This document shows, one piece after another, positions 1 through 64,000 of a stretch of DNA of 64,000 bases. The notes under the pieces are model-generated. The model was given only the letters and a program-made list of their open reading frames with translations, was not told where the DNA came from and made no database searches. The position numbers and the translations under genes are program-made. The stretch is taken from contig NZ_CP080649.1 of assembly GCF_019603315.1 (NCBI RefSeq), forward strand, positions 1,379,501 to 1,443,500, in the 5' to 3' direction. The stretch comes from Ruficoccus sp. ZRK36. GTDB taxonomy: Bacteria; Verrucomicrobiota; Verrucomicrobiia; Opitutales; Cerasicoccaceae. Numbering within the stretch: the first letter of the stretch is position 1; each line of letters starts with the position of its first letter.

Positions 1-108
1 ATATATAATGGCTTTGAGAGTGGCTCTTTACCAGGGCCTTCCGTCTACTATGCTGACCCGGAAGATGACGAATTTGACGACGTTGTGTACGGGCTCGACC
101 CGCTTTAA
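1..108 (+). CDS. C-terminal end of an unidentified protein (partial)
   Basis: The first frame is open from base 1 and closes with TAA at 106-108, giving the last 35 residues of a protein whose start lies outside the window. The tail is acidic (it contains DPEDDEFDDVVYGLDPL) and ends 19 bp before the ATG of the first pseudopilin gene, so the two are probably in one operon. In verrucomicrobial pseudopilin cassettes a large protein often lies beside the small prepilin-like genes; that this is such a protein is only a guess. The frame was chosen because the alternative ATG frame from base 8 runs into the pseudopilin with an implausible leader. Confidence 0.5.
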   Translation: MYNGFESGSLPGPSVYYADPEDDEFDDVVYGLDPL

Positions 109-127
109 TGCTGACTCACTTTTCTCT

Positions 128-676
128 ATGAAACACACACACCCCGCTTCCCGCCGCGCCTTTACCCTGATCGAACTGCTGACCGTGATCGCGGTCATCG
201 GTATCCTGGCGTCCATCCTGATCCCAACTGTCGGTGCGGCCCGCACCGCCGCCAACAAGGCCAAGACGCGAACTCAATTCGCTGGCTACATTAATGCCCT
301 TCAGCAGTTCAAAAGCACGTATGGCTACTGGCCGACTGTTTTTAATGCCAATGGCAATGACGATGAGATCGGTATCAATGACAGCACAGACGATTTTGTG
401 GCAGCTCTTTCCGGGCGCGATGAGGATGGTAACCGGACGGTCGCTGGCGGAAACCGCCGGGCGGCGCCTTTCTATTCCTTTGCGGATGACGAGTATGACG
501 ACAGCGGCAACCTGGTAGACGCTTTTGGTAATGAGCTGATCCGGATCCGGGTCGACGGAGATGGTGACGGCCAGATTACCGTGCCTGACGAGAACGATCC
601 GATCAAGGCGAAGGTAGTCATCTGGAGTGAGGCAAATGAGACCGAGAATCTTCCGGCTGTTTATTCTTGGGACTAA
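128..676 (+). CDS. Type II secretion/pilin-like pseudopilin (GspG-like)
   Basis: A 182-residue prepilin-like protein. A short basic leader (MKHTHPASRRA) is followed by the prepilin peptidase and methylation motif FTLIELLTVIAVIGILASI, where cleavage would leave a methylated Phe and the hydrophobic helix packs into a pilus core in the inner membrane. The globular part has GspG-like features such as YGYWP and an Asp-rich DGDGDG stretch that could bind calcium. The ATG at 128 was preferred over one at 8 because it gives a normal prepilin leader. It is the first of four consecutive prepilin-type genes with tiny gaps, consistent with one pseudopilus operon. The exact role (secretion or pilus) cannot be read from sequence. 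Confidence 0.85.
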   Translation: MKHTHPASRRAFTLIELLTVIAVIGILASILIPTVGAARTAANKAKTRTQFAGYINALQQFKSTYGYWPTVFNANGNDDEIGINDSTDDFVAALSGRDEDGNRTVAGGNRRAAPFYSFADDEYDDSGNLVDAFGNELIRIRVDGDGDGQITVPDENDPIKAKVVIWSEANETENLPAVYSWD

Positions 677-679
677 GCG

Positions 680-1399
680 ATGAGGAAATTTCATGCATCA
701 GCACGCCGCCGTGGCTTTACCCTGGTAGAGCTACTGGCTGTTATTGGTATCATTGGCATCATGGCGGCGATCATTGGGACCGCCTTCGGGGGTGGTAACG
801 CCAGTGTCAGCCTGGGGAGCAGCCAGCGTATCGCTGCCGGTGTCTTCCAGTCCGCCCGAAACCTCTCGGTGCTCAAGCATACCAAAACCAAGATTCTGAT
901 CCACAAAGACCCTTCAGATCCCGGCAAATACCTGCGCTACATGATGGTGATCTATGAGTACACGGATGAGGATGCGGGGGCAACCCACTGGGTGGCCGCA
1001 AATGCCGGCACCTATCTGCCGCCCGGTGCCTATTATCTACCGGCCGATTTGGATGCGTTGGGAAATATCGACGTAGATGGTGCGATGATCTTGAGTGACG
1101 CTGTTACTGACAACAATTTCACCGATAACGTTTGCCCGAATGAAGATGCGTTGACTGCGGACATTGGGTTCGCGGCTTACGCCTACAGCTATGATAGCCG
1201 TGGTCTTCTGGAAGGGGATGATGCGGGTGATGCTGTTGTTTTCGGTGCAGGTAGCCTCTCTGCCCCGCCCGCCGGCACGACCGGTATACCTACTCTGCTC
1301 TTTGATAACCCCTACGCGGTTACAGGCTTTTTCCTGAGGCGAACCGGTGGTGTCAGCCTGGCCAACTCAGATGAGCTTGCACATGTATTGGGGCCTTAA
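680..1399 (+). CDS. Prepilin-type pseudopilin, GspH-like
   Basis: A 239-residue protein with a basic leader (MRKFHASARRR) and the prepilin motif GFTLVELLAVIGIIGIMAA, so it is expected to be processed by a type IV prepilin peptidase and held in the inner membrane before assembly. The body has the N-S-A-R-N-L-type helix (QSARNLSVLKHTKTKI) typical of GspH/FimT minor pseudopilins and of Verru_Chthon cassette protein D. It starts three bases after the stop of the preceding gene and is followed by two further minor pseudopilins, which supports translational coupling in one operon. Assignment to a particular cassette subtype is an inference. Confidence 0.8.
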   Translation: MRKFHASARRRGFTLVELLAVIGIIGIMAAIIGTAFGGGNASVSLGSSQRIAAGVFQSARNLSVLKHTKTKILIHKDPSDPGKYLRYMMVIYEYTDEDAGATHWVAANAGTYLPPGAYYLPADLDALGNIDVDGAMILSDAVTDNNFTDNVCPNEDALTADIGFAAYAYSYDSRGLLEGDDAGDAVVFGAGSLSAPPAGTTGIPTLLFDNPYAVTGFFLRRTGGVSLANSDELAHVLGP

Positions 1400-1413
1400 C
1401 GCTAATAGTTAGA

Positions 1414-2073
1414 ATGAGAATTAATCGGCGACATTTTGGCTGGCTACAGATGGTAAGTCCGGCGTCAGTTTCTGAAGGCCGCTCCCGTCTGCGCGGTAGC
1501 GAGCGCTCCTCAAAGGGCTTTTCCCTGATCGAGGTTGTCTTGGCTATTGGCGTGCTCTCGCTCGCTGTGGTCGCGATGCTCGGGCTGCTGGCCCCCACGA
1601 TGAACTCTGTCAAGGAGGTCGTGGACAACAACAAGACCACCGCTATGATTGGAGCGGTCAATGCTCAGGTCAACGATCGCATCGCGTACGAAGATGTCGA
1701 GGCGCTGGCAACTACTCCTGACCTCTATTTCTATGCCTGGGAGCGGCAGGCTGCAAATGGCAACGTCGAGATTGTCATGCTTGACCCTGATGACGCTTTT
1801 GCAAACTCACCCAACGGTACTTGGGTCACACAGGGACCCGACATCGAAGCCATTGGTGCCGACATTATTCTTGGGCCGCTCTTTGTCGTGAGAATCAGTC
1901 AACTCGACTTGGATGGATACACCTACAATCAGGCCACCTTCGACGATAATGCCTATATCCCTTTCCTGGTCCGCATTTATCCGGTAGATGCCACTAGCTA
2001 TCCCATCAGCGAATTTGCTGTCATGGACGATAAGATGCCGATGGCATCCTTCCCCTCAGCTATCCTCAGGTAA
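1414..2073 (+). CDS. Prepilin-type minor pseudopilin (PilV/GspI-like)
   Basis: A 219-residue protein with a long leader and the motif GFSLIEVVLAIGVLSLAVVA, a prepilin cleavage/methylation site of the PilV/GspI type. The leader of about 35 residues is longer than usual; an internal ATG at 1450 would shorten it to about 22, and no clear ribosome binding site separates the two. Its position as third of four prepilin genes and its V-type helix resemble Verru_Chthon cassette protein B. The body contains NNKTTAMIGAVNAQVNDRI, a helix expected to continue the pseudopilin stalk. Function in a type II-like pseudopilus is inferred. Confidence 0.75.
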   Translation: MRINRRHFGWLQMVSPASVSEGRSRLRGSERSSKGFSLIEVVLAIGVLSLAVVAMLGLLAPTMNSVKEVVDNNKTTAMIGAVNAQVNDRIAYEDVEALATTPDLYFYAWERQAANGNVEIVMLDPDDAFANSPNGTWVTQGPDIEAIGADIILGPLFVVRISQLDLDGYTYNQATFDDNAYIPFLVRIYPVDATSYPISEFAVMDDKMPMASFPSAILR

Positions 2074-2082
2074 TATTTTTCT

Positions 2083-3051
2083 ATGATCATGCACACCCCG
2101 TACGCGGGCTCATCGTCCGCCAACCCTGAAGTCGAAAAGTACGATGCCGTTTGCTCACGGCACCGGGGGTTCACGCTGGTGGAGATCATGGCCGCGACAG
2201 GCATCATGCTCGCCCTGATCATGCTGGTCATGACGCTCACAGGCCGAGTGCTGAACGCATGGAGCTTTTCTTCGGGCCGTCTTGAGCAGAACTACGAGGC
2301 GCGCATCGCCATGAGCTTTTTGGCGGAGGATTTAGAGTCGGCCGTATTCCGCAATAACGGTGATGCCTGGCTGGAGGTGGTGTACTCGAATGTCGGTCAG
2401 GCTACGTACACCGCTCAAAATCAGACCGAGTTGTATTTTTTCAGTCAGGTCACGGACCGTCCATCGGACGAGCTGGGAGGTGTCTCTGCGGTTGCCTATC
2501 TGACCGAGTTTCAGAATCCCTTTACCGAGGAAGTTTCCACGGACCCGGGCAATCCGCCCCCGCCGGTCTTCGGACTGTACCGCTGTGTGATCGATGCGCC
2601 CACGACTTTTAACAATGTCATTGGGACTGTCGGTACCGATCTGGCGAATAACACGTTCGGAACGGGTCTGAACGCCACGGATAGTGAGTACTATCTGAGT
2701 GCCAATGTCGTCGATTTTCAGGTCATCTTTTACGCGGTCTTTGATTCTGACCAGACGAATGATGGCGGTGACGTGATTGCCACGGCGGGTGATGTTGTCC
2801 CGATCACGACGGACTACTCAATCAATTCCAGCCCCCAGGATTTCTACGTCGCGGACGGACAAATCCATGTCGGAGGTGCGCCTCAAAGCGGACATCTCGT
2901 CTACGCTGATGTCAAGCTGACCGTCCTCGGTGCAGAAGGGGGTAAAATCGTGGGGACAGGCTCGACCGATGGGCTTGCCTGGGATGATTTCAAAGATACC
3001 TACGGCGAAACCTTTACGCGCCGTATCTACATCATGAGCAAGACGCTCTGA
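2083..3051 (+). CDS. Prepilin-type minor pseudopilin (GspJ/Verru_Chthon C-like)
   Basis: A 322-residue protein, the largest of the four pseudopilins. The prepilin motif GFTLVEIMAATGIMLALIML follows a roughly 27-residue leader; a second ATG lies at 2089. The region after the helix (RIAMSFLAEDLESAVFRNNG) matches the pattern of GspJ-like minor pseudopilins and of Verru_Chthon cassette protein C, in which the helix is followed by a large beta domain. It closes the operon: 242 bases without a gene follow before menA. Minor pseudopilins of the I, J and K types form the pseudopilus tip; that role is known for the family and inferred here. Confidence 0.75.
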   Translation: MIMHTPYAGSSSANPEVEKYDAVCSRHRGFTLVEIMAATGIMLALIMLVMTLTGRVLNAWSFSSGRLEQNYEARIAMSFLAEDLESAVFRNNGDAWLEVVYSNVGQATYTAQNQTELYFFSQVTDRPSDELGGVSAVAYLTEFQNPFTEEVSTDPGNPPPPVFGLYRCVIDAPTTFNNVIGTVGTDLANNTFGTGLNATDSEYYLSANVVDFQVIFYAVFDSDQTNDGGDVIATAGDVVPITTDYSINSSPQDFYVADGQIHVGGAPQSGHLVYADVKLTVLGAEGGKIVGTGSTDGLAWDDFKDTYGETFTRRIYIMSKTL

Positions 3052-3293
3052 GGGTAGCGCTGATCAGACAAGCATTTGGGTGGGTCAGGCCGTGTAGGCT
3101 CCGTCTTGGATGGCTTTGTTTTTCAACCCAAGAGGCACCTGTCTTCACGTTCTCCAGCAGGGAGATGTTGCTGCGCGAGAACACTTGAGTTTTAGCGCAG
3201 GCGAGCGTAAGTATTGATCTTTGGACAGAGATGGCGGCCTGCTGCATAGGGTAGTTGTGCCGCTTTCGCCCTTGAACTGAACCCGCTCCTATC

Positions 3294-4178
3294 TTGAAAA
3301 CCACCAACTGGAAAGTCTGGCTTCTGGCCGCGCGTCCCAAGACGCTGCCTGCTGCGATTGTGCCCGTTCTGCTTGGTACAGCAGTGGCCGTACACGAGGG
3401 TGGATTCCATTTGATCCCGGCTGCTATTTGCCTGGTTTTCGCGTTGCTGATCCAGATTGGCTCTAACTACGCCAACGACTACTTTGATTTTCAGAAAGGC
3501 GCGGATACGGATAAGCGGGTGGGACCGGTCAGGGCTGTAGCCTCCGGGTTGGTCAGCCCGCAGCAGATGTGGCGGGCTACGTTGATCGTTCTGGGGCTCG
3601 CCTTCGTCGTCGGCCTGTCGCTTGTCTTTTACGGGGGATGGTGGCTGGTTGCCGTCGGTGTGCTCAGTGTGCTGTGCGCGCTCGCTTATACCGGTGGGCC
3701 GTACCCGCTGGGTTATAACGGTCTGGCAGACATCTTTGTCTTCGTTTTCTTCGGCCTGGTGGCGGTTATGTTCACCGCCTATGTGCAGACTGGGGTATTT
3801 ACATGGGCCGGCTTCTGGGCCGGGTGCGGTTGTGGCTTGCTCTCCATGAACCTGCTGGTCGTCAACAATGCTCGCGATATCGAGACGGACCGTGAAGCCG
3901 GGAAGCGTACGCTCCCCGTGCGCTTCGGCTATCGCTATGCGGTGATCCAGTACTGCCTCAGTGCGCTTCTGGCCTTTGCGGTGCCGGACATGCTCATGCG
4001 CCTCGGGTACGGCGGCTGGGTTTACCTGACGTTACTTTTGTTGCCAGTGGCAGTGATCCTGTGCCTGCGCCTGACACGTGCCCATCGCCCCCGTGATTTT
4101 CATCTGCTCCTCATGTACACGGGGCAGCTTCTGCTCGCCTACGGTGTGCTGCTCTCGCTTGGCATCGTCCTGAGCTGA
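3294..4178 (+). CDS. menA: 1,4-dihydroxy-2-naphthoate polyprenyltransferase
   Basis: A 294-residue membrane prenyltransferase of the UbiA superfamily that joins a polyprenyl diphosphate to 1,4-dihydroxy-2-naphthoate to give demethylmenaquinone. The first Asp motif is present in NYANDYFDFQKGADTDKR, and the second in NNARDIETDREAGKRTL; about eight hydrophobic segments follow the pattern of MenA. The start is a TTG at 3294, giving the usual MenA opening (KVWLLAARPKTLPAA). It stands alone, with a repeat cluster right after its stop codon. No other menaquinone gene is in the window. Confidence 0.9.
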   Translation: MKTTNWKVWLLAARPKTLPAAIVPVLLGTAVAVHEGGFHLIPAAICLVFALLIQIGSNYANDYFDFQKGADTDKRVGPVRAVASGLVSPQQMWRATLIVLGLAFVVGLSLVFYGGWWLVAVGVLSVLCALAYTGGPYPLGYNGLADIFVFVFFGLVAVMFTAYVQTGVFTWAGFWAGCGCGLLSMNLLVVNNARDIETDREAGKRTLPVRFGYRYAVIQYCLSALLAFAVPDMLMRLGYGGWVYLTLLLLPVAVILCLRLTRAHRPRDFHLLLMYTGQLLLAYGVLLSLGIVLS

Positions 4179-4204
4179 TGGGGGTAACTGTTTTTTTCTT
4201 GGCT

Positions 4205-4345
4205 TATGCAGCCCAGACCCGCAGCAGGCGGAGCCTGCACTTTCGATGCGTCGCATCGTGTCAGCGAACGGCAGGGCGCGGTCCTGCACCTGTGATGCTC
4301 ACGCATCACTCAATGCCACCGCCAACGCGCCGGCATCGGCATCGG
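4205..4345. repeat. Mosaic palindromic repeat cluster after menA
   Basis: An intergenic block built from short palindromes that recur elsewhere in the window: GATGCGTCGCATC-like, a GCAGCGAACGG-like unit and the unit CCTGCACCTGTGATGC at 4283 followed by ACGCATCA. The last unit also occurs near 9271 and, with slight changes, at 36376, 37261 and 41580. It lies between the convergent ends of menA and the SDR gene, where a bidirectional hairpin could act as a terminator or REP-like element. Confidence 0.6.
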
Positions 4346-4413
4346 CAACTATCGCCGACTCAAACGAACTCCGCTCGCGCAATACACGGGGTAAAGCCCC
4401 ATCAATACTACGC

Positions 4414-5274
4414 TCAACCGCCGGTTTCGAAGCCGGGATAAAGCGTCATGCCGCCGTCCACGTAGAGATTCGTACCGGTGACGTAGTCGCTCTCGTCGCT
4501 GGCCAGCCAGACGGCGGCGCGGCCGATGTCCTCGGGCTCGCCGATACGCTTGTACGGTACGAGCTTCATGAGGGAGTCGTAGGCTTCGCGGGTGGACCAC
4601 GCCTCGTGGTTGATCGGTGTGCGAATGGCGCCGGGGCAAATGGCGTTGGCGCGGATGCGGAAGGGGGCGACCTCCTGGGCGATGCTTTTCATCATCATGG
4701 AGATACCACCCTTGGAGGAGGCGTAGTTGACGTGTCCGGCCCACGGGATGACGTCGTGCACGCTGCTCATGCAGATGATCTTACCGGCCGAGCAGGAAAC
4801 CTCCGGCACGACACCGCGGCGCTTAAATTCCTTAATAGCTTCGCGGCAGCAGAGGAACTGGCCGCGCAAATTGATGCCCATGAGCTTGTCCCAGTGCTCG
4901 ACGGTCATTTCGTCGATCGGGTGGTCGATCTGCACCCCGGCGTTGGGGACGACAATGTCGATGGTGCCAAATGCGTCGATGGCCTTCTTGAACATCGCCT
5001 GGACCTGGTCTTCCTGGCTGACGTCGGCTTGAGCGATGATGGCCTTGGAGCCGCACTCGGCAGCCTTGTCGGCGACTTGCTGGGCCACCTCAGGGCGGGT
5101 GACGTAGTTGATGCATACGTCGGCCCCGGCCTTGGCCAGAGCGATGGCAACGGCTTCGCCGATTCCGGAGTTAGCCCCGGTGACGAGCGCCTTCTGCCCG
5201 GCCAGCTTGCGGTCGATCGGGCAAGCCGGCAGATGAGGGTGGGGGAGGTTATTTTGCTCGTAGTACTCCTTCAT
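4414..5274 (-). CDS. SDR family NAD(P)-dependent dehydrogenase (glucose/ribitol dehydrogenase-like)
   Basis: A 286-residue short-chain dehydrogenase. The Rossmann signature TGANSGIGEAVA lies near residues 33-44, NAGVQ follows, and the catalytic Ser-Tyr-Lys appear in CMSSVHD and NYASSKGG. The C-terminus VTGTNLYVDGGMTLYP is typical of the glucose 1-dehydrogenase group. The open frame extends to 5388 but that would overlap the divergent sigma-factor start, so the ATG at 5274 (MKEYYEQNNLP) is preferred. The substrate is unknown; sugar or polyol oxidation is likely from family membership. It is divergent from the sigma factor, sharing a 92-bp promoter region. Confidence 0.82.
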   Translation of the reverse strand: MKEYYEQNNLPHPHLPACPIDRKLAGQKALVTGANSGIGEAVAIALAKAGADVCINYVTRPEVAQQVADKAAECGSKAIIAQADVSQEDQVQAMFKKAIDAFGTIDIVVPNAGVQIDHPIDEMTVEHWDKLMGINLRGQFLCCREAIKEFKRRGVVPEVSCSAGKIICMSSVHDVIPWAGHVNYASSKGGISMMMKSIAQEVAPFRIRANAICPGAIRTPINHEAWSTREAYDSLMKLVPYKRIGEPEDIGRAAVWLASDESDYVTGTNLYVDGGMTLYPGFETGG

Positions 5275-5366
5275 GCCGCTTTGAATATCAGGCAAATGGG
5301 CGGAGGTTAATCCTAACCTGTGCTGTAACGTAATTATCACCCATCCTGTTTCAGGTACCCGATTCC

Positions 5367-5975
5367 ATGTCTGCGGATAATAGTCCATCCCCCGAGCCCG
5401 ACCCGAGTGTATGGGTCGATGAATACGGTGATGCCTTGTTTCGCTTCGCGCTGTTTCGGGTGAATAATCAGGCCTTGGCTGAAGATCTGGTGCAGGACAC
5501 CTTTCTGGCAGCGATGAAGGCCAAGAAAAACTTTTCCGGGCGCTCCTCGGTCAAGACCTGGCTGACCGGCATCCTGAAAAACAAGATCATCGACTACTAC
5601 CGTAAGAAGAACCGCACCCAGTCGATGAGCGAGCTGGCGGGCTTTTTCGAGAAGGAGGAAGGCGAGCTCTTCAGCGAGGATGGGGCCTGGAATCTCGCCA
5701 GCGGGAACGCGCCGGGTGACTGGACACCGGAGGCCGTGGAGAAGCTGGACCGGGCCGAGTTCATGCAGCACTTTCACGCCTGCGCCTCCAAGCTGCCCGA
5801 CAAGATCCGTCAGGTCTTTATCATGCGCGAGATCGACGGTACGCCCAGCCCCGAGATTTGCGAGCAGATGGACATCACCCCGCAGAATCTGTGGACCATC
5901 CTCCACCGTGCCCGCATGGCCCTGCGCAAGTGCCTGGAAAAGAATTTCCTGGAAGGACGCAGTCCTTCACCTTAG
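5367..5975 (+). CDS. ECF-type RNA polymerase sigma factor
   Basis: A 202-residue sigma-70 family protein of the extracytoplasmic-function class. Region 2 is seen in LAEDLVQDTFLAAMKAKKNF and VKTWLTGILKNKIIDYYRKK, and region 4 in PDKIRQVFIMREIDGTPSPE followed by the helix-turn-helix MDITPQNLWTILHRARMAL. Factors with this ending usually have a small zinc-finger anti-sigma encoded immediately downstream; here the downstream bases hold only a palindromic repeat, and a fitting anti-sigma candidate sits 1.8 kb away on the other strand (7741-8052). The regulon is unknown. Confidence 0.88.
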   Translation: MSADNSPSPEPDPSVWVDEYGDALFRFALFRVNNQALAEDLVQDTFLAAMKAKKNFSGRSSVKTWLTGILKNKIIDYYRKKNRTQSMSELAGFFEKEEGELFSEDGAWNLASGNAPGDWTPEAVEKLDRAEFMQHFHACASKLPDKIRQVFIMREIDGTPSPEICEQMDITPQNLWTILHRARMALRKCLEKNFLEGRSPSP

Positions 5976-6010
5976 ATGCTGCGCATCTGGATGGCATTTC
6001 TTAGGGAAAT
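5955..6010. repeat. Palindromic repeat overlapping the sigma-factor stop
   Basis: GAAGGACGCAGTCCTTC straddles the last codons and flows into GATGCTGCGCATC, a palindrome also present near 9082. A further pair GGCATTTC/GAAATGCC forms another hairpin. The units sit between convergent genes and could terminate both transcripts, although no U-tract is visible. Confidence 0.5.
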
Positions 6011-6030
6011 GCCATGGCGGTGTGACCTGA

Positions 6031-6387
6031 TTATGGAAACAAGCTCAGGCCGAACTTCTGCGCAAGCAGCGCGCTGAGCCAGAAGCAGACGAAGGTCAGG
6101 GCGGCGCAGGCAACGAGCGAGAGCCAGAAGTTGACCCCGTGCATGAGCAGCGCGGGCAGTAGTAAAAACATGGGCAGGCTCGGCAGGACGAACCAGAAGG
6201 TATAGCGCGCGTATTCGGCGATCTTGGGAGTATCCTTTGTCTCCAGGTATAGCCAGATCATGACCATGATGCTGACCAGCGGTAGCGCGCCGATGAGTGC
6301 CCCGATCCGGTCCGTGCGCTTGGCGATCTCGGAGACCGCGACGATGACGGCTGCGGTCACGGCGTATTTGACGATGAGCATCAGCAT
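6031..6387 (-). CDS. Small integral membrane protein (DUF3147-like)
   Basis: A 118-residue protein with four predicted membrane helices: VKYAVTAAVIVAVSEIA, ALIGALPLVSIMVMIWLYL, ARYTFWFVLPSLPMFLLLPA and FWLSLVACAALTFVCFWLSA. The order and the motif RTDRIGALIGALPLVS match the DUF3147 family, whose function is not known. It may start at the first ATG or two codons later. It is convergent with the sigma-factor gene and is separated by 125 bases from the Cys-rich repeat protein upstream on the same strand, so an operon is possible but not evident. Confidence 0.7.
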   Translation of the reverse strand: MLMLIVKYAVTAAVIVAVSEIAKRTDRIGALIGALPLVSIMVMIWLYLETKDTPKIAEYARYTFWFVLPSLPMFLLLPALLMHGVNFWLSLVACAALTFVCFWLSALLAQKFGLSLFP

Positions 6388-6512
6388 AGCGAAAGCGTAT
6401 TGTCGATAGACTTAGCCAGCGCGCCCGTTCTGGGCAAACCCGAATCACGCTGCCGCCCGAAGGGGGCGGAGCCTTATCTTTGCTTTTTGTGCGGGTGTAA
6501 CTCGCCGACCGC

Positions 6513-7595
6513 CTATTGGTTTTTGCAGCAGGTTTCGTCGTCCTTGCAGTCGGGGCAGCGGTCCAGGCTGCCTCCGCAGCCACCGCCTCCACAACCGCCC
6601 CCGCCGCAGCAGCCTTCGGCGTCGCCCTTGTCGGCGGCATCGCCTTCGCAGCCATTGCAGGAGCCGCAGGACTCGCGGATGACGTGTTCGCGCTCAAAGG
6701 TTTCCACCTTCACGCTTTTCAGGTCAAAGTCGTACTCCTGCGCGGCCACGATGTGCACCGTGTCCGTGCCAAAGTCGATCTGCATCGGTACGGTGCGCAT
6801 GGCTGTCATTTCGATCAGGCTGGCTGCCTCCAGCGGCTCGATCCGCAGCTCGGGCTCGCCGGGCTTAACCACGCGGATGCCGGTGTGGATGGTTTTGACG
6901 GAGGAGAGCAGGCCATCGGGGCTGAACTGCACCGAGTTTTGGTCGGCGTTCATCCCGACCATTTCCGGGTCAAAGGCTTTTACCAGGCCGATGGGCGTGG
7001 CCAGCTCGACGGGGCTGGCGGGCTCCACGGAGCGGACCTGCCCGTCCTCGTAGAGCGAGAAGCCGGTGCGCACGCGCATCGCGCCTACCGGGGTCTCCAG
7101 CAGGATACGCTGACCCGGCCAGAGAGTGAGGGAGCGCAGGCTGCCGCCGGGGTAGAACCCGACACTGATCACCTTTGCGCTAAACTTGCCGACGGGCAGG
7201 TCAAAGTCCTGCACCTCGGCCATTTCGGCCTCCATCTGCTCAGTCCAGAAGCCGTCGACTTGCCCGTTGAGGGGAAAGAGGCGGTTGAGCGAGCCGTCTT
7301 CGTAAAAGGTGATGTACTCGGCCTCAAGCGGACCGATGGGGGTCTGTACGACCGATGAGCTGTCGAGCGAAACGCTCTTGAGCTGGCCACCCGGATAAAA
7401 GGCCAGGGAGCCGCGTTGTTTTTTCTGGCGCTCGCCATACTCCGCCATCTTGTACTGCGGGATGACTTCGCCGACCGGCGTCTGCACGCGGTTTTCGGCG
7501 TTGAGCATGCACGACTTGAGGGAGCCGTCTTTGTAGGTGAGAGTGCTCGTGATGCCTTCGAGCTTTCCGTAAGCGGTATCCAGCGTGTGTGTCAT
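6513..7595 (-). CDS. Repeat protein with cysteine-rich tail, unknown function
   Basis: A 360-residue protein with no recognised enzymatic domain. It repeats a unit of the form YxDGSL-x-S-x4-x(4-8)-TPxG (for example GGQLKSVSLDSSSVVQTPIG and FYEDGSLNRLF, then GGSLRSLTLWPGQ and LYEDGQVRSVE), suggesting stacked beta hairpins similar to MORN-like repeats. The last 55 residues hold eleven cysteines in pairs and glycine runs (CGSCNGC, EGCCGGGGCGG, RCPDCK, TCC), a likely metal-binding or cross-linked tail. There is no signal peptide. The ATG at 7595 (MTHTLDTAYGK) was chosen over 7619; evidence for either is weak. Related proteins are annotated only as hypothetical. Confidence 0.65.
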   Translation of the reverse strand: MTHTLDTAYGKLEGITSTLTYKDGSLKSCMLNAENRVQTPVGEVIPQYKMAEYGERQKKQRGSLAFYPGGQLKSVSLDSSSVVQTPIGPLEAEYITFYEDGSLNRLFPLNGQVDGFWTEQMEAEMAEVQDFDLPVGKFSAKVISVGFYPGGSLRSLTLWPGQRILLETPVGAMRVRTGFSLYEDGQVRSVEPASPVELATPIGLVKAFDPEMVGMNADQNSVQFSPDGLLSSVKTIHTGIRVVKPGEPELRIEPLEAASLIEMTAMRTVPMQIDFGTDTVHIVAAQEYDFDLKSVKVETFEREHVIRESCGSCNGCEGDAADKGDAEGCCGGGGCGGGGCGGSLDRCPDCKDDETCCKNQ

Positions 7596-7740
7596 GCCTG
7601 CAATCGACGCATAAATCACACCGTTTTTTGCGCCCGCGAAATTTTTATAGACGCTATTAAGCGAATTTATTGTGACGCCCCCGTCACCTTATGTGACTCT
7701 TCGTCTCTCCAGCCTGCGGTAAGCCGCCTGGAGTGGGGAG

Positions 7741-8052
7741 CTATTCCTCGCGCATGCGGGCCTTGATGCGGGCGCGGGATTCTTCACACAGCCCGGTCTC
7801 GGGCAGGGCATCTTCGCAGCAATCGGGGTGCTGGTGGACCTCGGAGCAGACGGCGTCGATTTGCTGGCGGTAGCGGTCGGTGTAGCAGCAGCAGCGGCAC
7901 AGCAGCTTCAGCTTGATCTTTTCCAGCAGGGTTAGCGGGCGCTCGCGCGATTCAGAAATCAGCCGGGTGGCGTCGCGGCAGCTTAGCCCGAACTTGATGA
8001 AGAACTTGAAGAAGGGGCTGGGTTTGTGGTTCTCTTGATTTGCGCGCGGCAT
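7741..8052 (-). CDS. Putative zinc-finger anti-sigma factor (zf-HC2-like)
   Basis: A 103-residue protein whose core reads LSCRDATRLISESRERPLTL then KIKLKLLCRCCCYTDRYRQQ. This is the layout of the small anti-sigma proteins that accompany ECF sigma factors: a Cys, a RLISE helix, a basic helix, then a CxxC-like cluster. The family normally sits directly behind its sigma factor; the sigma at 5367-5975 is of the fitting type but lies 1.8 kb away, so partnership is inferred. The classical His of the ZAS motif is not obvious. The first codons overlap the long reading frame of prmC but not its chosen start. Confidence 0.6.
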   Translation of the reverse strand: MPRANQENHKPSPFFKFFIKFGLSCRDATRLISESRERPLTLLEKIKLKLLCRCCCYTDRYRQQIDAVCSEVHQHPDCCEDALPETGLCEESRARIKARMREE

Positions 8053-8130
8053 GGTCTTTCTGAAAAAAGGTGCAGCTTTCTATGTCGTCAGGAGCAGGTT
8101 ATCCTTACAAACTTGTTCCGGATTCATAAT

Positions 8131-8997
8131 ATGCAACCGCTGCTCGACATACTTCAGAAAACGACCGCGTTTTTCCAGCAAAAAGGCGTGCCGCAGGCGC
8201 GACTCGATGCCGAGTTGATCATCGCCCACGCGCTGGGCTGCCGCCGACTGGACCTGTATCTGCAATTTGACCGCCTCTTGACGGAATCGGAGCTGGCCGC
8301 CATGCGCCCGCTGGTGGCGCGCCGTGGCAAGCGTGAGCCGCTCCAGCACCTGCTGGGCGAGGCGCATTTTCACGGCCTCGTCCTCAAGGCTGATGCCCGT
8401 GCGCTCATCCCGCGCCCCGAGACAGAGGAACTGGTCGAGCTGCTGGTCGAGCGCCTGGGGGCTAGCCCTCCGGCTACGGTCTGCGACCTGGGGACGGGCA
8501 CCGGAGCCATCGCCCTCGCGCTGGCCGCAGCCTTCCCTCAAGCTCAGATCGCGGCGGTCGATGCGTCCGCTGCCGCCCTCACCCTGGCAGCCGAGAACGC
8601 CGCTACCGCCGGGCTGACCGAGCGGGTGCGCTTCGTCGAGTCGGACTGGCTCGCAGCGCTGGACGGGGAACGCTTTTCGCTCATCGTTTCAAATCCTCCC
8701 TACCTGACCGAGGAGGAGTGGGAGCAGGTCGAGCCCGAGGTTCGCGACTGGGAGCCGAAGTCTGCGCTCACGGCCGGGCCGGACGGCCTCGATGATTACC
8801 GGAAAATCTTCGCTGCCGCCCCCGCGCATCTGGAGCCGGGTGGTTGGCTGGCGCTGGAAACCGGCATCTCCCAGCATGCGGCCCTGGCGGAAATCGCGCA
8901 GGAAGCGGGCTTCGCCACCACCGAGAGCCTTAATGATCTCAGTGGCCGCGAACGTTTCTTTTTGGCGCAGCAGGCAGGTTGCACCTGCGGGCAATGA
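8131..8997 (+). CDS. prmC: Peptide chain release factor N5-glutamine methyltransferase
   Basis: A 288-residue methyltransferase that modifies the glutamine of the GGQ motif in release factors RF1 and RF2 using S-adenosylmethionine. An N-terminal helical domain (1-95) precedes a Rossmann fold with the SAM motif DLGTGTGAIAL (about 119-129) and the catalytic NPPY (188-191) inside SLIVSNPPYL. RPETEELVE is also typical. The open frame begins at 8026 but the ATG at 8131 (MQPLLDILQKT) gives the family's normal start. prfA, its usual partner, is not adjacent. The last codons run into a palindromic repeat block. Confidence 0.93.
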   Translation: MQPLLDILQKTTAFFQQKGVPQARLDAELIIAHALGCRRLDLYLQFDRLLTESELAAMRPLVARRGKREPLQHLLGEAHFHGLVLKADARALIPRPETEELVELLVERLGASPPATVCDLGTGTGAIALALAAAFPQAQIAAVDASAAALTLAAENAATAGLTERVRFVESDWLAALDGERFSLIVSNPPYLTEEEWEQVEPEVRDWEPKSALTAGPDGLDDYRKIFAAAPAHLEPGGWLALETGISQHAALAEIAQEAGFATTESLNDLSGRERFFLAQQAGCTCGQ

Positions 8998-9316
8998 TGG
9001 GGCTCTGCCCCATCGCTCTCTGCGTTCGCTGCCCCGGGAACTCATCAAAGAATGCTGGTCCAGCCGGACCCTGCACTTTCGATGCTGCGCATCGCCGAGA
9101 TACGAACCTCAAAACTGGGGTGTCACCCATTTGTATGGAGTTCGTTTGATATGGACTAATCGCCGTTGCCCATGCCGCCGCGTTGGCGGAGGCATCAGTG
9201 GTGCGCAGCACCACAGGTGCAGGGCTGTGTCCTGCCGCTCACTGCGTTCGCTGCCCCGGCAGGACATGGTCCTGCACCTGTGATGCCCACGCATCAATGC
9301 CAGCGGGTGCACCCCG
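8998..9316. repeat. Large mosaic palindromic repeat block
   Basis: The longest of the intergenic repeat blocks, 319 bases between the convergent ends of prmC and the SulP gene. It contains GGGGCTCTGCCCC, a CGCTCTCTGCGTTCGCTG-type unit twice, GATGCTGCGCATC, CCGCGTTGGCGG, GTCCTGCC/GGCAGGAC arms and CCTGCACCTGTGATGC plus ACGCATCA. The same units recur in other gaps in both orientations. No reading frame here has coding character. Confidence 0.7.
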
Positions 9317-11017
9317 TCAACCGAGCCGCTCGGTGGCGACGTGGTACTGCGGGTCTTCGGAGAGGTTGACCTCGACGCTGTCTCCGGCCTTGTCGAGCAG
9401 CTTGCGGCACTCGGGCGAGAGGTGGGTCAGGTGCAGGCGCTTGCCGAGGCTCTGATATTTTTCGGTCAGGGTATTGATCGCTTCGAGGCCCGACTGGTCG
9501 TACACGCGCGTGAAGTAAAAATCGACGATCACTTCGTCCGGATCTTCATGCGGTTTAAACAGCTCCTTGAACGACGCCACCGACGCGAAAAACAGCGGCC
9601 CGTGCAGTTGGTAGACGCGGGCACCTTTTTCGTTGGCGTAGACCTCTGCGCCCAGGTGCGTGGCGTGGCGCCAGGCGAAGACCAGAGCCGAGATGATCAC
9701 GCCGATCACGACCGCCGTGGCCAGATCGTGCATCACGACCGTGTAGGCTGCCACCACGACCATCACGATCACGTCGCTGAACGGGATCTTTCTGAACGTG
9801 CGCAGGCTGGCCCACTCGAAAGTCCCGATCACCACCATAAACATGACGCCGACCAGTGCGGCCATCGGGATCATTTCGATCCACGGTGCCAGCACCAGCA
9901 CGAAGGACAGCAGGCACAGCGCGGCGGTGATGCCGCTGGCGCGACCCCGTCCACCGGAGTTTACGTTGATAAGAGACTGGCCGATCATGGCGCAGCCGCC
10001 CATCCCTCCAAACATCCCGCTGACGATATTGGCCAGACCCTGCCCAAGGCATTCGCGGTTACCGCGCCCGCGGGTCTCGGTGATCTCGTCGATCAGGCTC
10101 AGGGTCATCAGCGACTCGATCAGGCCGACGGCGGCCATGGTCAGGGCAAAGGGAAAGATGATCCAGAGCGTATGCAGGTTCATCGGGGGCAGAAAATCAT
10201 ACTGCTCATCGAGGAAAAACAGCTTGGGCAGTCCGGCGGAGATGCCCCCCTCGGCCTCCACAGTCGTGGCCACCTGCGTAGCAATCGCCTCCGGGCTGGC
10301 CTCGGGGCCGAGCTCGGCCTTGGCCTCCGTGGTGGCGCGTGCGGTGGTGTTGGCGCGCAGCATGTCGCCCACGGTGAGCAGGGTATGGGACTGGCCCTGT
10401 GCCTCCCAGGATGCCGGGGCGGCTTTGTTGATGGCGATGGAGAGCCCGGTGACGATGAGGATCGCGGCCAGCGATGCCGGAACGGCGCGCGTCAGCTTAG
10501 GCAGCAGCCATATGATGAGCATGGTCAGCCCGACCAGTGCGAGCATCAGCACGAGTGCCGGCCCGTGCAGCAGGACCAGCTCACCCGCAGCGTTGACGGT
10601 TTTGAAGCTGCCAAATTGCGCCATGAAAATCACGATGGCCAGGCCGTTGACGAAGCCCAGCATGACCGAGTACGGCACCATGCGGATGAACTGCCCCAGC
10701 TTGCCCATGCCCGCCAGTACCTGGATGATCCCGCACAGGACCACGGTGGGGAACATGTACTCGACCCCGTACTTGGCCACGAGGGTGACGAGTACGACGG
10801 CGACTGCGCCGGTGGCCCCGGAGATCATCCCCGGTCGTCCGCCAAAAACAGCGGTGATCAGCCCCATGAAGAAAGCCGAGTACAGCCCGATGATGGGGGA
10901 GACTCCGGCGACGAAGGCAAAAGCAATGGCCTCGGGAACGAGGGCGAGGGCGACGGTCAGGCCCGACAGCAGGTCGTCCTTGAGGTTCGCGGTCCGTTTG
11001 CGGAAGAAATTGAGCAT
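9317..11017 (-). CDS. SulP family anion transporter with STAS domain
   Basis: A 566-residue inner-membrane transporter. The N-terminal half carries the SulP signature ([40 protein letters not shown]) and about ten or more hydrophobic helices; the C-terminal ~110 residues form a STAS domain ([39 protein letters not shown]). SulP proteins move sulfate, bicarbonate or other anions with protons or sodium; the substrate cannot be told. Between helices near residues 205-270 there is an Ala/Glu-rich insertion ([20 protein letters not shown]) not usual for the family, probably a periplasmic or cytoplasmic loop. It stands alone, flanked by repeat blocks. Confidence 0.9.
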
Positions 11018-11194
11018 ACCTTTTGTTTTCTAGAAGCCTTTCCCACCGAATGATGGAGCTTAACAAACAAAAGGGTAAGCGCGGAAAGTGCAGCGCAGGC
11101 CGTGCCATGTAAAGCCTTTACCCGGATTTTTTGGGTTCTGGGCTACTCCACGGGGCGATTATAAGCGGCTGGGGTGCGCGTGACTACGAGGGCT

Positions 11195-11305
11195 GATGGC
11201 AAACCGGTGCCGGGGTCCTGCTCGCTTTCGGTGAATTCTAAACTCTGCACCGGGGCAGCGAACGATGAGGCAGGGCCCCATCCATGCCAGCGGAGGCACT
11301 CCGCT
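11195..11305. repeat. Mosaic palindromic repeat block
   Basis: Contains a CACCGGGGCAGCGAACGATG unit and GGCAGGGCCCC followed by ATGCCAGCGGAGGCACTCCGC, variants of units seen at 8998-9316 and 37352. It fills the gap after the STAS gene and before the divergent end of the promoter region of the SulP gene. No gene is seen between 11018 and 11305. Confidence 0.5.
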
Positions 11306-11614
11306 TTACTTGCCCATGCCGAGGGCGTCCCAGAGGCCGGACATCTTGAAGACCTTTTTGACCTGCGGATCGACGTTGGTGATCTTCAGACGCTGCTTGC
11401 CGACGCGCTTGTTCACGGTCAGCACGATGCGCAGGAACGACGAGGAGGCGAAGGTCACTTCCTTCATGTCAAAGTTGACCACATCGTCGGTGGCTTCGAT
11501 CTTCTTGATCAGGTCCTCCTGGACTTGCTGGCAGCGCTCGGCGTTGAGCGGGCCGACAAAGGCGCACACGAATTCTTTTTCACCGTCGGAGAACTGTACG
11601 ATATCGGAGGACAT
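11306..11614 (-). CDS. STAS-domain protein (anti-anti-sigma factor-like)
   Basis: A 102-residue single-domain STAS protein. Strands and helices follow the SpoIIAA pattern: KEFVCAFVGPLNAERCQQVQ, then VVNFDMKEVTFASSSFLRIV, where the serine run takes the place of the phosphorylated serine of anti-anti-sigma factors (usually D-S-S/T-G-L). In family members phosphorylation by a kinase/anti-sigma releases or captures a partner. No kinase or phosphatase is adjacent. The ATG at 11614 (MSSDIVQFSDG) was chosen over 11644. It lies just downstream of the plsC gene on the same strand with a 60-base gap. Confidence 0.8.
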   Translation of the reverse strand: MSSDIVQFSDGEKEFVCAFVGPLNAERCQQVQEDLIKKIEATDDVVNFDMKEVTFASSSFLRIVLTVNKRVGKQRLKITNVDPQVKKVFKMSGLWDALGMGK

Positions 11615-11674
11615 GCTGCCCACTTTTGCGCACCCTCGGCTCAAGTCAAGCGCGGGTTGGCTGCCACCTTGCCC

Positions 11675-12322
11675 TCAAACCTCCACTCGCGGTGGCGGGT
11701 TGAGCTGGCCGATGGCCTCCAGCACGCGCTCGCTGATGGTGAGGAAACGCTTCGGGGCGGTGTCGCCGGGGTCGAGGTCGGCCACATCGAGGGCCGGGCC
11801 GTAGACGACGCTGATCTGGTTTTTCAGGTCGGGCAGTTTCTGGTGGCGGCTGAAGACCCGGAAGCTGCCGTGAATGCGGGCCGGGATGATCGGGACCTTG
11901 GCGCGTACGGCGATCATGCCCACGCCGGGCCGGGCCTCGCGGAGGTTGCCGTCGTCGGAGCGGGTGCCCTCGGGGAACACCAGCAGCCCGCCGCCGCTGC
12001 GCAGGACTTTGAACACCTCGCGAAAGGCTTGCAGGTCGTTACCGCCGTCTCGGTCCACAGGGATGGCGTGGCACTGGCGGATCAGATTCCCAAACTTACC
12101 CACGAACAACGTGCTACGGGCGAAGTAGTGCAGCTCGCGTGGGCAGGCGGCCCCGAAGGCGGGCGGGTCGAAGAAGCTGGCGTGGTTGCCGGCCAGCAGG
12201 AACGGCCCCTCCTTGGGGATGTTTTCGGTGCCGTAAACTTCCCAGCGGGTAAAGAAGTCGAAAATAAAGTGCGAGAGCGCCCAGCCCCCGCGGTAGACGG
12301 GATTCGTGCCGGGGTTTTTCAT
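11675..12322 (-). CDS. plsC: 1-acyl-sn-glycerol-3-phosphate acyltransferase
   Basis: A 215-residue acyltransferase that makes phosphatidate from lysophosphatidate at the inner membrane. The catalytic H-x4-D motif is NHASFFD (residues 46-52) and the substrate-binding FPEGTRS lies at 116-122; the third block IPARIHGSFRVF is also present. Its start codon overlaps the cmk stop by four bases (ATGA), so translation is coupled in the order aroA, cmk, plsC. This arrangement of cmk next to plsC is common in bacteria, usually followed by rpsA, which is absent here. Confidence 0.9.
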   Translation of the reverse strand: MKNPGTNPVYRGGWALSHFIFDFFTRWEVYGTENIPKEGPFLLAGNHASFFDPPAFGAACPRELHYFARSTLFVGKFGNLIRQCHAIPVDRDGGNDLQAFREVFKVLRSGGGLLVFPEGTRSDDGNLREARPGVGMIAVRAKVPIIPARIHGSFRVFSRHQKLPDLKNQISVVYGPALDVADLDPGDTAPKRFLTISERVLEAIGQLNPPPRVEV

Positions 12323-13002
12323 GCCTGTACGGGCGCGAGGCCGGTCGCGTCCTCAATGTGTCCGGCCAGCAGGTCCACGACCTGCTCAAGCGTGAGGTGG
12401 GAGGTGTCGATCCGCTCAGCGCCTACGGGACAGAGCAGGGGAGCAGTCTTGCGGGAGGAGTCGATGCGGTCGCGCTCGGCGATGGAGTCCGTCTGACCCT
12501 CCTTGGCGCGGCGGGCCGCGCGGGTGGCCTCATCGGCTTCCAGGAAAAAGCGTAGCACGGCATCCGGGAAAATGACGGAGCCGATGTCGCGGCCCTCCAT
12601 GATCAGGCCGTTAAAGCCTGAGCGCTCAGCCACAGTGGCCTGCGAGCGCTGGTACTCGAAGAGAAACTTACGCACGTCGGGCACGGCGGCAAAGGGCGAT
12701 ACGCTGGCGTTGACGGCGTCCGAGCGGATGTCTTCCTCGCGGGGGACTTTTCCGCCGATGCTGATGCGGGCGCTCTGGCCGTCGATTTCCTCGCCCAGTT
12801 GGAGCTTGGCCAACTGCGTTTCAATCGCAGCGGTGTCCTCGGGGCTGACCCCGGCCTGTACGAGCGCGAAGGTTACGGCGCGGTAGTGCGAGCCGGTATC
12901 GACATGCATCAGGTTAAAGCGGGCGGCCAGGGCGCGCGAGGTGGAGGACTTGCCGCTGGCGGCGCCGCCGTCCACGGCGATAACGGGGAAAATAGTGTTC
13001 AT
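12319..13002 (-). CDS. cmk: Cytidylate kinase
   Basis: A 227-residue (d)CMP kinase that uses ATP to make (d)CDP. The P-loop GGAASGKSS lies at residues 12-20, followed by the CMP-binding region (MHVDTGSHYRAV) and the EGRDIGSVIFPDA segment typical of Cmk; FFLEADEATRAARRAKE forms the lid side. It overlaps aroA by four bases upstream and plsC by four bases downstream, a tight operon. In the usual family sequence the motif reads DTGAMYR; here DTGSHYR is a modest variant. Confidence 0.92.
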   Translation of the reverse strand: MNTIFPVIAVDGGAASGKSSTSRALAARFNLMHVDTGSHYRAVTFALVQAGVSPEDTAAIETQLAKLQLGEEIDGQSARISIGGKVPREEDIRSDAVNASVSPFAAVPDVRKFLFEYQRSQATVAERSGFNGLIMEGRDIGSVIFPDAVLRFFLEADEATRAARRAKEGQTDSIAERDRIDSSRKTAPLLCPVGAERIDTSHLTLEQVVDLLAGHIEDATGLAPVQA

Positions 13003-14336
13003 GACGGGCGGAGGTCTTCGAGGACCTCGAAAAAGTTCGGGAAGGTTTTTGCGCAGCAGCCGGGGTTGTTAATGGTGATCCAGGGGCGACCGTCGCCGTG
13101 CAGGTCGCGGCAGCCGAGGATGCCGAAGCTCATAGCCACGCGGTGGTCGTGGTAGGTATCGATGGCGACCGGTGCATCTGCGGTGGCTTTTTTCATCGCG
13201 GCCAGATCCGGGGTGACGGTGAGCGAGTCCTCGGTTTCATCCACCTTTTGGCCAAGCTTGCGCAACTCGGTGGCCATGGCGTTCACGCGATCGGTTTCCT
13301 GTTTGCGGGTGTGGGCGATACCGGTGATGGTGAGCGGCTTTTCCAGCAGGGGAGTGAGCGCGGCCAATGTCAGGAAGGTGTCCGAAATGGCGTTAAAGTC
13401 GAAGCTGTCGGGAATGTCCGCCGTCCCGGTGGGGCTGACGGCGAGGTTCTCACCCTCGGAGGCGGTTTCTACGCCGAGAGCTGCCATCACCTCGGTGAAC
13501 CCGATGTCGCCCTGCAGGGCGATGCGGCCCATGCGGCGCAGGTTCAGGCTGCCGCCGGTCACCCACGGCAGCGCCAGAAAGTAGCTCGCGGCGGTGGCGT
13601 CGGGCTCGATGACGTAGGCGGGGCGGTTGTAGTAGTAGCTTTGCTCGCCGTTGAAGGCATATTGACCGCCCTCAGCGCTCTGCGGCTCGATCCCGAACTG
13701 CGCCATCATGGTCAGCGTCATCTCGACGAAGGGCTTGGAGACGGTCTCTCCGGCCAGTTCGACGGTGAGCGGAGCCTCTGCCAGTGGCGCAGCCATGAGC
13801 AGGGCGGAAAGAATCTGGCTCGATGCTGAGGCATCGACGCTGAGCGCACCCCCGGCGAAGCCCTTGGTCGTGAGTACAAACGGGAAAAAGCCCGGCTCGC
13901 CCGCGAAGTCAGCCTCAGCCGCTCCGGCAGCAGCGAGGGCGTCGAGGAGGCCCTTGATGGGGCGCTTGCGCATGGCTTCGGAGCCGTCGAGCTGATAGCG
14001 CCCGCCTCTTCTCAGTGCGAGCATCGCAGTCAGGAAGCGAGCGGCAGTCCCGGCGTTACCGATGTTGAGTTCAGCCTCTGCCTGCGGGATGTCTCCGCCG
14101 CGTCCGATGATAAAGATCGACTTGCCTGCCGGGTCGGTCGAGACCGTGAAACCCAGCGTCTTGAGCGCGGCTGCCATGATCTGCGTGTCCTCGCTGAAGA
14201 GCGCACCCTCCAGGGTGAGGGACTCGCGGGAAAGCGCAGCCAGCACCAGAGCGCGGTTGGTGATGCTCTTGGAGCCGGGCAGGCTCACGGTGCCGGTGAC
14301 CGGTTTGCTAAAGGGGCTGAGGGTCAGTTGCTCCAT
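12999..14336 (-). CDS. aroA: 3-phosphoshikimate 1-carboxyvinyltransferase (EPSP synthase)
   Basis: A 445-residue enzyme of the shikimate pathway that joins phosphoenolpyruvate and shikimate 3-phosphate. The opening LPGSKSITNRALVLAALS and GNAGTAARFLTAMLA are signature blocks, and HDHRVAMSFGILG near the C-terminus completes the active site. The frame is open to 14369; the ATG at 14336 (MEQLTLSPF) gives the usual start. It heads the aroA-cmk-plsC operon. tyrA, another aromatic amino acid gene on the same strand, lies 700 bases upstream beyond an AT-rich islet, so the original operon may have been split. Confidence 0.93.
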   Translation of the reverse strand: MEQLTLSPFSKPVTGTVSLPGSKSITNRALVLAALSRESLTLEGALFSEDTQIMAAALKTLGFTVSTDPAGKSIFIIGRGGDIPQAEAELNIGNAGTAARFLTAMLALRRGGRYQLDGSEAMRKRPIKGLLDALAAAGAAEADFAGEPGFFPFVLTTKGFAGGALSVDASASSQILSALLMAAPLAEAPLTVELAGETVSKPFVEMTLTMMAQFGIEPQSAEGGQYAFNGEQSYYYNRPAYVIEPDATAASYFLALPWVTGGSLNLRRMGRIALQGDIGFTEVMAALGVETASEGENLAVSPTGTADIPDSFDFNAISDTFLTLAALTPLLEKPLTITGIAHTRKQETDRVNAMATELRKLGQKVDETEDSLTVTPDLAAMKKATADAPVAIDTYHDHRVAMSFGILGCRDLHGDGRPWITINNPGCCAKTFPNFFEVLEDLRPS

Positions 14337-14379
14337 GGGAATGGCTTGGACAAGGAAGGACGGTTGCAATGATACGCAG

Positions 14380-14420
14380 ATTAACTTTTACCGCAGAGGC
14401 ACAAAGACGCAATGGATGGG
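14380..14420. repeat. Relic of a dispersed CGCAGAGGCAC-type intergenic repeat
   Basis: TACCGCAGAGGCACAAAGAC begins at about 14389. The motif belongs to a widespread class of short intergenic repeats of the type accgcagaggcgcagaggac found in many environmental genomes. A weaker, reverse copy is seen at about 49516-49540. Here it marks one edge of an AT-rich stretch. Confidence 0.35.
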
Positions 14421-14621
14421 TTTTTCAGTGTTTTGTATGACCACTTTTTCGAGTTTGCTACGTTTTTCCAACATAATCCTACCTTCCACGGGTTCTACCG
14501 CTACGCGGTTTGATATTGGCATTGAGGCAAGTCACTTCTACGCCTAATAAACGGGATATCCCAACGTTCACGAGGCCCGTGCCGTAATAAGTGTAACCCT
14601 CGATGAATGATTTTATTCCTA

Positions 14622-14861
14622 CTAGCGTATAATAAGTACGCTCAATATATATAGAAGTAGGCATCGTATGCATGCATTTCTTAGACGTCTATCCTTGTTC
14701 CAAAATAGCACTGAAATTATTGATATAAAGATGTTTCCAATGAGCAAAAACCATGCGATGCATTGCTCAAAAAAGAAATTAATATAATTAAAAAAAAGAT
14801 TAGAAATGGCAACGATAAGCCCCACGATTAACGAATAAATAATCGTATATGTGAATTTCAT
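14622..14861 (-). CDS. Small membrane protein in AT-rich islet
   Basis: A 79-residue frame with three hydrophobic segments (TIIYSLIVGLIVAISNLFF, CIAWFLLIGNIFISIISVLF, CLLLYILSVLIIR). Its base composition is far more AT-rich than all neighbours, and it lies in a 700-base gap between tyrA and aroA, so it may be recently acquired or a decayed insertion. A second frame on the same strand (14479-14673, starting MHTMPTSIYIERTYY) overlaps its end by 52 bases and could be a downstream gene or the other half of a frameshifted one. No family was recognised. Confidence 0.35.
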   Translation of the reverse strand: MKFTYTIIYSLIVGLIVAISNLFFNYINFFFEQCIAWFLLIGNIFISIISVLFWNKDRRLRNACIRCLLLYILSVLIIR

Positions 14862-15036
14862 TCAATTATTTGATTTAGGCATTCTAGAGGCAAACTATCT
14901 GTATATTGATGTCTTCTAAGTCTTAGTGGATGAATACGAGATGCGCTTAGGTTTTCAGTATTAGAAGTTGCCACTGGGCCTGCAGCATGTGCCCACACAT
15001 GCAAGTCGAGTCTGTGTGGTCATCATGGTTCAATCT
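14862..15036. other. AT-rich gap between islet gene and tyrA
   Basis: No gene, hairpin terminator or repeat was recognised in these bases, which keep the AT-rich character of the islet up to about 14970 and then return to normal composition just before the end of tyrA. Confidence 0.5.
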
Positions 15037-15888
15037 TTAGTCGTTACGGACGGCGTCGCGGTAGGTTTTGCCCTTTTCGAGCAGGTTGGCGATGGCGAAG
15101 GGGTCGTTGTTGGCGATGGCGGCGCGCATGGCCTGCCAGTGCTCTTCAAAGCCTTGCATGGCGCGCAGGATCTCCTCGCGGTTTTCCAGGATAATGGCTT
15201 TCCACAGCTGGGGGTCTCCGGCCGCGATGCGGGTGGTGTCGCGCAGGCCGCCTCCGGCGTAGTTACGCCAATCCGGGTTTTTGGTGCCCAGCGTGTCACA
15301 GAGGACCGAGGCGAGAATGTGCGGCAGGTGGCTGATGTGGGCGACGATCTCGTCGTGCGCCTCGGGGCTGGCGGTTGCGACCTCCATCCCCAGCTCACGC
15401 CAGAAGTGTACGATCTGCTCCACCGCTGGCTCGGGGGTATCCGTCAGGGGGGTGACGAAGCAGGCGCGTTTTTCGAAAAGATCTTCACGGGCGAAATCCA
15501 GCCCGGTTTTTTCTGAGCCAGCCATCGGATGAGAGCCGACAAAGGTAGCCTGCGGGGGCATGGCGGCGGTGCCATGGCGGCAGATCAGGCTTTTGGTGCT
15601 GCCGACATCGGTGACGAGCGCCCCGTCCTTGAGGCTGGGGGAGATTTCCTTGATCAGGGGGACGATGTTGACGACCGGCACCGCCAGGACGACCAGATCG
15701 GCGTCGGCCACTGATTCGGCTGCGGTGGGGTAGACGCCGTCACACCAGCTCTGTTGCTCACACTTTTGGCGGGTTTCGGGGCGGCGCGACCAGGCCAGGG
15801 CGCGCTGGCACAGCCCCCTGGCTTTAGCGGCCTGCATGAGAGAGGCGCCGAGCAGGCCCGTACCGAGTACCGTCATATTTCCGAACAT
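15037..15888 (-). CDS. tyrA: Prephenate dehydrogenase (TyrA family)
   Basis: A 283-residue NAD(P)-dependent enzyme of tyrosine synthesis that oxidatively decarboxylates prephenate or arogenate. The Rossmann motif GTGLLG is at residues 9-14; DVGSTKS and the active-site block GSHPMAGSEKTG are characteristic, with the catalytic His in GSHPMAGSE and another in HISHLPH. There is no ACT domain and no fused chorismate mutase. It starts close to a divergent gene; the 133 bases between should hold both promoters. Its relationship to aroA suggests a common aromatic amino acid locus. Confidence 0.92.
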   Translation of the reverse strand: MFGNMTVLGTGLLGASLMQAAKARGLCQRALAWSRRPETRQKCEQQSWCDGVYPTAAESVADADLVVLAVPVVNIVPLIKEISPSLKDGALVTDVGSTKSLICRHGTAAMPPQATFVGSHPMAGSEKTGLDFAREDLFEKRACFVTPLTDTPEPAVEQIVHFWRELGMEVATASPEAHDEIVAHISHLPHILASVLCDTLGTKNPDWRNYAGGGLRDTTRIAAGDPQLWKAIILENREEILRAMQGFEEHWQAMRAAIANNDPFAIANLLEKGKTYRDAVRND

Positions 15889-16021
15889 CGTAGCTCTTTT
15901 TCATGCACCGGGCATGGAACAGGCGAGCCAAAATGTTTTCTTTTCCTATCTGTGGGCTCCTTGGGGTGTTTGCCTTTTGGCTGGCATTTCCATATCTGGA
16001 GCCTTTATTAAGTTTCTCTTT

Positions 16022-17815
16022 ATGCCTCGTCATCGCAAAGAACGGAGTTTCTGGTACCGCTATCGCGTCTTGCTGCGTGTTCTGTTTATCAGCCTGATCA
16101 TCGCAATCGGTCTAGGCGGCGCCTATGCGCTTTCCCTGCTTGGCCCTCAAAAGGTAGACCCTTCCTCGCTGAGCAGTCGTGTCGTCAACAAGGAGGAGGC
16201 CCTCAAGCTCCTGGAGGCCAGCCAGACGCTGGAGGCCAAGTTTGTCGAAATTTCGGCCCTGCGTGAGCCGACTGCAGAAGATATTGATGTGCTGGAACAG
16301 GCCATCGCCAAGCAGGAGGAATATCAAAAGGCTCTGGGTGGCTATAATAGTGAGGCCGGGAAGCGTCTGGAGAGTCTGCAAATCCTCTATCAGGATACCA
16401 TGGCTGCCCAGGACTACCGGAAGAGCCTCTCCGCGGAGCGCCAGGGCGTGAACTACGACTCGCAGGATGACGCCGAGATGGCCTTGCGGAATTACCGGGA
16501 AGCTGCCGCGCTCCAGCGCAAGATCAATGACGACTACCCCCTGAGCAACCGCCGGGATGTGGGGCGTCTCACGCAGCTGGAGCGTAAGGTCAACGAACTG
16601 CGGGCCGAGCCCCTCTGGAATGCCTCCAATGAGGCCGAACGCCGCTCCAAGGAAGCTGCGGAAAAGGATAACTGGGCTCTGGCAAAGAAAGAACTGGCCG
16701 AGTCCATTCATTTGCAGAAGGAGCTCAACATGGAGTTTCGCGGCCTGCACTATGCAGATGTTACCCGCCTGAGCCGTCTGCAGGTGGATCTGGCCTCGAT
16801 GGAGTCGAGCGATATTTATGAGCAGATTGTGGAGATGGAGACCAAAGGGCGTGAAGCACTCGAAAATAAGCAATACTCTGTCGCTGCCGAAAATCTGAAT
16901 GCAGCCTCCCGCCTGCAAATCCGCCTCAATCAGGAGCATCCCCAGAGCCGCTTTGCTTCAAACAAGCGGGCGGATGAGCTTCGGGATTTGGGCACGGATG
17001 CTCTCAGCCGGGAAGTCGGTGAGGAGATCCTCGCCGATCTGGATGAGCTCGACCAGAGTCTCCGCACCCGCCAGATTTGGCAGGCCGGAGAGATCATCCC
17101 GGGCCTTTTCGATAAGGTTGAAGCCTTCCGGACTTCTTACCCGCGCAGCACGCTTTTGACCGAAGACACGGTGATCAAGCTGCGCTTCCTCAAGTTTATC
17201 AAGGATGACATCGCACTGCTCCAGGACCGTATCTATGGCCAGCTACTGCCCATCCCGGAGTCTGATGGCTGGCACATGACCCGCTACGAAGTCTCTCAGG
17301 CACTTTACCGCAGCATCATGCTGAACAACCCCAGCCGCCATGTCGGCGAGACGCTTCCGGTTGATTCGGTGAACTGGGATGAGGCCTCCGAGTTCTGCAC
17401 GAAGGTTTCCTGGATCCTCGGGCTGCCCGCCCGCCTGCCGACCAAGCAGGAGTTTGATACGGCCATTGGAAGCCTCCGCTATGTGAACCTGAACGATATT
17501 TCCTGGAATGCCAGTAACTCTGGAGACGAAACCCACGAAGTCGGCACCAAGGAGCCGAACAAAGCTGGCTATTTTGACCTGCTTGGGAACGTTGAAGAGT
17601 GGCTCGTGTCCACTGATATTCTCTCAAACGATCAGGCCTATGTGGCCGGGGGCTCTGCTCAGGATACCGTAGACCAACTGGCGGATGTCCCCTTTGAACT
17701 GGATAACCCTCGTCGTCGTGACCGCATGGGCGGCTTCAGACTGACGGTGAATCTTAACCCCTCTTCTAACGATGCCAATGCAGACTCCGCCCCCGTCTCG
17801 GGAACCCAGCCCTGA
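16022..17815 (+). CDS. Membrane-anchored coiled-coil protein with SUMF1/FGE-like C-terminal domain
   Basis: A 597-residue protein with one membrane helix near the N-terminus (LLRVLFISLIIAIGLGGAYA), a long charged region of coiled-coil or TPR-like helices (about 60-420), and a C-terminal domain of the formylglycine-generating-enzyme fold (MTRYEVSQALYRSIM, PVDSVNWDEASEFC, LPTKQEFD, GYFDLLGNVEEWL, RRRDRMGGFRLTV). The FGE active-site cysteine pair is not seen, so catalysis is doubtful; the fold often serves as a binding module. The ATG at 16022 was taken because the 36 codons after the earlier ATG at 15914 show poor codon bias. The last codons overlap a tiny gene downstream. Confidence 0.72.
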   Translation: MPRHRKERSFWYRYRVLLRVLFISLIIAIGLGGAYALSLLGPQKVDPSSLSSRVVNKEEALKLLEASQTLEAKFVEISALREPTAEDIDVLEQAIAKQEEYQKALGGYNSEAGKRLESLQILYQDTMAAQDYRKSLSAERQGVNYDSQDDAEMALRNYREAAALQRKINDDYPLSNRRDVGRLTQLERKVNELRAEPLWNASNEAERRSKEAAEKDNWALAKKELAESIHLQKELNMEFRGLHYADVTRLSRLQVDLASMESSDIYEQIVEMETKGREALENKQYSVAAENLNAASRLQIRLNQEHPQSRFASNKRADELRDLGTDALSREVGEEILADLDELDQSLRTRQIWQAGEIIPGLFDKVEAFRTSYPRSTLLTEDTVIKLRFLKFIKDDIALLQDRIYGQLLPIPESDGWHMTRYEVSQALYRSIMLNNPSRHVGETLPVDSVNWDEASEFCTKVSWILGLPARLPTKQEFDTAIGSLRYVNLNDISWNASNSGDETHEVGTKEPNKAGYFDLLGNVEEWLVSTDILSNDQAYVAGGSAQDTVDQLADVPFELDNPRRRDRMGGFRLTVNLNPSSNDANADSAPVSGTQP

Positions 17816-17915
17816 GGAACAGGCACGCGCCGATCGTGCCCAGTGGATCCTCTACGGAGTGATGGCGTTATTTGTCTTTGCGCCGTTTATCGTCTGGCTT
17901 ATTATTAAAAAGTAA
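17772..17915 (+). CDS. Tiny single-pass membrane protein
   Basis: A 47-residue frame (or 45 from the ATG at 17778) that starts inside the last codons of the SUMF1-domain gene in another frame and ends with TAA at 17913-17915. The N-terminal half is Pro/Glu/Arg-rich (QTPPPSREPSPEEQARADRA) and the C-terminal half is a clean membrane helix ending in two lysines (ILYGVMALFVFAPFIVWLII). The out-of-frame overlap and the tidy helix argue for a real, translationally coupled gene. It is followed after 52 bases by the PIN/TRAM gene. No function is known. Confidence 0.6.
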   Translation: MPMQTPPPSREPSPEEQARADRAQWILYGVMALFVFAPFIVWLIIKK

Positions 17916-17967
17916 GCTTCTCTCTCTCTTGTGGTGACTGGCCGTGCTGTCGGCTGGTACGGGCCTC

Positions 17968-18969
17968 ATGAAACGAACGATTTTCATCATCCGGATTTTC
18001 TTCTTCGTTCTGTGCGTGATCGGAGCTTGGCTGATCCGCTACGCGGCCGGCTATGAGGGGACGGAGAAACTAGGCTCCTACCTGCTTTTCGGGTCACTCC
18101 TGGGTGCGCTGACGATCCTGGTTGATATCTTTCTAAAAGGCTTCTCCCTGCGCGGCCTGACGGCGCTGACCTTTGGCTTGGGCATGGGTGCCTTGATCGC
18201 CTTGCTCATATCGATTTCGCCTCTTTTTGAGCAGGGGGACCCTGAGACTATTTTTCTGGTTCGGCTCAGCCTGTATATCATCAGCATGTACTTGGGCGCG
18301 GTGATCGCCTTGCGCGGCCGCGATGAGTTTAACCTCGTCATTCCCTATGTCCGTTTCGTCCCCCAATCCGTAGACGTGGGCGTAGTTGTCGTTGATACCA
18401 GTGCGCTGATCGATGGTCGCCTCGTGGGCATCTGCAAGAGCGGTTTTCTCTCCTCAGAGGTCGTTGTGCCTCGTTTCGTGATGGATGAGCTGCAGCGCAT
18501 CGCAGATGCGCGTGATCCCCAGCGCCAGGCCAAGGGGCGTAAGGGACTACAAGTCCTGAGTGAGCTCAGGAAGATTCCGCACGTGACCGTCTCTATTCAC
18601 GAGAGCGAGGTGGGGTCGCACCAGAGCGTGGAAGACAAGTTGATCTTCGTGACGAAGAACCTGAAGGCCAAGCTGCTGACCACGGATTATAACCTGGCCA
18701 AAGTCGCAGAGTTTCAGGGGATTCGCTGGCTCAACATTAACGACCTGGTACGCGCTCTGAGCACAGAGGTATCGGTCGGAGATAAGTTTGACCTGGATTT
18801 GATCAAACCGGGGAAGGAGAGCGACCAGGCCGTCGGATATATCTCGGATGGTTCGATGGTGGTGGTGAATAACGCCTCCGACATGATCGGCCAGAGTGTC
18901 CATGTCGAGGTTGTCAGTGTGATGCCCTCGGCGGGTGGAAAGCTTATCTTCGCACGTTTGATTCACTAG
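17968..18969 (+). CDS. PIN/TRAM domain membrane protein (YacL-like)
   Basis: A 333-residue protein with four membrane helices in the first ~120 residues, then a PIN nuclease-like domain (VVVDTSALIDGRLVGICKSG, VVPRFVMDELQRIAD, SVEDKLIFVTKNLKAKLLTT DYNLAKVAE in two pieces) and a C-terminal TRAM RNA-binding domain (GKESDQAVGYISDGSMVVVN). This is the layout of Bacillus YacL. Acidic residues of the PIN active site (Asp in DTSALID, Glu in MDEL, Asp in TTDYN) are all present, so RNase activity is plausible. A GTG at 17944 would add eight residues. Confidence 0.88.
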   Translation: MKRTIFIIRIFFFVLCVIGAWLIRYAAGYEGTEKLGSYLLFGSLLGALTILVDIFLKGFSLRGLTALTFGLGMGALIALLISISPLFEQGDPETIFLVRLSLYIISMYLGAVIALRGRDEFNLVIPYVRFVPQSVDVGVVVVDTSALIDGRLVGICKSGFLSSEVVVPRFVMDELQRIADARDPQRQAKGRKGLQVLSELRKIPHVTVSIHESEVGSHQSVEDKLIFVTKNLKAKLLTTDYNLAKVAEFQGIRWLNINDLVRALSTEVSVGDKFDLDLIKPGKESDQAVGYISDGSMVVVNNASDMIGQSVHVEVVSVMPSAGGKLIFARLIH

Positions 18970-19079
18970 CTAAACCGCTATTAGTAAAAATCATGCTAAT
19001 TTTGCGGGCGTCGGTTTTGAGCTTGTAAGATAACGCTGTATCACTAACTTGTTCAATGATGGGTTATTGCCCATATGTC

Positions 19080-19109
19080 TATAATATCATATAAAAACAG
19101 GAGAATATC
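19080..19109 (+). promoter_or_regulatory. -10 element and strong ribosome binding site of the pilin gene
   Basis: TATAAT at 19080-19085 is a consensus -10 hexamer, and AGGAG at 19099-19103 lies six bases before the ATG at 19110, the clearest ribosome binding site in the window. No good -35 hexamer is seen; an ATGGG/CCCAT inverted repeat (19059-19074) just upstream could bind a regulator. The short leader of roughly 20 bases and the strong site suggest high expression. Confidence 0.55.
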
Positions 19110-19457
19110 ATGAACAAGAAATCCAAGAAGGGTTTTACCCTCGTCGAAATTATGATTGTCGTGGTCATCATCGGCCTCCTCGCCGCTATGGCCGTTCCCG
19201 CCTTTAACAAGGTGCGCCAGGAATCCCGCAAGAAGACCATCACCAACAACCTCCGCCAGGTGGCTTCCGCTGGCCAGCGGTACCTGCTTGAAGATGGTAG
19301 CGTCACCACCGTTAACTACACCAGCCTTGCTGGCGTGTACTTCGGTGAAATCGCAACCGTTGCTGGTGAAAACTACCAGACCCTCACGGTGGATGAAGGC
19401 AGCGGCAAGCTCGTGGTCGAAATGGCCGACGGCGATAAGGTGACTTATTCCTACTAA
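19110..19457 (+). CDS. Major pilin/pseudopilin-like protein
   Basis: A 115-residue prepilin. The leader MNKKSKK is short and basic, followed by GFTLVEIMIVVVIIGLLAAM, with the Glu at +5 needed for methylation and assembly. The body is compact (AVPAFNKVRQESRKKTITNN and a short beta region), like the abundant small pilins of Verrucomicrobiota and Planctomycetota. It has a near-consensus -10 box, a strong ribosome binding site and its own 11-bp terminator, all signs of an abundant, separately transcribed product, unlike the minor pseudopilins at 128-3051. Whether it forms a pilus or a secretion pseudopilus is not shown. Confidence 0.85.
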   Translation: MNKKSKKGFTLVEIMIVVVIIGLLAAMAVPAFNKVRQESRKKTITNNLRQVASAGQRYLLEDGSVTTVNYTSLAGVYFGEIATVAGENYQTLTVDEGSGKLVVEMADGDKVTYSY

Positions 19458-19479
19458 GTCATTGACCGTTTAATTTTCA

Positions 19480-19510
19480 GCCGCTCATAGTTTCTATGAG
19501 CGGCTTTTTT
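19480..19510 (+). terminator. Rho-independent terminator of the pilin gene
   Basis: A perfect 11-bp stem GCCGCTCATAG/CTATGAGCGGC with a three-base loop is followed by six T residues (19505-19510). It lies 22 bases after the pilin stop and ends just before the next gene, so the pilin is a monocistronic unit. Confidence 0.92.
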
Positions 19511-19520
19511 ATTTCTACTT

Positions 19521-21332
19521 ATGCAAAACGTCAGGCGCCTACTCCTGTTTCTCCTCGTTGGCCTTTTTGCGTTTCAATTGGGCTACTTCTCGTTTGGTGA
19601 CTGGCAGGCCGTTACTTTTTTCCAGTACATCGGGTATTGGGTCGTTGTCGGGTCTCTTTTCTTGTTCGGCTATCTGCTCTGGCGTGCATACCGAAAGGAA
19701 TTACCCAGGATCGCTGCTTATATGCGCTCACGTGTCGGGCTGCTGGGGGTGCTTGTGGCGCTGTTGGGGACCGCTTTTCTGTTCCGCGCGGAGCCACCGG
19801 GGTTTCGCACGATCATGGATGAGCACGTGCTGGCCTCTACTTCGATGGCGCTGCATGAGATCCGCCAGCCCTGTAGCTATGGCAGGATCGTCTCGGTCTA
19901 TGCCGAGCCGATGCGCTTAAAGGCCGTGATCGATAAGCGTCCTATCCTACAACCCACACTGGTCTCCATGGTGCATGATCTGACGGGGTATCGGGCGTAC
20001 AACGGGGTGTACCTGAACTGGGCCATCATGCCCCTGATGTTATTCGGCTTGTATGTGCTGGCCGAGAGGATGGGTGGCCTGAAGACCGGGGTGGGGGCCG
20101 TCGCCCTGCTTATTACCTTGCCCTTGCTGGGGTATATTGGGGCGGGCGGAGGATTGGAGCCTCTAAACCTGTTCTTCATTGTGCTGACCTGTCTGCTGGG
20201 GGCGTTTTACCTCCAGGCGCCGGATGGTTGGCGACTGGGGGCATTTGCATTCAGCGGGATCCTGCTGTCGCAATGCCGTTACGAGTCGGGTATCTTTATT
20301 GTTCCTGTTGGTTTGATCATTATCTGGTCCTGGATCAGAGACAGGCGTTTGCTGGTGCCCTGGGCGCTGATTGTGTGTCCCTTGTTCCTGGTGCCGCTAC
20401 TGTGGCATCAACGGATTTTTCGTGTCAGCGAGGCGCTTTGGCAGATGGGGAGCGGAGGGCACGAGATGGAGCCCTTTGGTTTGAAATACGTCTACGACAA
20501 CTTCGGGCGGGCGGTTGGCTTTTTCTTCGATGGCAGCTATGGCGTCCCTAACTCCTGGCTGCTGGTGGGCTTGGGTTTTGTCGCCTTGTTGCTGCTTTTG
20601 GTTTCAGGGGCCAGGCAGTGGCAGGATTTTCGTAAGCTCAATGGCGCCTTGCAGGCGGGTGTTCTTTTTCTGCCGGGCTTTCTGATTCTGTTTGTGTTGC
20701 TGCTGGGCTACGGTTGGGAGTTCGACAACCAGATCATTCAGCGCCTGAGTTTGCCCTTGCACCTGCCGCTGGCGGTAGCGGGGGCTTACCTGGTTTTCAG
20801 TTACGTGAGCAATCGTTTGTTTCAGCGAGTGGCGGTGGCTGTTCTCATTTTCTACTTCCTGGCTTACGCCTATCCGGCGACGACTCAGCGTTTGTATGCG
20901 AAAACCTACCAGGCCGGTTATGATTTCCGACTGGCCGAGAAGTTTATGCATCAGCACGAGGGCGAGCGGATGATGTTTGTCGCGGAGAATGTGCCCTTCT
21001 TCTCGCTTTTCGGGGCGGATATACTGCCGACCGCTGATGCGAACAGACGCAAGCGCGCTTTCAAGTTTTTCCTGACCCAGCCGAACACGCAGCCAATTTA
21101 CTACTTCCGCCGTATGTCCTATGACCCTACGACGAAGACGTTCAAGTCGGCGACGCACTCTAATCTGGACGAGGATTTCGTGACCGAGCTGGTCTGGGAG
21201 GAAGCCTACTCCCAGCTCTATAAGGTACAGGTGATGCGCATTACGGATGTCGAAGGCGTCGAGTCCGAAGAACCCGAAACGTACAAGGACATGGCCGAGT
21301 ACCTGAAAATACTGGGTCGAAACGTACCATGA
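19521..21332 (+). CDS. Multi-pass membrane glycosyltransferase-like protein (GT39/ArnT-like)
   Basis: A 603-residue membrane protein with about twelve hydrophobic segments. An early periplasmic-loop motif MDEHVLASTSMALHEIRQPC resembles the Asp/Glu-bearing first loop of GT39/ArnT/PMT-type enzymes, which transfer sugars from polyprenyl phosphates to proteins or lipids outside the membrane. The C-terminal ~150 residues form a soluble periplasmic domain. The stop overlaps the next ATG by four bases, so it is coupled to a second GT39-like gene. Its place behind a pilin gene makes pilin or envelope glycosylation possible, but this is inference. Confidence 0.65.
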   Translation: MQNVRRLLLFLLVGLFAFQLGYFSFGDWQAVTFFQYIGYWVVVGSLFLFGYLLWRAYRKELPRIAAYMRSRVGLLGVLVALLGTAFLFRAEPPGFRTIMDEHVLASTSMALHEIRQPCSYGRIVSVYAEPMRLKAVIDKRPILQPTLVSMVHDLTGYRAYNGVYLNWAIMPLMLFGLYVLAERMGGLKTGVGAVALLITLPLLGYIGAGGGLEPLNLFFIVLTCLLGAFYLQAPDGWRLGAFAFSGILLSQCRYESGIFIVPVGLIIIWSWIRDRRLLVPWALIVCPLFLVPLLWHQRIFRVSEALWQMGSGGHEMEPFGLKYVYDNFGRAVGFFFDGSYGVPNSWLLVGLGFVALLLLLVSGARQWQDFRKLNGALQAGVLFLPGFLILFVLLLGYGWEFDNQIIQRLSLPLHLPLAVAGAYLVFSYVSNRLFQRVAVAVLIFYFLAYAYPATTQRLYAKTYQAGYDFRLAEKFMHQHEGERMMFVAENVPFFSLFGADILPTADANRRKRAFKFFLTQPNTQPIYYFRRMSYDPTTKTFKSATHSNLDEDFVTELVWEEAYSQLYKVQVMRITDVEGVESEEPETYKDMAEYLKILGRNVP

Positions 21333-23071
21333 GCAGTGAGCCTGGGAGTATCTCCGGAGTGGAGCCCGGCCAGATGCGCGCGGCGCGTTACTATCGCTGG
21401 GCATCGTTGTTGTTGTTTGCGGTGGTTGGCATGCTTGCCCTGCACACGCTTCCAGACTACGGGGTGAGCTGGGATGAGTACTTCCGCTGGAAGGGCGGTC
21501 AGCAAAAGCTTCTCTATTACCAGACGCTCTTTGCCGGGGGTGATGCGCGGAGCGTGTTACCGGCTGAGGATTTTTATCCCGGCTTTTTCGACCTCAATGT
21601 CGCTATGCTCAACGAGGTGCTGCCCTTCGGGCTGGTGGCACTGGGACACGGTATGAGTTTGGCCTTTGGTCTGGCAACGGTGGTCGCTGTCTGGGCGATT
21701 GGCCGGATGCTGGGAGGAGAGCGGTTGGGGTTCTGGTGTGCCGTCTTTCTGCTGATGATCCCCCGATTTTACGGGCACATGTTTTTCAACCCCAAGGACA
21801 TCCCCTTTGCGGCAATGATGGCCTGGTCGCTGTACTTCCTGCTTCGGTGGGGGCGGTGGCTGCCGAAGCCGCGTCTGGGGGCGACGCTCGCCCTGGGGGT
21901 TGTCGTCGGTCTGACCTTGGCGACCCGGATCGGAGGGATGGTCGTTTTGGCCTACATTGCCGGATACGCGGGGTTAATCCTGCTGCGGGAATTAATGTGC
22001 GGGGGAGGCTTTAGCCGCCAGTGGTGGCTGGGAGTTTTACGGGTCGCGATGCACGGGCTCGTGATCGGTGGAGTGGCGCTGCTGGTTTTGATCCCGTGGT
22101 GGCCGATGATCCACGACAACCCATTGTTCCGGATCGTGGAAGCGTTTCAGGTGGTCTCAAAATATCCCTGGAACGGCATGGTCTTGTTCGGTGGCGATAT
22201 GATTCTGGCGAGCGATTTACCCTGGACGTACCTGCCTGTGTGGCTCGGGATTTCACTGCCGGACTTCCTGCTGTTGGCTTTGGCCGGGGGGTTGGTCTTG
22301 CTGCTTTTGCGTTGGCGTAACGCTGCCCGCACACTGGTTTCGCCCGAAGGGCTGCCGTGGGCCATGGTCACGGTGGCAACGGCTTTCCCACTGGTCTATA
22401 TTTTGGTTCGCCACTCAGTTGTTTATGACGGGATTCGCCATGTCCTGTTTATCCTTCCGCCGCTGGCCTGTCTGGGAGCCCTGGCCTGGGTCAAGGTGTT
22501 GGATGCGCTTGCCGTTGGGGCATTGCTGTGGCGTCGGTTGGCTGTCGCGGTGACAGCGGTTTTAATGCTTATCCAGCTTGGGGTGCTCTATGCGCTGCAT
22601 CCCTACGAATACGTTTACTTCAACCAACTGAGCGGTGGGCTGGAGAATAAGCACGGCCGATACGAGACGGAGTATTGGGCTACCTCTACGAAGGAGATGC
22701 TCGACTGGTTAAACCTTAATGCGCCCGAGGGGCAAACTCGCGTGATGGTCGGTCGGGTTTTTTCGCCTGCCGCTGTGCTGTTTCGTCCTGAGCGGCTGGA
22801 GCTCGTCACCACAGCCACTGGATCAGACTTTTTTATGGGGCTGACCCGAGGTGGTCAGGATGCCGCGCAAGACGGTGAGCCCGTCTACGTCGTCGAGCGT
22901 TTTGGAGTGCCCTTTGGAGTGATCAAGGACATACGGGGCTACACGCCGTCGAGTCCTGATGGTGAGGGAGCCGGGCCGGGGACGTCGGCTACGGTCGAGG
23001 CTGTACCGCCTGAGAACGCAACTGCTGCGAAAGAGCGACAGGCGCAAGGCCAGCCTGACTCGGAGCAGTGA
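21329..23071 (+). CDS. GT39-like membrane glycosyltransferase
   Basis: A 580-residue membrane protein with about eleven hydrophobic helices. The first loop has the acidic pair in YGVSWDEYFRWKGGQQKLLY, the position of the catalytic Asp-Glu in PMT/ArnT-type glycosyltransferases, and MIPRFYGHMFFNPKDIPFA matches a conserved loop of dolichyl-phosphate-mannose-type enzymes. It overlaps the preceding gene by four bases. The C-terminal ~60 residues are a disordered, Pro/Ala/Glu-rich tail. The lipid-linked sugar donor could be made by the GT2 enzyme encoded just downstream on the other strand. Confidence 0.7.
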   Translation: MSSEPGSISGVEPGQMRAARYYRWASLLLFAVVGMLALHTLPDYGVSWDEYFRWKGGQQKLLYYQTLFAGGDARSVLPAEDFYPGFFDLNVAMLNEVLPFGLVALGHGMSLAFGLATVVAVWAIGRMLGGERLGFWCAVFLLMIPRFYGHMFFNPKDIPFAAMMAWSLYFLLRWGRWLPKPRLGATLALGVVVGLTLATRIGGMVVLAYIAGYAGLILLRELMCGGGFSRQWWLGVLRVAMHGLVIGGVALLVLIPWWPMIHDNPLFRIVEAFQVVSKYPWNGMVLFGGDMILASDLPWTYLPVWLGISLPDFLLLALAGGLVLLLLRWRNAARTLVSPEGLPWAMVTVATAFPLVYILVRHSVVYDGIRHVLFILPPLACLGALAWVKVLDALAVGALLWRRLAVAVTAVLMLIQLGVLYALHPYEYVYFNQLSGGLENKHGRYETEYWATSTKEMLDWLNLNAPEGQTRVMVGRVFSPAAVLFRPERLELVTTATGSDFFMGLTRGGQDAAQDGEPVYVVERFGVPFGVIKDIRGYTPSSPDGEGAGPGTSATVEAVPPENATAAKERQAQGQPDSEQ

Positions 23072-23089
23072 TATCTTCCGTCAATGCGT

Positions 23090-24085
23090 CTAACTCGCCG
23101 ATGATGCAGGCTCCACCGTATGGGTCGATTTGTCGTCGGTTCGCTCAATGATTTTCGCGCTGCCATCATGGCGCTGAAAGCGAATGATGAGCTCGCCGAT
23201 CACGCCGAGTGAAATCAACTGCATGCCCAGCAGCATCAGCAGGATGCCCAGGAAGAACAGGGGGCGTCCGGCGATAGCGACTCCGGCGATAAGCTTCATG
23301 CACGAGATGTAGAACAGAATCAGGAAGCCGAGGCTGCTGGAGGCTAGGCCCAGCCCACCGAAAAGGTGTCCGGGGCGGTCCAGAAATCGGGTGGTCGCCA
23401 GCACGGTGAGCAGATCGAGCATCCCCTTGATGTAGCGCTTCCAGCCGTACTTGGAGACGCCGTGCTCGCGGGGGTGGTGCTTGACGGGGATCTCCGTCAC
23501 GCTGAAGCCCTCGGCATGGGCGAGCACCGGCACATAGCGGTGCAGCTCGCCGTAGAGGTTCAGATGCGGGAGCACCTCGCGGCGGTAGGCTTTGAACCCG
23601 CAGTTCATGTCGTGGAGCTTAACCCCGCCTGCGCGGCAGGCCACGGCATTATATAGCTTCGAGGGCAGGCGTTTTTCCAGCGGGTCTTGGCGGTCTTTTT
23701 TCCAGCCACTGACCAGATCGTAGCCCTCGTCGAGTTTCTTCAGGAAGTGCGGAATCTCCTCCGGGTCGTCTTGCAGGTCGGCATCGAGTGTGAAAACAAT
23801 TTTCCCCCGCGCCTCCTGAAAGCCTGCCGCCAGTGCGGCTGCCTTACCGAAGTTGCGCCGGAAGCGCAGGCCGCGCACTTCCTCGTGGGCTTCGGCCAGC
23901 TCATCGATACGCTGCCATGAGGTATCTGTGCTGCCGTCGTCGACAAATATCACCTCAAAGCCCCCGAGCTGCTCCTCCTGAATGACGGCAGTAATCTTGT
24001 TGAACAGCGTTTCGATCGTTTCGCCCTCGTTCAGTACGGGGATGATAAACGATAGGGGTAAAGTGGGGGCATCAGCGGCGTCCAT
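23090..24085 (-). CDS. Polyprenyl-phosphate glycosyltransferase (GT2, GtrB/DPM1-like)
   Basis: A 331-residue enzyme that probably moves a sugar from a nucleotide donor to undecaprenyl phosphate at the inner face of the membrane. The GT2 fold shows SFIIPVLNEGETIETLFNKI, EVIFVDDGSTDTSWQRIDEL, and the metal-binding DAD in FTLDADLQDDPEEI; HHPREHGVSKYGWKRYIKGM is the lipid-proximal motif. Two membrane helices follow (SLGFLILFYISCMKLIAGV and PLFFLGILLMLLGMQLISLG). Such enzymes feed GT39/ArnT-type transferases, and three of these surround it. Confidence 0.88.
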   Translation of the reverse strand: MDAADAPTLPLSFIIPVLNEGETIETLFNKITAVIQEEQLGGFEVIFVDDGSTDTSWQRIDELAEAHEEVRGLRFRRNFGKAAALAAGFQEARGKIVFTLDADLQDDPEEIPHFLKKLDEGYDLVSGWKKDRQDPLEKRLPSKLYNAVACRAGGVKLHDMNCGFKAYRREVLPHLNLYGELHRYVPVLAHAEGFSVTEIPVKHHPREHGVSKYGWKRYIKGMLDLLTVLATTRFLDRPGHLFGGLGLASSSLGFLILFYISCMKLIAGVAIAGRPLFFLGILLMLLGMQLISLGVIGELIIRFQRHDGSAKIIERTDDKSTHTVEPASSAS

Positions 24086-24160
24086 AGCGTATTCGTGGTG
24101 ACTTTACTTTGACGTGCAGGCGCTCGATGGCAAGACCCTGCTGCCTGCATGGGGTACGCT

Positions 24161-26053
24161 TTACGGCTTATTCACATCAGTGATAGGTGCGGTTAAAAAC
24201 TGGAGGTACTGCTGCTCCTGTTTGCTGAGAGAGGTGGGATCGGCTTGTGCGCGTGAAGTGATATCCAAAAGTGGAGAGGGGGATATCAGGGGGCGCGTCT
24301 GGCGAGTGTCGCCCAGATTCGTGATCTGGAGCATGGCGGTGGCATCGCTGGCTGCGGTGTCTGCCAGTGGCTGTCCCTCCGGGGGGAGAAGGCTCTGCCA
24401 GGTGCGCCGGGCGGCTTCCTGCTGACCGAGTTTATACTGGATCACTCCCAGAACCCAGCGGGCCTGCCGCGAGTTTTGGGCAGCGGCTTGCGCGATGGAT
24501 AGAAAGCTTTCTGCCGTAGCAGTATCGGGCGGTGGCATCGCACCGCTGAGCCAGAGGTTAAACTGCGCCAGCACGATCAGCTCGGAGGCTTCAGGAGATG
24601 GGCGCAGGGCTTGGCTTTCGTTTGCCCAGTGCAGGGTGTCCGCATCCCATGCCAGCTCATTGGAGGCTTGGGCCAGCAGCAGGTAGTCCTCGCTGGTCGT
24701 GTCTGTATCCGGCTTCACAAACGCGTTTAGTGCGCTCAGACCGAAAATGATCACCCCGAACGCCACGCCGGCTATCGCCCATTTGCTACGCGTGAGCAGG
24801 AGGGAGCATGCCGGGACACAGCCACCGGCGAGTACGGCCAGTAGGGGAACCAGCGGCAGCCGGAAGCGTGCGCTCACGTAGTACAGTAAGACTCCGGCCG
24901 AGTAGGCCAGCCCCCAAAGCAACACGAGGCGCACTCCGCTCTTTCTCCAGAAAATAAAGGCCCCTGCGAGCCCCAGCCCCAGCAGCAGCGCCCACCCCAG
25001 TGGGTTCCATCGTAGCCAGGGGGACAGCTCCTTGTGAAAGGAGTAAGTCTTGTTGTTATAGGGCTCGTAATTATCCAGCAGCAGCCCGGTCTTACGGGCC
25101 ATCAGACCGAGCCAGTCCATGGGTTGATCGATGATGGTCTTGAGCGCACGGCCCCGCCAGTAGGAGCTTTCCGCCGCAGGGTTTTCTCCGGCGGGTTGGC
25201 TGGTCGCCTGCATGTAGAGGATGGCTGATTCCTGCCGGGCCGGGTTCAGGTAGCCGCCGTTGAGTGAGGACACGTTGATGCTCTGGGCGTAGTAGGCGCC
25301 GTTGGCTCCGGGCTTGTTCGCAGCCCACAAGTTGTAGCCACCCTGTGTCGGCAGGGGGCTGAAGCTCCCGCTGCGTGCGAGATTGATGCCGCCGTAGATT
25401 ATCACGCCGGCGACGAGCGGCACGCCTGCGGCCAGTGCCAGACGCCACGAGCGCGGCCAGAGTACAAACGGCGTGACGATCGCCACGGGCAACAAGTGCG
25501 GGCGTGTGTAGACACCCAGAATCAGGAATACCCCGGCGAGCACGGCTTGGCGTAGTCGTCCCGATCGGTGTGCCCTAAGAGCCTGCTCGCAGCCCAGCAG
25601 CAGCCACGTGATGCCCAGTGTGATATCCAGCGGGTCGGCGGCGAAGTGCAGCAGCACGGGATTGAACCCCACGAGCAGACCGCTCAGTACGGCTGCTCTC
25701 GTCGAGCCCCACAGCCGCTGGCTCATGCGCAGAACCAGCACGACATTGATCAGGTGAAAGAGACCGTTGAGCAGGCGCGCCAGGGCAGGCATCCACTCGG
25801 CGGGAAACCCTAACCGCAGCGGCAGGGAAAGGAGAAAAGGGTAGAGGGGAGCCCGGTAAAAAGGCTCGCTGGCCAGATTGCCGCTGGCCATTTGGGCGGC
25901 CAGTTGTAGGTTTTCGCGTCCATCGAGGACGGGGGTCATGCCCAGGGCTGTGCCGCTGTACCACACCAGAAACCCGACCGTATACAGCGCGCTGAGGCAG
26001 AGCACCCAGATGGGCCAGCGGGGACGTTCGGGGTGCAGGGCAGAACTTTGCAT
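24161..26053 (-). CDS. GT39-like membrane protein with C-terminal TPR-like region
   Basis: A 630-residue protein with about ten membrane helices, then a soluble C-terminal region of ~170 residues with helical repeats (LAQASNELAWDADTLHWANE; SFLSIAQAAAQNSRQARWVL; KLGQQEAARRTWQSLLPPEG) resembling TPRs. The first loop has LDGRENLQLAAQMASGNLAS, where D and E could be the catalytic acids of a GT39-type enzyme, and FYRAPLYPFLLSLPLRLGF is a family motif (PxYPxL). The frame is open to 26347, but the ATG at 26053 gives a signal-anchor start and does not overlap the divergent gene. The sugar and acceptor are unknown. Confidence 0.68.
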   Translation of the reverse strand: MQSSALHPERPRWPIWVLCLSALYTVGFLVWYSGTALGMTPVLDGRENLQLAAQMASGNLASEPFYRAPLYPFLLSLPLRLGFPAEWMPALARLLNGLFHLINVVLVLRMSQRLWGSTRAAVLSGLLVGFNPVLLHFAADPLDITLGITWLLLGCEQALRAHRSGRLRQAVLAGVFLILGVYTRPHLLPVAIVTPFVLWPRSWRLALAAGVPLVAGVIIYGGINLARSGSFSPLPTQGGYNLWAANKPGANGAYYAQSINVSSLNGGYLNPARQESAILYMQATSQPAGENPAAESSYWRGRALKTIIDQPMDWLGLMARKTGLLLDNYEPYNNKTYSFHKELSPWLRWNPLGWALLLGLGLAGAFIFWRKSGVRLVLLWGLAYSAGVLLYYVSARFRLPLVPLLAVLAGGCVPACSLLLTRSKWAIAGVAFGVIIFGLSALNAFVKPDTDTTSEDYLLLAQASNELAWDADTLHWANESQALRPSPEASELIVLAQFNLWLSGAMPPPDTATAESFLSIAQAAAQNSRQARWVLGVIQYKLGQQEAARRTWQSLLPPEGQPLADTAASDATAMLQITNLGDTRQTRPLISPSPLLDITSRAQADPTSLSKQEQQYLQFLTAPITDVNKP

Positions 26054-26090
26054 GGGGTCGGCAGTAAAGCGTTGTCGGGGTTTAGGTACA

Positions 26091-26804
26091 ATGCCTAAGC
26101 TACCGCCCATGCTCAAGCTCTTGCTGCGCCACCGGATCAAGGTCGTCCTGGCTCTCCTGCTCGGGGTGGCTGCCGTGGCCGGAGTCCTGATCTGGGGGGT
26201 GCCCTTCGGGCTGGATGAGGTGATGCGCGCCAAGGACGCGATACTGGCTTGGCTGGAGGATACGCATCCTGCGCTGATGGTTTGTGCCATCGGCTTTTTG
26301 CCCCTGATCGGGTTTCCCGTGAGCCCCATGCTCATCCTGGCAGGCATCGCCTACGGGGGTGCCGTGGGCTTGGCCGTTGGGGTGGGGGGCATTGCCCTGA
26401 ACAACGCCCTGGGATTCGGGATCGCCGCCTGGCTGCGTGAGCCGGTGCGGGCCTGGCTGGAGAGGCGTGGCGTGCGCGTGCCTGAGGTGGAGCCGAGGGA
26501 TTTTGTAAAGGTCGTGCTGCTGTTCCGGATTGTGCCAGGCTTTCCCGCTACCTTTCAGAACTATATCCTGGGCCTGACGCGGATTCCGTTTTTCACCTAT
26601 TTCTGGGTTTCACTGATCCCGCAGGTCATCGTGGTGGCTGGCTTCGTGCTGACCGGAGGGGCGCTCTTTGAGGGGCGCTGGGGAGTCGTACTGCTCGGCG
26701 TCAGCTTGTTGCTTGTTTTCGGGATTGTCGGACGGCTCATGCAGGAGCACCGTAAAAAGAATACACTGAACAATGGCGCTGGACCTGACAACACCCCACG
26801 ATGA
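26091..26804 (+). CDS. VTT-domain membrane protein (TVP38/TMEM64-like)
   Basis: A 237-residue membrane protein of the DedA/VTT superfamily. The core is seen in GFLPLIGFPVSPMLILAGIA, GGIALNNALGFGIAAWLREP and LLFRIVPGFPATFQNYILGL, with the F/x-x-R-x-x-P-G motif that marks reentrant-loop VTT proteins. Members are lipid scramblases or flippase-like transporters of undecaprenyl phosphate. The ATG at 26091 was taken (another at 26109). The last 32 bases overlap the start of xseA, suggesting joint expression. Confidence 0.8.
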   Translation: MPKLPPMLKLLLRHRIKVVLALLLGVAAVAGVLIWGVPFGLDEVMRAKDAILAWLEDTHPALMVCAIGFLPLIGFPVSPMLILAGIAYGGAVGLAVGVGGIALNNALGFGIAAWLREPVRAWLERRGVRVPEVEPRDFVKVVLLFRIVPGFPATFQNYILGLTRIPFFTYFWVSLIPQVIVVAGFVLTGGALFEGRWGVVLLGVSLLLVFGIVGRLMQEHRKKNTLNNGAGPDNTPR

Positions 26805-28122
26805 CGCGATCCTCTCGGTCGGTGACTTCACCCGCCAGGTGAAGGAGCTGCTGGAGTCGAACCTGCCTCCGTGCTGGGTGCGGGGGGAAATCTCCAACCT
26901 GCGCCGCCAGCAAAGCGGGCACGTTTATTTCACCCTCAAGGATAGCCGCAGCCAGCTCTCGTGCGTGCTGTTTCGTGGAGACGCCATGCGCCAGCGCGCC
27001 GAGCTGCGCGACGGGCTCCAGGTCGTCGTCTACGGGCAAGTCAGCGTCTACGAGCCACGCGGCACGCACCAGCTCATCTGCCGCGTGGTGATGGAGGATG
27101 GGGCCGGGCGGCTTCAGCAGGAGTTTGAGCGGCTCAAGCAGAAGCTCTCCGCCGAAGGGCTCTTTGATGCGGAGCGTAAGCGTCCGCTGCCGTCTCTACC
27201 GCGCGCGGTGGGCTTTGTCACATCGCCGACAGGGGCAGCCATTCGCGACTTTCTCAGCATCCTTGCCCGTCGTGGTTGGCGAGGGCGCATCGTCGTCATC
27301 CCTGCTCAGGTGCAGGGTAATGGCGCGGCTGAGCAGATCGTGGCTGGTATCGAGGCCGCACAGAGGGTGGACGGCCTCGACCTGCTCGTCGTGGGCAGGG
27401 GAGGTGGCAGCCTTGAAGACTTGTGGTGCTTCAACGAGGAGATTGTGGCTCGCGCGGTTGCCGCGTGTTCTCTGCCGGTTATTTCTGCCGTCGGCCACGA
27501 GATTGATTTTACGCTGAGTGACTTCGCCGCGGATAAACGCGCAGAGACACCCTCCGCCGCTGCCGAGCTGATCAGCAGTGGTTACCTGGAGATGCTGGAC
27601 CGGCTCGATCTGGCTCGCGACGGCCTGCATGAGCTGGCAGCCCGTACGCTGGAGCGCCTCGGTCACCGACTGGATGCGGCTGGCTCCGGTCTGGAGCGCC
27701 GCCACCCGCAGCCCCGGCTGGAGCAGGCAAGCCTGCGGCTGGATGATTTAAACAACCGCCTTCGCTCAGGCCTGCGGCACATCCTGTCGGATCGCCGGAG
27801 TGTATTGAAAGATTCGATACATAAGCTGGCCGCCTACACGCCCGAGTCGGTGCTGCGAGTGGCGGGCGTGGAGCTAAAGGCCGCCCGTGAGCGGACGGAG
27901 CGCGCCTCGTCGGTCCAACTGCGTCAAAAGCGAGAGTACTTGAAGCAGCTTCGTACGCGTCTGGAGAACGCCAGCCTGAAAAAGGCGCTCGATCGTGGCT
28001 TTGCTGTGGCGCGTGACGAGCGCGGCGAGTTGGTCTGTGCGAAATCCGGGCTCAAGCCCGGTCAGCGGTTGGCGCTCGACTTCAGGGACGGTGAGATCCT
28101 CGTCCGTGTCGAGGATATGTAG
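26773..28122 (+). CDS. xseA: Exodeoxyribonuclease VII large subunit
   Basis: A 449-residue nuclease subunit. The N-terminal OB fold (CWVRGEISNLRRQQSGHVYF TLKDSRSQLSC in two parts) is followed by the catalytic domain with VGFVTSPTGAAIRDFLSIL, VVGRGGGSLEDLWCFNEE and AVGHEIDFTLSDFAADKRA, then long coiled-coil helices and a C-terminal beta hairpin. With XseB it degrades single-stranded DNA. No xseB is next to it. The stop codon lies within an 18-bp perfect palindrome. Confidence 0.93.
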   Translation: MALDLTTPHDDAILSVGDFTRQVKELLESNLPPCWVRGEISNLRRQQSGHVYFTLKDSRSQLSCVLFRGDAMRQRAELRDGLQVVVYGQVSVYEPRGTHQLICRVVMEDGAGRLQQEFERLKQKLSAEGLFDAERKRPLPSLPRAVGFVTSPTGAAIRDFLSILARRGWRGRIVVIPAQVQGNGAAEQIVAGIEAAQRVDGLDLLVVGRGGGSLEDLWCFNEEIVARAVAACSLPVISAVGHEIDFTLSDFAADKRAETPSAAAELISSGYLEMLDRLDLARDGLHELAARTLERLGHRLDAAGSGLERRHPQPRLEQASLRLDDLNNRLRSGLRHILSDRRSVLKDSIHKLAAYTPESVLRVAGVELKAARERTERASSVQLRQKREYLKQLRTRLENASLKKALDRGFAVARDERGELVCAKSGLKPGQRLALDFRDGEILVRVEDM

Positions 28123-28136
28123 TTAGATCTAACTAC
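28119..28136. repeat. Perfect 18-bp palindrome over the xseA stop
   Basis: GTAGTTAGATCTAACTAC is fully self-complementary and includes the stop codon of xseA. It lies between convergent genes. There is no U-tract, so termination by this element alone is doubtful. Confidence 0.5.
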
Positions 28137-28147
28137 GAAAATAGGGC

Positions 28148-28453
28148 TTAGCTGGCCACTTTCATCGCATCCCGGACTGCGTCGCGAAGCGTTTCGATAC
28201 AGTGGGCTTTCTTGCGATAGACCGGGCTCCCCCAGTTGTTGGTTTTTGCTACGACGATCCCGAAGAATCCCTCCGGGGAATATGAGGGATACCAGCCAAT
28301 GTCCAGCAGGTGCTCGTGCGGGCATTTGATCTGGGCCAGGTCCTCCTTGAGAGCCTCGGTTTGCTTGGACAGAGGCACGTCGTCGTCCAAGTGAAGCCCC
28401 CAGTAAATAATGTTTTCCGGTGTGATTCCAAGGGAGTCAGGTGTGACTTTCAT
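28148..28453 (-). CDS. Conserved-looking hypothetical protein
   Basis: A 101-residue soluble protein without signal peptide or membrane helix. It has a mix of acidic and aromatic residues (WGLHLDDDVPLSKQTEALKE, IGWYPSYSPEGFFGIVVAKT) and a helical C-terminus (CIETLRDAVRDAMKVAS). Codon usage is like its neighbours. No known family was recognised. It ends convergently with xseA, and starts 33 bases after the YqjK-like gene's end on the same strand, so it may be the last gene of that operon. Confidence 0.5.
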   Translation of the reverse strand: MKVTPDSLGITPENIIYWGLHLDDDVPLSKQTEALKEDLAQIKCPHEHLLDIGWYPSYSPEGFFGIVVAKTNNWGSPVYRKKAHCIETLRDAVRDAMKVAS

Positions 28454-28485
28454 AGGTGTGCCGCAGTCAAACAGATGCGTGGGGG

Positions 28486-28785
28486 TTAGTCTTCGTCGTC
28501 AGGGCCGAAGAGCTTCCACGCTCCCAGACCGGCAGCGACGAGGCCACCGATCTTGAGGATGCGCTTACCGCTACGACCGGAAAGTGTCTTGTGCAAAAGG
28601 CCGAACGCCAGCGGCTTCAGCAAGGGTAAAGCCTTACGGGCGCCCCAGGCAACTGATCCCGCGACCGCAGCCTTGCGGACCTGCGGCATGATCGTGCGCA
28701 AGTGGTATCCAGCCGCCTGCCTTTCGGCACGGAGCCGTTCTTTAAGCACACTTATTCTTTGCTCCTGGCGGCGGATACCAAACAT
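28486..28785 (-). CDS. YqjK-like small protein
   Basis: A 99-residue basic protein. The N-terminal half is charged (RRQEQRISVLKERLRAERQA), the C-terminal half amphipathic to hydrophobic (KRILKIGGLVAAGLGAWKLF) and ends in acidic residues. Its position as third in the order DUF883, holin-like, then this gene matches yqjD-yqjE-yqjK of enterobacteria, which are stationary-phase, membrane-associated genes. The start overlaps the end of the preceding gene by 34 bases. Sequence similarity to YqjK itself is weak, so the call rests on context. Confidence 0.55.
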   Translation of the reverse strand: MFGIRRQEQRISVLKERLRAERQAAGYHLRTIMPQVRKAAVAGSVAWGARKALPLLKPLAFGLLHKTLSGRSGKRILKIGGLVAAGLGAWKLFGPDDED

Positions 28786-29129
28786 TGCACGTCTTCTTTA
28801 AGTTCCTGGCGCGTTTCGTGAAAGGGCATCTCGCTGCGGCGGAATATCCGGCTGAGCCCGAGCGCACAGCCCCCTGCCATGAGCAGGTAGATGAGCATGC
28901 ACACTCCGAGTGCCAGCAGTCGATAGTCCTGAGGGACGGCCCACACGAGCCCTGCGGTGAAGGCTACTCCTGCCAGTAGCAGGCTGCCACTGCCGACCAC
29001 CACGAGGGTGAGCACCAGCGCAAGCCGTGCCCGCTCCAGGCGAAATTCCACCGCAAAAAGCTCAAGGCGGGACTCGAGCATATGCAGCAGGGTTTCGGCC
29101 AGAGAACTGGCAGCTTGTAGCGATTTCAT
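28752..29129 (-). CDS. Phage-holin-like membrane protein (YqjE/DUF1469 family)
   Basis: A 125-residue protein with an amphipathic N-terminus (AETLLHMLESRLELFAVEFR LERARLALVL in sequence) and two membrane helices (LVVVGSGSLLLAGVAFTAGL, LLALGVCMLIYLLMAGGCAL) followed by a charged tail. This layout and the LESRLELFAVEFRLE motif define the YqjE/DUF1469 group. Members sit beside DUF883 proteins that bind ribosomes at the inner membrane in stationary phase. It lies between the DUF883 gene and the YqjK-like gene. Confidence 0.8.
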   Translation of the reverse strand: MKSLQAASSLAETLLHMLESRLELFAVEFRLERARLALVLTLVVVGSGSLLLAGVAFTAGLVWAVPQDYRLLALGVCMLIYLLMAGGCALGLSRIFRRSEMPFHETRQELKEDVQCLVSAARSKE

Positions 29130-29147
29130 GGGCAGGGGAAAGGGGTG

Positions 29148-29477
29148 TTAGTCCCGGAGCAGGCGATCGATGACAACCCCTGCGAGTACGGCGACGCCGA
29201 GCGATTTCCACGGATTGTCCTTGATCAGCTTTTCCATGGTTTCGACGGTTTCCTGGCCCTTTTCCTTGGCGGTCTGCCCGTGGGCCTTGAGCTTTTCCAG
29301 GCCTTCCTTGAGCTGTGCCTGTACCTGCGCGGCCTTTTCACTGAAAGCTTCCTGGGAAACTTCAGCAGTGTCGGAGGTGAGGGTCTTGGCGTCGTTGATC
29401 AGCGTCTTAAGATCGGAGACGAGCTTGTCGCGATCAGCGGCGAGGTCGGTGTCTTTGGCGGCTGTTTTAGTCGGCAT
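29148..29477 (-). CDS. DUF883 family protein (ElaB/YqjD-like)
   Basis: A 109-residue protein: a long charged helical domain (KLVSDLKTLINDAKTLTSDT, EAFSEKAAQVQAQLKEGLEK) and one C-terminal membrane helix (NPWKSLGVAVLAGVVIDRLL). The DNPWKSLGVAVLAGVVIDRLLR motif with its GxxxG-like helix is the signature of YqjD/ElaB/YgaM, inner-membrane proteins that tether ribosomes in stationary phase in E. coli. It begins the three- or four-gene cluster running left; the 300 bases upstream should hold its promoter. Confidence 0.88.
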   Translation of the reverse strand: MPTKTAAKDTDLAADRDKLVSDLKTLINDAKTLTSDTAEVSQEAFSEKAAQVQAQLKEGLEKLKAHGQTAKEKGQETVETMEKLIKDNPWKSLGVAVLAGVVIDRLLRD

Positions 29478-29722
29478 GGTTTTATCCGTTTCTAGTTTGA
29501 GTTAGTGAGAGAGGGAGGGTGGCGCAGGCGAGCCCGCGGCATCCGCAGAAGAAAGGAAGAGAGAAATCAGATGGCTATCCGTCCCGGTGCAGGCGGCTTA
29601 CGTGTCAGCAAGATTTCGGTGCTTACAGACATGGGAATAAGTATAGCGGCGTTCGTTTGGGCTGTCAAGGGACCCGCCAAATGATCTGTACCCATTGGCA
29701 ATTTCTTCCGTGATAGAAACAT

Positions 29723-29754
29723 AAAAAAACTCCCGACCTGAGGCCGGGAGTTTT
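29723..29754 (-). terminator. Terminator after the Gfo/Idh/MocA gene
   Basis: A 10-bp stem AAAACTCCCG/CGGGAGTTTT with an extra CC/GG pair and a short loop. Read on the minus strand it ends in a run of T residues (from 29723-29729), so it ends the oxidoreductase transcript; the plus-strand side has four Ts. The 245 bases from 29478 to 29722 hold no gene and should contain the promoter of the DUF883 gene. Confidence 0.85.
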
Positions 29755-29777
29755 GAAAGGTGAGCGGATGGATACGC

Positions 29778-30860
29778 TTAGAGTTCGACGGCTTTGCCAG
29801 ACTTGGCCGAGGCGTACACGGCGTCGATGATCTTCATCAGCTTGAGGGCCTGATCCGGGGTGTTGATCGGGTCCTCTTTACCCTCAATGGCGAGGACAAA
29901 GTTTTCCGCCGAGCGGATGCGGCCCATGTCTTCGCAGACGGGGGTGATGATGTCGCGGTTGACCGAGTTGCCGTTCTCCTGCACGTAGAGTTCGCAGGTG
30001 TCGATCGAGGTTTCGTCGACGCCGTCCACGCCGAAGAGGCGCTCAATCTTACCGCCAGCCTGAGAGCCCTGGAAGGTCACGGAGACCTCCTCGCGCTTGA
30101 TCATCTCAGCCCACGAGACCTGGAGCGTGAGCACCTGGCCGGTCTTAAAGGTGACCATGCCGTGCGCGGCAGCCTCGACATCGTTGACGACGCCTTCGCG
30201 GTCCGGGATGCCCCACGGTCCCTTGAAGCCCTTGTCATTGATGAAGTCATCAAAGGTGCGGGCGAGGACGACGGCCGGCTCGGGGAAGCCCATGAAGTAC
30301 AGGGCCAGGTCGATCATGTGCAGCAGGTCGATCAGAGGGCCGCCGCCGGAGAGTTCGCGCTGGGTGAACCAGCCTCCGAAGCCGGGGATGCCGGTGCGGC
30401 GCACCCACTTGGCCTGGGCAGAGTTGATCGTGCCGATGGTGCCGCTGTCGATGTAGCCGCGCAGCGCGAAGGACTCGGGCCGGGCGCGGTTGTTAAAGTT
30501 AAACATCAGGCGCTTGCCAGTCTTATCGGCGGCGGCGATCATCTGCTCCACCTCGCCCGCGTTAAGTGCGGGGGGCTTTTCGCAGAAGACGTGCTTACCG
30601 GCCTCCAGCATCTGGATGGCCAGCGGCGCGTGAAACTTGTTCGGGACGATGACAGCCACGCCCTCGATCTCGGGGCAGGCTTCAATCATCGCCTCGGGTG
30701 AACCGTAGGCGGCGGGGATGGCCCACTCGGCGGCAGCGGCCTTGGCCGCTGCTTCGTTTAGGTCAGCGATGGCGACGATGTCCGCGCCCGCCGCGCGGAA
30801 GCCCGCGGCGTGGTACTGGAGCATGCCACCGGCTCCGATGATTCCAATTTTAGTCGGCAT
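29778..30860 (-). CDS. Gfo/Idh/MocA family oxidoreductase
   Basis: A 360-residue NAD(P)-dependent sugar or cyclitol dehydrogenase. The Rossmann motif IGIIGAGGMLQYHAAGFRAA begins near residue 4; CEKPPALNAGEVEQMIAAAD holds the catalytic Lys of the EKP motif; the second domain follows (GWFTQRELSGGGPLIDLLHM IDLALYFMG), with GGGPLIDLLHMID carrying the usual D-x-x-x-H. It is downstream of a sugar-isomerase gene with a 42-base gap on the same strand, a pairing typical of sugar catabolism. The substrate is unknown. Confidence 0.9.
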   Translation of the reverse strand: MPTKIGIIGAGGMLQYHAAGFRAAGADIVAIADLNEAAAKAAAAEWAIPAAYGSPEAMIEACPEIEGVAVIVPNKFHAPLAIQMLEAGKHVFCEKPPALNAGEVEQMIAAADKTGKRLMFNFNNRARPESFALRGYIDSGTIGTINSAQAKWVRRTGIPGFGGWFTQRELSGGGPLIDLLHMIDLALYFMGFPEPAVVLARTFDDFINDKGFKGPWGIPDREGVVNDVEAAAHGMVTFKTGQVLTLQVSWAEMIKREEVSVTFQGSQAGGKIERLFGVDGVDETSIDTCELYVQENGNSVNRDIITPVCEDMGRIRSAENFVLAIEGKEDPINTPDQALKLMKIIDAVYASAKSGKAVEL

Positions 30861-30902
30861 GGGTGGTGGGGATGGAGGTTATAAAAGGACTAACAATAAA
30901 CG

Positions 30903-31907
30903 TTAGCGGTTCTTGCTGTCGAAGGCGGCGTCAAAGGCCACGCCCGAGGGCTTGAAGTCGATGCGCTTGACGAACTCGCAGGATTCCCTGGCGCCGTGGA
31001 GACGGTCCATGCGGATGTCTTCCCACTCGACCGAGAGCGGGCCCTGGTAGTTGATGTCGTTGAGCGCGACGATGATTTCCTCGAAGTTGATGTCCCCGTG
31101 GCCGAGGGAGCGGAAGTCCCAGTAACGGCGCGGATCGCCAAACTCGGTGTGCCCGCCGAAGACACCGACGGTGCCGTCGCCGTGGCCCCACCAGGCGTCC
31201 TTCATGTGGACGTGGTAGATGCGGTCCTTAAAGCGGCGGATGAACTTCACGTAGTCCACGCCCTGATAGCCGAGGTGGGAGGGGTCGAAGTTAAAGCCGA
31301 AGGTCTCGCGGTTATCGAGGGCGGCCAGGGCGCGCTCGGAGGAGACGATGTCAAAGGCGATTTCGGTGGGGTGCACTTCCAGGGCAAACTTGACCTTGCA
31401 CTTGTCGAACTCGTCGAGGATGGGGTTCCACATGTGGGCGAAGTACTTGTAGCCCTCGTCAATCATGCTGGCGGAGACCGGCGGGAAGGAGTACAGCAGG
31501 TGCCAGATGGAGGAGCCCACGAAGCCGTTCACGACCTCGACGCCCATGTTCTTGGCGGCCTTGGCAGTGGCCTTCATCGCGCTGACGGCCCACTCGCGCT
31601 TCTTCTCGGCATTACCGGCGCACTTGGCGGGGGCGAAGCCATCGGAGCGGGCGTCGTCGTTGAGGTCGCACACGAGCTGCCCGGCCAGGTGGTTGGAGAT
31701 CGCAAAGCAATCCAGCTTGTTGCGCTTGAGCATGGCGCGCTTCTGGGCGCAGTACTTTTTGTCCTTGGCGGCCTTGAATACGTCGAAGTGGTCGCCCCAG
31801 CAGGCCAGCTCCAGGCCGTTGTAGCCCATCTCGCTGGCGGCTTTGGCAAGCTTGGTTAAGGGAAGGTCGGCCCACTGGCCGGTGAAAAGGGTGACGGGTC
31901 GGGACAT
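30903..31907 (-). CDS. Sugar phosphate isomerase/epimerase (xylose isomerase-like TIM barrel)
   Basis: A 334-residue protein of the AP-endonuclease-2/xylose-isomerase-like TIM-barrel family. Metal and substrate residues show in [13 protein letters not shown] (Glu), [13 protein letters not shown] (Asp, His), [11 protein letters not shown] (His, Asp) and [12 protein letters not shown] (Glu). The genes in this pair probably act on the same sugar or inositol-type compound. It is the upstream gene of the pair; the promoter should lie in the gap to its right. An identical function to IolE or IolI is not shown. Confidence 0.87.
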
Positions 31908-32219
31908 GCTCAGGGTGTGTTTAGCGGGTTACTGATGGGTAATTAAGGCATTTTTTGTGAAACAGGAGAAGGGGGGATGGCAAACGATTTTACAGCTGGT
32001 ACGCAGAAATATGCTCTTGAGGCATGATTTTTTGTCTGCGCAGTTCCCTTTTTAATAGCCCTTACGAGTAGAGCGTGAAGTCGTTTTGCCCTTCGGGAAA
32101 TGACCATGCGGCCGATAGTAGATGTATATGAGCTACCGACGCCTGTATTTACATGCGGCAGTTGGCGGTTGCCATGTGAGGAGTGCTCTAGTTGAGTGCC
32201 CCTCTCCTCAATCCCGGAT
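31908..32219. other. Divergent intergenic region without a recognised gene
   Basis: These 312 bases separate the divergent sugar-isomerase and TPR-protein genes. A 109-residue minus-strand frame (31943-32272) crosses it but has poor composition and overlaps the TPR gene start, so it is not called. No clear promoter hexamers or hairpins were identified. Confidence 0.5.
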
Positions 32220-33905
32220 ATGACCCCCGAATCCAAAAAACGCCTGATATGGATCCTGCTGGCCATGGCCATGGTGGTGATCGTCGCAGTGGCTGCGGCG
32301 GGCCCGCTGCTGCGTGTTTACCGTGAGTATCAGGCGAGGGAGAGTGTTGCTGAGGCAAACACCCTGCTGGCGGACAACGACCTTGAAGAGGCTCTCGAGG
32401 CGGCCCGCGAAGCCTATGTCGCCGACCCGGACAGCCCGGATGTCGTGCGCACGGTCGCGATGGTGTATAACAAGCTGGACCCTCGCCAGGCCGAGGCGTT
32501 CTGGCGCAAGTGCTTCGAGCTCACCGACGACAACACCGATCTGGGGAATTGGGTTTCCGCTGCTATCAAGGCGGGTGAGTTTGATTCCGCCCGCTTGGGG
32601 CTGGAAAAAATGAAGCAGCGTGGGCTGACCGGCTCGGCCTATCATCTCTATCTCGGGCAGGTGCTTCTGCATGATCAGGACTTGAACGGTGCCCTGATGG
32701 AGGGTCGCCAGGCGCTGGCGGCAGACTTGCCCGATGAGCGGGCGCATTTCTTCTTCGTCCAGCTGACGCAGCTTTCGGATGATCCGGAGTTGCGACAGGA
32801 GGGGCTAGACTATCTTTGGGGGCTGGCACGCCAGCGAGATCGCCTTGGGCTGCATGCCCTGCGTAACCTCGCCAACTCCGGGCTCATTGATAACGATGAC
32901 CGGCTGGAGCTCATCCGTCTCTTGGAGGCGCACCCGCTAGCTGATCGCGAAGACCGGCTGCTCTGTTTACAACTGGGGTACGAGGTCTCAGATGCTAATG
33001 CGGAGCGAAACCTCGACCGGGCCGAGGAGTTCTTTGATCTGGATAATCCGCTGGATTTGATCCGGCTCGGTCGTTGGCTCAACCGCCAGGGGCGCTACAC
33101 CCAGACGCTTGAGGTGATCCCTGCCGAGGAGGCATTTTCCCGCAAGGACCTGTTTTTGATCCGCATGGACGCGATGGCGCAGTTGGGGCAGTGGCGGCAG
33201 TTGGAGGACCAGCTTCGACGTTCCGGTGCCCCCCTCGACGAGTTTTTGCGTCAGCTCTTTCTCGCGCGTGCGTACTTTGAGACCGGTAGTGACAGCTCTG
33301 GAGAGATTGCCTGGGACCGGGCTGTGCTTGAGGCTTCACGGGATGCGCAGAAGCTCTGGTACCTCGTCCAGTACGCCCGCCAGCTCAACTTCGACGATGA
33401 AGCAGCCGCCGCCCTGTGGAAGCTGACTGACTATCCGGCGCATCGGCAGCGAGCCTGTGAGGAGCTGGTTCAGCTCTACCAGCTCGAGTATGATGCGCGG
33501 GGTATGCAGAAAGTGCTCCGCCTCATGGTAAATAGCTATCCGGATAACCTGTCGGCGTTGAACGACTGGGCCTACGTTAATCTGTTGCTGCAGGAGCAGG
33601 AGCCGGCTGCGCTCCGGGCAGCGCAAAAGGTGGTGCTCGAAAGTCGTCACCCCTACCTCTCGCACTACGTCACGCTCGCTCTGGCCTACTACCGGATGGG
33701 GGACTTTCAGAAGGCGTTCGAGACCCTGGAGCCGTTGCAGGTTAACTGGCTGACCGCTCCGCCCAAGTGGCGTGTCGTCTATGCGGCGATTCTCCGTGCC
33801 AATGGAGACATCGCATCGGCTCGTCAGCTCCTGCAGGGGGTTGATCCAGCTGACCTGCTCCCGGAGGAGATTGCGCTGGTGCAGGGAGAGGATGCCAAGT
33901 CCTAG
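32220..33905 (+). CDS. Membrane-anchored TPR protein
   Basis: A 561-residue protein with one N-terminal membrane helix (LIWILLAMAMVVIVAVAAAG) and then TPR-like helical repeats throughout (EANTLLADNDLEEALEAARE AYVADPDSPD; LYLGQVLLHDQDLNGALMEG; ALAYYRMGDFQKAFETLEPL). It is probably exposed to the periplasm and mediates protein contacts. The ATG at 32220 was preferred over a GTG at 32196. It stands alone between a promoter region and the acyltransferase fusion; no partner is evident. Confidence 0.75.
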   Translation: MTPESKKRLIWILLAMAMVVIVAVAAAGPLLRVYREYQARESVAEANTLLADNDLEEALEAAREAYVADPDSPDVVRTVAMVYNKLDPRQAEAFWRKCFELTDDNTDLGNWVSAAIKAGEFDSARLGLEKMKQRGLTGSAYHLYLGQVLLHDQDLNGALMEGRQALAADLPDERAHFFFVQLTQLSDDPELRQEGLDYLWGLARQRDRLGLHALRNLANSGLIDNDDRLELIRLLEAHPLADREDRLLCLQLGYEVSDANAERNLDRAEEFFDLDNPLDLIRLGRWLNRQGRYTQTLEVIPAEEAFSRKDLFLIRMDAMAQLGQWRQLEDQLRRSGAPLDEFLRQLFLARAYFETGSDSSGEIAWDRAVLEASRDAQKLWYLVQYARQLNFDDEAAAALWKLTDYPAHRQRACEELVQLYQLEYDARGMQKVLRLMVNSYPDNLSALNDWAYVNLLLQEQEPAALRAAQKVVLESRHPYLSHYVTLALAYYRMGDFQKAFETLEPLQVNWLTAPPKWRVVYAAILRANGDIASARQLLQGVDPADLLPEEIALVQGEDAKS

Positions 33906-34068
33906 GCGTTTTTTGTCGGGTTGCCGGCATATAATGTCGAACTGGGTTAGGTTATTCTTCGGGTATAGATTTGTTTTTTATTGTTTAAGTCGTTTCAGGT
34001 GAATGGCTTGATGTGTTTTTGGGTTGTCCGTTTTGTCGCTTGGCATGCGGCGGGCAATGAACGGTGGC

Positions 34069-36375
34069 ATGGAATGCTTATCCGTTATGAACCGCCCTGT
34101 TGAGAGCCTCTTGCTGGGCGCACTGATCCTGCTCGGACTGGTCTGGCTGCCGTTGGCGGTCTACGCCTGGGGCGGCGGAGTTGTACGCCAGGGGATTCTC
34201 TGGGGTATGCGCCGCATCTATCGCCTGCGTATCCGCGGGCTGGAGAACCTGCCGCGTGAGGGTGGGGCACTGGTCGTGTGTAACCACGTGAGCTATGTGG
34301 ACGCGCTCTTGCTGGCTGCTGTCAGCCCGCGTCCGATTCGTTTCCTGAGTGCGGAGTATCTGCAGAAAGTGCCGCTGCTGGGATTGTTCCTGCGGTGGGC
34401 TCAGGCGATTCCGGTCTCACCCGAACGCTCGAAAGAGGCCATCCGCACCGCGGCCGAGTGCCTGCGCCGCGGGGAGCTCGTGGGTATCTTTCCGGAGGGT
34501 AAGCTCAGCCGTGATGGCCGGGTGGGTACTTTTAAGCCCGGCTTCGAGTTGATCGCCCGTCGGGGTGGGGCCCCGGTTGTGCCGGTCAGCCTTGGTGGTC
34601 TGTGGGGGTCGATTTTCAGCTTTGCAGGCGGGCGTTTTTTCTGGAAACTTCCCCGCAAGATCCCCTATCCCGTCCACATCTCGGTGGGCGAACCCACCGA
34701 TCCCCGTACGATGACAGCAGACCAGGCCCGACAGACCATCCTCGACCTCGGCGTTGAGGCATTCGAACAAAAGCCCGAGCTTAAGCAGCACCTGGGATGG
34801 CGCATGCTGGTTGGCCTCAAGCAGCACGTGGACAAGGAACTGGTCGTGGACCGTGCGCTGGGCCGCAAGGCCTTCAAGGGGGGCGTCCTCCTCGCACTCT
34901 CGCTGGGGCTGGCCAAGCGTCTGCGCCGGGACTGCCCGGAAAAGCGTATCGGCCTGGTCCTGCCTCCGGGCATTGCCGGAGTGGTGGGTAATCTCGCCGT
35001 TGTGCTGGCCGGTAAGACCCCGGTTAACCTGAACTTTACCCTCGGGCGCGACGCGGTTGCCGCCTGTGTCGAGCGGGCTGGCATCAAGACCATCCTGACC
35101 GTCGGTGCGATCAAGGAGAAGATCGACGAGAAGTGCCCGGAGTTCCCCTGGACCGATCACATGATCGACCTGAAGGACGCGCTCACCGGCATGTCAAAGC
35201 TCGGGATCGCGCTGCGGCTGGCCGCAGTCAAGCTCCTGCCTGCCGGGTGGCTGGCCAAGCTCTTCCGTGTGCCGACTCAGGGTGGGCGCGAGGAGGCTGC
35301 GATCCTCTTTACCAGTGGTAGTGATGGCGCTCCCAAGGGGGTGGTGCTCTCGCACCGCAACATTATCGCCAACTGTATTCAGGCGTCCATGTGCCGGGCT
35401 TTGCCCATGCAGGAGTCGATGCTGGCGAACCTGCCCATTTTTCACAGCTTTGGTTTCACCGTCACGCTGTGGTTGCCGTTGATGTTCGGCATGCGTGTGG
35501 TCTATACGCCCTCGCCGTTGGACTTCAAACTCGCCGCCCGCGCCATTCGCGAGGAAAAGTGCGGCATCCTGCTGGGCACGCCGACCTTCTTCCGTCCCTA
35601 CCTCAAGCGGGTCGAGCCCTCCGATCTGGCGACGCTCAAGATCGCCATCGCCGGAGCCGAAAAGACTCCCAAGGGCTTTCACCAGGCCTGGGAGGAGCGC
35701 TTCCCGAGCTGCTTCTATCTGGAGGGCTACGGCCTGACCGAGACCACGCCTGTGGTCGGTGTCAATGAGCCGGACATCCTCTCGGACAACCCGGACGACT
35801 GCGTGATCGGCACCCGGGCCGGTTCCATCGGGCGACTTTTCCCCGGAATGGCTGCCCGTATCCGCAGTCTTGAGACGGACGAGATCCAGCCCATGACCCA
35901 GACGGGGATCGTCGAGTTTAAAGGGCCGAATATCTTCGAGGGCTACCTCGACGAGCCGGAGAAGACCGCTGCTGTCCTGCGTGACGGGTGGCTGGCCACT
36001 GGCGACCTTGGACGGCTCGATCCAGATGGCTTCCTCTACATCGAGGGGCGCATCTCCCGGTTTTCCAAAATCGGGGGCGAGATGGTGCCGCATGGCACGG
36101 TCGAGACCGCCGTGGCCAAGGCCCTCGGCCTGGACGACAGCGAGGTTCCGCTCATCGCCGTCTCGGCCCGGCAGGACCCCGCCAAGGGCGAGGCGCTCGT
36201 GCTCCTGAGCACAAGTGCTGTCGACCGCGAGGAGCTCGCTCGCAAGCTGGCTGAGGCCGGTCTGGCCAACCTGTGGATCCCGCGCGAGATTCGGATTGTC
36301 GAGGCCATCCCGACCCTCGGCTCCGGCAAGCTCGATATCAAAGCCCTCAAGGACCTCGCCAGCAGCCGGACATAG
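34069..36375 (+). CDS. Fused acyltransferase/acyl-ACP synthetase (Aas-like)
   Basis: A 768-residue two-domain protein. After a membrane helix (VESLLLGALILLGLVWLPLA), residues ~55-240 form a PlsC-type acyltransferase with NHVSYVDAL (H-x4-D) and FPEGKLSRDG; the rest is an AMP-forming ligase with the P-loop-like ILFTSGSDGAPKGVVLSHRN, YGLTETTPVVGVN and TGDLGRLDPDGFLYIEGRIS. This is the order of E. coli Aas, which reacylates lysophospholipids using acyl-ACP that it charges itself. Several starts are possible (TTG 34024, ATG 34045, 34057, 34069, 34087). Confidence 0.85.
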   Translation: MECLSVMNRPVESLLLGALILLGLVWLPLAVYAWGGGVVRQGILWGMRRIYRLRIRGLENLPREGGALVVCNHVSYVDALLLAAVSPRPIRFLSAEYLQKVPLLGLFLRWAQAIPVSPERSKEAIRTAAECLRRGELVGIFPEGKLSRDGRVGTFKPGFELIARRGGAPVVPVSLGGLWGSIFSFAGGRFFWKLPRKIPYPVHISVGEPTDPRTMTADQARQTILDLGVEAFEQKPELKQHLGWRMLVGLKQHVDKELVVDRALGRKAFKGGVLLALSLGLAKRLRRDCPEKRIGLVLPPGIAGVVGNLAVVLAGKTPVNLNFTLGRDAVAACVERAGIKTILTVGAIKEKIDEKCPEFPWTDHMIDLKDALTGMSKLGIALRLAAVKLLPAGWLAKLFRVPTQGGREEAAILFTSGSDGAPKGVVLSHRNIIANCIQASMCRALPMQESMLANLPIFHSFGFTVTLWLPLMFGMRVVYTPSPLDFKLAARAIREEKCGILLGTPTFFRPYLKRVEPSDLATLKIAIAGAEKTPKGFHQAWEERFPSCFYLEGYGLTETTPVVGVNEPDILSDNPDDCVIGTRAGSIGRLFPGMAARIRSLETDEIQPMTQTGIVEFKGPNIFEGYLDEPEKTAAVLRDGWLATGDLGRLDPDGFLYIEGRISRFSKIGGEMVPHGTVETAVAKALGLDDSEVPLIAVSARQDPAKGEALVLLSTSAVDREELARKLAEAGLANLWIPREIRIVEAIPTLGSGKLDIKALKDLASSRT

Positions 36376-36440
36376 TCCTGCACCTGTGACCCTGCGGATC
36401 ACTCGACATTTTCAGGAAGAAAATGCCAGGGCGCATCCGT
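36372..36440. repeat. Palindromic repeat after the Aas-like gene
   Basis: The unit CCTGCACCTGTGACCCTGCG at 36376 is a variant of the family at 4283 and 9271, with GTGA-x-TCAC arms. It begins at the stop codon. A second pair, CATTTTC/GAAAATG, makes another hairpin at 36407-36424. Confidence 0.6.
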
Positions 36441-36542
36441 TCTTAACTCAGGCCCATCCCTAATGTGCTGGTCCCTTCAGCCCTGTCGCGCGCTTAGCAG
36501 GCCCACAGTCCCAAGTTCTTCCTTCTCCAATAAACTTTTCCC

Positions 36543-37229
36543 ATGATCGGTCCCCGGAAAATTCGTCATCACAGTCTGCCGCGCGAGGGCGCGCCGCTGG
36601 TCGTGGTGCTCGGTGGCATCGGCCCCAATCCCGGACTGCCGGGACGAATGGGGCGTGCGCTACACGGGGCAGGCTTCGCGGTTGAGACGATTCACTATCC
36701 CTCCACGCGCTACCGCATCGGCGAACTGGTGGCGGACCACGTGGGCCCGGCGCTGGCGCGGATCAATACCGACGCTTCCCGGCCGCTGCATTTCGTTACC
36801 TTTTCGATGGGCGGAATCATCTTCCGCGAGCTGATGCGGACGACCCCGCCGGAAAACTTCGCCCGCGCTGTCCTCGTGGCACCCCCGAACAACGGCAGCG
36901 AGGTGTCGCAGTTTTTGAAAGGCTGGGGGCCGTACCGGTGGATGTTTGGCCCCGCCGGGGGCGAGCTCGTGCTCGACGAGTCGCAGTCGATCCCCAAGGG
37001 ACTTGGTCCGCTACCCGAGGGGGTGGGGGTGATCGCCGGGACGCGCTCGCTCGACCCGTGGTTCAACTGGCTCTTTAAGCGGCCACACGACGGCAAGGTC
37101 GCAGTCGAGAGCGCCCGGCAGCCGGGCATGGCGGACTTCACGACCGTCCCCGCCAGCCACTACTTTATCCTCCAGCGCAGCCAAACCATCCGCCACACGC
37201 TGCACTTTTTACGAGAGGGAAAATTCTGA
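36543..37229 (+). CDS. Alpha/beta hydrolase (lipase/esterase-like)
   Basis: A 228-residue alpha/beta-hydrolase. LVVVLGGIGPNPG forms the first strand and oxyanion loop, the nucleophile elbow reads HFVTFSMGGIIFREL (a G-x-S-x-G variant with Phe before Ser), and a late His is in VPASHYFILQRSQT. The middle has LVAPPNNGSEVSQFLKGW, a motif of PGAP1/LipA-type lipases. There is no signal peptide, so it is likely cytoplasmic. The substrate is unknown. A repeat block fills the 220 bases after it. Confidence 0.75.
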   Translation: MIGPRKIRHHSLPREGAPLVVVLGGIGPNPGLPGRMGRALHGAGFAVETIHYPSTRYRIGELVADHVGPALARINTDASRPLHFVTFSMGGIIFRELMRTTPPENFARAVLVAPPNNGSEVSQFLKGWGPYRWMFGPAGGELVLDESQSIPKGLGPLPEGVGVIAGTRSLDPWFNWLFKRPHDGKVAVESARQPGMADFTTVPASHYFILQRSQTIRHTLHFLREGKF

Positions 37230-37235
37230 GCTAGC

Positions 37236-37445
37236 ATCAAAACTGGTACCCCAGGACAAGTCCTGGACCTGTGATGCTTACGCATCACTGATGCCCCCGC
37301 TAAGGCGAAGGCATAGATAAATCTGTAAGTGACAGCGTTGTCTGTTACCGGGGCAGCGAGCCTTAGCGAGCGATGGGGCAGAGCCCCATGAATGCTGCTC
37401 CAGCCGGAGCTTGCGTTCTTTAGGGGAATCCCCTTGGATGGTACA
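37236..37445. repeat. Mosaic palindromic repeat block
   Basis: Holds CCTGGACCTGTGATGC followed by ACGCATCA (37262-37289), GGGGCAGCGAGCCTTAGCGA then GCGATGGGGCAGAGCCCCAT (37352-37391), the reverse complement of the block at 8996-9036, and GCTGCTCCAGCCGGAG at 37395, which recurs at 60628. The block separates the hydrolase from lpxK, both on the plus strand. Confidence 0.7.
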
Positions 37446-37450
37446 GATAC

Positions 37451-38752
37451 ATGCGGGAGAGCCTTCGCAATCGTATCCAGCGGCGCTTAAATGACATCGA
37501 GCAATTCACGATCGATGTCATCTATGACCGTCGCCATGGTCTGGCAGAAACCCTTTACGGCGGCTTTCTGCGGGGACTTTCGTGGATATTCGGGTCTATC
37601 GTGCAGGCGCGTGGTTGGCTGTACCGCAACCGGATTTTCCGGGACCAGCCGCTGGGCTGCCTCGTTGTGGTGGTGGGCAACCTCACCGTCGGCGGCACCG
37701 GTAAGACCCCGGTGGTGGAGAAGTTCGCGCGCTCGCTGCAGGAGCGTGGCCGCAAGGTGGCGATCCTCTCGCGCGGCTACCGCAGTAAGCCCGAGCGCAA
37801 GTACCAGAAGTTCTGGCGCTGGCTGACGCATAATGAGCCGCCCCCGCCCAAGGTCGTCAGTGACGGTAAGAATGTCCTGCTCGGCTCATGGGAGGCCGGG
37901 GACGAGCCCTTTATGCTCGCCTGTAACCTGCCCGGCGTGGTCGTGGTGGTGGATAAAAACCGCGTCAAGGCCGGTGAATACGCGATCCGCAAGTTTGGCT
38001 GCGATACGCTGATCCTTGACGACGGCTTCCAGTACCTGCCGCTGCGCGGCCAGCTCAACCTGCTGCTGGTGGACAAGAGCAACCCCTTCGGTAACCAGTG
38101 CATGCTCCCGCGCGGTATTCTGCGCGAGCCGGTCTCGCACATCCGCCGTGCGAGCTACGTCTTTCTAACCAAGTCCGACGGCGAACCCGACCACGAGCTG
38201 GAGCAGCTGATCCGTCAGCACAAGCCTGATGTGGACCTGATCGAGTGCAGCCACCAGCCGCAGTACCTGAAGGAAGTCTTCGGGGAAAAGACGCGCACGC
38301 TGGCCTCGCTCCAGGGGGTCAAGGTGGCCACCTTTAGCGGGATTGCCGTGCCCGAGAGCTTCGAGACCTTCATCCGCCAGCTGGGGGCCAGCATCGTCCA
38401 CAATCAGCGCTTTCTCGACCACCACCGCTTCACGCCCTACGAGCTGGACCATTTCTTCCGGCAGGCTCAGGAGGCCGGTGCCGAGCTGATCGTGACCACG
38501 GAGAAAGACGCCGTACGGCTCGACCGTGACCACATCCCGCAGGATGTGCCCTTTTATTACCTGCGCCTGGAGGTCGATATCCTCAAGGGTGGGGAGGACT
38601 TCGACGCCGCTGTGGCGCGCATCTGCTTCCCCAAGAGCGAGGTCAAGGCCACCCGTTCGCCGTTTCTCTCCCAGAAGCGAAACGTCGGCCCCACCACTGA
38701 TGCGGCCTCCGCCAAGACTCAGAGCGACGAGGTCCAGACGCGGGCGGGGTAG
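37451..38752 (+). CDS. lpxK: Tetraacyldisaccharide 4'-kinase
   Basis: A 433-residue lipid A biosynthesis kinase that phosphorylates the 4'-position of the tetraacyl disaccharide precursor at the inner membrane. The P-loop GGTGKT is at residues 81-86, followed by [25 protein letters not shown], and [19 protein letters not shown] with the catalytic Asp pair; the late block [11 protein letters not shown] and TTEKDAVRL is also typical. It is longer than the ~330-residue E. coli enzyme because of an N-terminal addition and a polar C-terminal tail. It implies an outer membrane with lipid A. Confidence 0.93.
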
Positions 38753-38822
38753 GCTCCGGTAGGGCTCCCCCCCATTGTTCAGTACGGCCCTGCACTTTGC
38801 GCTCGCCTGATAGGAGGATGGT
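38748..38822. repeat. Degenerate palindromic repeat after lpxK
   Basis: GGCTCCGGTAGGGCTCCCCC followed by GGCCCTGCACTTTGCGCTCG resembles units in the other blocks but is more decayed. It starts at the lpxK stop codon. Confidence 0.35.
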
Positions 38823-38861
38823 CGTTAATAAGTGCGCCTGCTTCTTTACGAGACTTGGACT

Positions 38862-40082
38862 ATGACCGCTGACACGCAAGACAACGCTGCCCCCGCTGCC
38901 GAGAGCACCGCTCCGGTCCGCGACCTCGAAATCAAAGACACCCAGATTATCTTCAATAGTGTCTGGAGTGACCTGGAGAAGGACTATTCTGTCGAGGAAC
39001 TCTGTTTCCCGAAGGAAATCTTCTGGCTCAACGGCGCCCCCGGCGCTGGTAAGGGGACCCACACCCGCACGGCGATGCGCTTCCGCGACTTCACCGAGCC
39101 GCCCATCGTTGTCAGCGACCTGCTCAAGAGCCCCGAGGCCCGCAAGCGCATCGACGCCGGGCTGCTGGTGGGCGACCGCGAAGTGACCGAGCTGGTCTTC
39201 CGCGCCCTGCTCAAGCCCAACTACCAGAGCGGCGCCGTCGTGGATGGCTTCCCCCGCACCAAGGTCCAGGTCGAGTGCCTGAAGATGCTCTACGCCAAGC
39301 TCAACGAGCTGCGCGGCAAGCACCTGAACACTCCGCTGGCCCACAAGTTTCCCAAGCCGCATTTCCACATCCTGGTGCTCTTCATCGAGGAGGAGGAAAG
39401 CGTCCGCCGCCAGATCCAGCGCGGCGAGCAGGCTATCGCCCACAACCGTGAGGTCGAGGCATCCGGCGTTGGCAAAAAGGAAGAGGTCCGCAAAACCGAC
39501 CTCGATCCCGAGGCCGCCCGCCACCGCTACCGCATCTTCAAGGAGCAAACCTACGACGCGCTTCAGTCACTGCGGGACGTTTTCTACTACCACTATATCA
39601 ACACCAACGATACGATCGAAAAGGTCAGTAAGCGTATCGTGAACGAGCTCAAGTACCAGAGCTCGCTGGAGTTGGAAGAGGCGACCTTTGACCGCATCTC
39701 GACGATCCCGCTGGCCATCTCGATCATCCAGCATGCCCGCCAGGAACTGGTGACGCGTCTGGACGGCTACGAGCAGAACGAGCGCGAAATCTTCGCCCGC
39801 GTGGTCAACCTCGTGCGCGACAAGTTTATGCCGATCATCATCCGGCATGCCATCTCGGGCCGCGCCATCGTGAACAGCGAGGACGAGGTCTTCGATCATC
39901 CGCTGGCCTCGGCCATGCTGATCGACATCTTCTCCGAGCGCGGTTTCCACGCGACGGTAGACATCCAGCGCGAGGACGTGCCCGCCTGTGTCGATCGCGA
40001 GACCTTCGAGATCAAGACCTACACCAAGCGCGTCGTGCGCGTGCACATCAGCTTTGCCGGCAGCGAAATCCGCCGCGGCTAG
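38862..40082 (+). CDS. Adenylate-kinase-like nucleotide kinase with extra C-terminal domain
   Basis: A 406-residue protein. The P-loop GAPGAGKGT is at residues 58-66 and [15 protein letters not shown] is the DGFPR motif that binds the NMP; the R-x4-R-type lid residues appear in [18 protein letters not shown]. Only the first ~240 residues match adenylate kinase; the remaining ~160 ([20 protein letters not shown] ... [15 protein letters not shown]) are of unknown fold and make the protein twice the usual size. It starts at the ATG 38862; a GTG at 38832 is also in frame. True NMP substrate is unknown. Confidence 0.75.
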
Positions 40083-40335
40083 GTGCGTGACCGCACGGGA
40101 CATTGATGGGGCTACCCAGCGGTTTTCACCCGCTGGCATACATGGAGCTTTGCCCCATCGCTCGCTAAGGCTCGCTGTCCCTTTCGCTTTCAGTTGGGTA
40201 AGAGAAACTCGTATCAGTCGGCGTCAGTCGCCGTGGCCCAGGCGGTGGCCTCAGTGATCCGCAGGATCGCAGGAGCAGGACTTTGTCCTGCTTAATGCCA
40301 CCGGGTGTAACCCGGCTCCGGCCTTGCCATGTGGC
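40083..40335. repeat. Mosaic palindromic repeat block
   Basis: Begins directly at the stop codon with GGTGCGTGACCGCACGGGAC, exactly repeated at 43625. It goes on with CCAGCGGTTTTCACCCGCTGG, the unit GCTTTGCCCCATCGCTCGCT (40146), GATCCGCAGGATC and a GGACTTTGTCC core at 40278-40288. No gene is seen from 40083 to 40463; reading frames here begin upstream of the true aminopeptidase start. Confidence 0.7.
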
Positions 40336-40463
40336 CGGGGGAGGGTAGATTGATGGTTTCTGGTTTTGGTCCAGTGCTGCCGGTGATCGGAGGGAATATT
40401 CTCCGATGCGGGCGGCTCGGACTCATGGCCTCTGGATTTTTAGAACGCTCAACCCTATTTGTC

Positions 40464-41579
40464 ATGGATTCCCGATACGAAGAACTCGCCGCCGTGCTCA
40501 CCGGTTTTTCCTGCGCCTTGAAGCGCGGGGAAAACGTCCTCATCGATGCCTTTGATATTCCGGCCGAGATGGTCGTGGCGCTGATCCGCGCCGCCCGTAA
40601 GCGCGGGGCCGTCCCCCACGTGCTTGAGCACAATGCCCGCATCCAGCGCGAACTGGTGATGAAGGGCACGCCCGCGCAGTTCGAGGGGCTGGCCAAGGTC
40701 GAGCTGGCGCGCATGAAGAACATGGCCGCCTACATCGCCGTGCGCGGGTCTAATAATATCTTCGAGTCCAGCGATGTGCCCGCCAAGCAGATGGCCGCCT
40801 ACATGCAGGCCATGAAGCCCGTGCTCGACCACCGCGTGAACCACACGAAGTGGGTCGTGCTGCGCTGGCCCACGCCCGCCATGGCCCAGCAGGCCATGAT
40901 GAGCACCGAGGCATTCGAGGACTTTTACTTCCGCGTCTGCACGCTCGACTACGCCCGCATGAAGCCCGGCATGGCCGCCCTGAAAAAACTCATGGAGGCC
41001 ACCGACCAGGTGCAGCTCAAGGGCCCGGGCACGGACCTGCGCTTTTCCATCAAGGGCATCTCGGCCATCCCCTGCGGCGGCCAGTACAACATCCCCGACG
41101 GCGAGGTCTTCACCGCGCCGGTGCGCGACAGCGTGGAGGGCGTCATCAGCTACAACGCGCCGACCGTTTACCAGGGCGTGTCGTTTGACAATGTGAAGCT
41201 GGAGTTCTCCAAGGGCAAGATCGTCAAGGCCACCTCCTCGAACACGAAGAAGCTCAACCAGATACTCGACTCCGACGAGGGCGCGCGCTACATCGGCGAG
41301 TTTGCCATCGGCTTCAACCCGTACGTGACCGAGCCCATGCGCGACATCCTCTTCGACGAGAAGATCGCTGGCTCCTTCCACTTCACGCCCGGCCAGGCCT
41401 ACGAGGACGCCGACAACGGTAACCGCTCGCAAGTCCACTGGGACCTCGTCAACATCCAGCGCAAGGACTGGGGCGGCGGCGAAATCATCTTCGACGGCAA
41501 GGTCATCCGCAAGGACGGCGTCTTCCTCCCGAAGGCCCTCCACAAGCTCAACCCCGAGTATTTGATGGGCAGGGCATAG
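40464..41579 (+). CDS. M29-type aminopeptidase
   Basis: A 371-residue metallopeptidase of family M29 (thermophilic aminopeptidase type). Metal ligands are placed as in the family: Glu in [13 protein letters not shown], Glu in [18 protein letters not shown], His in [12 protein letters not shown], Tyr-Asp region and [20 protein letters not shown] (His-x-Asp). The ATG at 40464 ([12 protein letters not shown]) was preferred to the frame opening at 40329, which lies in repeat sequence. It removes N-terminal residues from peptides in the cytoplasm. Confidence 0.87.
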
Positions 41580-41640
41580 CCCTGCACCCGTGATCCTTCG
41601 GATCACCGATGCCTTCGCCTGGGGCGAAGGCGTGCCCGGA
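41575..41640. repeat. Palindromic repeat at the aminopeptidase stop
   Basis: GGGCATAGCCCTGCACCCGTG covers the stop codon and is followed by GATCCTTCGGATC and GCCTTCGCCTGGGGCGAAGGC, three small hairpins in a row. The first unit again resembles CCTGCACCTGTGA. Confidence 0.6.
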
Positions 41641-41651
41641 AAACTTGTACC

Positions 41652-42671
41652 ATGCCAGAAACCACCCAAAGCCTGCGCGCTTTCATCGACGCGCTCCCTA
41701 AGACCGAGACCCATCTGCACATCGAGGGGGCGCTGCCGTGGCGGCTGCTGCAGGAGCTGGACGGGATCAAGTACGCGGCCACGCCGCCGTCCTGGGAGGG
41801 GCATTTCAAGTTCCGCGACTTCGCGCACTTCGACGAGACGCTGCTCGGCCATGCGCTGCAGTGGTACGTCTCGCCCGAGCGTTATCATCAGGCCGCGGTC
41901 GAAGTTTTTAAAGAACTGCAGGCGCAGAACGTTCGCTACGTGGAGACGAGTTTCGCCAGCGGCGTGATCGAGTTTCTCGGTGTGGATGGAAAGGGTATCC
42001 TCGATGGGATCCTCTCTGCTGCCCCCGAGGGGCTGGAGGTGCGCGTCTTCATGGGCATCCATCATGGCGGCATGAACGCAAAGATGCTGCCGATCATCGA
42101 GGAGGCGCTGACCTGGGACGGCCTCGCTGGTATCGACCTGCACGGTACCGAGACGATCCCCGTTGACGAGGCTGCACCGCGCATCTGGCGCGAAGCCCGC
42201 GAGGCTGGTAAGTTTACCAAGGCGCACGCGGGTGAGTTCTGCGGGGCGGACTTTGTGAAGTATGTGATCGAGGAGCTGGGCGCACAGCGTATCGAGCACG
42301 GGGTACGAGCGATCGAAGACCCGGCGGTAGTCGAGTTGATTCGTGAGCGCGATCTGACGCTCGATATCTGCCCGATCAGTAACGTCAAACTCATGCCCGA
42401 TGTGACCCGCGAGAATCACCCCATCCGCGAGCTGTTCGACGCCGGGGTGCGCTGCACCGTGAGCACAGACGATCCGCTCGTCTTCGGGAACACCCTCGCC
42501 GATGAGTACGAGCTACTCCACGAGTACCGTGGGTTTACTCGTGCGGAGTTGGCGCAGGTGGTTCGTAATGGCTTTGAGGCCGCGCTCGTGTGCGAGGAGC
42601 ATCGGCAGGCGCTGCTGGCAGAGTTTGACCGGGCAGTCGCTGACTTAAAGGAGCCGTCCACCGATGCCTGA
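41652..42671 (+). CDS. Adenosine deaminase-like amidohydrolase
   Basis: A 339-residue TIM-barrel hydrolase. HLHIEGALP (His21, His23) binds the catalytic zinc, AHAGEF provides the catalytic Glu, RIEHGVRAIED the third His, and STDDPLVF the Asp of the site. The family deaminates adenosine, adenine or related purines; the length and NVKLMPDVTRENHPIRELFD block fit the adenosine/adenine deaminase group, and the exact substrate cannot be told. Its stop overlaps the RluA start by eight bases. Confidence 0.85.
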   Translation: MPETTQSLRAFIDALPKTETHLHIEGALPWRLLQELDGIKYAATPPSWEGHFKFRDFAHFDETLLGHALQWYVSPERYHQAAVEVFKELQAQNVRYVETSFASGVIEFLGVDGKGILDGILSAAPEGLEVRVFMGIHHGGMNAKMLPIIEEALTWDGLAGIDLHGTETIPVDEAAPRIWREAREAGKFTKAHAGEFCGADFVKYVIEELGAQRIEHGVRAIEDPAVVELIRERDLTLDICPISNVKLMPDVTRENHPIRELFDAGVRCTVSTDDPLVFGNTLADEYELLHEYRGFTRAELAQVVRNGFEAALVCEEHRQALLAEFDRAVADLKEPSTDA

Positions 42672-43590
42672 TCCGATCGCATTTATGGTGCCTGAGGGCG
42701 TCGAGCGCGAACGCGCCGACCGCATCCTGGCGGAAAATTTCCCCAACTTCAGCCGCTCGCGGTTGCAGAAGTCCTTCGATCGCGGTGAGGTCTTGCTGAA
42801 GGGCGAACCGATCAAAAAGAAGCATCCGCTGGAGGCCGGGGACGTGCTCAGCCTCGTGTTGCCCGAGCCTCCGCCCACCAGCGTCGAGCCGGTGGACCTC
42901 GGCATCGAGCTGCTCTATGACGACGAGCACATCGCCGTCGCCTTAAAGCCCTGCGGCGTCATCACCCACGGCGGGCCGGGTATCGAGGAGCCGACGCTTT
43001 GCCACGGCATGATGCACGCCTGTGGCGGTAAGCTTAGCCGCGCCTCCGGGGACTTGCGCCCGGGGATCGTTCACCGGCTGGACAAGGAGACGACCGGCGC
43101 GATTGTTTTCGCCAAGACCGACGAGGCGTTTTTCAAAATGGTTGAGGCTTTCTCGGGACGCGAAATCCGTAAGGAGTACCTCGCCATCGTCACACGCAAC
43201 CCGGCCCATGAATCGGGTACGATCAAGCTGCCCATCGACCGCCATCCCGGCAACCGTACGCGTATGGCCGTGGTTGAGGGGGGGCGTCCTGCGCATACGG
43301 ACTGGAAAGTCGAGGAGCACTTCGGGCATCACCATACCCTGATCCGCTGTTTCCTGCACACCGGGCGCACACATCAGATCCGCGTGCATCTGAGTCACAT
43401 GGGCCATCCGATCCTCGGGGATGCGACTTATGGTTATCAGCCCCGGCCCGGCGAAAAGGCTCCACCGCACTTTTTCCTGCACGCGCAGATCCTCGGCTTT
43501 GCACATCCGATCACCGGTGAGCCGCTCCTCTTTGAGGCCCCGCTGCCCGAGGCCTTCCAGGCGCAGCTCGAGCGCCTGCGCGGGATGTGA
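42664..43590 (+). CDS. RluA-family rRNA/tRNA pseudouridine synthase
   Basis: A 308-residue enzyme that turns uridine in RNA into pseudouridine. An S4-like N-terminal domain (ERADRILAENFPNFSRSRLQ) precedes the catalytic domain with HRLDKETTGAIVFAKT (Asp140), KEYLAIVTRNP and HTGRTHQIRVHLSHMGHPI. The RluA/C/D group is clear, the target site is not. The eight-base overlap with the deaminase gene suggests translational coupling. Confidence 0.9.
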   Translation: MPDPIAFMVPEGVERERADRILAENFPNFSRSRLQKSFDRGEVLLKGEPIKKKHPLEAGDVLSLVLPEPPPTSVEPVDLGIELLYDDEHIAVALKPCGVITHGGPGIEEPTLCHGMMHACGGKLSRASGDLRPGIVHRLDKETTGAIVFAKTDEAFFKMVEAFSGREIRKEYLAIVTRNPAHESGTIKLPIDRHPGNRTRMAVVEGGRPAHTDWKVEEHFGHHHTLIRCFLHTGRTHQIRVHLSHMGHPILGDATYGYQPRPGEKAPPHFFLHAQILGFAHPITGEPLLFEAPLPEAFQAQLERLRGM

Positions 43591-43711
43591 TTTTTTGCAG
43601 GGCTTGCGCAGCCCTGCACCCCGCGGTGCGTGACCGCACGGGACAATAAGAGGCGGAGCCCCACATTGCTGCTCGAGCCGGAGTCGGATCAAACACCGAG
43701 CGTTTGCTGCG
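43591..43711. repeat. Mosaic palindromic repeat block
   Basis: Starts six bases after the RluA stop with GCAGGGCTTGCGCAGCCCTGC, followed by GGTGCGTGACCGCACGGGAC (43625, identical to 40082) and a TTGCTGCTCGAGCCGGAG unit. It lies between convergent ends of RluA and the MoeZ-like gene. Confidence 0.7.
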
Positions 43712-44866
43712 CTAGTAGCGGGTCATGGAGGGGTCGATTTCCAAGGCCCAGGCGTCGATGCCACCGGCCATGCTGACGGCCTTGTCGAAGCCCACATCTC
43801 GCAGGTACTTGGCGGCGCGCAGGCTGCGGGCCCCGTGGTGGCAGTACACGATGATCTCCGCATCCTTGGGGAGGGCGGAGGCCTGAGCGGGAAGCTGTCC
43901 GAGGGGGATGTGCTGGGAGTCGGGAAGCTGGCAGATTTCGCGTTCGAAGCCCTCGCGCACATCGAGCAGGATGGGCGATTCGGTAGCGGCGCGGGTCTTG
44001 GTCGTTTGAACGTCGATTTCCATGATTGATTCCTCGGTCTGCGGTTCAGGTTCGGTCTCGCAGGAAAACTCATAGTTGTCCGGCTGCAAGTCCGTAATGT
44101 CCGGTGAATGACCGCAGAGCGGACAGTCCGGGTCTTTTTTCAAATTCAGGGTGGTGATTCGGGAGCTGAGCGCATCAATCATGAGCAGGCGGCCGCGCAG
44201 GCTCTCGCCGATACCGAGCAGGTATTTGATCGCCTCCATTGCCTGATAGCTGCCGACGATCCCGCACAGGGCCCCAAAGACCCCGGCCTGTTCGCAGTTC
44301 GGGACGGTGCCGGGCTCGGGCATCTGTGGGAACAGGCACCGGTAGCAGGGGCCCCCGGCGTTCGGATCAAAGACGGAGACCTGCCCCTCGAACTGGAAAA
44401 TGCTCCCGTAAACGAGCGGGCGTTTTGCAAAGAAGGCCGCGTCGTTGACCAGGTAGCGGGTGGGGAAGTTGTCCGACCCATCAATGACGAGGTCGTATTG
44501 CGAGATGAGGTCGACGGCGTTATCGAGTGTGATGCCTCCGGCGTGCAGTTCCAGCTTGCAGCCGCGGTTGATGGCGCGCAGCCGCTCGGCAGCGGAGTCG
44601 AGCTTGGGGCGACCGACGGCAGCCTGCGTATGCAGCACCTGGCGCTGGAGGTTGTGCTCCTCCACCTTATCGAAGTCGGCCAACCCGAGTGTACCGACAC
44701 CGCCAGCGGCCAGATAGAGCGAAACGGGGCTGCCAAGCCCGCCCATGCCGATGACCAGTACGCGTGCTTCGCGCAGTTTTGCCTGCCCCTCGACACCGAC
44801 CTGTGGCAGCCGGATATGACGGGAGTAGCGGGAGAGCTCCGCAGGAGAAAGTGACTCGTGGCCCAT
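43712..44866 (-). CDS. Adenylyltransferase/sulfurtransferase (MoeZ-like, ThiF plus rhodanese)
   Basis: A 384-residue protein with an N-terminal ThiF/MoeB/E1-like domain that activates the C-terminus of a small ubiquitin-like sulfur carrier and a C-terminal rhodanese domain that can supply sulfur. ATP binding is seen in VLVIGMGGLGSPVSLYLAAG; zinc cysteines in CYRCLF and CPLCGH; the rhodanese active-site Cys in EIIVYCHHGARSLRA. The order matches mycobacterial MoeZ. The acceptor (MoaD, ThiS or CysO-like) is not encoded here. Confidence 0.9.
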   Translation of the reverse strand: MGHESLSPAELSRYSRHIRLPQVGVEGQAKLREARVLVIGMGGLGSPVSLYLAAGGVGTLGLADFDKVEEHNLQRQVLHTQAAVGRPKLDSAAERLRAINRGCKLELHAGGITLDNAVDLISQYDLVIDGSDNFPTRYLVNDAAFFAKRPLVYGSIFQFEGQVSVFDPNAGGPCYRCLFPQMPEPGTVPNCEQAGVFGALCGIVGSYQAMEAIKYLLGIGESLRGRLLMIDALSSRITTLNLKKDPDCPLCGHSPDITDLQPDNYEFSCETEPEPQTEESIMEIDVQTTKTRAATESPILLDVREGFEREICQLPDSQHIPLGQLPAQASALPKDAEIIVYCHHGARSLRAAKYLRDVGFDKAVSMAGGIDAWALEIDPSMTRY

Positions 44867-44870
44867 CTGC

Positions 44871-45656
44871 CTATTGTTGCTCCTGGGCGGGCGCTGTCGA
44901 GGCCTTGTCGGCTGCTTTTAAAAATTCCGGCATCGCCGGATCGAGGATAAAGGTGCCCGCAGGTTGCCCCTGAAAGGTGAGGGAAGCCTGGAGGGGCTGT
45001 GGCTGATCGGCCACCGGCTTGTCTCCGCCATCTGGCCAGGTCCAGCCGTCCTCCAGTACGATTGCGCTCAGAGGAAGCTTTTCTGTGAAGGTGAGGCTCT
45101 TGCCGGGCTCAATTTGGGTGATGCGGTACTCCGTGCGCTGGCTTACGGGTGGAGTCGCGGCTGTTTCCTCGCGGGGCTGGACGATGCGACCGGGGTTTGA
45201 GGCGTAGCTGAGGTTTAGCTTAATGCCCGCGAGCTCGTAGGGGGATGCGTTTTCCACCTTACACTCGTAAACACACGTCCACGTATAGGTGATGAGGCCC
45301 TCCTCGCGCTGGGTTTTCAGGTCGGTGATTTTGCTTTCACCGGACAGCTTGAAGAGTTTTCCGTTGGCGAGTTTGTCAGCGATGCTCCACTCGCGCACGT
45401 AGTCCTGATCCGATAGGCTCAAGGCATCGATCGGAAGGGTGAAGGTCAGCTTGTCGGTACGCTCGAGGACGACTTGTCCATCACTGGCAGAGTGGATACG
45501 GGCATTGATTGAGTGCCCGTCCTTTAGCTCAAATGTGCGTAGCTGCTGCTCCTGCGCCCTGGCTGGCAGACTGCCCAGCAGGCACAAGGCGAGAAAAGCG
45601 GTGAAAGCTCTGGCGTACGAGATAAACAAAGGCGCGGTTACTTCGGTTTTACCCAC
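44871..45656 (-). CDS. Secreted SHD1-like protein, last of a three-gene operon
   Basis: A 261-residue protein with a likely signal peptide (AFTAFLALCLLGSLPARAQE) and an N-terminal SHD1-like domain: RTFELKDGHSINARIHSASD, VVLERTDKLTFTLPIDALSL, SDQDYVREW. The rest is a beta-rich domain (TYTWTCVYECKVENASPYEL) and a Glu/Gln tail. It is a paralogue of the upstream gene, sharing the SHD1 part and the general layout. The start overlaps the end of that gene by 19 bases. Its role is unknown; family members are envelope proteins of Planctomycetota and Verrucomicrobiota. Confidence 0.65.
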   Translation of the reverse strand: MGKTEVTAPLFISYARAFTAFLALCLLGSLPARAQEQQLRTFELKDGHSINARIHSASDGQVVLERTDKLTFTLPIDALSLSDQDYVREWSIADKLANGKLFKLSGESKITDLKTQREEGLITYTWTCVYECKVENASPYELAGIKLNLSYASNPGRIVQPREETAATPPVSQRTEYRITQIEPGKSLTFTEKLPLSAIVLEDGWTWPDGGDKPVADQPQPLQASLTFQGQPAGTFILDPAMPEFLKAADKASTAPAQEQQ

Positions 45657-46354
45657 TTGTATTTTTCTTTCAGGCTGGACGGATTCGACCAGTCCTCAAT
45701 GAGTTCACCCTGATAGTAGACGCGGATCCAGATACCTTCAAGCTTGTCCTCGCTTTCGTCTTTGCCGCCCCCGAGCCATGACCAGCCGCTTCTGAGATCA
45801 AAGGAACGCATTGAGACCTTGGCGCTGTCGCATTCAAAGTCGTTACGGGACTTCAGCATGGGGATCGTGAGTGAGCCAGTGGTTATCTCGGTATCTCCAT
45901 CTCTGCGGCTTTGGGCTGCCAAATCCATGTGGAAGGTCCAGAAATTATACTCGATCCTTACGTCGCGCAGGCTGATGTCGCTGTCGTTCTCGATCTTCAT
46001 CTTGTAGTAGCCGTCCCAGGTTTTCCACTTGGCAGATCCGTCGTCGTGTTTTTTCGAATTGGTCTGGGATGAACGGGCCTCCACGTGGAGCAGAGAGTCG
46101 CGCTCGTTGAGGGTATGGATCATCCACATGTGGATGTAGTCCTGGTCCTCCTGAGAGAAAATGGCCGGAGATACGGTAAAGGCGGCTCCGTCTTCGCGCT
46201 TGAGGCGGACTTTGTTACCGATGACGTTGATGAGCTCGGCTTTCATCGTACGCCCCTGAGTGTCGGTGAACTCATGGAACTCAGCTTGTAGTGCACTACT
46301 GGAGAGTAGGAAGACAAGGAGGGGGACGGTGGATATGGCGGATAGGATTTTCAT
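45638..46354 (-). CDS. Secreted SHD1-like protein
   Basis: A 238-residue protein with signal peptide (LLVFLLSSSALQAEF) and an SHD1-like start (FHEFTDTQGRTMKAELINVI, VRLKREDGAAFTVSPAIFSQ EDQDYIHMW). The second part is beta-rich with aromatic residues (KWKTWDGYYKMKIENDSDIS, DLRSGWSWLGGGKDE). The pair with the next gene suggests duplication and divergence. It is preceded by the C39-like peptidase gene 17 bases away, so the three are one operon. Confidence 0.65.
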   Translation of the reverse strand: MKILSAISTVPLLVFLLSSSALQAEFHEFTDTQGRTMKAELINVIGNKVRLKREDGAAFTVSPAIFSQEDQDYIHMWMIHTLNERDSLLHVEARSSQTNSKKHDDGSAKWKTWDGYYKMKIENDSDISLRDVRIEYNFWTFHMDLAAQSRRDGDTEITTGSLTIPMLKSRNDFECDSAKVSMRSFDLRSGWSWLGGGKDESEDKLEGIWIRVYYQGELIEDWSNPSSLKEKYKWVKPK

Positions 46355-46371
46355 GATAGTTGAGTTGGCGG

Positions 46372-47694
46372 TTACTCTTTTGGATCGAGGACAAACATGT
46401 AGCGATTGAGGGAAAGGTAGTCCGAGTAGGGCATCGTCTTAAAGGCGTGGTCAGGCCCCCACGAATCCGAATAAACAACGGTGCCCTCCTCCGGATGGAT
46501 GCCGATAATCAGCCGACAATGCCCGGGGATTAGCCAAATGATGGGGAGCCCCTTGTCGATGATTGAATGGATGACGACAATATCCTCCCGTTCGATTTCT
46601 TTCAGGCGGTAGGGAGTGGCTGATGATATACGCCGCATGGCCGAGACCATGTCTGGGAGGGAGGTGCCGTAGCGCTCCGTCTCCGCCAGGCTGGCTACGG
46701 CATGCATGTTCGTATGGTAGCCGTAGTAGTTGAGCACGCGTGTTAGCGTGGCTGCGACACAGTAGCCCTTGTCCCCCTGATTAACCATAGGGATACCCGA
46801 GATGTAGCGTTCGCCCTCTTGGGTGGTCCTGATGTTATCGGTGAAGATCAGGGTATCCTCCTCTTCGGCATTGCTGATGGCTACCAGCGGCGATAGCTCG
46901 AGAGTCAGGTACTCTCGGGGGTCGTAGCGGAGGTCGGCCCGGATATTGTTGGGCAGGTAAAAGGTTTCTGCACCGTCTCGCAGGGCTGTGATGCCTGAGC
47001 CTGAGGAGGAGTCTGCCGCCAGACTCGGGCGGGTCCCAAAGGCATTCTGGATTTTCTCCAGATGGTCTTTTAACTCTGGATAGGCGCGGCGGGGATCGAC
47101 GACGCTGTCGCGGTCGCCCTTGTTCCAGTAGTTGATGACGATACGTGGCTGGCCTGCCCGAGGCTGCTCCAGGCGCAGCTCCAGAGGCATCTGGTCCCAG
47201 GCGAAGCCGTCCCGGGTAGGGTCGGCGGAAGCCAGGGCACGGGGGTGCTCTGAGGTGCCGTCACGCAGGATGGCCTCGCGCTCTCCGAGTAGTCGTGATT
47301 TGAGCTCGGCCAATGGGACACTCCAGGGGTGGTCCGCTTCGAGCTGTTTACGTAGCAGGGGAAAGGCGGCGATGTCCTCGCGGACGTACTGGTAGGCGCG
47401 TGGCTTAACCTTGGACAGATCCGGGATCGCAATCAGGGCGCGAATGGGGGCCGCTCCGTAGCGAGGGTACTCGACCAGCCAGGTGCCACCGTTCCAGTCC
47501 ATTTCGATGACCTCTACCTTTACGTCCGTCTGGAAGTCTCCGAGGGCCTCACCGGTCTCGGGAGAGTAGGCTGGCGTGGGCTCGGTAAAGGTCCAGCTCT
47601 CCACCAGTGCCGAAGGGGCATAGCGTGCCTGTGCTGCCGCGAAGATCAGCGGCAGTCCCACGCACAGAGGCAGCAGGCGGACGGCAAAAGTCAC
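46372..47694 (-). CDS. Secreted C39-like papain-fold peptidase
   Basis: A 440-residue protein with signal peptide (LLPLCVGLPLIFAAAQARYA). The N-terminal half is unknown; from ~295 a C39-like cysteine peptidase domain appears: GIPMVNQGDKGYCVAATLTR with Gln and nucleophile Cys, LIPGHCRLIIGIHPEEGTV with His, and VVYSDSWGPDHAF with the Asp. The domain is usually used in peptide processing or self-cleaving secreted proteins; here the target could be the SHD1-like products of the operon, which is a guess. First gene of the operon. Confidence 0.7.
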   Translation of the reverse strand: MTFAVRLLPLCVGLPLIFAAAQARYAPSALVESWTFTEPTPAYSPETGEALGDFQTDVKVEVIEMDWNGGTWLVEYPRYGAAPIRALIAIPDLSKVKPRAYQYVREDIAAFPLLRKQLEADHPWSVPLAELKSRLLGEREAILRDGTSEHPRALASADPTRDGFAWDQMPLELRLEQPRAGQPRIVINYWNKGDRDSVVDPRRAYPELKDHLEKIQNAFGTRPSLAADSSSGSGITALRDGAETFYLPNNIRADLRYDPREYLTLELSPLVAISNAEEEDTLIFTDNIRTTQEGERYISGIPMVNQGDKGYCVAATLTRVLNYYGYHTNMHAVASLAETERYGTSLPDMVSAMRRISSATPYRLKEIEREDIVVIHSIIDKGLPIIWLIPGHCRLIIGIHPEEGTVVYSDSWGPDHAFKTMPYSDYLSLNRYMFVLDPKE

Positions 47695-47772
47695 AGTAGA
47701 TGGGGTGTTAAAATCGGGAGACGGTGAGATTCACTATTGAGTTTAGGCGCTAAAAATCAAACAGTTTCACCT

Positions 47773-48861
47773 ATGCCGGAAAAATACGTTGTCATTATGG
47801 CCGGTGGTCGCGGCGAGCGCTTTTGGCCGCAGAGCCGCCTTCGCAAGCCCAAGCACCTCCTGCCGATCGTCGGTGAAACCTCCATGCTCGGTCAGACGAT
47901 CGACCGTCTGGAGGGTCTGCTCCCCACTGAAAATATCTTTGTTATCACGAATGCCGAACAGCGCGATGCCGTGCTGGAGGTCTGCCCCGGTCTTTCCCCG
48001 GAAAATGTCGTGGGCGAGCCTGTCGGGCGTGATACCGCCCCGGCTGTTGGCCTGGCCGCCCTGCTGGTCAAGCGTCGTGACCCGGAGGGTGTCTTCGCGA
48101 TCCTGCCGGCCGACCACGTCATTCACGACAAGGACGGTTTCCAGCGTGCGATGCAGGCCGGCTTTGAGGCTGCCTCGGCCGAGCCGGTGCTCGTGACCGT
48201 CGGCATCCAGCCGACCTACCCGGCTACCGGCTACGGCTACATCCACAAGGGTGAGCAGTACGGCAGCTACGAAGACCTGCCGACCTATCGCGTGCAGCGC
48301 TTCGTTGAAAAGCCCGACCTCGAGACTGCGAAGAGCTACCTCGACAGCGGCGAGTATTTCTGGAACGCCGGGATGTTCATCTGGACGGTTCCCACCATGG
48401 CCGCCGCCTTTGACAAGCACGTGCCGGCGCTCGCTCAGGACTTTCTCGCCATGAGCAAAACACTGGACAGCGGCACCTCGCTGGAGGAGGCCATGGCGAG
48501 CTTTTACCCGAAGATGGAAAAAATCTCGGTGGACTTTGCCCTGATGGAAAAGGCGGACAACGTCGTCACGCTGCCCTCATGCTTTGACTGGGACGATGTG
48601 GGCGAGTGGCCCGCTATCGCTCGCCACCACGACCCGGACGCCGACGGTAACGTCCTCAAGGGCTCGGCCATGGTCGAGGCCGGGGCGAACAACATCATCG
48701 TCAGCCCCAAGGGGCACCTGACCGCCGTGGTCGGTGCGGACGACTTGATCGTGGTCCATACCGAGGACGCCACCCTGGTCTGCCCGAAGTCCCGCGCCCA
48801 GGAGATCAAGGCCCTCGTCAAACGCATCGGCGCCGACGAAGCCCTCAAGCATTTGACGTAA
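47773..48861 (+). CDS. Mannose-1-phosphate guanylyltransferase
   Basis: A 362-residue nucleotidyltransferase that makes GDP-mannose from GTP and mannose 1-phosphate. The opening VVIMAGGRGERFWPQSRLRK with GGRGERFWP and KPKHLLPI is the donor-binding signature; AILPADHVIHD and VEKPDLETAKSYL are also typical, and FWNAGMFIWTVPTMAAAFDK matches the family. It lacks the C-terminal isomerase part of ManC-like bifunctional enzymes. The ATG at 47773 was chosen over the frame's first codon at 47737. Confidence 0.92.
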   Translation: MPEKYVVIMAGGRGERFWPQSRLRKPKHLLPIVGETSMLGQTIDRLEGLLPTENIFVITNAEQRDAVLEVCPGLSPENVVGEPVGRDTAPAVGLAALLVKRRDPEGVFAILPADHVIHDKDGFQRAMQAGFEAASAEPVLVTVGIQPTYPATGYGYIHKGEQYGSYEDLPTYRVQRFVEKPDLETAKSYLDSGEYFWNAGMFIWTVPTMAAAFDKHVPALAQDFLAMSKTLDSGTSLEEAMASFYPKMEKISVDFALMEKADNVVTLPSCFDWDDVGEWPAIARHHDPDADGNVLKGSAMVEAGANNIIVSPKGHLTAVVGADDLIVVHTEDATLVCPKSRAQEIKALVKRIGADEALKHLT

Positions 48862-48880
48862 GCGGCGGCGTTGCCGCCGC
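48862..48880 (+). repeat. GC-rich hairpin after the guanylyltransferase gene
   Basis: GCGGCGGCGTTGCCGCCGC can form an 8-bp stem with a 3-base loop right at the stop codon. No T-run follows at once (TTTTT appears 30 bases later), so its role as terminator is uncertain. Confidence 0.4.
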
Positions 48881-48939
48881 TGCGGTTGGCCGGTTGCCGG
48901 TTTGCTGTTTTTCAGTTATCGGTAGAAACACTCCATCTG

Positions 48940-49485
48940 ATGAAGGCTCTTTTTTCGGTTCTGTTCCTGTGCGTCTTAAGTAACGTTGCTGCCTTCGGAA
49001 GCGACGACACGGAATATGCACAGCGAGTGGAGCGGATCTCCGATATCCGTTCACAGGTCGGCAAGTTTTGCGTTCCTCAGCGGTGCTATTTTTTTCATAG
49101 CACCTGTATCCGTGCCGAGCTAAAGCGTATTCTTGGTGATGACTTCGAGGAATATCTCCGGCATTTAGCCCATTCGGGATCGAGTATGCTTACGCTGGAG
49201 GGGGATACGGTTTCTGTTGATGTCTCTCAGCTCCATGTCGGTGGGTTTACCTCGTTGCTGTACTTCGACCTACAGAAAGAAACCATTGTCTTGTTTTGGA
49301 TGCGGGCCGGTGTGCTGGAGCAAGACCATGCTGTCTATGGTGATAAGCCCGTTCGGGCTGACATCCTGGATTCGATGGTGTCGAGCTTGAACAGTACGTG
49401 GGGGCATGTGGCCGAATTCTCGCGAGACGGGCAGGAAATTAGCATTATAAAAACGACAAAGAAAATCGACTGGTTAGCTGACTGA
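48940..49485 (+). CDS. Secreted hypothetical protein
   Basis: A 181-residue protein with a clear signal peptide (MKALFSVLFLCVLSNVAAFG). The mature part has two Cys in a Cx(4)-type stretch (CVPQRCYFFHSTC) that may form disulfides, a helix (RAELKRILGDDFEEYLRHLA) and beta strands (GFTSLLYFDLQKETIVLFWM). The frame extends upstream to 48871 through a hairpin, so the ATG at 48940 is preferred. No family was recognised. Confidence 0.6.
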   Translation: MKALFSVLFLCVLSNVAAFGSDDTEYAQRVERISDIRSQVGKFCVPQRCYFFHSTCIRAELKRILGDDFEEYLRHLAHSGSSMLTLEGDTVSVDVSQLHVGGFTSLLYFDLQKETIVLFWMRAGVLEQDHAVYGDKPVRADILDSMVSSLNSTWGHVAEFSRDGQEISIIKTTKKIDWLAD

Positions 49486-49504
49486 CTGCTACGGGAGGAA
49501 AATA

Positions 49505-49545
49505 AGCCTTGTCGCTCTGTGGCCTCCGTGTCACTGGGAGATCAA
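49505..49545. repeat. Relic of the dispersed CGGAGGCCACAGAG-type repeat
   Basis: CTCTGTGGCCTCCGTGTCAC reads in reverse as an accacggaggccacagag-like unit, related to the relic at 14389. It precedes ruvX. Confidence 0.35.
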
Positions 49546-49574
49546 CAACTGAACAACCGATAACCGATAATTCC

Positions 49575-50051
49575 ATGAACTATCTCGGCATTGATTACGG
49601 CGAGAAGCGGGTCGGCCTCAGCTATGGGGACGAGATCGGCGTGGCTGTGCCGATCCCGGCCGCGGTGGACTCCACCAAAAAGGCCCGTATGGCCCGTATC
49701 GGCGAGGAGATCAAGCGCCGCCGCATCGGCGCGCTGGTGGTTGGCTACCCGTACAACATGGACGGCTCAGTCGGCTTCAAAGCCAAGGAGGTGGACGCCT
49801 TTATCGCCGAGCTGGAGGAAAAGTTCGAGCTGCCTGTGTACCGCACGGACGAGCGCCTGACCTCGCAGCAGGTCGAGCGCGGCATGGCCGCCATGCCGGG
49901 GCGTAAGCGCCTCAGCCCGCAGGCCCAGCGCGCGGCCCGCGCCAGTGGCGAGGTGGACTCCCGCGCCGCCGCCCTCATCCTGCAGGACTACCTGGACAGC
50001 CAGGTCGTGGGGCAGGGGGACTTTCTGCCGGAGGAGGACTTCCCCGAGTGA
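49575..50051 (+). CDS. ruvX: Holliday junction resolvase-like protein RuvX
   Basis: A 158-residue RNase H-fold protein (YqgF/RuvX). GIDYGEKRVGLSYGD near the start has the first catalytic Asp, ALVVGYPYNMDGSVG and TDERLTSQQVERGM follow, and GEVDSRAAALILQDYLD provides the last Asp. The family is linked to 16S rRNA 5'-end maturation and possibly resolvase activity. The ATG at 49575 was preferred to the long frame at 49509. The stop overlaps the GTG start of truA by four bases. Confidence 0.9.
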   Translation: MNYLGIDYGEKRVGLSYGDEIGVAVPIPAAVDSTKKARMARIGEEIKRRRIGALVVGYPYNMDGSVGFKAKEVDAFIAELEEKFELPVYRTDERLTSQQVERGMAAMPGRKRLSPQAQRAARASGEVDSRAAALILQDYLDSQVVGQGDFLPEEDFPE

Positions 50052-50812
50052 GTGCCGCGTCCGCGCTGCGCAAGTTTAAGGCTGTCTGCGCCTACGACGG
50101 GACGGATCTCTACGGCTGGCAGAGTCAGGCCGGGGGGAACACCGTGCAGGACTTTATCGAGGCGCGCCTGGCGGTGATTTTTAAAGGCCCCGTACGCATC
50201 CACGGCAGCGGGCGGACGGACTCTGGGGTCCACTCGAAGGGGCAGGTCTTTCACTTTGAGGCGGAGTGGCCGCACCCGCCTGCCACGCTCCTGCGGGCCC
50301 TGCGTTGCGGTTTGCCCGCAGGCATCCAGGTCACGCGCCTGAGCCGCGCGAAGGCGGACTTTCACGCGCGCTTTTCGGCCACCGGTAAGCGTTACTGCTA
50401 CCGGCTCTACGAGGGCTTCGCGCCGCCGTGGGATAACCGCTACTGCTGGTCACTGGGTAACCGCCGACTCGACACCGCCGCCATGACTGAGGCCGCCCGA
50501 CACTTTATCGGACAGCAGGATTTCACAGCCTTCGGGGCCAACCGCGGGGACGGCTCGGCGGATAATCCGGTCAAGGACATGCGCTGGGTGGATGTCTCAC
50601 GACGCGGCCACAAGGTTACGCTGACCTTTGAGGCGAGCGGCTTTCTCTATAAGATGGCCCGTAGCATGACCGGCACGCTGGTCGAGGTCGGTCTGGGCAA
50701 GATAAGCCCCGACGAGCTGGCCACTATCCTCCATGGCCGTGTGCGCACCGAGCAGGTCGCGACCGCCCCGGCCAAGGGCCTGTGGATGGAGCGTGTGTTT
50801 TACGGCGCGTGA
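50048..50812 (+). CDS. truA: tRNA pseudouridine(38-40) synthase
   Basis: A 254-residue enzyme that modifies uridines 38, 39 and 40 of tRNA anticodon arms. GRTDSGVHSKGQVFHFE (catalytic Asp58) and AVCAYDGTDLYGWQSQ are signatures; KRYCYRLYEGFAPPWDNRYC is the second block. Translation starts at GTG within the ruvX stop (GTGA), so the two are coupled. Confidence 0.92.
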   Translation: MSAASALRKFKAVCAYDGTDLYGWQSQAGGNTVQDFIEARLAVIFKGPVRIHGSGRTDSGVHSKGQVFHFEAEWPHPPATLLRALRCGLPAGIQVTRLSRAKADFHARFSATGKRYCYRLYEGFAPPWDNRYCWSLGNRRLDTAAMTEAARHFIGQQDFTAFGANRGDGSADNPVKDMRWVDVSRRGHKVTLTFEASGFLYKMARSMTGTLVEVGLGKISPDELATILHGRVRTEQVATAPAKGLWMERVFYGA

Positions 50813-50908
50813 TCACAGCTGGACCTTTCCCTGCGGCTTTCACGAAAAGAGAGTGCGAGGTCACGCGAAGCGCCAAGCCGCCTCTGGTTTGAATCAGGTA
50901 TTTTTCTT

Positions 50909-50978
50909 TTAACCACGGATGACACCGATAGCTCGGATAAAGAAAAACATCTGTGCTATCGGTGTCATCCGTGGTTAA
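50909..50978. repeat. Long inverted repeat of the ACCACGGATGACAC type
   Basis: Two 23-base arms (50909-50931 and 50956-50978) are perfect reverse complements around a 24-base spacer; the arm starts TTAACCACGGATGACACCGA. The core is a well-known dispersed bacterial intergenic repeat. A GGTCACGCGAAGCGCCAAG-like relic lies at 50860-50878. It lies between truA and the convergent channel gene. Confidence 0.8.
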
Positions 50979-51038
50979 TGGGTAAATCAGAGCCTGCGGA
51001 CAGAAGTGTTCTATCTCGGCATCCCTCCCCCTGGAGCG

Positions 51039-52169
51039 TTACTGCCCGGAGGTAGCGTTGTATTTCTTCAGAATGCTGTTCCAGGCGGGACTCTGGATGT
51101 ACTCCAGCATGGCTACGTCGATGTCATGCTCGTACTGGGAGTCGTGAGGGACGGCCAGCGCGAGGTAGCCGGGATTAAAGGTCTGCGCGGATACCTCGAT
51201 GCGTTCGGGGTAGTCCCGCGCGGCCCAGTACTTGAGAATCGGTTGGTCATGGATGAAGGCCTTGATCTTGCCCTGATTGACCGCCTCGAGCCCCTCACTC
51301 ACGCTGGCGTAAACCGCCGGGTGCATGCCCCGGCTCTCCAGAAATGCCTGTGCCGCGGAGTCGTCCAGTACACCGGTTTTGACCTTGGGCAGGGTGGCGA
51401 GGGTGATCTGGTTAGAGGTGATCTGCCCCATGGTCAGGGCGGTGGCGATGGCACCGGTGAAGCCCGAAATGATCAGGATGGAGGTAAACATCCAGGCAAA
51501 GCCGATGGCGCGGCCCCAGAAGGTGACGGGAGCCCGGTCGCCGTAGCCGACCGTCGTCATCGTCACGGCGGACCACCAGAATCCGTTGCCCAGCCCCGAG
51601 AGCGGCCGTCCGCCGAACTGCTCGGCGTTGCGCTTGCGCTCAACGAGCCAGATGAGGAACCCGGCCGCGAGGATGACAGCCAGCAGTGCTACCAGCGCCT
51701 TGAAGAAATTCAGCGTGAAGATACGTTTAAATAAATCCGTAATCAGGTTGTCCTTTTCGCTGCTGCTGGCGATGCCCAGTCCGGTCCCGTAGTAGGTGTG
51801 CGTGAAGTCCATATCGATCACCCGCTCGGCGGTGACGGTGATCGCGGCCGCCCCGACCTGCACTTCGTCCTTGGCGACCTTGTCCAGCATATCGCCCAGC
51901 GCGTACTCTTGGTATTCGTAGTCGTAGCCCAGTTCCTTGGCGACGGCCTCCCACAGCTCGATCGTGATGCCCGTCCACTCGCCGCTCTCGGTCTTAAAGG
52001 AAAAGGGTGGGGCCTCGCGGGTGGCGACGATGAGCTTGGCCGGTTTTTTCGGCGTAGCGGTTTGCTTCACGGCGTGCGGAGCTCCGGAGGTGTTGGGAGC
52101 CTTGTCCGCCGCCTGCAGGGGCAGCCAGACGGTCAGTAGACAGAATACGAGGAATACGTGAGAGCGCAT
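51039..52169 (-). CDS. Prokaryotic ionotropic glutamate receptor-like ion channel (GluR0-like)
   Basis: A 376-residue protein with a signal peptide (VFLVFCLLTVWLPLQA), then a two-lobed periplasmic binding domain split by a channel. Lobe 1 (46-130) resembles amino-acid-binding proteins (REAPPFSFKT, GITIELWEAVAKELGYDYEY); the pore has two helices around TTVGYGDRAP with the TVGYGD potassium filter at 206-211; lobe 2 follows to the end. This order (lobe, M1, pore, M2, lobe) is that of cyanobacterial GluR0, a glutamate-gated K+ channel. Ligand is unknown. The start codon could also be 52178 or 52205. Confidence 0.87.
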   Translation of the reverse strand: MRSHVFLVFCLLTVWLPLQAADKAPNTSGAPHAVKQTATPKKPAKLIVATREAPPFSFKTESGEWTGITIELWEAVAKELGYDYEYQEYALGDMLDKVAKDEVQVGAAAITVTAERVIDMDFTHTYYGTGLGIASSSEKDNLITDLFKRIFTLNFFKALVALLAVILAAGFLIWLVERKRNAEQFGGRPLSGLGNGFWWSAVTMTTVGYGDRAPVTFWGRAIGFAWMFTSILIISGFTGAIATALTMGQITSNQITLATLPKVKTGVLDDSAAQAFLESRGMHPAVYASVSEGLEAVNQGKIKAFIHDQPILKYWAARDYPERIEVSAQTFNPGYLALAVPHDSQYEHDIDVAMLEYIQSPAWNSILKKYNATSGQ

Positions 52170-52296
52170 GCCATGCATGCTGATGGATCGGGATACGTAT
52201 GGCAATGAAACACATGAGCCGGATAATGACTGCGAAAGAATGTGTATCCATTTCGGGATGTTCTTTTCTCCACGTGGGTACTAGAAAGCGTTTCGT

Positions 52297-53049
52297 ATGG
52301 CCGAGATTGTCCGCCCTCCGTCCCTGCTGCGCACGCTGGCCCGTGCGGGACTGGACCTGGTGTTTCCCCGTGACTGTGTGGCCACAGGGGAGCCGGTGGA
52401 GGACGACTCGCCCTGCCGCTATCTCTCGAAAAAAGGATTGGAACGGATTTTCTTTGTCAAAGACCCCTGCTGTCCGGTGTGCGGCTTTCCGTTTTTCGGG
52501 GAAATGCTGGCCAGCCGCATTTGCCCCCACTGCCGGGAGCTGGAGCCGGTATTCGGGAGGGGGCGTCCGCTCATGCTGGCCCGTGATGCCGGGCGTGATC
52601 TCGTCCACGCGTTAAAATACCACCACGGGCGCTACCTGCTGCCCGACATCGAGACGCTCATGGCGGGCTCAACGCCCTTTCGGGCGCATCTGGCCGGGGC
52701 GGTGCTGGTGCCGGTCCCGCTCTTCCCGAGCCGGGAGCGTAAGCGCGGCTATAACCAGAGCCGTCTGTTGACGGAGGTCTTTGCCCGAGTAGAGGAGGGC
52801 TGTGAAGTGGTTGATCTGCTCGTGCGGACTCGTGACACCCCCTCGCAGACCCGGCTCGACCGCAAGCAGCGCGAGGCCAACATGCGCGGCGCTTTCGCCC
52901 TCAAACCAGGCGTGAAGCTGGACTCCGAGCGCCGCTATGTGGTGGTGGACGATGTTTTTACCACCGGGGCCACCCTCAATGCCTGTGCCCGTGTCCTGAG
53001 CCGCGCCGGGGCCAAAAACCTCGATGTGGCCATGCTCGCGCACGGGTAG
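52297..53049 (+). CDS. comF: ComF family phosphoribosyltransferase-like protein
   Basis: A 250-residue protein with an N-terminal zinc-ribbon-like set of Cys (CCPVCGFPFF and CPHCREL) and a C-terminal PRTase fold, where YVVVDDVFTTGATLNA is the PRPP-binding loop. The linker has LVPVPLFPSRERKRGYNQSR LLTE and TPSQTRLDRKQREANM, the ComF signature. ComF proteins act in uptake of transforming DNA across the inner membrane. There is no other competence gene nearby. Confidence 0.88.
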   Translation: MAEIVRPPSLLRTLARAGLDLVFPRDCVATGEPVEDDSPCRYLSKKGLERIFFVKDPCCPVCGFPFFGEMLASRICPHCRELEPVFGRGRPLMLARDAGRDLVHALKYHHGRYLLPDIETLMAGSTPFRAHLAGAVLVPVPLFPSRERKRGYNQSRLLTEVFARVEEGCEVVDLLVRTRDTPSQTRLDRKQREANMRGAFALKPGVKLDSERRYVVVDDVFTTGATLNACARVLSRAGAKNLDVAMLAHG

Positions 53050-53135
53050 GGGAGCAAAAGGCCTGCTCATGGACTGAATTATAGGTGGTTTTTTCCTCTT
53101 TATTTTCCCGCCCCCTTGCTCCACACTTCCACGCT

Positions 53136-53987
53136 ATGTCGATTTTCGGTAAGCCGAAATACTCTACCGTCCGCGTAAAAAAGAAGGACATTCCGACCGG
53201 TCTCTGGACGAAATGCCCGGAGAGCGGCGAGATTATTTTTAACAAGGAGCTGGAGCAGAACTGGATGGTCGTGCCCAAGAGCGGCTACCATTTCCCGCTC
53301 AAGGCGCGTCGCCGTGTCGAGTTGCTGATCGACGAGGGCACCTTTGAGGAGTTCGACGCCGACCTGGTCTCGGGCGACCCGCTCGAGTTCAAGGACAGCA
53401 AGCCCTACCCGCAGCGCCTCACGCAGGCGCAGCAGAAGACCGGCGAAAAGGACGCCGTCATCTGTGGGATGGGTGAGCTGGAGGGGCTGCCCGTCAGCCT
53501 CGCAGTGATGGACTTCAGCTTTATCGGGGCGAGCATGGGCTCGGTCGTGGGTGAGAAGATCACCCGCGCCATCGAGCGAGGTCTCCAGAACAAGTGCCCC
53601 GTCATCGTGGTGTGCGCTTCTGGTGGTGCCCGCATGCAGGAGGGCATCCTAAGCCTGATGCAGATGGCCAAGACCAGTGCCGCCCTCAAGCGTCTTTCCG
53701 ACGCCGGGCTGCCCTACATCGCCGTGCTGACAAACCCGACCATGGCCGGGGTCATGGCCAGCTTTGCCTCGCTCGGAGATGTGATCATGGCCGAGCCCAA
53801 GGCGTTGATCGGCTTTGCCGGGCCACGCGTGATCAAGGAAACGACCCAGCAGGACCTGCCTCCGGGCTTCCAGACTTCGGAGTTTCTGATCGAGCACGGG
53901 CTGATCGACCAGATCGTGCACCGTCACGACATGAAGCCCCGCATCGCTACGCTCCTGCGCGCCTTCGGCGGTCACGGGGCTGAGTAG
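53136..53987 (+). CDS. accD: Acetyl-CoA carboxylase carboxyltransferase subunit beta
   Basis: A 283-residue carboxyltransferase subunit that, with AccA, moves CO2 from biotin to acetyl-CoA to make malonyl-CoA. The crotonase-like core is intact: [60 protein letters not shown]. The N-terminal zinc ribbon is not: residues 27, 30, 46 and 49 read Cys, Ser, Val, Ser (CPES and VPKS) where four Cys are expected. So zinc binding there is probably lost. The ATG at 53136 is the family's usual start. Confidence 0.93.
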
Positions 53988-54028
53988 CTGCGCAGTTATT
54001 ACGCCGGGGGCGTCGTGCTCTGTGTGCC

Positions 54029-55312
54029 ATGACTGAGACGGAACGTTATCTCTATGGGCTGCGCAATCGCGGCTCCAAGTACGGGCTGGAGCGCATGGCG
54101 ATATTCGCCGAAGCGCTCGGGCATCCCGAGCGGCAGTACCCGGTCATCCACGTGGCCGGGACTAACGGCAAGGGCTCGGTTTGCGCCATGCTGGAGGCCA
54201 TATACCGCCGGGCGGGCTACCGGACAGGACTCTTTACCTCGCCGCATCTGGTCCGCCTCGGCGAGCGTGTACAGGTGGACCGCCACCCCATCTCAGACGC
54301 CCAGATCGAGGACTATGTGGCGCAGATGCGCGCTGTAGGTGAACAGCTTGCCGCGCGTGATCCGCTGGACCACCCGACGTTTTTCGAGTTCATGGCCGGG
54401 ATGGGGATGCTGCACTTCGCCCAGGAAAAGGTGGATGTCGCGATTCTTGAGACCGGGCTCGGTGGTCGCCTTGACGCCACCAATGTGGTTGACCCCGAGG
54501 TCTCCGTCATCACCTCGGTCGGACTCGATCACACCGATATTTTAGGTAAAGACCTGGCCACGATTGCCGGGGAAAAGGCGGGCATTATCAAGCCGGGGCG
54601 TCCGGTCGTGATCGGCTGCCTGCCGCCGGAGGCCGAGGCGGTGATCCGTCAGGTTGCGGCTGAGCGCGGCTGCGTCGTGCACAGCGTGCGCGAGCTTTTC
54701 GGCGCAGAAGAGAACTTTCCCGAGACGAATCTCGAAGGCGGCTTCCAGCGGCGAAACGCTGCGGTGGCCTCGCTCGTGGTACGGTTGCTCCAGGGGCGTT
54801 TCCCGGTCGCTCAGGCTGTGGCTGAGGCTGCCCTGCTGGAGGTTTCCTGGGCAGGGCGCTGGCAGCGGGTCACGCTCGCCGATGGCCGACTGCTGATCCT
54901 CGACAGCTCGCACAATCCAGAGGGGGCGACCGCCTTGGAGGATAATCTCACGCGCCTGGTCGCGCAGACTGGTCGCCGTCCGGTGCTGCTGACCGGCATC
55001 CTCGGGGAGGAGCGGGCTGCCGCGCTGATCCCGACCATGGCCCGGTATGCGAGCGGTTTTATTTTGCTCAAGCCCGACCAGCCGCGAGCACTGGATCCCG
55101 AGCAGCTGCGGGGCTATATCCCGGCTGATTTTGCGGGTGAAATTCGGGAGGGGACGGTGGAGGAGCTATTCCCGGCACCGGGACAATGCGCTGCCGGTTC
55201 GGCCGACGACGTCCTCGTGGTGGCGGGGTCGATTTATCTGGTGGGAGAGATTTGTGCCCGGTTGCTTCCGTCGGGTGTGCCGGGGGGAAGCTCCTTTCAG
55301 GACGCGCTCTAG
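54029..55312 (+). CDS. folC: Folylpolyglutamate synthase/dihydrofolate synthase
   Basis: A 427-residue enzyme of the Mur-ligase-like family that adds glutamate to folates. GTNGKGS (44-50) is the ATP-binding loop, FTSPHLVRLGERV and ETGLGGRLDATNVV are signature blocks, and SHNPEG in the C-terminal domain completes the site. It follows accD by 41 bases, a pairing known in other bacteria. After the stop, 66 bases on, a strong hairpin probably ends the transcript. Confidence 0.92.
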   Translation: MTETERYLYGLRNRGSKYGLERMAIFAEALGHPERQYPVIHVAGTNGKGSVCAMLEAIYRRAGYRTGLFTSPHLVRLGERVQVDRHPISDAQIEDYVAQMRAVGEQLAARDPLDHPTFFEFMAGMGMLHFAQEKVDVAILETGLGGRLDATNVVDPEVSVITSVGLDHTDILGKDLATIAGEKAGIIKPGRPVVIGCLPPEAEAVIRQVAAERGCVVHSVRELFGAEENFPETNLEGGFQRRNAAVASLVVRLLQGRFPVAQAVAEAALLEVSWAGRWQRVTLADGRLLILDSSHNPEGATALEDNLTRLVAQTGRRPVLLTGILGEERAAALIPTMARYASGFILLKPDQPRALDPEQLRGYIPADFAGEIREGTVEELFPAPGQCAAGSADDVLVVAGSIYLVGEICARLLPSGVPGGSSFQDAL

Positions 55313-55378
55313 GCGGTCGGTTATCCGGCGGCGGACCTCAAGCCTCTGCGATGGCAAGGCGTCCGTTTTTGCTGCATG

Positions 55379-55404
55379 GCCCATTTTTTTAGAAAAAAAT
55401 GGGC
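55379..55404 (+). terminator. Hairpin after folC
   Basis: GCCCATTTTTTT, a two-base AG loop, then AAAAAAATGGGC: a perfect 12-bp stem. It stands before the structured RNA locus. There is no plus-strand T-run after it, so a classical Rho-independent role is not certain, but the T-run is inside the stem. Confidence 0.6.
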
Positions 55405-55600
55405 TCCCGCCGACGGTGATAGGCGAGTTACGAACTTATTCACCGAGGTCGTTTTTGCGGTCCGAAAGATGTTCACTGCTGTTGCGTTTGTAATATAGTT
55501 TCCTTCATGTAGTTACAAACTTGTTAACACGACTTGACTTTTTAGGTTTTGTTATTATTCACAAAGCGTTGATTTTTAATGGCTTACGAGTCTGATTGGC
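55405..55600. other. AT-rich gap with possible upstream promoters
   Basis: No gene was recognised. The stretch is richer in A and T than its surroundings and holds a TTGACT at 55534-55539 with no convincing -10 hexamer at the right distance. It separates folC from the structured RNA. Confidence 0.4.
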
Positions 55601-55630
55601 TTGACTTTATCCGGATGTTACAGTTATGTT
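55601..55630 (+). promoter_or_regulatory. Promoter candidate for the structured RNA
   Basis: TTGACT at 55601-55606 and TATGTT at 55625-55630 with an 18-base spacer form a plausible sigma-70-type promoter on the plus strand, pointing to a start near 55637, just before the first strong hairpin of the RNA candidate. Confidence 0.55.
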
Positions 55631-55636
55631 TTCCTC

Positions 55637-56673
55637 GTTCTTTGACAGAACGGGAAACGTTCTCCGATTCGCGCCCCAGGTTTACCTGAGGCGATGGTAG
55701 GAGAACCAAAAATCCCCAGGATAATCCCGGGTAACCGGGCAAAGGTCGGAAACTGAACTGGCGGTTCCGGCCCCTGATGGTCCGTCCTTGCGGCGGGTTG
55801 TCAGGCAGATGTCACCCCTTCCGCCCGCGGGTGTCGTGACCACGCGGGTGCAACCACGAAAAAAGGAAGGAGGCGAGGAGCAACCAAACGGATGAGGTAT
55901 GCGACTCGAGTCAGGCCTTGGATTATATCCGAGTCCTTGGCAGATACGCGGCGACCCCTGCGCCAACCAATGAGGGTCAATGAGAAGCTGCCGCGAGCCA
56001 GTCCCCCACAGTGTTAACGACCGGCGACGGCACGTCGCCACAAGGTTCCTCTCCGGGAACGCGAAAAGGTCGGCTGACGGGGCGCGGGACGGCGGGTGCC
56101 GGGCAAGGTGCCCGCGCTGGTTCCGATCAACATGGAAAACGCCGGCGGAGCGAAAAACCGCTTCGACGGCGCTGTCTGGTGCGAAATGCTTCCTGAGGGA
56201 TGTCCCCGGACGACTCCGTAAAACGAGCCGGACCGGTGGCGGCAAGTGGCCTCGTACAGGCCATGGACCCGCCAGGCCGTAGGGCAGGACCTAAGAGGCA
56301 AGACCCGTAACCGTGGGGCCAACGCTCCGATCCACTGCGATCGGAGGCCGACCCCCCGGATGCAAGGCCAAGGCGGCGAGACAGCGTCACCTCGGCCTGG
56401 TGCGGCGAGCGATGCGCCCCGACGGGGGACAATGCCGAACCGCGCTGAAAGGCCTCACCCGAAAATCTCAGAGAGGGTAACTTCTCTGACGGGCCTGCTA
56501 TGAGCCCGCCGACCCGGAGATGCCGCCGGGAATAGCGTCGGGGAGACGACAGCCTGCCCGCTTGCCGGGCAAGAGCGCCTAATGTCGTCGATCGGGGAAG
56601 AGCGCGTGGCGAACGCCCACTCCCACTTTTCAAGGGCCCTCATGGTTTCGACCATGGGGGCCTTTGTGTTTTT
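55637..56673 (+). ncRNA. Candidate large structured non-coding RNA (about 1 kb)
   Basis: Between a promoter candidate and a strong terminator lie 1,037 bases with no convincing protein: the longer frames (for example 55682-56245 minus) are Arg/Pro/Ser-rich and change frame across strands. The plus strand is instead full of short helices with tight loops: AGAACG-GGAAA-CGTTCT (55647-55663), CGCC..CAGG-loop-CCTG..GGCG (55672-55693), GGCGACG-GCA-CGTCGCC (56023-56039), CAGAGA-loop-TCTCTG (56469-56488), TGCCCG-CTTGC-CGGGCA (56555-56571). It is not recognisable as RNase P, tmRNA, rRNA or a group II intron (no domain V motif seen). Size and density recall large ornate bacterial RNAs such as OLE, GOLLD or ROOL, but kinship to those is not claimed. 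Confidence 0.65.
56632..56673 (+). terminator. Rho-independent terminator of the structured RNA
   Basis: AAGGGCCCTCATGGT pairs with ACCATGGGGGCCTT through a TTCG tetraloop (14 pairs, one bulged G, one G-U pair), followed by TTTGTGTTTTT (56663-56673). The T-tract is only on the plus-strand side, which fixes the direction of the transcript. Confidence 0.85.
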
Positions 56674-56817
56674 AGGCATTCGCACGGATGCGACGAACTT
56701 TTCGGGGGAGGAGATGAACGACAAAGTACCCAGATAGCTCGATGAACCGTTCCGAGCTTCACTTCGGCCCTATTAAAAAACATCGAGCAGACGCGATGTG
56801 TGCCGGAGGCATTGCAC

Positions 56818-56849
56818 AAAAAAACCGGAGCCGTGGTGGCTCCGGTTTT
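56818..56849 (-). terminator. Terminator of the FKBP isomerase gene
   Basis: AAAACCGGAGCC (56821-56832) and GGCTCCGGTTTT (56838-56849) form a 12-bp stem around a five-base loop. On the minus strand the A-run before it becomes a U-tract, which ends the isomerase transcript 31 bases after its stop. Confidence 0.88.
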
Positions 56850-56879
56850 GAAAGTATCAGGGTTTACCTGCTGGTCCGC

Positions 56880-57599
56880 CTACTTGATGGCAGGGGCCGG
56901 GGCGGGCGGATTTACGTCCACCATTTCGACCTCAAAGACGAGGGTCGAGCCGGGAGGGATCGGGCTGCCGGGCATGGCGGCATCGCCGTAGGCCAGGTCG
57001 GAGGGGATGTACAGCTTGACCTTGCCGCCCTTACCGATGAGCTGCACGCCTTCACCGAAGCCGGGGACAACGTTAGCGACCGGGAAGATGGCGGGCTTGC
57101 CGCGCTTGTACGAGCTGTCAAACTCCGTGCCGTCGACCAGCGTACCGGCGTAGTTGACCTCGACCGTATCGGTTTCGGTGGGCTTGGGGCCGGTGCCTTC
57201 TTCGATGATCTCGTAGTAGAGGCCGCTGTCGGACTTCTTGATGTCCGGGTTAGCCTTCAGCTGCTCGGCGATGTACTCCTGGCCCTTCTTCTTGTTCATG
57301 GAAACAAGGCGCTGGGTGAGGTACTGCTGGAGCTGCTGCCAGGTGGCCTGTGGGTCGTCCGGGCCAGCTTCACCGTTGAGGTGAGCCTGCACGCCGGCCA
57401 GAAAAGCTGCCTTTTCCTCATCGGTGATGCCGAGATGGTCCGGATCGGGGGTCGCGAGCCAGCCGTAGTCCTTGAGCAGCTGAGTCCCGGAGGGCATTTC
57501 AGCCGGGGTGCCGGGCTGAGTGGGTTGTGCGCTTGCGCTCAGAGCGATCAGGCTGCTGGCGGCCAGTGCGAGGAGGGTTTTTCCTGTATTCAATCTCAT
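56880..57599 (-). CDS. FKBP-type peptidyl-prolyl isomerase (FkpA/Mip-like)
   Basis: A 239-residue periplasmic isomerase with signal peptide (LLALAASSLIALSASAQP). An N-terminal helical dimer domain (EKAAFLAGVQAHLNGEAGPD, YLTQRLVSMNKKKGQEYIAE) precedes the FKBP domain: VEVNYAGTLVDGTEFDSSYK, GFGEGVQLIGKGGKVKLYIP SDLAYGDA, and STLVFEVEMVDV. It accelerates proline isomerisation in the folding of envelope proteins. It has its own terminator, and the structured RNA lies downstream in the opposite direction. Confidence 0.92.
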   Translation of the reverse strand: MRLNTGKTLLALAASSLIALSASAQPTQPGTPAEMPSGTQLLKDYGWLATPDPDHLGITDEEKAAFLAGVQAHLNGEAGPDDPQATWQQLQQYLTQRLVSMNKKKGQEYIAEQLKANPDIKKSDSGLYYEIIEEGTGPKPTETDTVEVNYAGTLVDGTEFDSSYKRGKPAIFPVANVVPGFGEGVQLIGKGGKVKLYIPSDLAYGDAAMPGSPIPPGSTLVFEVEMVDVNPPAPAPAIK

Positions 57600-57637
57600 A
57601 ACGTAAGAATGTGTTATCGAGGGTGTGGGTGAGAAAC

Positions 57638-58117
57638 TTAACGGTTTGGTGGGCCGGGGCGAAGAAAATTCCCTGCTGGATCGGCCTTTAGACGTTCGAC
57701 CAGCGTTTCGACGAGTTGTTCGATTTGGGGCAGAGCTTCTTCGGGCTTAGCTCCGTCGATGTCATGGACTTCCCAGTATTCGACCTCAGTGGCCTGCTCG
57801 GGGAATACCTTTCGCATCATGGGCTCGTGCTCGGTCTTTTTCAGTAAAATCGTGTGTGCGGCCCGCTTGAGGTCGTCGACGGTGAGCTGGGTGCGCTTTT
57901 CCCCGGTATGGTGCAGCGGGATGTTGCGAAGCGTCAGGGCGCTGCGGGTATGGGGGGAGAGGTCGTTGTCGTCATCCACCCAGCCCGGAAAGAGTCCGCG
58001 TGAAAATGCCCGCCAAGGCAGCCCCTCTGCTTCTGCACGGTGGTTGAAGACCGCTTCAGCAAAGCGGCTCCGGTAGTAGTTACCGGTACAGACGAACAGG
58101 AGATATTGCTCGGGCAT
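57638..58117 (-). CDS. Low-molecular-weight protein tyrosine phosphatase-like
   Basis: A 159-residue protein of the LMW-PTP fold. The active-site loop is CTGNYYRSR (C10-x5-R16) at the end of the first strand (YLLFVCTG), with the general-acid region near VEYWEVHDIDGAKP. Typical loops read C-x-G-N-x-C-R-S; here Tyr takes the place of the second Cys, as in some arsenate reductase-like and bacterial enzymes. There is no signal peptide. The substrate is unknown. A hairpin of unknown role lies upstream. Confidence 0.75.
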   Translation of the reverse strand: MPEQYLLFVCTGNYYRSRFAEAVFNHRAEAEGLPWRAFSRGLFPGWVDDDNDLSPHTRSALTLRNIPLHHTGEKRTQLTVDDLKRAAHTILLKKTEHEPMMRKVFPEQATEVEYWEVHDIDGAKPEEALPQIEQLVETLVERLKADPAGNFLRPGPPNR

Positions 58118-58505
58118 GGGTAAACGGGACGGCGGCGGGGTCCGTGAGAGTGGAATGGCACAATCACCTCTGCGTGAGTCTGCGTCGATCCTTAAAATCC
58201 AGGCCCCTAAAGTAAAACCACCTTCCCGGGGGGACGGGAAGGTGGCTCCACTAATATGACAGAATCTCTGCTATCGAATCTGTCTCGCTACTTCGGTTGC
58301 TATGCTACGCTACTATCTGCCATTTTTCCGATATGGATCAGGCAAAAGTCTTGTTCTTAGTTAGACGGGGAAAAGCTGGTTTTGTTTCAGATTTTTTTCG
58401 GGGGTACTGAAATATTATATGTGTAATATAGCGTATCTTTCGTAAAAATCCAATGTATTCATAAAAAAAGACGCATTTTTTTCCAGCTTGTAGGCGTTGG
58501 CTCCT
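58118..58505. other. Intergenic region with one GC-rich hairpin
   Basis: At 58218-58246, CCACCTTCCCG and CGGGAAGGTGG form an 11-bp stem; on the minus side it is followed by TTTTAC, so it could end a minus-strand transcript reading out of the DUF3106-like gene. The rest is AT-rich (58340-58480) and shows no gene. Confidence 0.5.
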
Positions 58506-59261
58506 TTATTGATCAGCTTGCGGGCCGGGTGGTGGCGGCAGTTGCTCATCGTTGCCGGGCGCTGGGGAGTTCTGACCGGGGTTTTCACGGTTTGTGCCGT
58601 CTTTCTGTCGATCTCTGTCGAAGGAGCCGCGCTCCGGGCGCGGGGGCAGGGTGGACTCATCGAAGCCGGCCTCCTTGGCCTTGAGTAGCATTTCCTGATG
58701 CCGGGCGAGGCGTTCCTCCGGGCTGAGGCCTTTCATCTCACGCCAGAGGGCTTTGCGCTCCTCATCCGGCAGGCTGCGCCAGTACTGGTGGAGGATCATG
58801 CGCTCCTCCCACGGGATCTTGCGGTGCTCTTCCATTAATTGCTGGCGGCGGGCGGAGTCCATGTCGCGTATCTTGCGGATGCGTGCGCGCATTTCCTCTT
58901 TCTCCTCTTCGCTCATCTGCTCGATGCGGCCAATCAGGTTCCGAATCATGGCCAGTTGTTCGGGCGACATGTCCAGGAACTTCTCAACGGCAGCCAGCTC
59001 TTCGCTCATGCCCTTGGGGCGGCGTTCGCGGGGGGAGATTCTGTCATGGCTCTTGCGGGCGTCATCGAGCTCATCCTGTGGCGGCGGAGGTGGTGGCGGC
59101 GGGCCCGGCTCGACTTCAGGGGCGGGTGCTGCCGGTGGGGCCATGTCCGAGTGAGGAGCCGTGGCATCATCGGCGGCCAGAAGGGCAGGGCAGCTGATCC
59201 ATAGCGGGGCAAGGGCCAGCAGGGTTGTGCGTAAAAGAGAGGTGAGAGCTGTAGGCTTCAT
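58506..59261 (-). CDS. Secreted Pro/Glu-rich protein (DUF3106-like)
   Basis: A 251-residue protein with a signal peptide (TLLALAPLWISCPALLAAD), a run of eight prolines, and an acidic-basic helical core: MSPEQLAMIRNLIGRIEQMS EEEKEEMRARIRKIRDMDSA, then SLPDEERKALWREMKGLSPE ERLARHQEM, which matches DUF3106 and Spy/CpxP-like periplasmic helical proteins. The C-terminal 60 residues are polar and disordered. As the third gene behind a sigma and an anti-sigma-like gene, it may sense envelope stress and modulate them; this is inferred from context. Confidence 0.7.
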   Translation of the reverse strand: MKPTALTSLLRTTLLALAPLWISCPALLAADDATAPHSDMAPPAAPAPEVEPGPPPPPPPPQDELDDARKSHDRISPRERRPKGMSEELAAVEKFLDMSPEQLAMIRNLIGRIEQMSEEEKEEMRARIRKIRDMDSARRQQLMEEHRKIPWEERMILHQYWRSLPDEERKALWREMKGLSPEERLARHQEMLLKAKEAGFDESTLPPRPERGSFDRDRQKDGTNRENPGQNSPAPGNDEQLPPPPGPQADQ

Positions 59262-59272
59262 GAAGGGTTGGG

Positions 59273-59857
59273 TTAGTTAACCAGTAAATCGAGAGCTTCG
59301 ATCGTGTCTTGATTGCTGAGGGCGGCGACCTCGACGAGTGCGTCCTGCATCATGATCAGATCGGAAAGGTCATCGGTGCGTGCACTCCGTGTGGTCGCGA
59401 AAAGAAAATCCGGTGTGTCACCAAGCTCTGAGTCACCCTCTTCATCTGCGGCGAGCATGGCTGCCTGAGGGGCGGCAAGCGGCTGGGCACTCGTAGATGC
59501 ATAGGCATCGTATCTGGGCGTAGGCTCATCGCGCGTGATCATAATCGCGCTGAAAATACCGACTGCGACCATGGCCGCCATGCCCACTGCGGTCCACATC
59601 CAGCCCTGCTGGCGGTGTGCCTGTGGGGTGCCCGTGGTGGTGTCCACGGTGTTTTGGGCAAATTCGGCAGATGGGCGCAGGGGCTGAGCGGAGAGCCAGG
59701 CATCCAGCTGCCGGTCAAGCTCGTCCTCGCTCATCGGCTTCTTTGCCTCGGCGTGGATGCGGGACAGCGTCTTGTCCGTAAAGTCCTTCGAGGGGCGTAC
59801 GGGCTGGCCGCTCAGGAGCCGCTCGAGCGGGTCTTTGCCTGTGGAGTCGGTGCTCAT
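59273..59857 (-). CDS. Transmembrane anti-sigma factor-like protein
   Basis: A 194-residue protein with one membrane helix (WTAVGMAAMVAVGIFSAIMI) near the middle and a cytoplasmic N-terminus that contains a duplicated motif: LERLLSGQPVRPSKDFTDKT and LDAWLSAQPLRPSAEFAQNT, 38-40 residues apart. Its start overlaps the sigma-factor stop by four bases. By position and topology it should hold the sigma at the membrane; no zinc-finger motif is seen, so this would be a non-ZAS anti-sigma. Direct proof is absent. Confidence 0.68.
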   Translation of the reverse strand: MSTDSTGKDPLERLLSGQPVRPSKDFTDKTLSRIHAEAKKPMSEDELDRQLDAWLSAQPLRPSAEFAQNTVDTTTGTPQAHRQQGWMWTAVGMAAMVAVGIFSAIMITRDEPTPRYDAYASTSAQPLAAPQAAMLAADEEGDSELGDTPDFLFATTRSARTDDLSDLIMMQDALVEVAALSNQDTIEALDLLVN

Positions 59858-60441
59858 GATGCGTTGGTGTAAAAGTCTTTCAGTTCGGTTTTCAGCTTCT
59901 GCCGTGCGCGGTGGATCCAGCTTTTGACGGAAGTTTCGCTGGCGTCCATGGCCTGAGCGATTTCCTCGTAGCTGAGCTCCTGTTGTTTGAGCAGCAGGAT
60001 GGCCGTGCGCTGATTTTCGGGTAAAGTCTCCAGAGCCTTTTCAAAGGCTTCTTCGATTTCCATTAGCGCGAGTTTGTCGCGTCCGGGTGTCTCAGCTCCG
60101 AGCTCGGCAGGGTCAACTGCTTCGAGTGGCTTACGGGATTGCCGGCGGTACTCGTTGATAAGCAGGCGGCGCGCGATGTGAAAAAGGTAGGTGGAGAACT
60201 TCGCCTTGGGCTCGTACTTGGCGGCGGCCTGATACACGCGGATGAAGACCATTTGTGCCAGGTCTTCGGATTGTTCGACGGAGCCGAGCGAGCGGTAGAA
60301 GAAATTGATCAGCGGTGTCTGCCATTTCTCCACCAGCATGCGCAGGGCCTGTTCGCTCCCGCCGGCGGCTTCCAGCATGAGCGCGGCATCCGGATCCTCG
60401 CAGTGCTCGTTTGCGGCGGGCATGGTGGATAGACTAGGCAT
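59854..60441 (-). CDS. ECF-type RNA polymerase sigma factor
   Basis: A 195-residue sigma-70 family protein. Region 2 is seen in LGSVEQSEDLAQMVFIRVYQ and KFSTYLFHIARRLLINEYRR, region 4 in LPENQRTAILLLKQQELSYE EIAQAMDASETSVKSWIHRA. It is the first gene of a three-gene operon with an anti-sigma-like gene (four-base overlap) and a secreted DUF3106-like gene. The frame continues to 60519; ATG codons at 60441 and 60423 fit better. Probably an envelope-stress regulator. Confidence 0.88.
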   Translation of the reverse strand: MPSLSTMPAANEHCEDPDAALMLEAAGGSEQALRMLVEKWQTPLINFFYRSLGSVEQSEDLAQMVFIRVYQAAAKYEPKAKFSTYLFHIARRLLINEYRRQSRKPLEAVDPAELGAETPGRDKLALMEIEEAFEKALETLPENQRTAILLLKQQELSYEEIAQAMDASETSVKSWIHRARQKLKTELKDFYTNAS

Positions 60442-60519
60442 GGACTGGGCAGGCAGCCAAGCCGGAAGCGGGCTGGCGATGATATTGTTCACAGCCCATA
60501 AAACCCCTGCCTCCCCCAA

Positions 60520-60655
60520 AAGTTGCAGCGGGGTGCCCCCGCTGGCAATGAGGGGCTGTGCCCTTAGTACCTGTCTTATACCGTAGTCGTGTTTGCCATC
60601 CCACCGCGTTGGCGGTGGGATCAGTGCTGCTCCAGCCGGAGTGTGAATAAGTCGT
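60520..60655. repeat. Mosaic palindromic repeat block
   Basis: Contains CCCACCGCGTTGGCGGTGGG (60601-60620) followed by ATCAGTGCTGCTCCAGCCGG, both units also found elsewhere (9178, 37395, 43668). It lies between the divergent sigma operon and nrdB, on the sigma side of the promoter area. Confidence 0.6.
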
Positions 60656-60760
60656 GGATAAGAAAGAACAATTGACCGTTGCGCTGGCGTGGGGCCGGTT
60701 TTTCAATCCTCATACCGTGGCCGTGTTGAGGCTGCGCTGCCTATGAGTATTTGCTGAGTT

Positions 60761-60807
60761 AGGCTATATCTAGTATTCTTTTTCTTATATTCGTCTAGAT
60801 ATAGGGG
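60761..60807 (+). promoter_or_regulatory. Paired NrdR boxes upstream of nrdB
   Basis: Two copies of the NrdR-box core, CTATATCTAG (60764-60773) and its reverse complement CTAGATATAG (60795-60804), have centres 31 bp apart, i.e. three helical turns, the canonical arrangement bound by the repressor NrdR. They lie 137 bases before the nrdB ATG; a TTGACA at 60814-60819 lies just downstream. nrdR itself is not in the window. Confidence 0.88.
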
Positions 60808-60941
60808 GTTGGGTTGACAGGATGGTCATCTGATTCCAAGGTAAGGGCTCTAGGCTCACCACGGTGGTGTTACGGCTTTGTGGCTGCTGCGAATAACACC
60901 GCTTCTCTCACCCGCTAACCCTGATTTCTCTAACTATACAC

Positions 60942-62033
60942 ATGGAAACCACGACGATCACGATTGGGAACAAGACCTTCATCCTCGATAAGGACAAAGC
61001 CGAAAAGGCGCTCGCCTCCAAGGCGGTCATCAATGGCCGCGACACCATGTTCTTCAATATTCTGCCGCTGAAGTACCAGTGGGCCTACGATCTGTACAAG
61101 AACATGAAGGCGAACCACTGGGAGCCCGAGGACGTCCCCATGCAGAAGGACTGCGAACAGTGGCGTGACACATCCGGGGCTATTTCCGACATCGACCGCT
61201 GGATTATTAAAATGGCCGTGGGTTACTTCTCGGCCGCAGAGGGTATTGTCGGGGATAACATCATCCATGTGGTGCGCGAGCTGGTCACGGCCTCCGAGCT
61301 GAAGCTCGTCCTCGGCCGCCACGCGCACGAGGAAAACATCCACGCCGACTCACTGGTCTATATGATCAGCTCGCTCGGCATCAACCCGCACGAGTGCGAG
61401 GCGATGTTTGAGGACATCCCCACCATCGACAAGAAGACTCACTTCGTGGTCTCCAACTCACGCGCCATGCGCCGTGACATTGATCTGACCATCACCCGTA
61501 ACAAGCAGGACCTGGCCAAGAACATGTTCCTCTTTGGCCAATGTATGGAGGGGACGCAGTTCTACGGGCTGTTCGGGATGGTGCTCTCGCTTTACCGCCA
61601 GAACAAGTTCCCCGGCATCGGCCAGATGTTCCGCTACACGCTGCGCGACGAGTCCAACCACATCGAGCTCCTGCGTAACCTGCTCATGGCACTCGTCCAT
61701 GAAAACCCGGACATGTGGACCGCGGAGTTCCGCCAGGAACTGGTCGATATGATGAAGGAAGCCATCGCCCTGGAAAAGGAGTTCATCCGCGACTGCCTCC
61801 CGGTCAACGCGCTGGGCCTCTCCGCCGATGAGTTTGTGCAGTACATCGACTATATCGCCGACCGTCGCCTGGAAGGCTGTGGACTGCCGATCCTCAACCC
61901 CGGCATCTCGAATCCCTTCCCGTGGCTGTCCGAGGCGATCGACATGAAGAAGGAGCAGAACTTCTTTGAGGGTCGCGTGACCGAGTACCAGAAGGCCTCC
62001 GCTCTGGAGTCTGTTGACGACGACGACCTCTGA
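60942..62033 (+). CDS. nrdB: Class I ribonucleotide reductase subunit beta (class Ic-like)
   Basis: A 363-residue R2 subunit that houses the dimetal cofactor starting radical transfer to NrdA. Metal ligands E100, E131, H134, E203, E237 and H240 are all present (SAAEGIVGDN, RHAHEENIHADSL, CMEGTQFYG, RDESNHIE). The residue at the place of the E. coli radical Tyr122 is Leu138 (H-A-D-S-L), and the first ligand is Glu rather than Asp. Both are features of class Ic (Mn/Fe) enzymes such as that of Chlamydia. The C-terminal DDDDL tail would bind the alpha subunit. Two NrdR boxes lie upstream. Confidence 0.92.
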   Translation: METTTITIGNKTFILDKDKAEKALASKAVINGRDTMFFNILPLKYQWAYDLYKNMKANHWEPEDVPMQKDCEQWRDTSGAISDIDRWIIKMAVGYFSAAEGIVGDNIIHVVRELVTASELKLVLGRHAHEENIHADSLVYMISSLGINPHECEAMFEDIPTIDKKTHFVVSNSRAMRRDIDLTITRNKQDLAKNMFLFGQCMEGTQFYGLFGMVLSLYRQNKFPGIGQMFRYTLRDESNHIELLRNLLMALVHENPDMWTAEFRQELVDMMKEAIALEKEFIRDCLPVNALGLSADEFVQYIDYIADRRLEGCGLPILNPGISNPFPWLSEAIDMKKEQNFFEGRVTEYQKASALESVDDDDL

Positions 62034-62160
62034 TCTTTGGTAAAACTGGCAGGGTACGAATTCTCTTTTGCCAACGCCCGATGGAAGCGGTAATTAAATA
62101 ATAAAGCTTTCTCTGGCGCCGGAGCCTGATCGATCCGGTGTTTCTTAGCTAAACATAGAG

Positions 62161-62194
62161 CAGGCCGGGAGTCTTCCCGGCCTGTCTTGTTTTA
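62161..62194 (+). terminator. Terminator after nrdB
   Basis: CAGGCCGGGA (62161-62170) and TCCCGGCCTG (62175-62184) form a perfect 10-bp stem with loop GTCT, followed by TCTTGTTTTA. It ends the nrdB transcript 128 bases after the stop, so nrdA is transcribed separately. Confidence 0.85.
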
Positions 62195-62242
62195 TGAAGT
62201 TCTCAGTCGTGCCCATCGCACTGCGGTGTCCGGCATCGACAC

Positions 62243-62276
62243 AAAAAAGGCCGAAGCAAAATGCTCCGGCCTTTTC
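62243..62276 (-). terminator. Terminator of the PEP-CTERM gene
   Basis: AAAAGGCCG/CGGCCTTTT arms with an inner AGC/GCT pair and a loop. On the minus strand the hairpin is followed by a T-run (from the A-run at 62243-62248), 25 bases after the stop of the PEP-CTERM gene. Confidence 0.88.
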
Positions 62277-62300
62277 AATAAAGTGTGTTGTCCGCGTTCT

Positions 62301-62984
62301 TTATGCGCGCTTGCGGCGGCGGATGATCAGCAGCCCGACCACTCCGAGTCCGGCCAGTAGCGCCCAGGTGCCCGGCTCGGGGACGGCGGTGACCTGGATG
62401 TTATCGAAGGCGAGTGAGGAGGCCAGCGTGACCCAGCTCGATACCCGGATGCGGATGGCGACATTGCTTTGGCCCTCAACGGCCTCGGGGAGGACAAAAC
62501 TCTCCAGCTCCCATGCTTTAGTATCAACGGCACCGCTTTCCGCCCAGTCCACCCAGTTGTTCGCGCCGATCTTGTAGTCGATGTGGATTTCCTGGTTCCA
62601 GGTGAAGGTTCGGTCAGCGATGGCAGCAAAGGAGATCGTGACGTCAGTCATGTTGCTGAAATTGAAGCCCGACATCTCCAGGCGGCCTGATTCACCCAGG
62701 TCGATAATCGAGTTAAACTGCAGCGCGTTGTTCGAAGGGGTGACGGTCCCTTCGGGATAAATGTTTTCCGTCGTGCCGGTCGTATTGCTCAGGTAGTCGA
62801 AGATGTGCTCATTCGGCTCCGCGGTCATGGTGACACTACCGGCCTGGTTACCGTTGTTGGCGGTAAACTTGGCGCTGATCGACGAGTCCGCGTCCATGTT
62901 CCAGTACGCGAGCAGATCCTGTGCGTGGACATGGGCGGTCAATCCGCAGGTGATGAGCGCAATCAAGGTAGCTAATTTCCCCAT
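62301..62984 (-). CDS. PEP-CTERM sorting domain protein
   Basis: A 227-residue secreted protein with signal peptide (TLIALITCGLTAHVHAQD), a beta-sandwich-like middle (AYWNMDADSSISAKFTANNG, NVAIRIRVSSWVTLASSLAF) and a C-terminal PEP-CTERM anchor: VPEPGTWALLAGLGVVGLLI followed by RRRKR. PEP-CTERM proteins are sorted and processed by exosortase in bacteria that make extracellular polysaccharide; Verrucomicrobiota encode many. No exosortase gene is in the window. It sits between nrdB and nrdA on the opposite strand. Confidence 0.88.
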   Translation of the reverse strand: MGKLATLIALITCGLTAHVHAQDLLAYWNMDADSSISAKFTANNGNQAGSVTMTAEPNEHIFDYLSNTTGTTENIYPEGTVTPSNNALQFNSIIDLGESGRLEMSGFNFSNMTDVTISFAAIADRTFTWNQEIHIDYKIGANNWVDWAESGAVDTKAWELESFVLPEAVEGQSNVAIRIRVSSWVTLASSLAFDNIQVTAVPEPGTWALLAGLGVVGLLIIRRRKRA

Positions 62985-63136
62985 AGGGCAGGACTTATAG
63001 GGACTTCCCTTCGGGTGTCGAGCTGTAACCCCTCAGGGCTGTGTTAAAACTTCATTAATGCCGGAGCTTTCGGGGTATTAGCGTTTGTGAACAGAAAGTT
63101 AAGAATTTTTGACTAAAAACCGTTTGACAGATCGGC

Positions 63137-63184
63137 TTACTAGATATTGTGTGTTCGACGTTGGTCCGTTAGCATATCTAGTGT
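63137..63184 (+). promoter_or_regulatory. Paired NrdR boxes upstream of nrdA
   Basis: TTACTAGATATTGTGT (63137-63152) and TTAGCATATCTAGTGT (63169-63184) each match the NrdR box, with centres 32 bp apart. A TTGACA at 63124-63129 lies just upstream, so the boxes would cover the core promoter. The start codon of nrdA is 213 bases further on. Confidence 0.85.
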
Positions 63185-63397
63185 ACGCTCTCACGAACAG
63201 GCATGGGAATAAGAAGCAACAACTTGCCGTTGTTTCGTTCCGATTTTTCGCCATAATACAGGTTTGCTGGCCAGGCGCGATGCCCCGGACCGGTTCTCAA
63301 CCATCTATTCTCGGGAGCACTGCTCCCTTCCTATTCTCCTGCGGTTGATGCCGCTTTCACCTCTTCCGACTCACCACACTTCTCTGAATACTGCCTT
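63185..63397 (+). other. Long leader region of nrdA
   Basis: About 213 bases between the NrdR boxes and the nrdA ATG. A GGGAGCACTGCTCCC palindrome (about 63313-63327) can form a hairpin in the leader RNA. No gene or known riboswitch was recognised. Confidence 0.4.
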
Positions 63398-64000
63398 ATG
63401 ATCCGTAACTTCTCCTTCGATGAAGACCTCGCCCTGAAGCGTTTCGCCGCCACCCCGGCTGAGCAGAAACCGCGCTTCAACTGGCGCGAGGTTATGGCCG
63501 ACGCCTCCGTTAAGCAGCCCGCCGTCAAGATCGAGTCGGGCGGTGAGGAGCGTGACTTCGATGTGGCCGAGGTAGCGGAAATCATCGGTAACGCCCTGAC
63601 CGACCTCATGCTCTCACGCGAAGAGCAGGAGGAAAAAATCTTTACCGAGCAGAACCGCAGCTTTGTCGCTGCTGTCGCCCGTGCCGTCACCGAGCGCCTG
63701 ACCCGTCAGATCAATGACGAGACCGGCGTCAGCCTGACTCAGCGCGAGGTTCACCTGATCATCGAGACCGCCCTCGTGCAGCACGACGCGCATGACGTGG
63801 CTCGCAGCCTTGTCGCCGCGTATTCCCATCATGGCCATAACGGTGCCGACGAAGACGAGCCGGAGATGACGGTGCGCCTCATCCGCCGTAACCGCCAGGT
63901 CGTCCCCTGGGACCCGAACAAGATCGAGGTCGCCGTCCGCAAGGCCTTCCTCGCCCAGCAGATGGACTCCGGCCCTGCCGTGGAGGTCGCCCGTGAGGTC
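63398..64000 (+). CDS. nrdA: Ribonucleotide reductase subunit alpha, N-terminal part (cut by the window)
   Basis: An open frame of 201 codons that runs off the end. After a short lead (MIRNFSFDEDLALKRF) residues ~25-135 form one cone-like helical domain (REVMADASVKQPAVKIESGG, REVHLIIETALVQHDAHDVA), and residues ~154 on begin a standard ATP-cone (VRLIRRNRQVVPWDPNKIEV AVRKAFL). Two cones in tandem are known in R1 subunits of chlamydiae and others; the cone binds ATP or dATP to set overall activity. The catalytic barrel lies outside the window. Paired NrdR boxes upstream support the call. Confidence 0.85.
   Translation, partial: MIRNFSFDEDLALKRFAATPAEQKPRFNWREVMADASVKQPAVKIESGGEERDFDVAEVAEIIGNALTDLMLSREEQEEKIFTEQNRSFVAAVARAVTERLTRQINDETGVSLTQREVHLIIETALVQHDAHDVARSLVAAYSHHGHNGADEDEPEMTVRLIRRNRQVVPWDPNKIEVAVRKAFLAQQMDSGPAVEVAREV

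Follow-up and report, generated by a model that had tools for sequence, protein, structure and literature searches.

A divergent member of the MISL RNA class with a BoxA-like 5′ element in Ruficoccus sp. ZRK36

What is encoded by the roughly 1 kb that separates folC from an FKBP gene in Ruficoccus sp. ZRK36? In the window (the whole stretch of 64,000 nucleotides of this genome that was analysed), a first-pass annotation had read positions 55637-56673 as 1,037 bases without a credible coding frame, flanked by a promoter and a terminator, and as a candidate structured RNA some 1 kb long whose class might be new in Verrucomicrobiota. The first of these readings was upheld. Specifically, Pfam gave no match for the open reading frames inside the RNA (187 and 168 aa antisense, 100 and 85 aa sense). 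Most differences between the window and its two closest relatives are indels of 1-2 bases; 14/15 and 20/23 of all indels have lengths that are not multiples of three, and substitutions fall evenly on all three codon phases, without codon periodicity. The region is therefore not protein-coding.

When searched with cmscan in E-value mode, the locus matches MISL RNA (RF03079), a class reportedly introduced by Weinberg et al. in 2017, over all 751 model positions (55719-56617, 256 bits, E=1.8e-76), and a search of the whole 3.76-Mb genome finds MISL as a single copy (E=9.8e-77). A cmscan of the whole window at gathering thresholds returned no match, because the score lies just under the gathering cut-off of RF03079 (274.6 bits, i.e. 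the window MISL is 18.6 bits short). This cut-off is a curation limit rather than a biological feature, and MISL scores within the same family fall on both sides of it (239-277 bits), a relative of the same genus (L009, its record identical to L150) lying above it with 277.5 bits and the remaining family members scoring 239-274. The core has conserved sequence blocks: across 36 aligned sequences, 103 columns reach 95% identity or more with the window, among them TCACC, AGACCCGT and GCGTCGGG. The window shares with MISL the conserved blocks AGACCCGT, GCGTCGGG, GCGCCNAA and GAGCGCGTGGCGA, the full aligned model and the helices, with compensatory changes, whereas it differs in its score and in an extra domain of 92 nt (56200-56291). 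For OLE, GOLLD, ROOL, group I/II introns, RNase P and tmRNA, no Rfam match was obtained in 55300-56900 up to E=10. There is next to no doubt, judging from these matches, that the window RNA belongs, as a divergent member, to MISL, a class of large non-coding RNAs with extensive structure. The proposal of a possibly undescribed class fell with this end-to-end match, which the default gathering threshold had hidden; the annotation had itself named a strong Rfam hit in a cmscan search as what would remove the novelty, and such a hit is what the search gave.

The minimum free energy of -487.8 kcal/mol compares with -440.8 +/- 9.7 in 60 dinucleotide shuffles (z=-4.8), and neighbouring coding DNA has no excess structure (z = 0.3 and 0.7). 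With the Rfam structure mapped on the window, 156/175 pairs are canonical, and in a sequence-only alignment of five same-family sequences (the window being 58-89% identical to the other four) 84% of the pair cells are canonical, against 36-44% in slid controls. Since the slid control alone is biased, the structure having been mapped through the window, the weight rests on the count of double changes. These occur at 49/175 pairs in the five sequences (shuffles, which do not preserve relatedness, have a mean of 26 and a maximum of 36, and 0/300 reach 49), and at 133 pairs in the set of 36 sequences (0/300 shuffles reach 133). On this comparative evidence the predicted Rfam MISL structure is kept in the window and is supported by compensatory changes. 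The annotation had also listed five compact hairpins, of which those at 56023, 56469 and 56555 are Rfam MISL helices, while the one at 55672 falls in the leader, outside the model, and the one at 55647 overlaps the BoxA-like 5′ end described below.

The position of the extra domain is defined by the helices that close the central domain:

56197-56460, plus strand: the two closing helices (GGG 56197-56199 paired with CCC 56458-56460; GAGG 56295-56298 paired with CCTC 56453-56456)
56200-56291, plus strand: extra domain of 92 nt between the two closing helices, where Rfam-type members have nearly no sequence

In most MISL members UAAGAGG follows CCTGAGAG immediately, but members of the window's family have about 87-156 nt between CCTGAGGG (56192-56199 in the window) and the GAGG block, and the insertion is predicted to fold on its own in 5/5 family members. 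The middle pair of the 3-bp closing helix is A-U in 23 members and G-C in 5, with two exceptions. In the cmscan alignment a strand of this helix falls on GGA near 56287, with 123 nt counted as an insertion, which lowers the score; that placement was rejected, the covarying partner being GGG 56197-56199. The 92-nt insertion explains the score shortfall at least partly. The window RNA is therefore a MISL that carries an additional peripheral domain.

The Rfam model contains no leader, BoxA-like motif or terminator, whereas the window has all three. The predicted gene comprises:

55601-55630, plus strand: sigma70-type promoter TTGACT-18-TATGTT, its position relative to the BoxA-like motif kept in congeners
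55637-55651, plus strand: BoxA-like motif GTTCTTTGACAGAAC, where the RNA is predicted to begin, compared below with rrn leaders of related genomes
55652-55716, plus strand: 5′ leader domain (GGGA 55652-55655 with TCCC 55713-55716, inner hairpin 55659-55665/55700-55706), outside the Rfam model
55719-56617, plus strand: MISL RNA core (RF03079 positions 1-751), with covariation
56618-56625, plus strand: conserved 3′ extension CACTCCCA, beyond the end of the Rfam model
56631-56666, plus strand: intrinsic terminator hairpin with a TTCG loop, a 16-bp stem and a T-rich tail to about 56673

The promoter named in the first-pass annotation is present, and both congeners have a -35/-10 pair at the equivalent place; the UUCG-loop terminator was likewise found on the plus strand, and a terminator-like hairpin follows the RNA in 36/36 members compared. 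The annotated boundaries were close, given the MISL core and a predicted transcript of its own of ~1.04 kb, from about 55637 to 56673. The Rfam match, the folding z score and the flanking signals bear out the reading of a real structured RNA with its own promoter and terminator. On the minus strand, another strong terminator hairpin (56816-56869), convergent with that of MISL, lies after the FKBP gene; a weak match to NsiR1 at these positions was set aside as a chance match to a terminator-like hairpin.

The 5′ leader (82 nt, fold z=-4.9) has counterparts across the class. A leader-closing helix of at least five contiguous pairs stands just before the MISL core in 26/31 members (shuffled arms 25%), and its sequence varies by clade (CAGTCG/CGACTG; GGATGT/ACATCC; GAGTGCG/CGCGCTC), GGGA/TCCC in the window having 4 bp. 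The motif GWTCYTTGAYAGAA and close variants lie 5′ of the core in most MISL members, and with at most two mismatches the BoxA-like motif is found in 54/59 upstream regions of pattern-found loci, against 3/59 on the opposite strand. In most members with upstream DNA it sits after the promoter and before the RNA core, and is predicted to be transcribed; in many clades a -35/-10-like pair ends about 7 nt before it (81 distinct upstream sequences with the motif). In gammaproteobacteria the published BoxA is GYTCTTTAANA (PMC5725501), and BoxA increases transcription through long arrays (PMC7862264). In the leaders of rRNA operons and CRISPR arrays, both of which yield long untranslated RNAs, BoxA stands a short way past the promoter, and the MISL motif is placed likewise; MISL differs in being neither rRNA nor crRNA, in carrying the motif at its extreme 5′ end and in that antitermination is here a prediction.

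In the Ruficoccus genome itself the region upstream of the 5S gene reads N and 16S (RF00177) was not found; the motif was compared with the readable rrn leaders of related MISL-bearing genomes. In two of these (G029 and G199) the rrn leader GTTCTTTGAAAG is identical to the MISL leader (12/12), none of 200 shuffles being as good in either, and in a third (G358) rrn GATCTTTCACAG and GATCTTTGACAG before MISL agree at 11/12 positions (again 0/200 shuffles as good), the rrn-leader element being written GATCTTT(C/G)ACAG. Most other genomes compared have 2-4 mismatches between the two, no better than shuffled leaders. In Opitutaceae the MISL motif GTTCCTTGATAG differs from rrn BoxA GTTCTTTGAAAT at three positions; the two elements are related, but with 2-4 differences between them the resemblance has no significance by itself. 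The motif of Limisphaerales-type members carries an A as its fifth base, and some MISL copies are therefore imperfect BoxA elements. An exact 13-mer, TTCTTTGACAGAA, occurs twice in the Ruficoccus genome, at the MISL 5′ end and at G000:C1:1946832-1946844 (L058), immediately before a tRNA gene (its anticodon read by eye as GGG), where it suggests a BoxA on the tRNA transcript. We consider it probable that the 5′ element of MISL would work as a BoxA.

MISL homologues were found in 13/54 relatives and 30/388 genomes of the phylum, and in 0/14 control genomes. Within the window's family 5/10 genomes carry it, and it is missing in 1/4 same-genus and 4/4 sister-genus genomes; as one congener and the sister genus are without it, any role must be dispensable in some lineages, and this loss means that MISL is conditionally useful. 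A DNA pattern of the 3′ core has at least 119 stretches in GTDB, and among the pattern matches listed these are overwhelmingly from Verrucomicrobiota (Opitutaceae, Puniceicoccaceae, subdivision 3/Limisphaerales and Akkermansiaceae); the matches in Parasphingorhabdus, Nocardioides, Actinomadura and an alphaproteobacterial MAG were rejected, not being MISL at the gathering level. Widespread in Verrucomicrobiota and confirmed here in that phylum only, MISL is chromosomal, patchy and usually single copy. Two genomes have two copies each (G196, L050 and L051; G369, L052 and L053) in different neighbourhoods, one of the G196 copies scoring clearly lower, and these pairs are possible paralogues. The neighbours of MISL vary by clade, the folC and FKBP flanks being found in the window's genus only. 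Elsewhere on the minus strand of the window, 58506-60519 has an operon-like order (an ECF-type sigma factor gene, the unassigned ORF 59273-59857, then a DUF3106 protein), and 51039-52205 encodes a glutamate-receptor-like protein with solute-binding and ion-channel domains (prokaryotic iGluR type).

Upstream of the promoter, two sites resemble DnaA boxes, the consensus of which is TTWTNCACA:

55436-55444, plus strand: TTATTCACC, first copy of the TTATTCAC repeat ahead of the promoter, an imperfect DnaA-box-like sequence
55555-55563, plus strand: TTATTCACA, a DnaA-box-like site (TTWTNCACA), a pattern found upstream of many members

A perfect TTWTNCACA lies within 200 nt upstream in 38/80 members (shuffles: mean 2.1, maximum 6), and in 59/81 members the 8-mer TTATTCAC, with a background density of 0.02 per kb in the Ruficoccus genome, precedes the BoxA-like motif by no more than 140 nt, often in tandem copies 11 nt apart. 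That the factor at these repeats is DnaA is our inference; DnaA control of MISL would be a realistic possibility that we rate slightly below even, and the repeats suggest, more weakly, that MISL synthesis may be tied to replication or the cell cycle. The minus strand of the window also has a tandem DnaA-box-like pair, TTATCCACGACTTATTCACA, at 60642-60661; it precedes nrdB (60942-62033, ribonucleotide reductase small chain) by about 280 nt and is the only such tandem in this genome; nrdAB of E. coli is DnaA-controlled.

Several other explanations of the locus have to be set against these data. A large RNA class new to science, as first supposed, would agree with the silence of Rfam at its gathering thresholds, with the 92-nt domain and the 5′ leader outside the model, and with the fact that MISL is itself functionally orphan; the full-length RF03079 match, the above-threshold score of the congener L009, and core blocks and covarying helices common to other MISL RNAs have already refuted it, and its probability is practically nil. 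OLE, GOLLD and ROOL are likewise large ornate non-coding RNAs of obscure biochemical role, unlike MISL in that the window has no Rfam match to them and that neither a constant protein neighbour nor a phage association was found. As for the 5′ motif, it could be a mere 5′-end stabilising hairpin or a second promoter, with no BoxA at all, given that GTTCT and AGAAC are able to pair in the window (as the motif can form a small hairpin in many members), that TTGACA is the -35 consensus and that most Opitutaceae show only a weak match to the rrn element. Members with GATCTTTGACAGAA, however, disrupt the stem without compensation, the sequence 3′ of the motif is GC-rich with no evident -10, the -35/-10 pair lies upstream of the motif instead, and 12 nt are identical with rrn leaders of the same genomes in one family, so that we hold this reading to be unlikely, if far from negligible.

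The place of the RNA between folC and the FKBP gene in the window's genus might point to a cis-regulatory element or a long UTR of one of them, but it has its own promoter 3′ of folC and its own terminator, and other members adjoin unrelated genes. The FKBP gene downstream lies on the opposite strand, convergent with the RNA, and since neighbours also differ between clades, MISL is unlikely to act in cis; the non-conserved synteny largely refutes such a role, leaving it only a marginal chance, and the differing neighbours mean that MISL should act in trans. Patchy distribution, varying neighbours and the double copies in G196 and G369 would also suit a mobile or phage-borne RNA of the GOLLD/ROOL kind, which is made very unlikely by the lack of any match in viral contigs, phage records or plasmid records, by the usually single chromosomal copy and by confirmation in one phylum only. 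The DnaA-box-like arrays, finally, could make MISL a part of, or a marker for, a replication origin. GC skew changes sign near 0.9-1.0 and 2.8-2.9 Mb, ~0.45 Mb or more away from MISL at 1.435 Mb, and the genome's only tandem array precedes nrdB, not MISL; because the skew puts origin and terminus far away, the locus was rejected as oriC, and the origin reading is about as improbable as the cis one.

Class membership, the conserved structure, promoter-like and terminator sequences of its own, the want of a constant neighbour and the BoxA-like 5′ element can all be read from sequence. The best overall explanation, which we consider likely, would be a divergent MISL made as its own transcript with rRNA-type antitermination and acting in trans; that MISL is an independent trans-acting transcript appears, taken by itself, slightly more secure still. 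RNA polymerase would start at the sigma70 promoter, and the first nucleotides would form a BoxA that recruits NusB-S10, i.e. the rRNA antitermination complex, whereby the long untranslated structured RNA would be completed without premature Rho termination. The RNA would then fold and work in trans, most likely as scaffold or catalyst within an RNP, and would be neither a riboswitch nor an antisense RNA of folC or the FKBP gene. MISL is thus pictured as most likely a stable, trans-acting RNA made with rRNA-type antitermination, probably an RNP. A bolder version, in which this rRNA-like, NusB-BoxA antiterminated RNA is also timed by DnaA and forms the core of an RNP that is coupled to growth or the cell cycle and confined to Verrucomicrobiota, is tentative and on balance doubtful.

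MISL, mentioned in passing in the literature (PMC10925082), is, with few others, a functionally orphan bacterial RNA class of more than 700 nt. The Rfam model ends short of the likely gene ends, and its cut-off leaves out 4/5 of the MISL RNAs found in the window's family. A corrected MISL gene model takes in the extra domain, the DnaA-box-like sites, the BoxA-like leader and a 5′ end that is likely to be the true one. In the literature searched, from which the likely founding paper of MISL was absent, no description was found of the BoxA-like leader, the leader helix, the DnaA-box-like sites or the extra domain; the leader may already have been noted by others, and a BoxA-like element, of the type that shields rRNA transcription, at the start of the MISL class looks new, as does the frequent presence of DnaA-box-like sites before it. 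If this reading is right, a large orphan RNA would join the short list of BoxA-dependent transcripts beyond rRNA and CRISPR arrays, and if a DnaA-timed, NusB-BoxA antiterminated MISL were also true, a large orphan RNA would be joined with DnaA and Nus factors in one regulatory unit.

What the first reader, a model, noticed from the sequence alone, without database searches (positions are those of the whole stretch)
60761..63184. NrdR box pairs with 31- and 32-bp centre spacing in front of both RNR genes
Seen: CTATATCTAG and CTAGATATAG cores at 60764 and 60795, and two 16-bp boxes at 63137 and 63169. Known: NrdR binds pairs of such boxes spaced by whole helical turns in RNR promoters. Inference: nrdB and nrdA, though split into two transcripts by a terminator and an opposite-strand gene, are co-repressed by NrdR when dATP is high.
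Basis: partly seen in the sequence, partly recalled or inferred. Interest (0 to 1): 0.7.

Follow-up and report, generated by a model that had tools for sequence, protein, structure and literature searches.

The report
Paired NrdR operators on split nrdB/nrdA
In this Verrucomicrobiota bacterium the two genes for the enzyme that makes DNA building blocks, normally one operon, have been pulled apart, and each carries its own copy of a known paired repressor site; this is an ordinary regulator in a new place, with some unusual extra targets in sister genomes.

Summary
Box pairs lie at 60761-60776/60792-60807 (centres 31 bp apart) before nrdB and at 63137-63152/63169-63184 (32 bp) before nrdA. The would-refute test fails: the genome has one nrdR, with zinc ribbon, ATP-cone and the DNA-contacting residues. 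A 48-bp model built only from nrdB operators of other genomes, run over the 3.76 Mb genome, returned four sites: nrdA, class II nrdJ, class III nrdD and nrdB. A fifth, weaker pair precedes pabA-nrdR in all 10 family genomes. So this is a genome-wide NrdR regulon, not only 'both RNR genes', which are two subunits of one class I enzyme. In most related Verrucomicrobiota nrdB and nrdA form a tight operon with one pair before nrdB. In this family they are apart in 10 of 10 genomes (1.3 to 233 kb, or different contigs), with different genes in between, yet nrdA keeps its own 31/32-bp pair in all 10. Binding and repression by ATP+dATP-loaded NrdR are inferred from characterised NrdRs, not shown. Extras: a conserved DnaA-box sequence upstream of the nrdB pair, and in sister genomes NrdR-type pairs before gyrB and before a Pycsar-like defence operon. 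New member of a known kind.

The parts
60642..60650 (+). TGTGAATAA, a perfect DnaA-box sequence (TTATTCACA reversed); a poorer neighbour CGTGGATAA at 60653-60661
   Evidence: 10/10 in the family alignment; 63 of 84 nrdB upstreams hold TTATNCACA, against 5 sites in 881 kb of control; the same sequence lies 33 bp before dnaA of this genome
60761..60776 (+). NrdR box 1 of the nrdB operator
   Evidence: conserved in the family
60792..60807 (+). NrdR box 2 of the nrdB operator, centre 31 bp from box 1
60814..60819 (+). TTGACA, probable -35 of nrdB; hexamer CAAGGT at 60837-60842 after 17 bp as weak -10
   Evidence: TTGACA 10/10 in the family alignment; promoter inferred
60942..62033 (+). nrdB, class I RNR beta subunit, 363 aa
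   Evidence: PF00268 2e-66; NF005550 over cut-off
62160..62185 (+). intrinsic-terminator-like hairpin after nrdB
   Evidence: 11-bp stem, 8 G-C pairs, CTTGTTTT tail
62301..62984 (-). PEP-CTERM domain protein gene lying between nrdB and nrdA on the other strand
   Evidence: PF07589 1e-6; the intervening gene differs between genera
63124..63129 (+). TTGACA, probable -35 of nrdA
   Evidence: 10/10 in the family alignment; promoter inferred
63137..63152 (+). NrdR box 1 of the nrdA operator
   Evidence: conserved 10/10
63169..63184 (+). NrdR box 2 of the nrdA operator, centre 32 bp from box 1
   Evidence: best hit of the genome-wide scan
63207..63225 (+). conserved element ATAAG..CAACAACTT in the probable nrdA leader, role unknown
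   Evidence: CAACAACTT 10/10 in the family alignment
63398..64000 (+). start of nrdA, class I RNR alpha subunit, 1087 aa, one recognised ATP-cone (residues 162-246); runs on past the window

Best explanation
The two pairs are NrdR operators. When dATP is plentiful, NrdR loaded with ATP and dATP (one tetramer, two zinc-ribbon dimers) grips both boxes of a pair, bends the DNA and represses transcription of nrdB and of nrdA; when dATP falls it lets go. Because a terminator and an opposite-strand gene separate the two genes, each transcript has its own operator, so the two subunits can still be made together. The nrdA operator is shared by the whole family, so operon break-up and gain of the second operator most simply date to the family's ancestor, after which different genes came to lie in the gap. 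Shown: boxes, spacing, conservation, nrdR gene, regulon content, gene order. Inferred: binding, dATP response, repression, promoter positions, order of evolutionary events.
For: Boxes and spacing as stated; chance excluded. One NrdR, 152 aa, over cut-off for TIGR00244 and PF22811 and PF03477; aligns over 148 residues to solved NrdR structures; D15, R17, R26-R29 and R37, named as DNA-contacting in S. coelicolor NrdR (PMC9110341), are present in its sequence. Blind scan of the genome: nrdA, nrdJ, nrdD and nrdB only. In 84 nrdB upstreams the best pair is at 31 or 32 bp in 67; of 60 with score at least 31, 58 are at 31/32. nrdA has a 31- or 32-bp pair in 10 of 10 family genomes, while in loci of other families that hold nrdA just downstream of nrdB no comparable pair is seen before nrdA. 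Different intervening genes.
Against: No binding or expression data. The nrdB pair lies upstream of the conserved TTGACA rather than over the start site, so the way it blocks transcription is unclear. Box 2 of nrdA lacks the conserved C on one side. Scan E-values in the own genome are modest (0.05 to 0.4) and 150 of 193 first-look candidates were scored; the nrdA pairs of G039, G105, G020 and G094 did not reach E 1 in the family scan, though pair scoring finds them.
Confidence: 0.93

Rival explanations
1. Only one of the two pairs is a working operator; the other is a relic kept by short divergence time.
For: nrdA box 2 departs from consensus (GCATATCTAG); nrdB box flanks are poor.
Against: Both pairs are kept in all 10 family genomes while surrounding sequence has diverged and spacing moves only between 31 and 32 bp; nrdA is the best hit of the genome scan.
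Confidence: 0.05
2. The inverted-repeat boxes are sites of another factor, such as LexA, and not NrdR.
For: lexA lies divergently beside nrdD, whose operator sits between the two genes.
Against: Sequence and 15-16 bp spacing match the published NrdR operator; the regulon consists of RNR genes of three classes and the nrdR operon.
Confidence: 0.02
3. The nrdB promoter is mainly set by DnaA, with NrdR a minor input, so nrdB and nrdA are not co-regulated in practice.
For: TTATNCACA in 63 of 84 nrdB upstreams against 5 sites in 881 kb of control; none in the 10 nrdA upstreams; DnaA regulates nrdAB in E. coli (PMC8203912).
Against: NrdR pairs are present at both genes; DnaA and NrdR inputs are not exclusive; DnaA binding here is untested.
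Confidence: 0.15

Closest known systems
NrdR operators of E. coli nrdHIEF, nrdDG and nrdAB (PMC12176259) and S. coelicolor nrdRJ and nrdAB (PMC9110341)
   Same: Two 16-bp palindromic boxes, 15-16 bp spacer, in front of RNR genes; NrdR with zinc ribbon and ATP-cone; an operator at each RNR class
   Different: Here class I is split into two transcripts, each with its own pair; the nrdB pair lies upstream of the probable -35; no experimental data
NrdR of Pseudomonas aeruginosa (PMC4409342)
   Same: NrdR boxes at class I, II and III RNR promoters in one genome
   Different: There topA has a single box; here nrdB and nrdA are apart, topA was not examined, and gyrB has a pair in two sister genomes only
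DnaA control of E. coli nrdAB (reviewed in PMC8203912)
   Same: DnaA-box sequence upstream of a class I RNR promoter
   Different: Different phylum, one perfect box of fixed orientation upstream of an NrdR pair; binding untested

Membership tests
NrdR operator (NrdR box pair) | Two palindromic boxes close to ACACWATATATWGTGT | tested here: met
   imperfect, the 10-bp core of each box departs from consensus at one to three positions
NrdR operator (NrdR box pair) | Centres about three helical turns apart (14-17 bp spacer bound well in vitro) | tested here: met
   15 and 16 bp spacers; published range
NrdR operator (NrdR box pair) | Lies in front of an RNR gene | tested here: met
   nrdB and nrdA
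NrdR operator (NrdR box pair) | nrdR encoded in the same genome | tested here: met
NrdR operator (NrdR box pair) | Bound by NrdR with ATP plus dATP, and represses | not testable with these tools
   needs gel shift or MST and reporter assays
NrdR protein (TIGR00244) | Zinc ribbon with two CxxC plus ATP-cone | tested here: met
   PF22811 and PF03477 over cut-off; CPKC and CLDC in the sequence
NrdR protein (TIGR00244) | DNA-contacting D15 and R17 | tested here: met
   present at positions 15 and 17; residues named
DnaA-regulated nrd promoter | DnaA-box sequence TTATNCACA near the promoter | tested here: met
   60642-60650
DnaA-regulated nrd promoter | DnaA binds and changes expression | not testable with these tools
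   needs footprint and DnaA depletion

The most novel reading that the evidence does not exclude
In this family NrdR has grown from an RNR repressor into a wider sensor of the dATP state: besides all RNR classes and pabA-nrdR, NrdR-type pairs stand before gyrB in G069 and G083 and before a Pycsar-like anti-phage operon (PycC-like cyclase, E2-like protein, PycTM-like effector) in G103 and G105, so that defence would be released when dATP is drained, for example by a phage; and nrdB combines NrdR with DnaA.
Probability: 0.35. Interest if true: 0.75.

Novelty: new member of a known kind. Interest (0 to 1): 0.4.

Why it matters
It is a clean natural case of an operon that broke while both halves kept the same control by each having an operator, and it gives an NrdR regulon for Verrucomicrobiota, for which a full-text search of the held open-access papers found no description. 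The order-wide set of pairs supports the helical-phase rule (31/32 bp) outside the phyla where it was measured. The DnaA-box and Pycsar side findings are directly testable.

Tried and rejected
A first pass seemed to show no pairs in 11 nrdB loci; these were minus-strand loci that the tool does not reorient, and pairs appeared once they were turned. Single-box matches elsewhere in the genome (C1:705000, 495785, 3130949, 3143185, 1000269) had no partner at 31/32 bp scoring above 28 in all and were set aside. Apparent 41-bp pairs in several Verrucomicrobiales look like alignment to a conserved stretch beside a degenerate box 2 at 32 bp. gyrB of the window's genome has no pair. Relatives of the Pycsar-like cyclase were sought in viral contigs, phages and plasmids without a match. 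No paper in the held library joins Pycsar with NrdR.

Full report
What was checked. Scored with a consensus weight table of my own, they give 33.45 and 33.20 out of a possible 39. In 12 Mb of simulated sequence (8 Mb with the window's dinucleotides, 4 Mb with those of the two promoters) no pair at 31 or 32 bp reached 32.5, and in the real window only these two do. The terminator and the opposite-strand PEP-CTERM gene between the two genes are also real.

The regulator. There is one, at C1:3470743-3471198, over cut-off for the equivalog model TIGR00244, with zinc ribbon and ATP-cone, aligning along almost its whole length to the solved NrdR structures. The residues reported to read or hold DNA in S. 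coelicolor NrdR (D15, R17, R26-R29, R37; PMC9110341) are in its sequence; R12 is K12.

The regulon. I aligned 23 nrdB operators from other genomes (two are Cerasicoccus, of this family) and built a sequence-only model. Over the 3.76 Mb genome it returned, up to E 10, only nrdA, class II nrdJ, class III nrdD (both strands) and nrdB (150 of 193 first-look candidates were scored). nrdJ is identified by PF08471 and NF005122, nrdD by PF13597 plus ATP-cone. The nrdD operator lies between nrdD and a divergent lexA, and its second box has a non-canonical centre, as E. coli nrdAB box 2 does. A weaker pair lies before a trpG/pabA-type gene (TIGR00566), which is followed by nrdR; the pair and the gene neighbourhood are kept in 10 of 10 family genomes, with 30 or 31 bp spacing, so NrdR probably also controls itself. 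The window's 'both RNR genes' are the two subunits of one class I enzyme.

The comparison. In 80 relatives from named genomes, nrdB upstreams carry the pair in most cases. Of 84 upstreams the best pair is at 31 or 32 bp in 67; of 60 with score 31 or more, 58 are at 31/32. Relatives are not independent, but the rest of the sequence has diverged. Where nrdA follows nrdB outside this family, the gap is mostly 44 to 250 bp, at most 685 bp, and no comparable pair stands before nrdA. In this family of 10 genomes the genes are apart: 1.3 to 2.1 kb in seven, 19 kb in one, 233 kb in one, separate contigs in one. nrdA has its own pair in all 10. What lies between differs: a PEP-CTERM gene in the window's genus, DNA-methyltransferase-like genes in Cerasicoccus (named by eye from sequence), other genes elsewhere. 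The simplest history is one break and one operator gain in the family's ancestor; a tree-based test was not made.

Promoters. TTGACA is invariant just downstream of the nrdB pair and just upstream of the nrdA pair. If these are -35 elements, the nrdB operator lies upstream of the polymerase site and the nrdA operator overlaps it. Start sites are unknown, so this is inference.

DnaA. TGTGAATAA, a perfect DnaA-box sequence, is invariant upstream of the nrdB pair in the family. TTATNCACA occurs in 63 of 84 nrdB upstreams, 67 sites in 35 kb against 5 in 881 kb of surrounding sequence. Its place relative to the pair differs between groups, in Verrucomicrobiales inside the spacer. The same sequence lies 33 bp before dnaA in this genome. 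None is found before nrdA. DnaA controls nrdAB in E. coli (PMC8203912); here it is a strong lead only.

Sister genomes. The family scan also hit gyrB promoters in G069 and G083 and, in G103 and G105, a three-gene operon: a cyclase-like protein (PADLOC PycC 2e-10 in G103; no model match in G105, but 48% identical), an E2-like protein and a PycTM-like effector. Both operons have a pair 40 to 80 bp upstream, at 31 and 32 bp. The gyrB genes of G069 and G083 were named from their sequence by likeness to the window genome's gyrB, which Pfam confirms. The window's own gyrB has no pair; whether its genome has the Pycsar-like operon was not searched.

Verdict. The finding is correct and its interpretation well supported; binding and repression remain to be shown. 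The kind of system is known.

Noticed in passing
window 60642-60650: Perfect DnaA-box sequence upstream of the nrdB operator, strongly enriched in nrdB upstreams of related Verrucomicrobiota; in Verrucomicrobiales it sits between the two NrdR boxes.
   Followed up: partly
L187:3287-5926 (G103) and L188:3752-6344 (G105): Pycsar-like operon (PycC-like cyclase, E2-like protein, PycTM-like effector) with an NrdR-type box pair a few tens of bases upstream, in two genera.
   Followed up: partly
L184:1983-2029 (G069) and L185:1973-2020 (G083): NrdR-type pair about 60-65 bp before gyrB; in G069 a DnaA-box sequence lies just upstream, in the order seen at nrdB. Absent from the window's own genome.
   Followed up: partly
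L156:1484-1530 (G000:C1:2948477-2948523): Pair between class III nrdD and divergent lexA; box 2 has an off-consensus centre. It could touch lexA as well.
   Followed up: partly
L001:759-805 (G000:C1:3470001-3470047): Weak pair before pabA/trpG-nrdR, kept with 30-31 bp spacing in 10 of 10 family genomes: probable autoregulation tied to a folate or tryptophan gene.
   Followed up: partly
window 63207-63225: CAACAACTT element in the probable nrdA leader, invariant in 10 family genomes, of unknown role.
   Followed up: no
nrdB upstreams of L056, L057, L061, L065, L071, L076, L090, L098, L116, L121: In these Verrucomicrobiales-type loci box 2 of the nrdB operator seems degraded on one side, beside a conserved ATACCACATGAGCAAA stretch.
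   Followed up: no

Follow-up and report, generated by a model that had tools for sequence, protein, structure and literature searches.

Many Verrucomicrobiota and relatives share a fixed Leu-type R2 subunit of ribonucleotide reductase, probably of class Ic

Near its 3' end, the window (here, the whole 64,000-nucleotide stretch of Ruficoccus sp. ZRK36 DNA that was analysed) carries nrdB, which encodes an R2 small subunit of ribonucleotide reductase, and the start of nrdA, which encodes the catalytic subunit and lies 1.36 kb downstream of nrdB. The features of this locus are given below, with the residues of NrdB assigned by alignment to the R2 protein of Chlamydia trachomatis (Ct), numbered as in the 1syy chain.

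60764..60804, no strand: NrdR-box-like site pair upstream of nrdB, CTATATCTAG and CTAGATATAG, whose starts lie 31 bp apart.
60942..62033, plus strand: nrdB, Leu-type R2 small subunit of ribonucleotide reductase; open reading frame with ATG start, 363 aa.
61119..61121, plus strand: codon of W60, the electron-relay Trp (Ct W51, whose role is described in passages of PMC4118035).
61239..61241, plus strand: codon of E100, the first metal ligand (Ct E89).
61332..61343, plus strand: codons E131 to H134, containing the metal ligands E131 and H134 (Ct E120 and H123).
61353..61355, plus strand: CTG codon of Leu138, the radical-tyrosine position (Ct F127).
61548..61550, plus strand: codon of the metal ligand E203 (Ct E193).
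61635..61637, plus strand: codon of Y232, the electron-relay Tyr (Ct Y222, role likewise from passages of PMC4118035).
61650..61661, plus strand: codons E237 to H240, containing the metal ligands E237 and H240 (Ct E227 and H230).
61986..61988, plus strand: codon of Y349, the C-terminal Tyr (Ct Y338).
62162..62183, plus strand: terminator-like inverted repeat with a T-rich run after it, 3' of nrdB, read by eye.
62301-62984, minus strand: gene of a putative PEP-CTERM protein, located between nrdB and nrdA and assigned by motif.
63140..63181, no strand: second, weaker NrdR-box-like site pair (16/20) upstream of nrdA, whose starts lie 32 bp apart.
63398..64000, plus strand: start of nrdA, which extends beyond the window (L004:6899-10162; 1087 aa in total).

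NrdB matches Pfam Ribonuc_red_sm at 2e-66, and its best NCBIfam model is PRK07209 (332.6 bits against a cut-off of 309). An NrdA partner, as in class Ic enzymes, adjoins it. This NrdA is complete, consisting of two ATP-cone stretches, an all-alpha domain and the barrel, and carries cysteine and tyrosine motifs at residues 494, 708, 723, 1027 and 1081, which we take to be those of NrdA proteins. The open reading frame between the two genes owes its putative assignment to a motif that we assume to mark PEP-CTERM proteins; a 37% identical relative adjoins nrdB in L007.

Both site pairs were scored against a 10-base consensus that we take to be that of the NrdR box. The pairs starting at 60764/60795 and 63140/63172 are the only ones reaching at least 16/20 in the 64 kb window (plus strand; the motif is near-palindromic), and a box-pair pattern derived from the pair at nrdB has this pair as its sole match in the genome and none in the reversed control. 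Upstream of Leu-type genes, 54/126 stretches (a redundant set) reach 17/20, compared with 37/2000 random stretches, and 72/126 fall below this score. The genome contains an nrdR gene, and box centres three helical turns apart are the common case in passages of PMC12051234. These sites suggest that NrdR may control nrdB and nrdA.

The original prediction was that NrdB has all six metal ligands (E100, E131, H134, E203, E237 and H240), with Glu as the first ligand, and Leu138 in place of the radical tyrosine, at a constant offset from the C. trachomatis R2. In the alignment every one of these residues is found at the predicted position, E100 pairs with Ct E89, and the offset is 11 and 10 residues. 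Additional pairs of NrdB and Ct residues in the sequence alignment are Y140/Y129, F207/F197, F211/F201 and D236/D226. In particular, the Tyr of the LVY segment, which could have occupied the radical site, pairs with Ct Y129; because the H134–L138 spacing equals the H123–F127 spacing without a gap, Y140 does not align with the radical site. The relay residues W60, Y232 and Y349 are identical to W51, Y222 and Y338 of the class Ic protein. We take Y349, like Ct Y338, to be the C-terminal Tyr of the radical relay.

Passages of PMC6370689 define subclass Ic by Phe, Leu or Val at the Tyr122 position, have Id keep the Tyr and define Ie by loss of carboxylate ligands, and passages of PMC4118035 give Asp as the first ligand in classes Ia and Ib. 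NrdB carries Leu138, one of the three class Ic residues, rather than the Tyr of classes Ia, Ib and Id, has E100 rather than the Asp of Ia and Ib, and keeps 4/4 carboxylate ligands, unlike class Ie. Its Glu-first six-ligand set is that of class Ic but is not exclusive to it, as an R2 of Blattabacterium has Glu together with Tyr, and first-ligand Glu alone does not fix metal identity according to passages of PMC4118035. That R2 (L188), encoded on a Blattabacterium plasmid, breaks the association of a Glu first ligand with a non-Tyr radical site, and the rule that a Glu first ligand means no tyrosine was accordingly dropped.

The nearest solved sequences are C. trachomatis R2 (1syy, 6e-78) and then 6y2n (2e-69), in each of which Phe is the radical-site residue; the 6y2n row is labelled Se, which we take to be S. 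erythraea. A fold model built from 40 Leu-clade sequences reached a mean pLDDT of 70 and a pTM of 0.71, which is moderate, and its first 13 PDB fold matches are all C. trachomatis NrdB chains (E 9e-16 to 9e-15). Because of the moderate pLDDT and the large Foldseek rmsd (6 to 18 Å), this model serves for fold family only; a single-sequence prediction (pLDDT 38) was unusable. Among solved structures, the nearest R2 homologue is thus the class Ic protein of C. trachomatis (1syy/4d8f/4m1i), which has the same ligands, Glu first and a non-Tyr radical site, and whose W51, Y129, Y222, D226 and Y338 all have equivalents in NrdB. The two proteins share 36-38% identity in the fold alignment and differ in that NrdB has Leu where Ct R2c has Phe, and Q206, T233, D105, N132 and A135 where it has F, I, N, A and T. 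The tyrosyl-type NrdB proteins of Proteobacteria and cyanobacteria, by comparison, share with NrdB the PRK07209 model that is its best NCBIfam hit, and their plasmid and phage rows, presumably PRK07209 members too, are 35-39% identical to it, yet they combine an Asp first ligand with a radical-site Tyr where NrdB has Glu and Leu. Taken together, the Glu-first ligand set, Leu138, the relay residues, the neighbouring NrdA and the proximity to C. trachomatis R2c argue for the predicted class Ic-like, tyrosine-free R2.

Leu138 is present in 128/128 distinct relatives of at least 65% identity, a set chosen on identity alone, and in 110/110 loci matched by tblastn, counting those of the own genome; it is, therefore, neither chance nor error. 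Across the 127 rows with a locus, position 138 is encoded by CTG (48), CTC (45), TTG (15), CTT (14), CTA (3) and TTA (2), and the use of all six Leu codons indicates that the residue is held by selection. The ligands, the relay residues W60, Y232, D236, E237 and Y349, and also Y140, are invariant in the same 128/128 close relatives. The R2 alignment, built without low-scoring or short matches, holds 189 rows, 176 of them distinct. Four distinct rows lie at 46-53% identity, all with Leu (three tandem paralogues and G080), and the 44 below 43% identity divide into 24 with Asp and Tyr, 19 with Glu and Phe, and one with Glu and Tyr.

Matches occur in 28/36 near genomes, the own genome included, whereas R2 matches of any type occur in 142/383 genomes of an even draw across the phylum and in 22/201 genomes of the phylum to which a Fimbriimonadaceae genome belongs. 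The named matches among the best 80 of 588 fall in Verrucomicrobiota and Fimbriimonadaceae/Armatimonadetes; a few of these 80 are labelled otherwise, for example as Polynucleobacter, and may be misnamed MAGs. The Leu variant is, in short, fixed in many members of the Verrucomicrobiota and their relatives; the cultured Cerasicoccus arenae (L037) and Haloferula luteola (L069) are among its carriers. A scan of viral contigs found no relative, and PADLOC found nothing.

In the genome itself, NrdB is the only class I small subunit, and a class II NrdJ (PRK06556, 1180 bits) and a class III NrdD are encoded as well. The expectation that this organism uses a radical-tyrosine-free reductase thus holds for class I, where the tyrosine-free enzyme is the only one, and not for ribonucleotide reduction as a whole, in which it is one of several reductases. 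Close to nrdA lies a large open reading frame on the minus strand (L004:12553-15237), which we take to resemble B12-dependent methionine synthase; such an enzyme would be in keeping with a cell that uses B12 and possesses NrdJ as well.

The Leu rows form one clade in both trees, with support of 100/96 (93 rows) and 100/99 (52 rows), the deepest branch of which is a lone Leu-type R2 of 50% identity that adjoins nrdA and carries Y140H (L116:2986-4158, minus strand). The relation of this clade to the Phe type is less clear. A single clade of Leu and Phe rows is rejected on 52 rows (AU p 0.002) but not on the 46 rows left after removal of six long or ambiguous rows (p 0.116), and the claim that the Leu and Phe types are clearly separate clades was withdrawn on this ground. 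The Phe-type rows alone are rejected as one clade (AU p 0.0005), the 6y2n row has Tyr-type rows from Proteobacteria, cyanobacteria and phages nested with it, and a clade of Leu rows with Francisella-type Tyr rows is not rejected (p 0.37). Because the Leu-plus-Phe result depends on the rows used, the Tyr may have been lost once, together with the Phe type, or twice independently.

Specific differences nevertheless set the Leu lineage apart from Phe-type class Ic. The gene order is nrdB–nrdA in 116/144 Leu rows (redundant; 20 have no room for nrdA and in 8 none was found), in contrast to nrdA–nrdB in 16/17 Phe-type rows with a locus. Additionally, 27 positions are fixed differently in the Leu lineage and the Phe clade, a comparison that omits the divergent Phe row L169; they include G101/S90, D105/N94, N132/A121, A135/T124, L138/F127, Q206/F196, L210/G200 and T233/I223. 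Leaving out position 138, 12/26 fixed differences lie within 6 residues of a ligand, compared with 14/64 unchanged conserved positions (Fisher p 0.04), so the apparent clustering near the ligands is modest (p 0.01 to 0.04). On the basis of its own gene order and second-sphere residues, the Leu lineage is not simply Phe-type class Ic with one residue swapped. The omitted row (L169:859-2058, plus strand) is a very divergent Glu-and-Phe R2 with Trp replacing Y222, located beside an nrdA-like open reading frame.

We propose that NrdB is probably the radical-generating subunit of an O2-dependent ribonucleotide reductase of class I, subclass Ic in type. For its metals, redox chemistry and electron path, we draw on C. 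trachomatis R2c, in which, according to passages of PMC4118035, O2 converts Mn(II)/Fe(II) to Mn(IV)/Fe(IV), an electron arrives via Y222 and W51, and the active state is Mn(IV)/Fe(III). By this analogy, the six ligands would hold a pair of metals, with Mn as the likeliest occupant of site 1 and Fe of site 2; O2 would oxidise them, with one electron entering through Y232 and W60. Because Leu138 is unable to hold a radical, the oxidising equivalent would be stored by the oxidised metal cluster itself, the only plausible store provided that no other residue carries a radical. From there W60, D236 and Y349 would relay it to the neighbouring NrdA and its active-site cysteine.

A Mn(IV)/Fe(III) cofactor in NrdB is thus suggested by analogy, and it could differ, since the second sphere is unlike that of Phe-type class Ic (Q206 for F196, T233 for I223, D105 for N94 and N132 for A121). 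The protein might instead be a tyrosine-free R2 with another oxidised cluster, such as high-valent Fe/Fe or Mn/Mn, whose second sphere was rebuilt around Leu. The number of fixed differences from the Phe clade and their lean towards the ligands are in line with such a cluster, as are two trees in which the Leu and Phe clades lie apart, but the primary ligands are identical to those of Ct R2c, which is highly active only with the mixed-metal cofactor in passages of PMC4118035, and we regard a different cluster as unlikely. According to the same passages, no single residue is known that explains metal choice. A stable radical on another Tyr, such as Y140, would make the enzyme functionally class Ia. 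The invariance of Y140 in close relatives would suit this role; yet the equivalent of Ct Y129 is also present in Phe-type proteins (18/18) and in tyrosyl-type rows, so that Y140 is no compensating change, and a Y140 radical seems very improbable.

NrdB also shares a Glu first ligand and the lack of a radical Tyr with the R2-like ligand-binding oxidases (R2lox), a combination common to R2lox in passages of PMC4118035, and might in principle be such an oxidase, or another ferritin-like one, and no reductase subunit. Those passages also describe Ct Y222 as conserved in R2c and absent from R2lox, and an Ala at the Ct F197 position as opening the R2lox ligand channel. NrdB, in contrast, keeps the Y222 equivalent Y232, the channel-blocking Phe F207 and the C-terminal Tyr Y349; its best R2lox model scores 47.9 bits against a cut-off of 194, NrdA adjoins it, and the genome encodes no other R2. 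We consider an oxidase function hardly credible.

Most knowledge of class Ic chemistry comes from a single obligate pathogen, C. trachomatis. The mostly environmental lineage described here, with its fixed Leu, second-sphere changes and reversed gene order, offers a natural comparison for metal choice. The Leu type as such is already known: NrdB-Phe and NrdB-Leu have been listed by name since 2009, both assigned to the Mn(IV)-Fe(III) type (passages of PMC2795772), so that this NrdB is a further member. NrdB-Val was added in PMC3267527, and for Leu, Ile and Val PMC3824934 points to Hogbom 2010, each in the passages available. The NrdB-Leu of RNRdb (PMC2795772, PMC3267527) has the same definition, Leu at the radical position, and is assigned the Mn/Fe type, with the organisms unnamed in those passages. 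The literature passages searched gave no description of a Leu clade of Verrucomicrobiota, and the open literature searched gave no experimental work on a Leu-type R2 and no metal or activity data for this clade, a weak negative because subscription journals lie mostly outside it. Resistance to nitric oxide from the host immune system has been offered as a reason for losing the Tyr (PMC4390871); this reason would hardly apply to free-living Verrucomicrobiota.

Some relatives carry an additional R2 gene next to the Leu-type nrdB. In one genus, a second R2 gene lies between nrdB and nrdA (L113:4459-5526, plus strand; L114, frame 3896-5143, minus strand); it keeps the six ligands, Leu138 and Y349, carries Y140H and Y232N and lacks the NFFE motif. 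Among the 9 genomes of this genus that were searched, it was found only in those of L113 and L114, and the other matches, at 58-60% identity, look like the main copy. In another family, a paralogue directly upstream of the Leu-type nrdB (L115, frame 3799-5013, plus strand) has lost ligands (E100Q, H134R, E237V and H240R) together with Y232 and Y349, and is possibly a degenerate structural partner. A tentative joint reading, which we hold to be doubtful as a whole, is that the Leu lineage represents a second, independent loss of the Tyr with its own shell of Leu138, Gln206, Thr233, Asp105 and Asn132, that its cofactor or tuning may differ from Mn(IV)/Fe(III), and that three Verrucomicrobiota genomes gained a tandem partner R2, one of them without a complete metal site. 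If true, such a partner would be part of a heterodimeric radical subunit in bacteria, akin to yeast Rnr2/Rnr4. Separately, two R2 genes look broken in their assemblies: G337:C32:10628-11592, which consists of two overlapping frames, and G282:C10:102536-103534, in which the R2 match contains an in-frame TGA.
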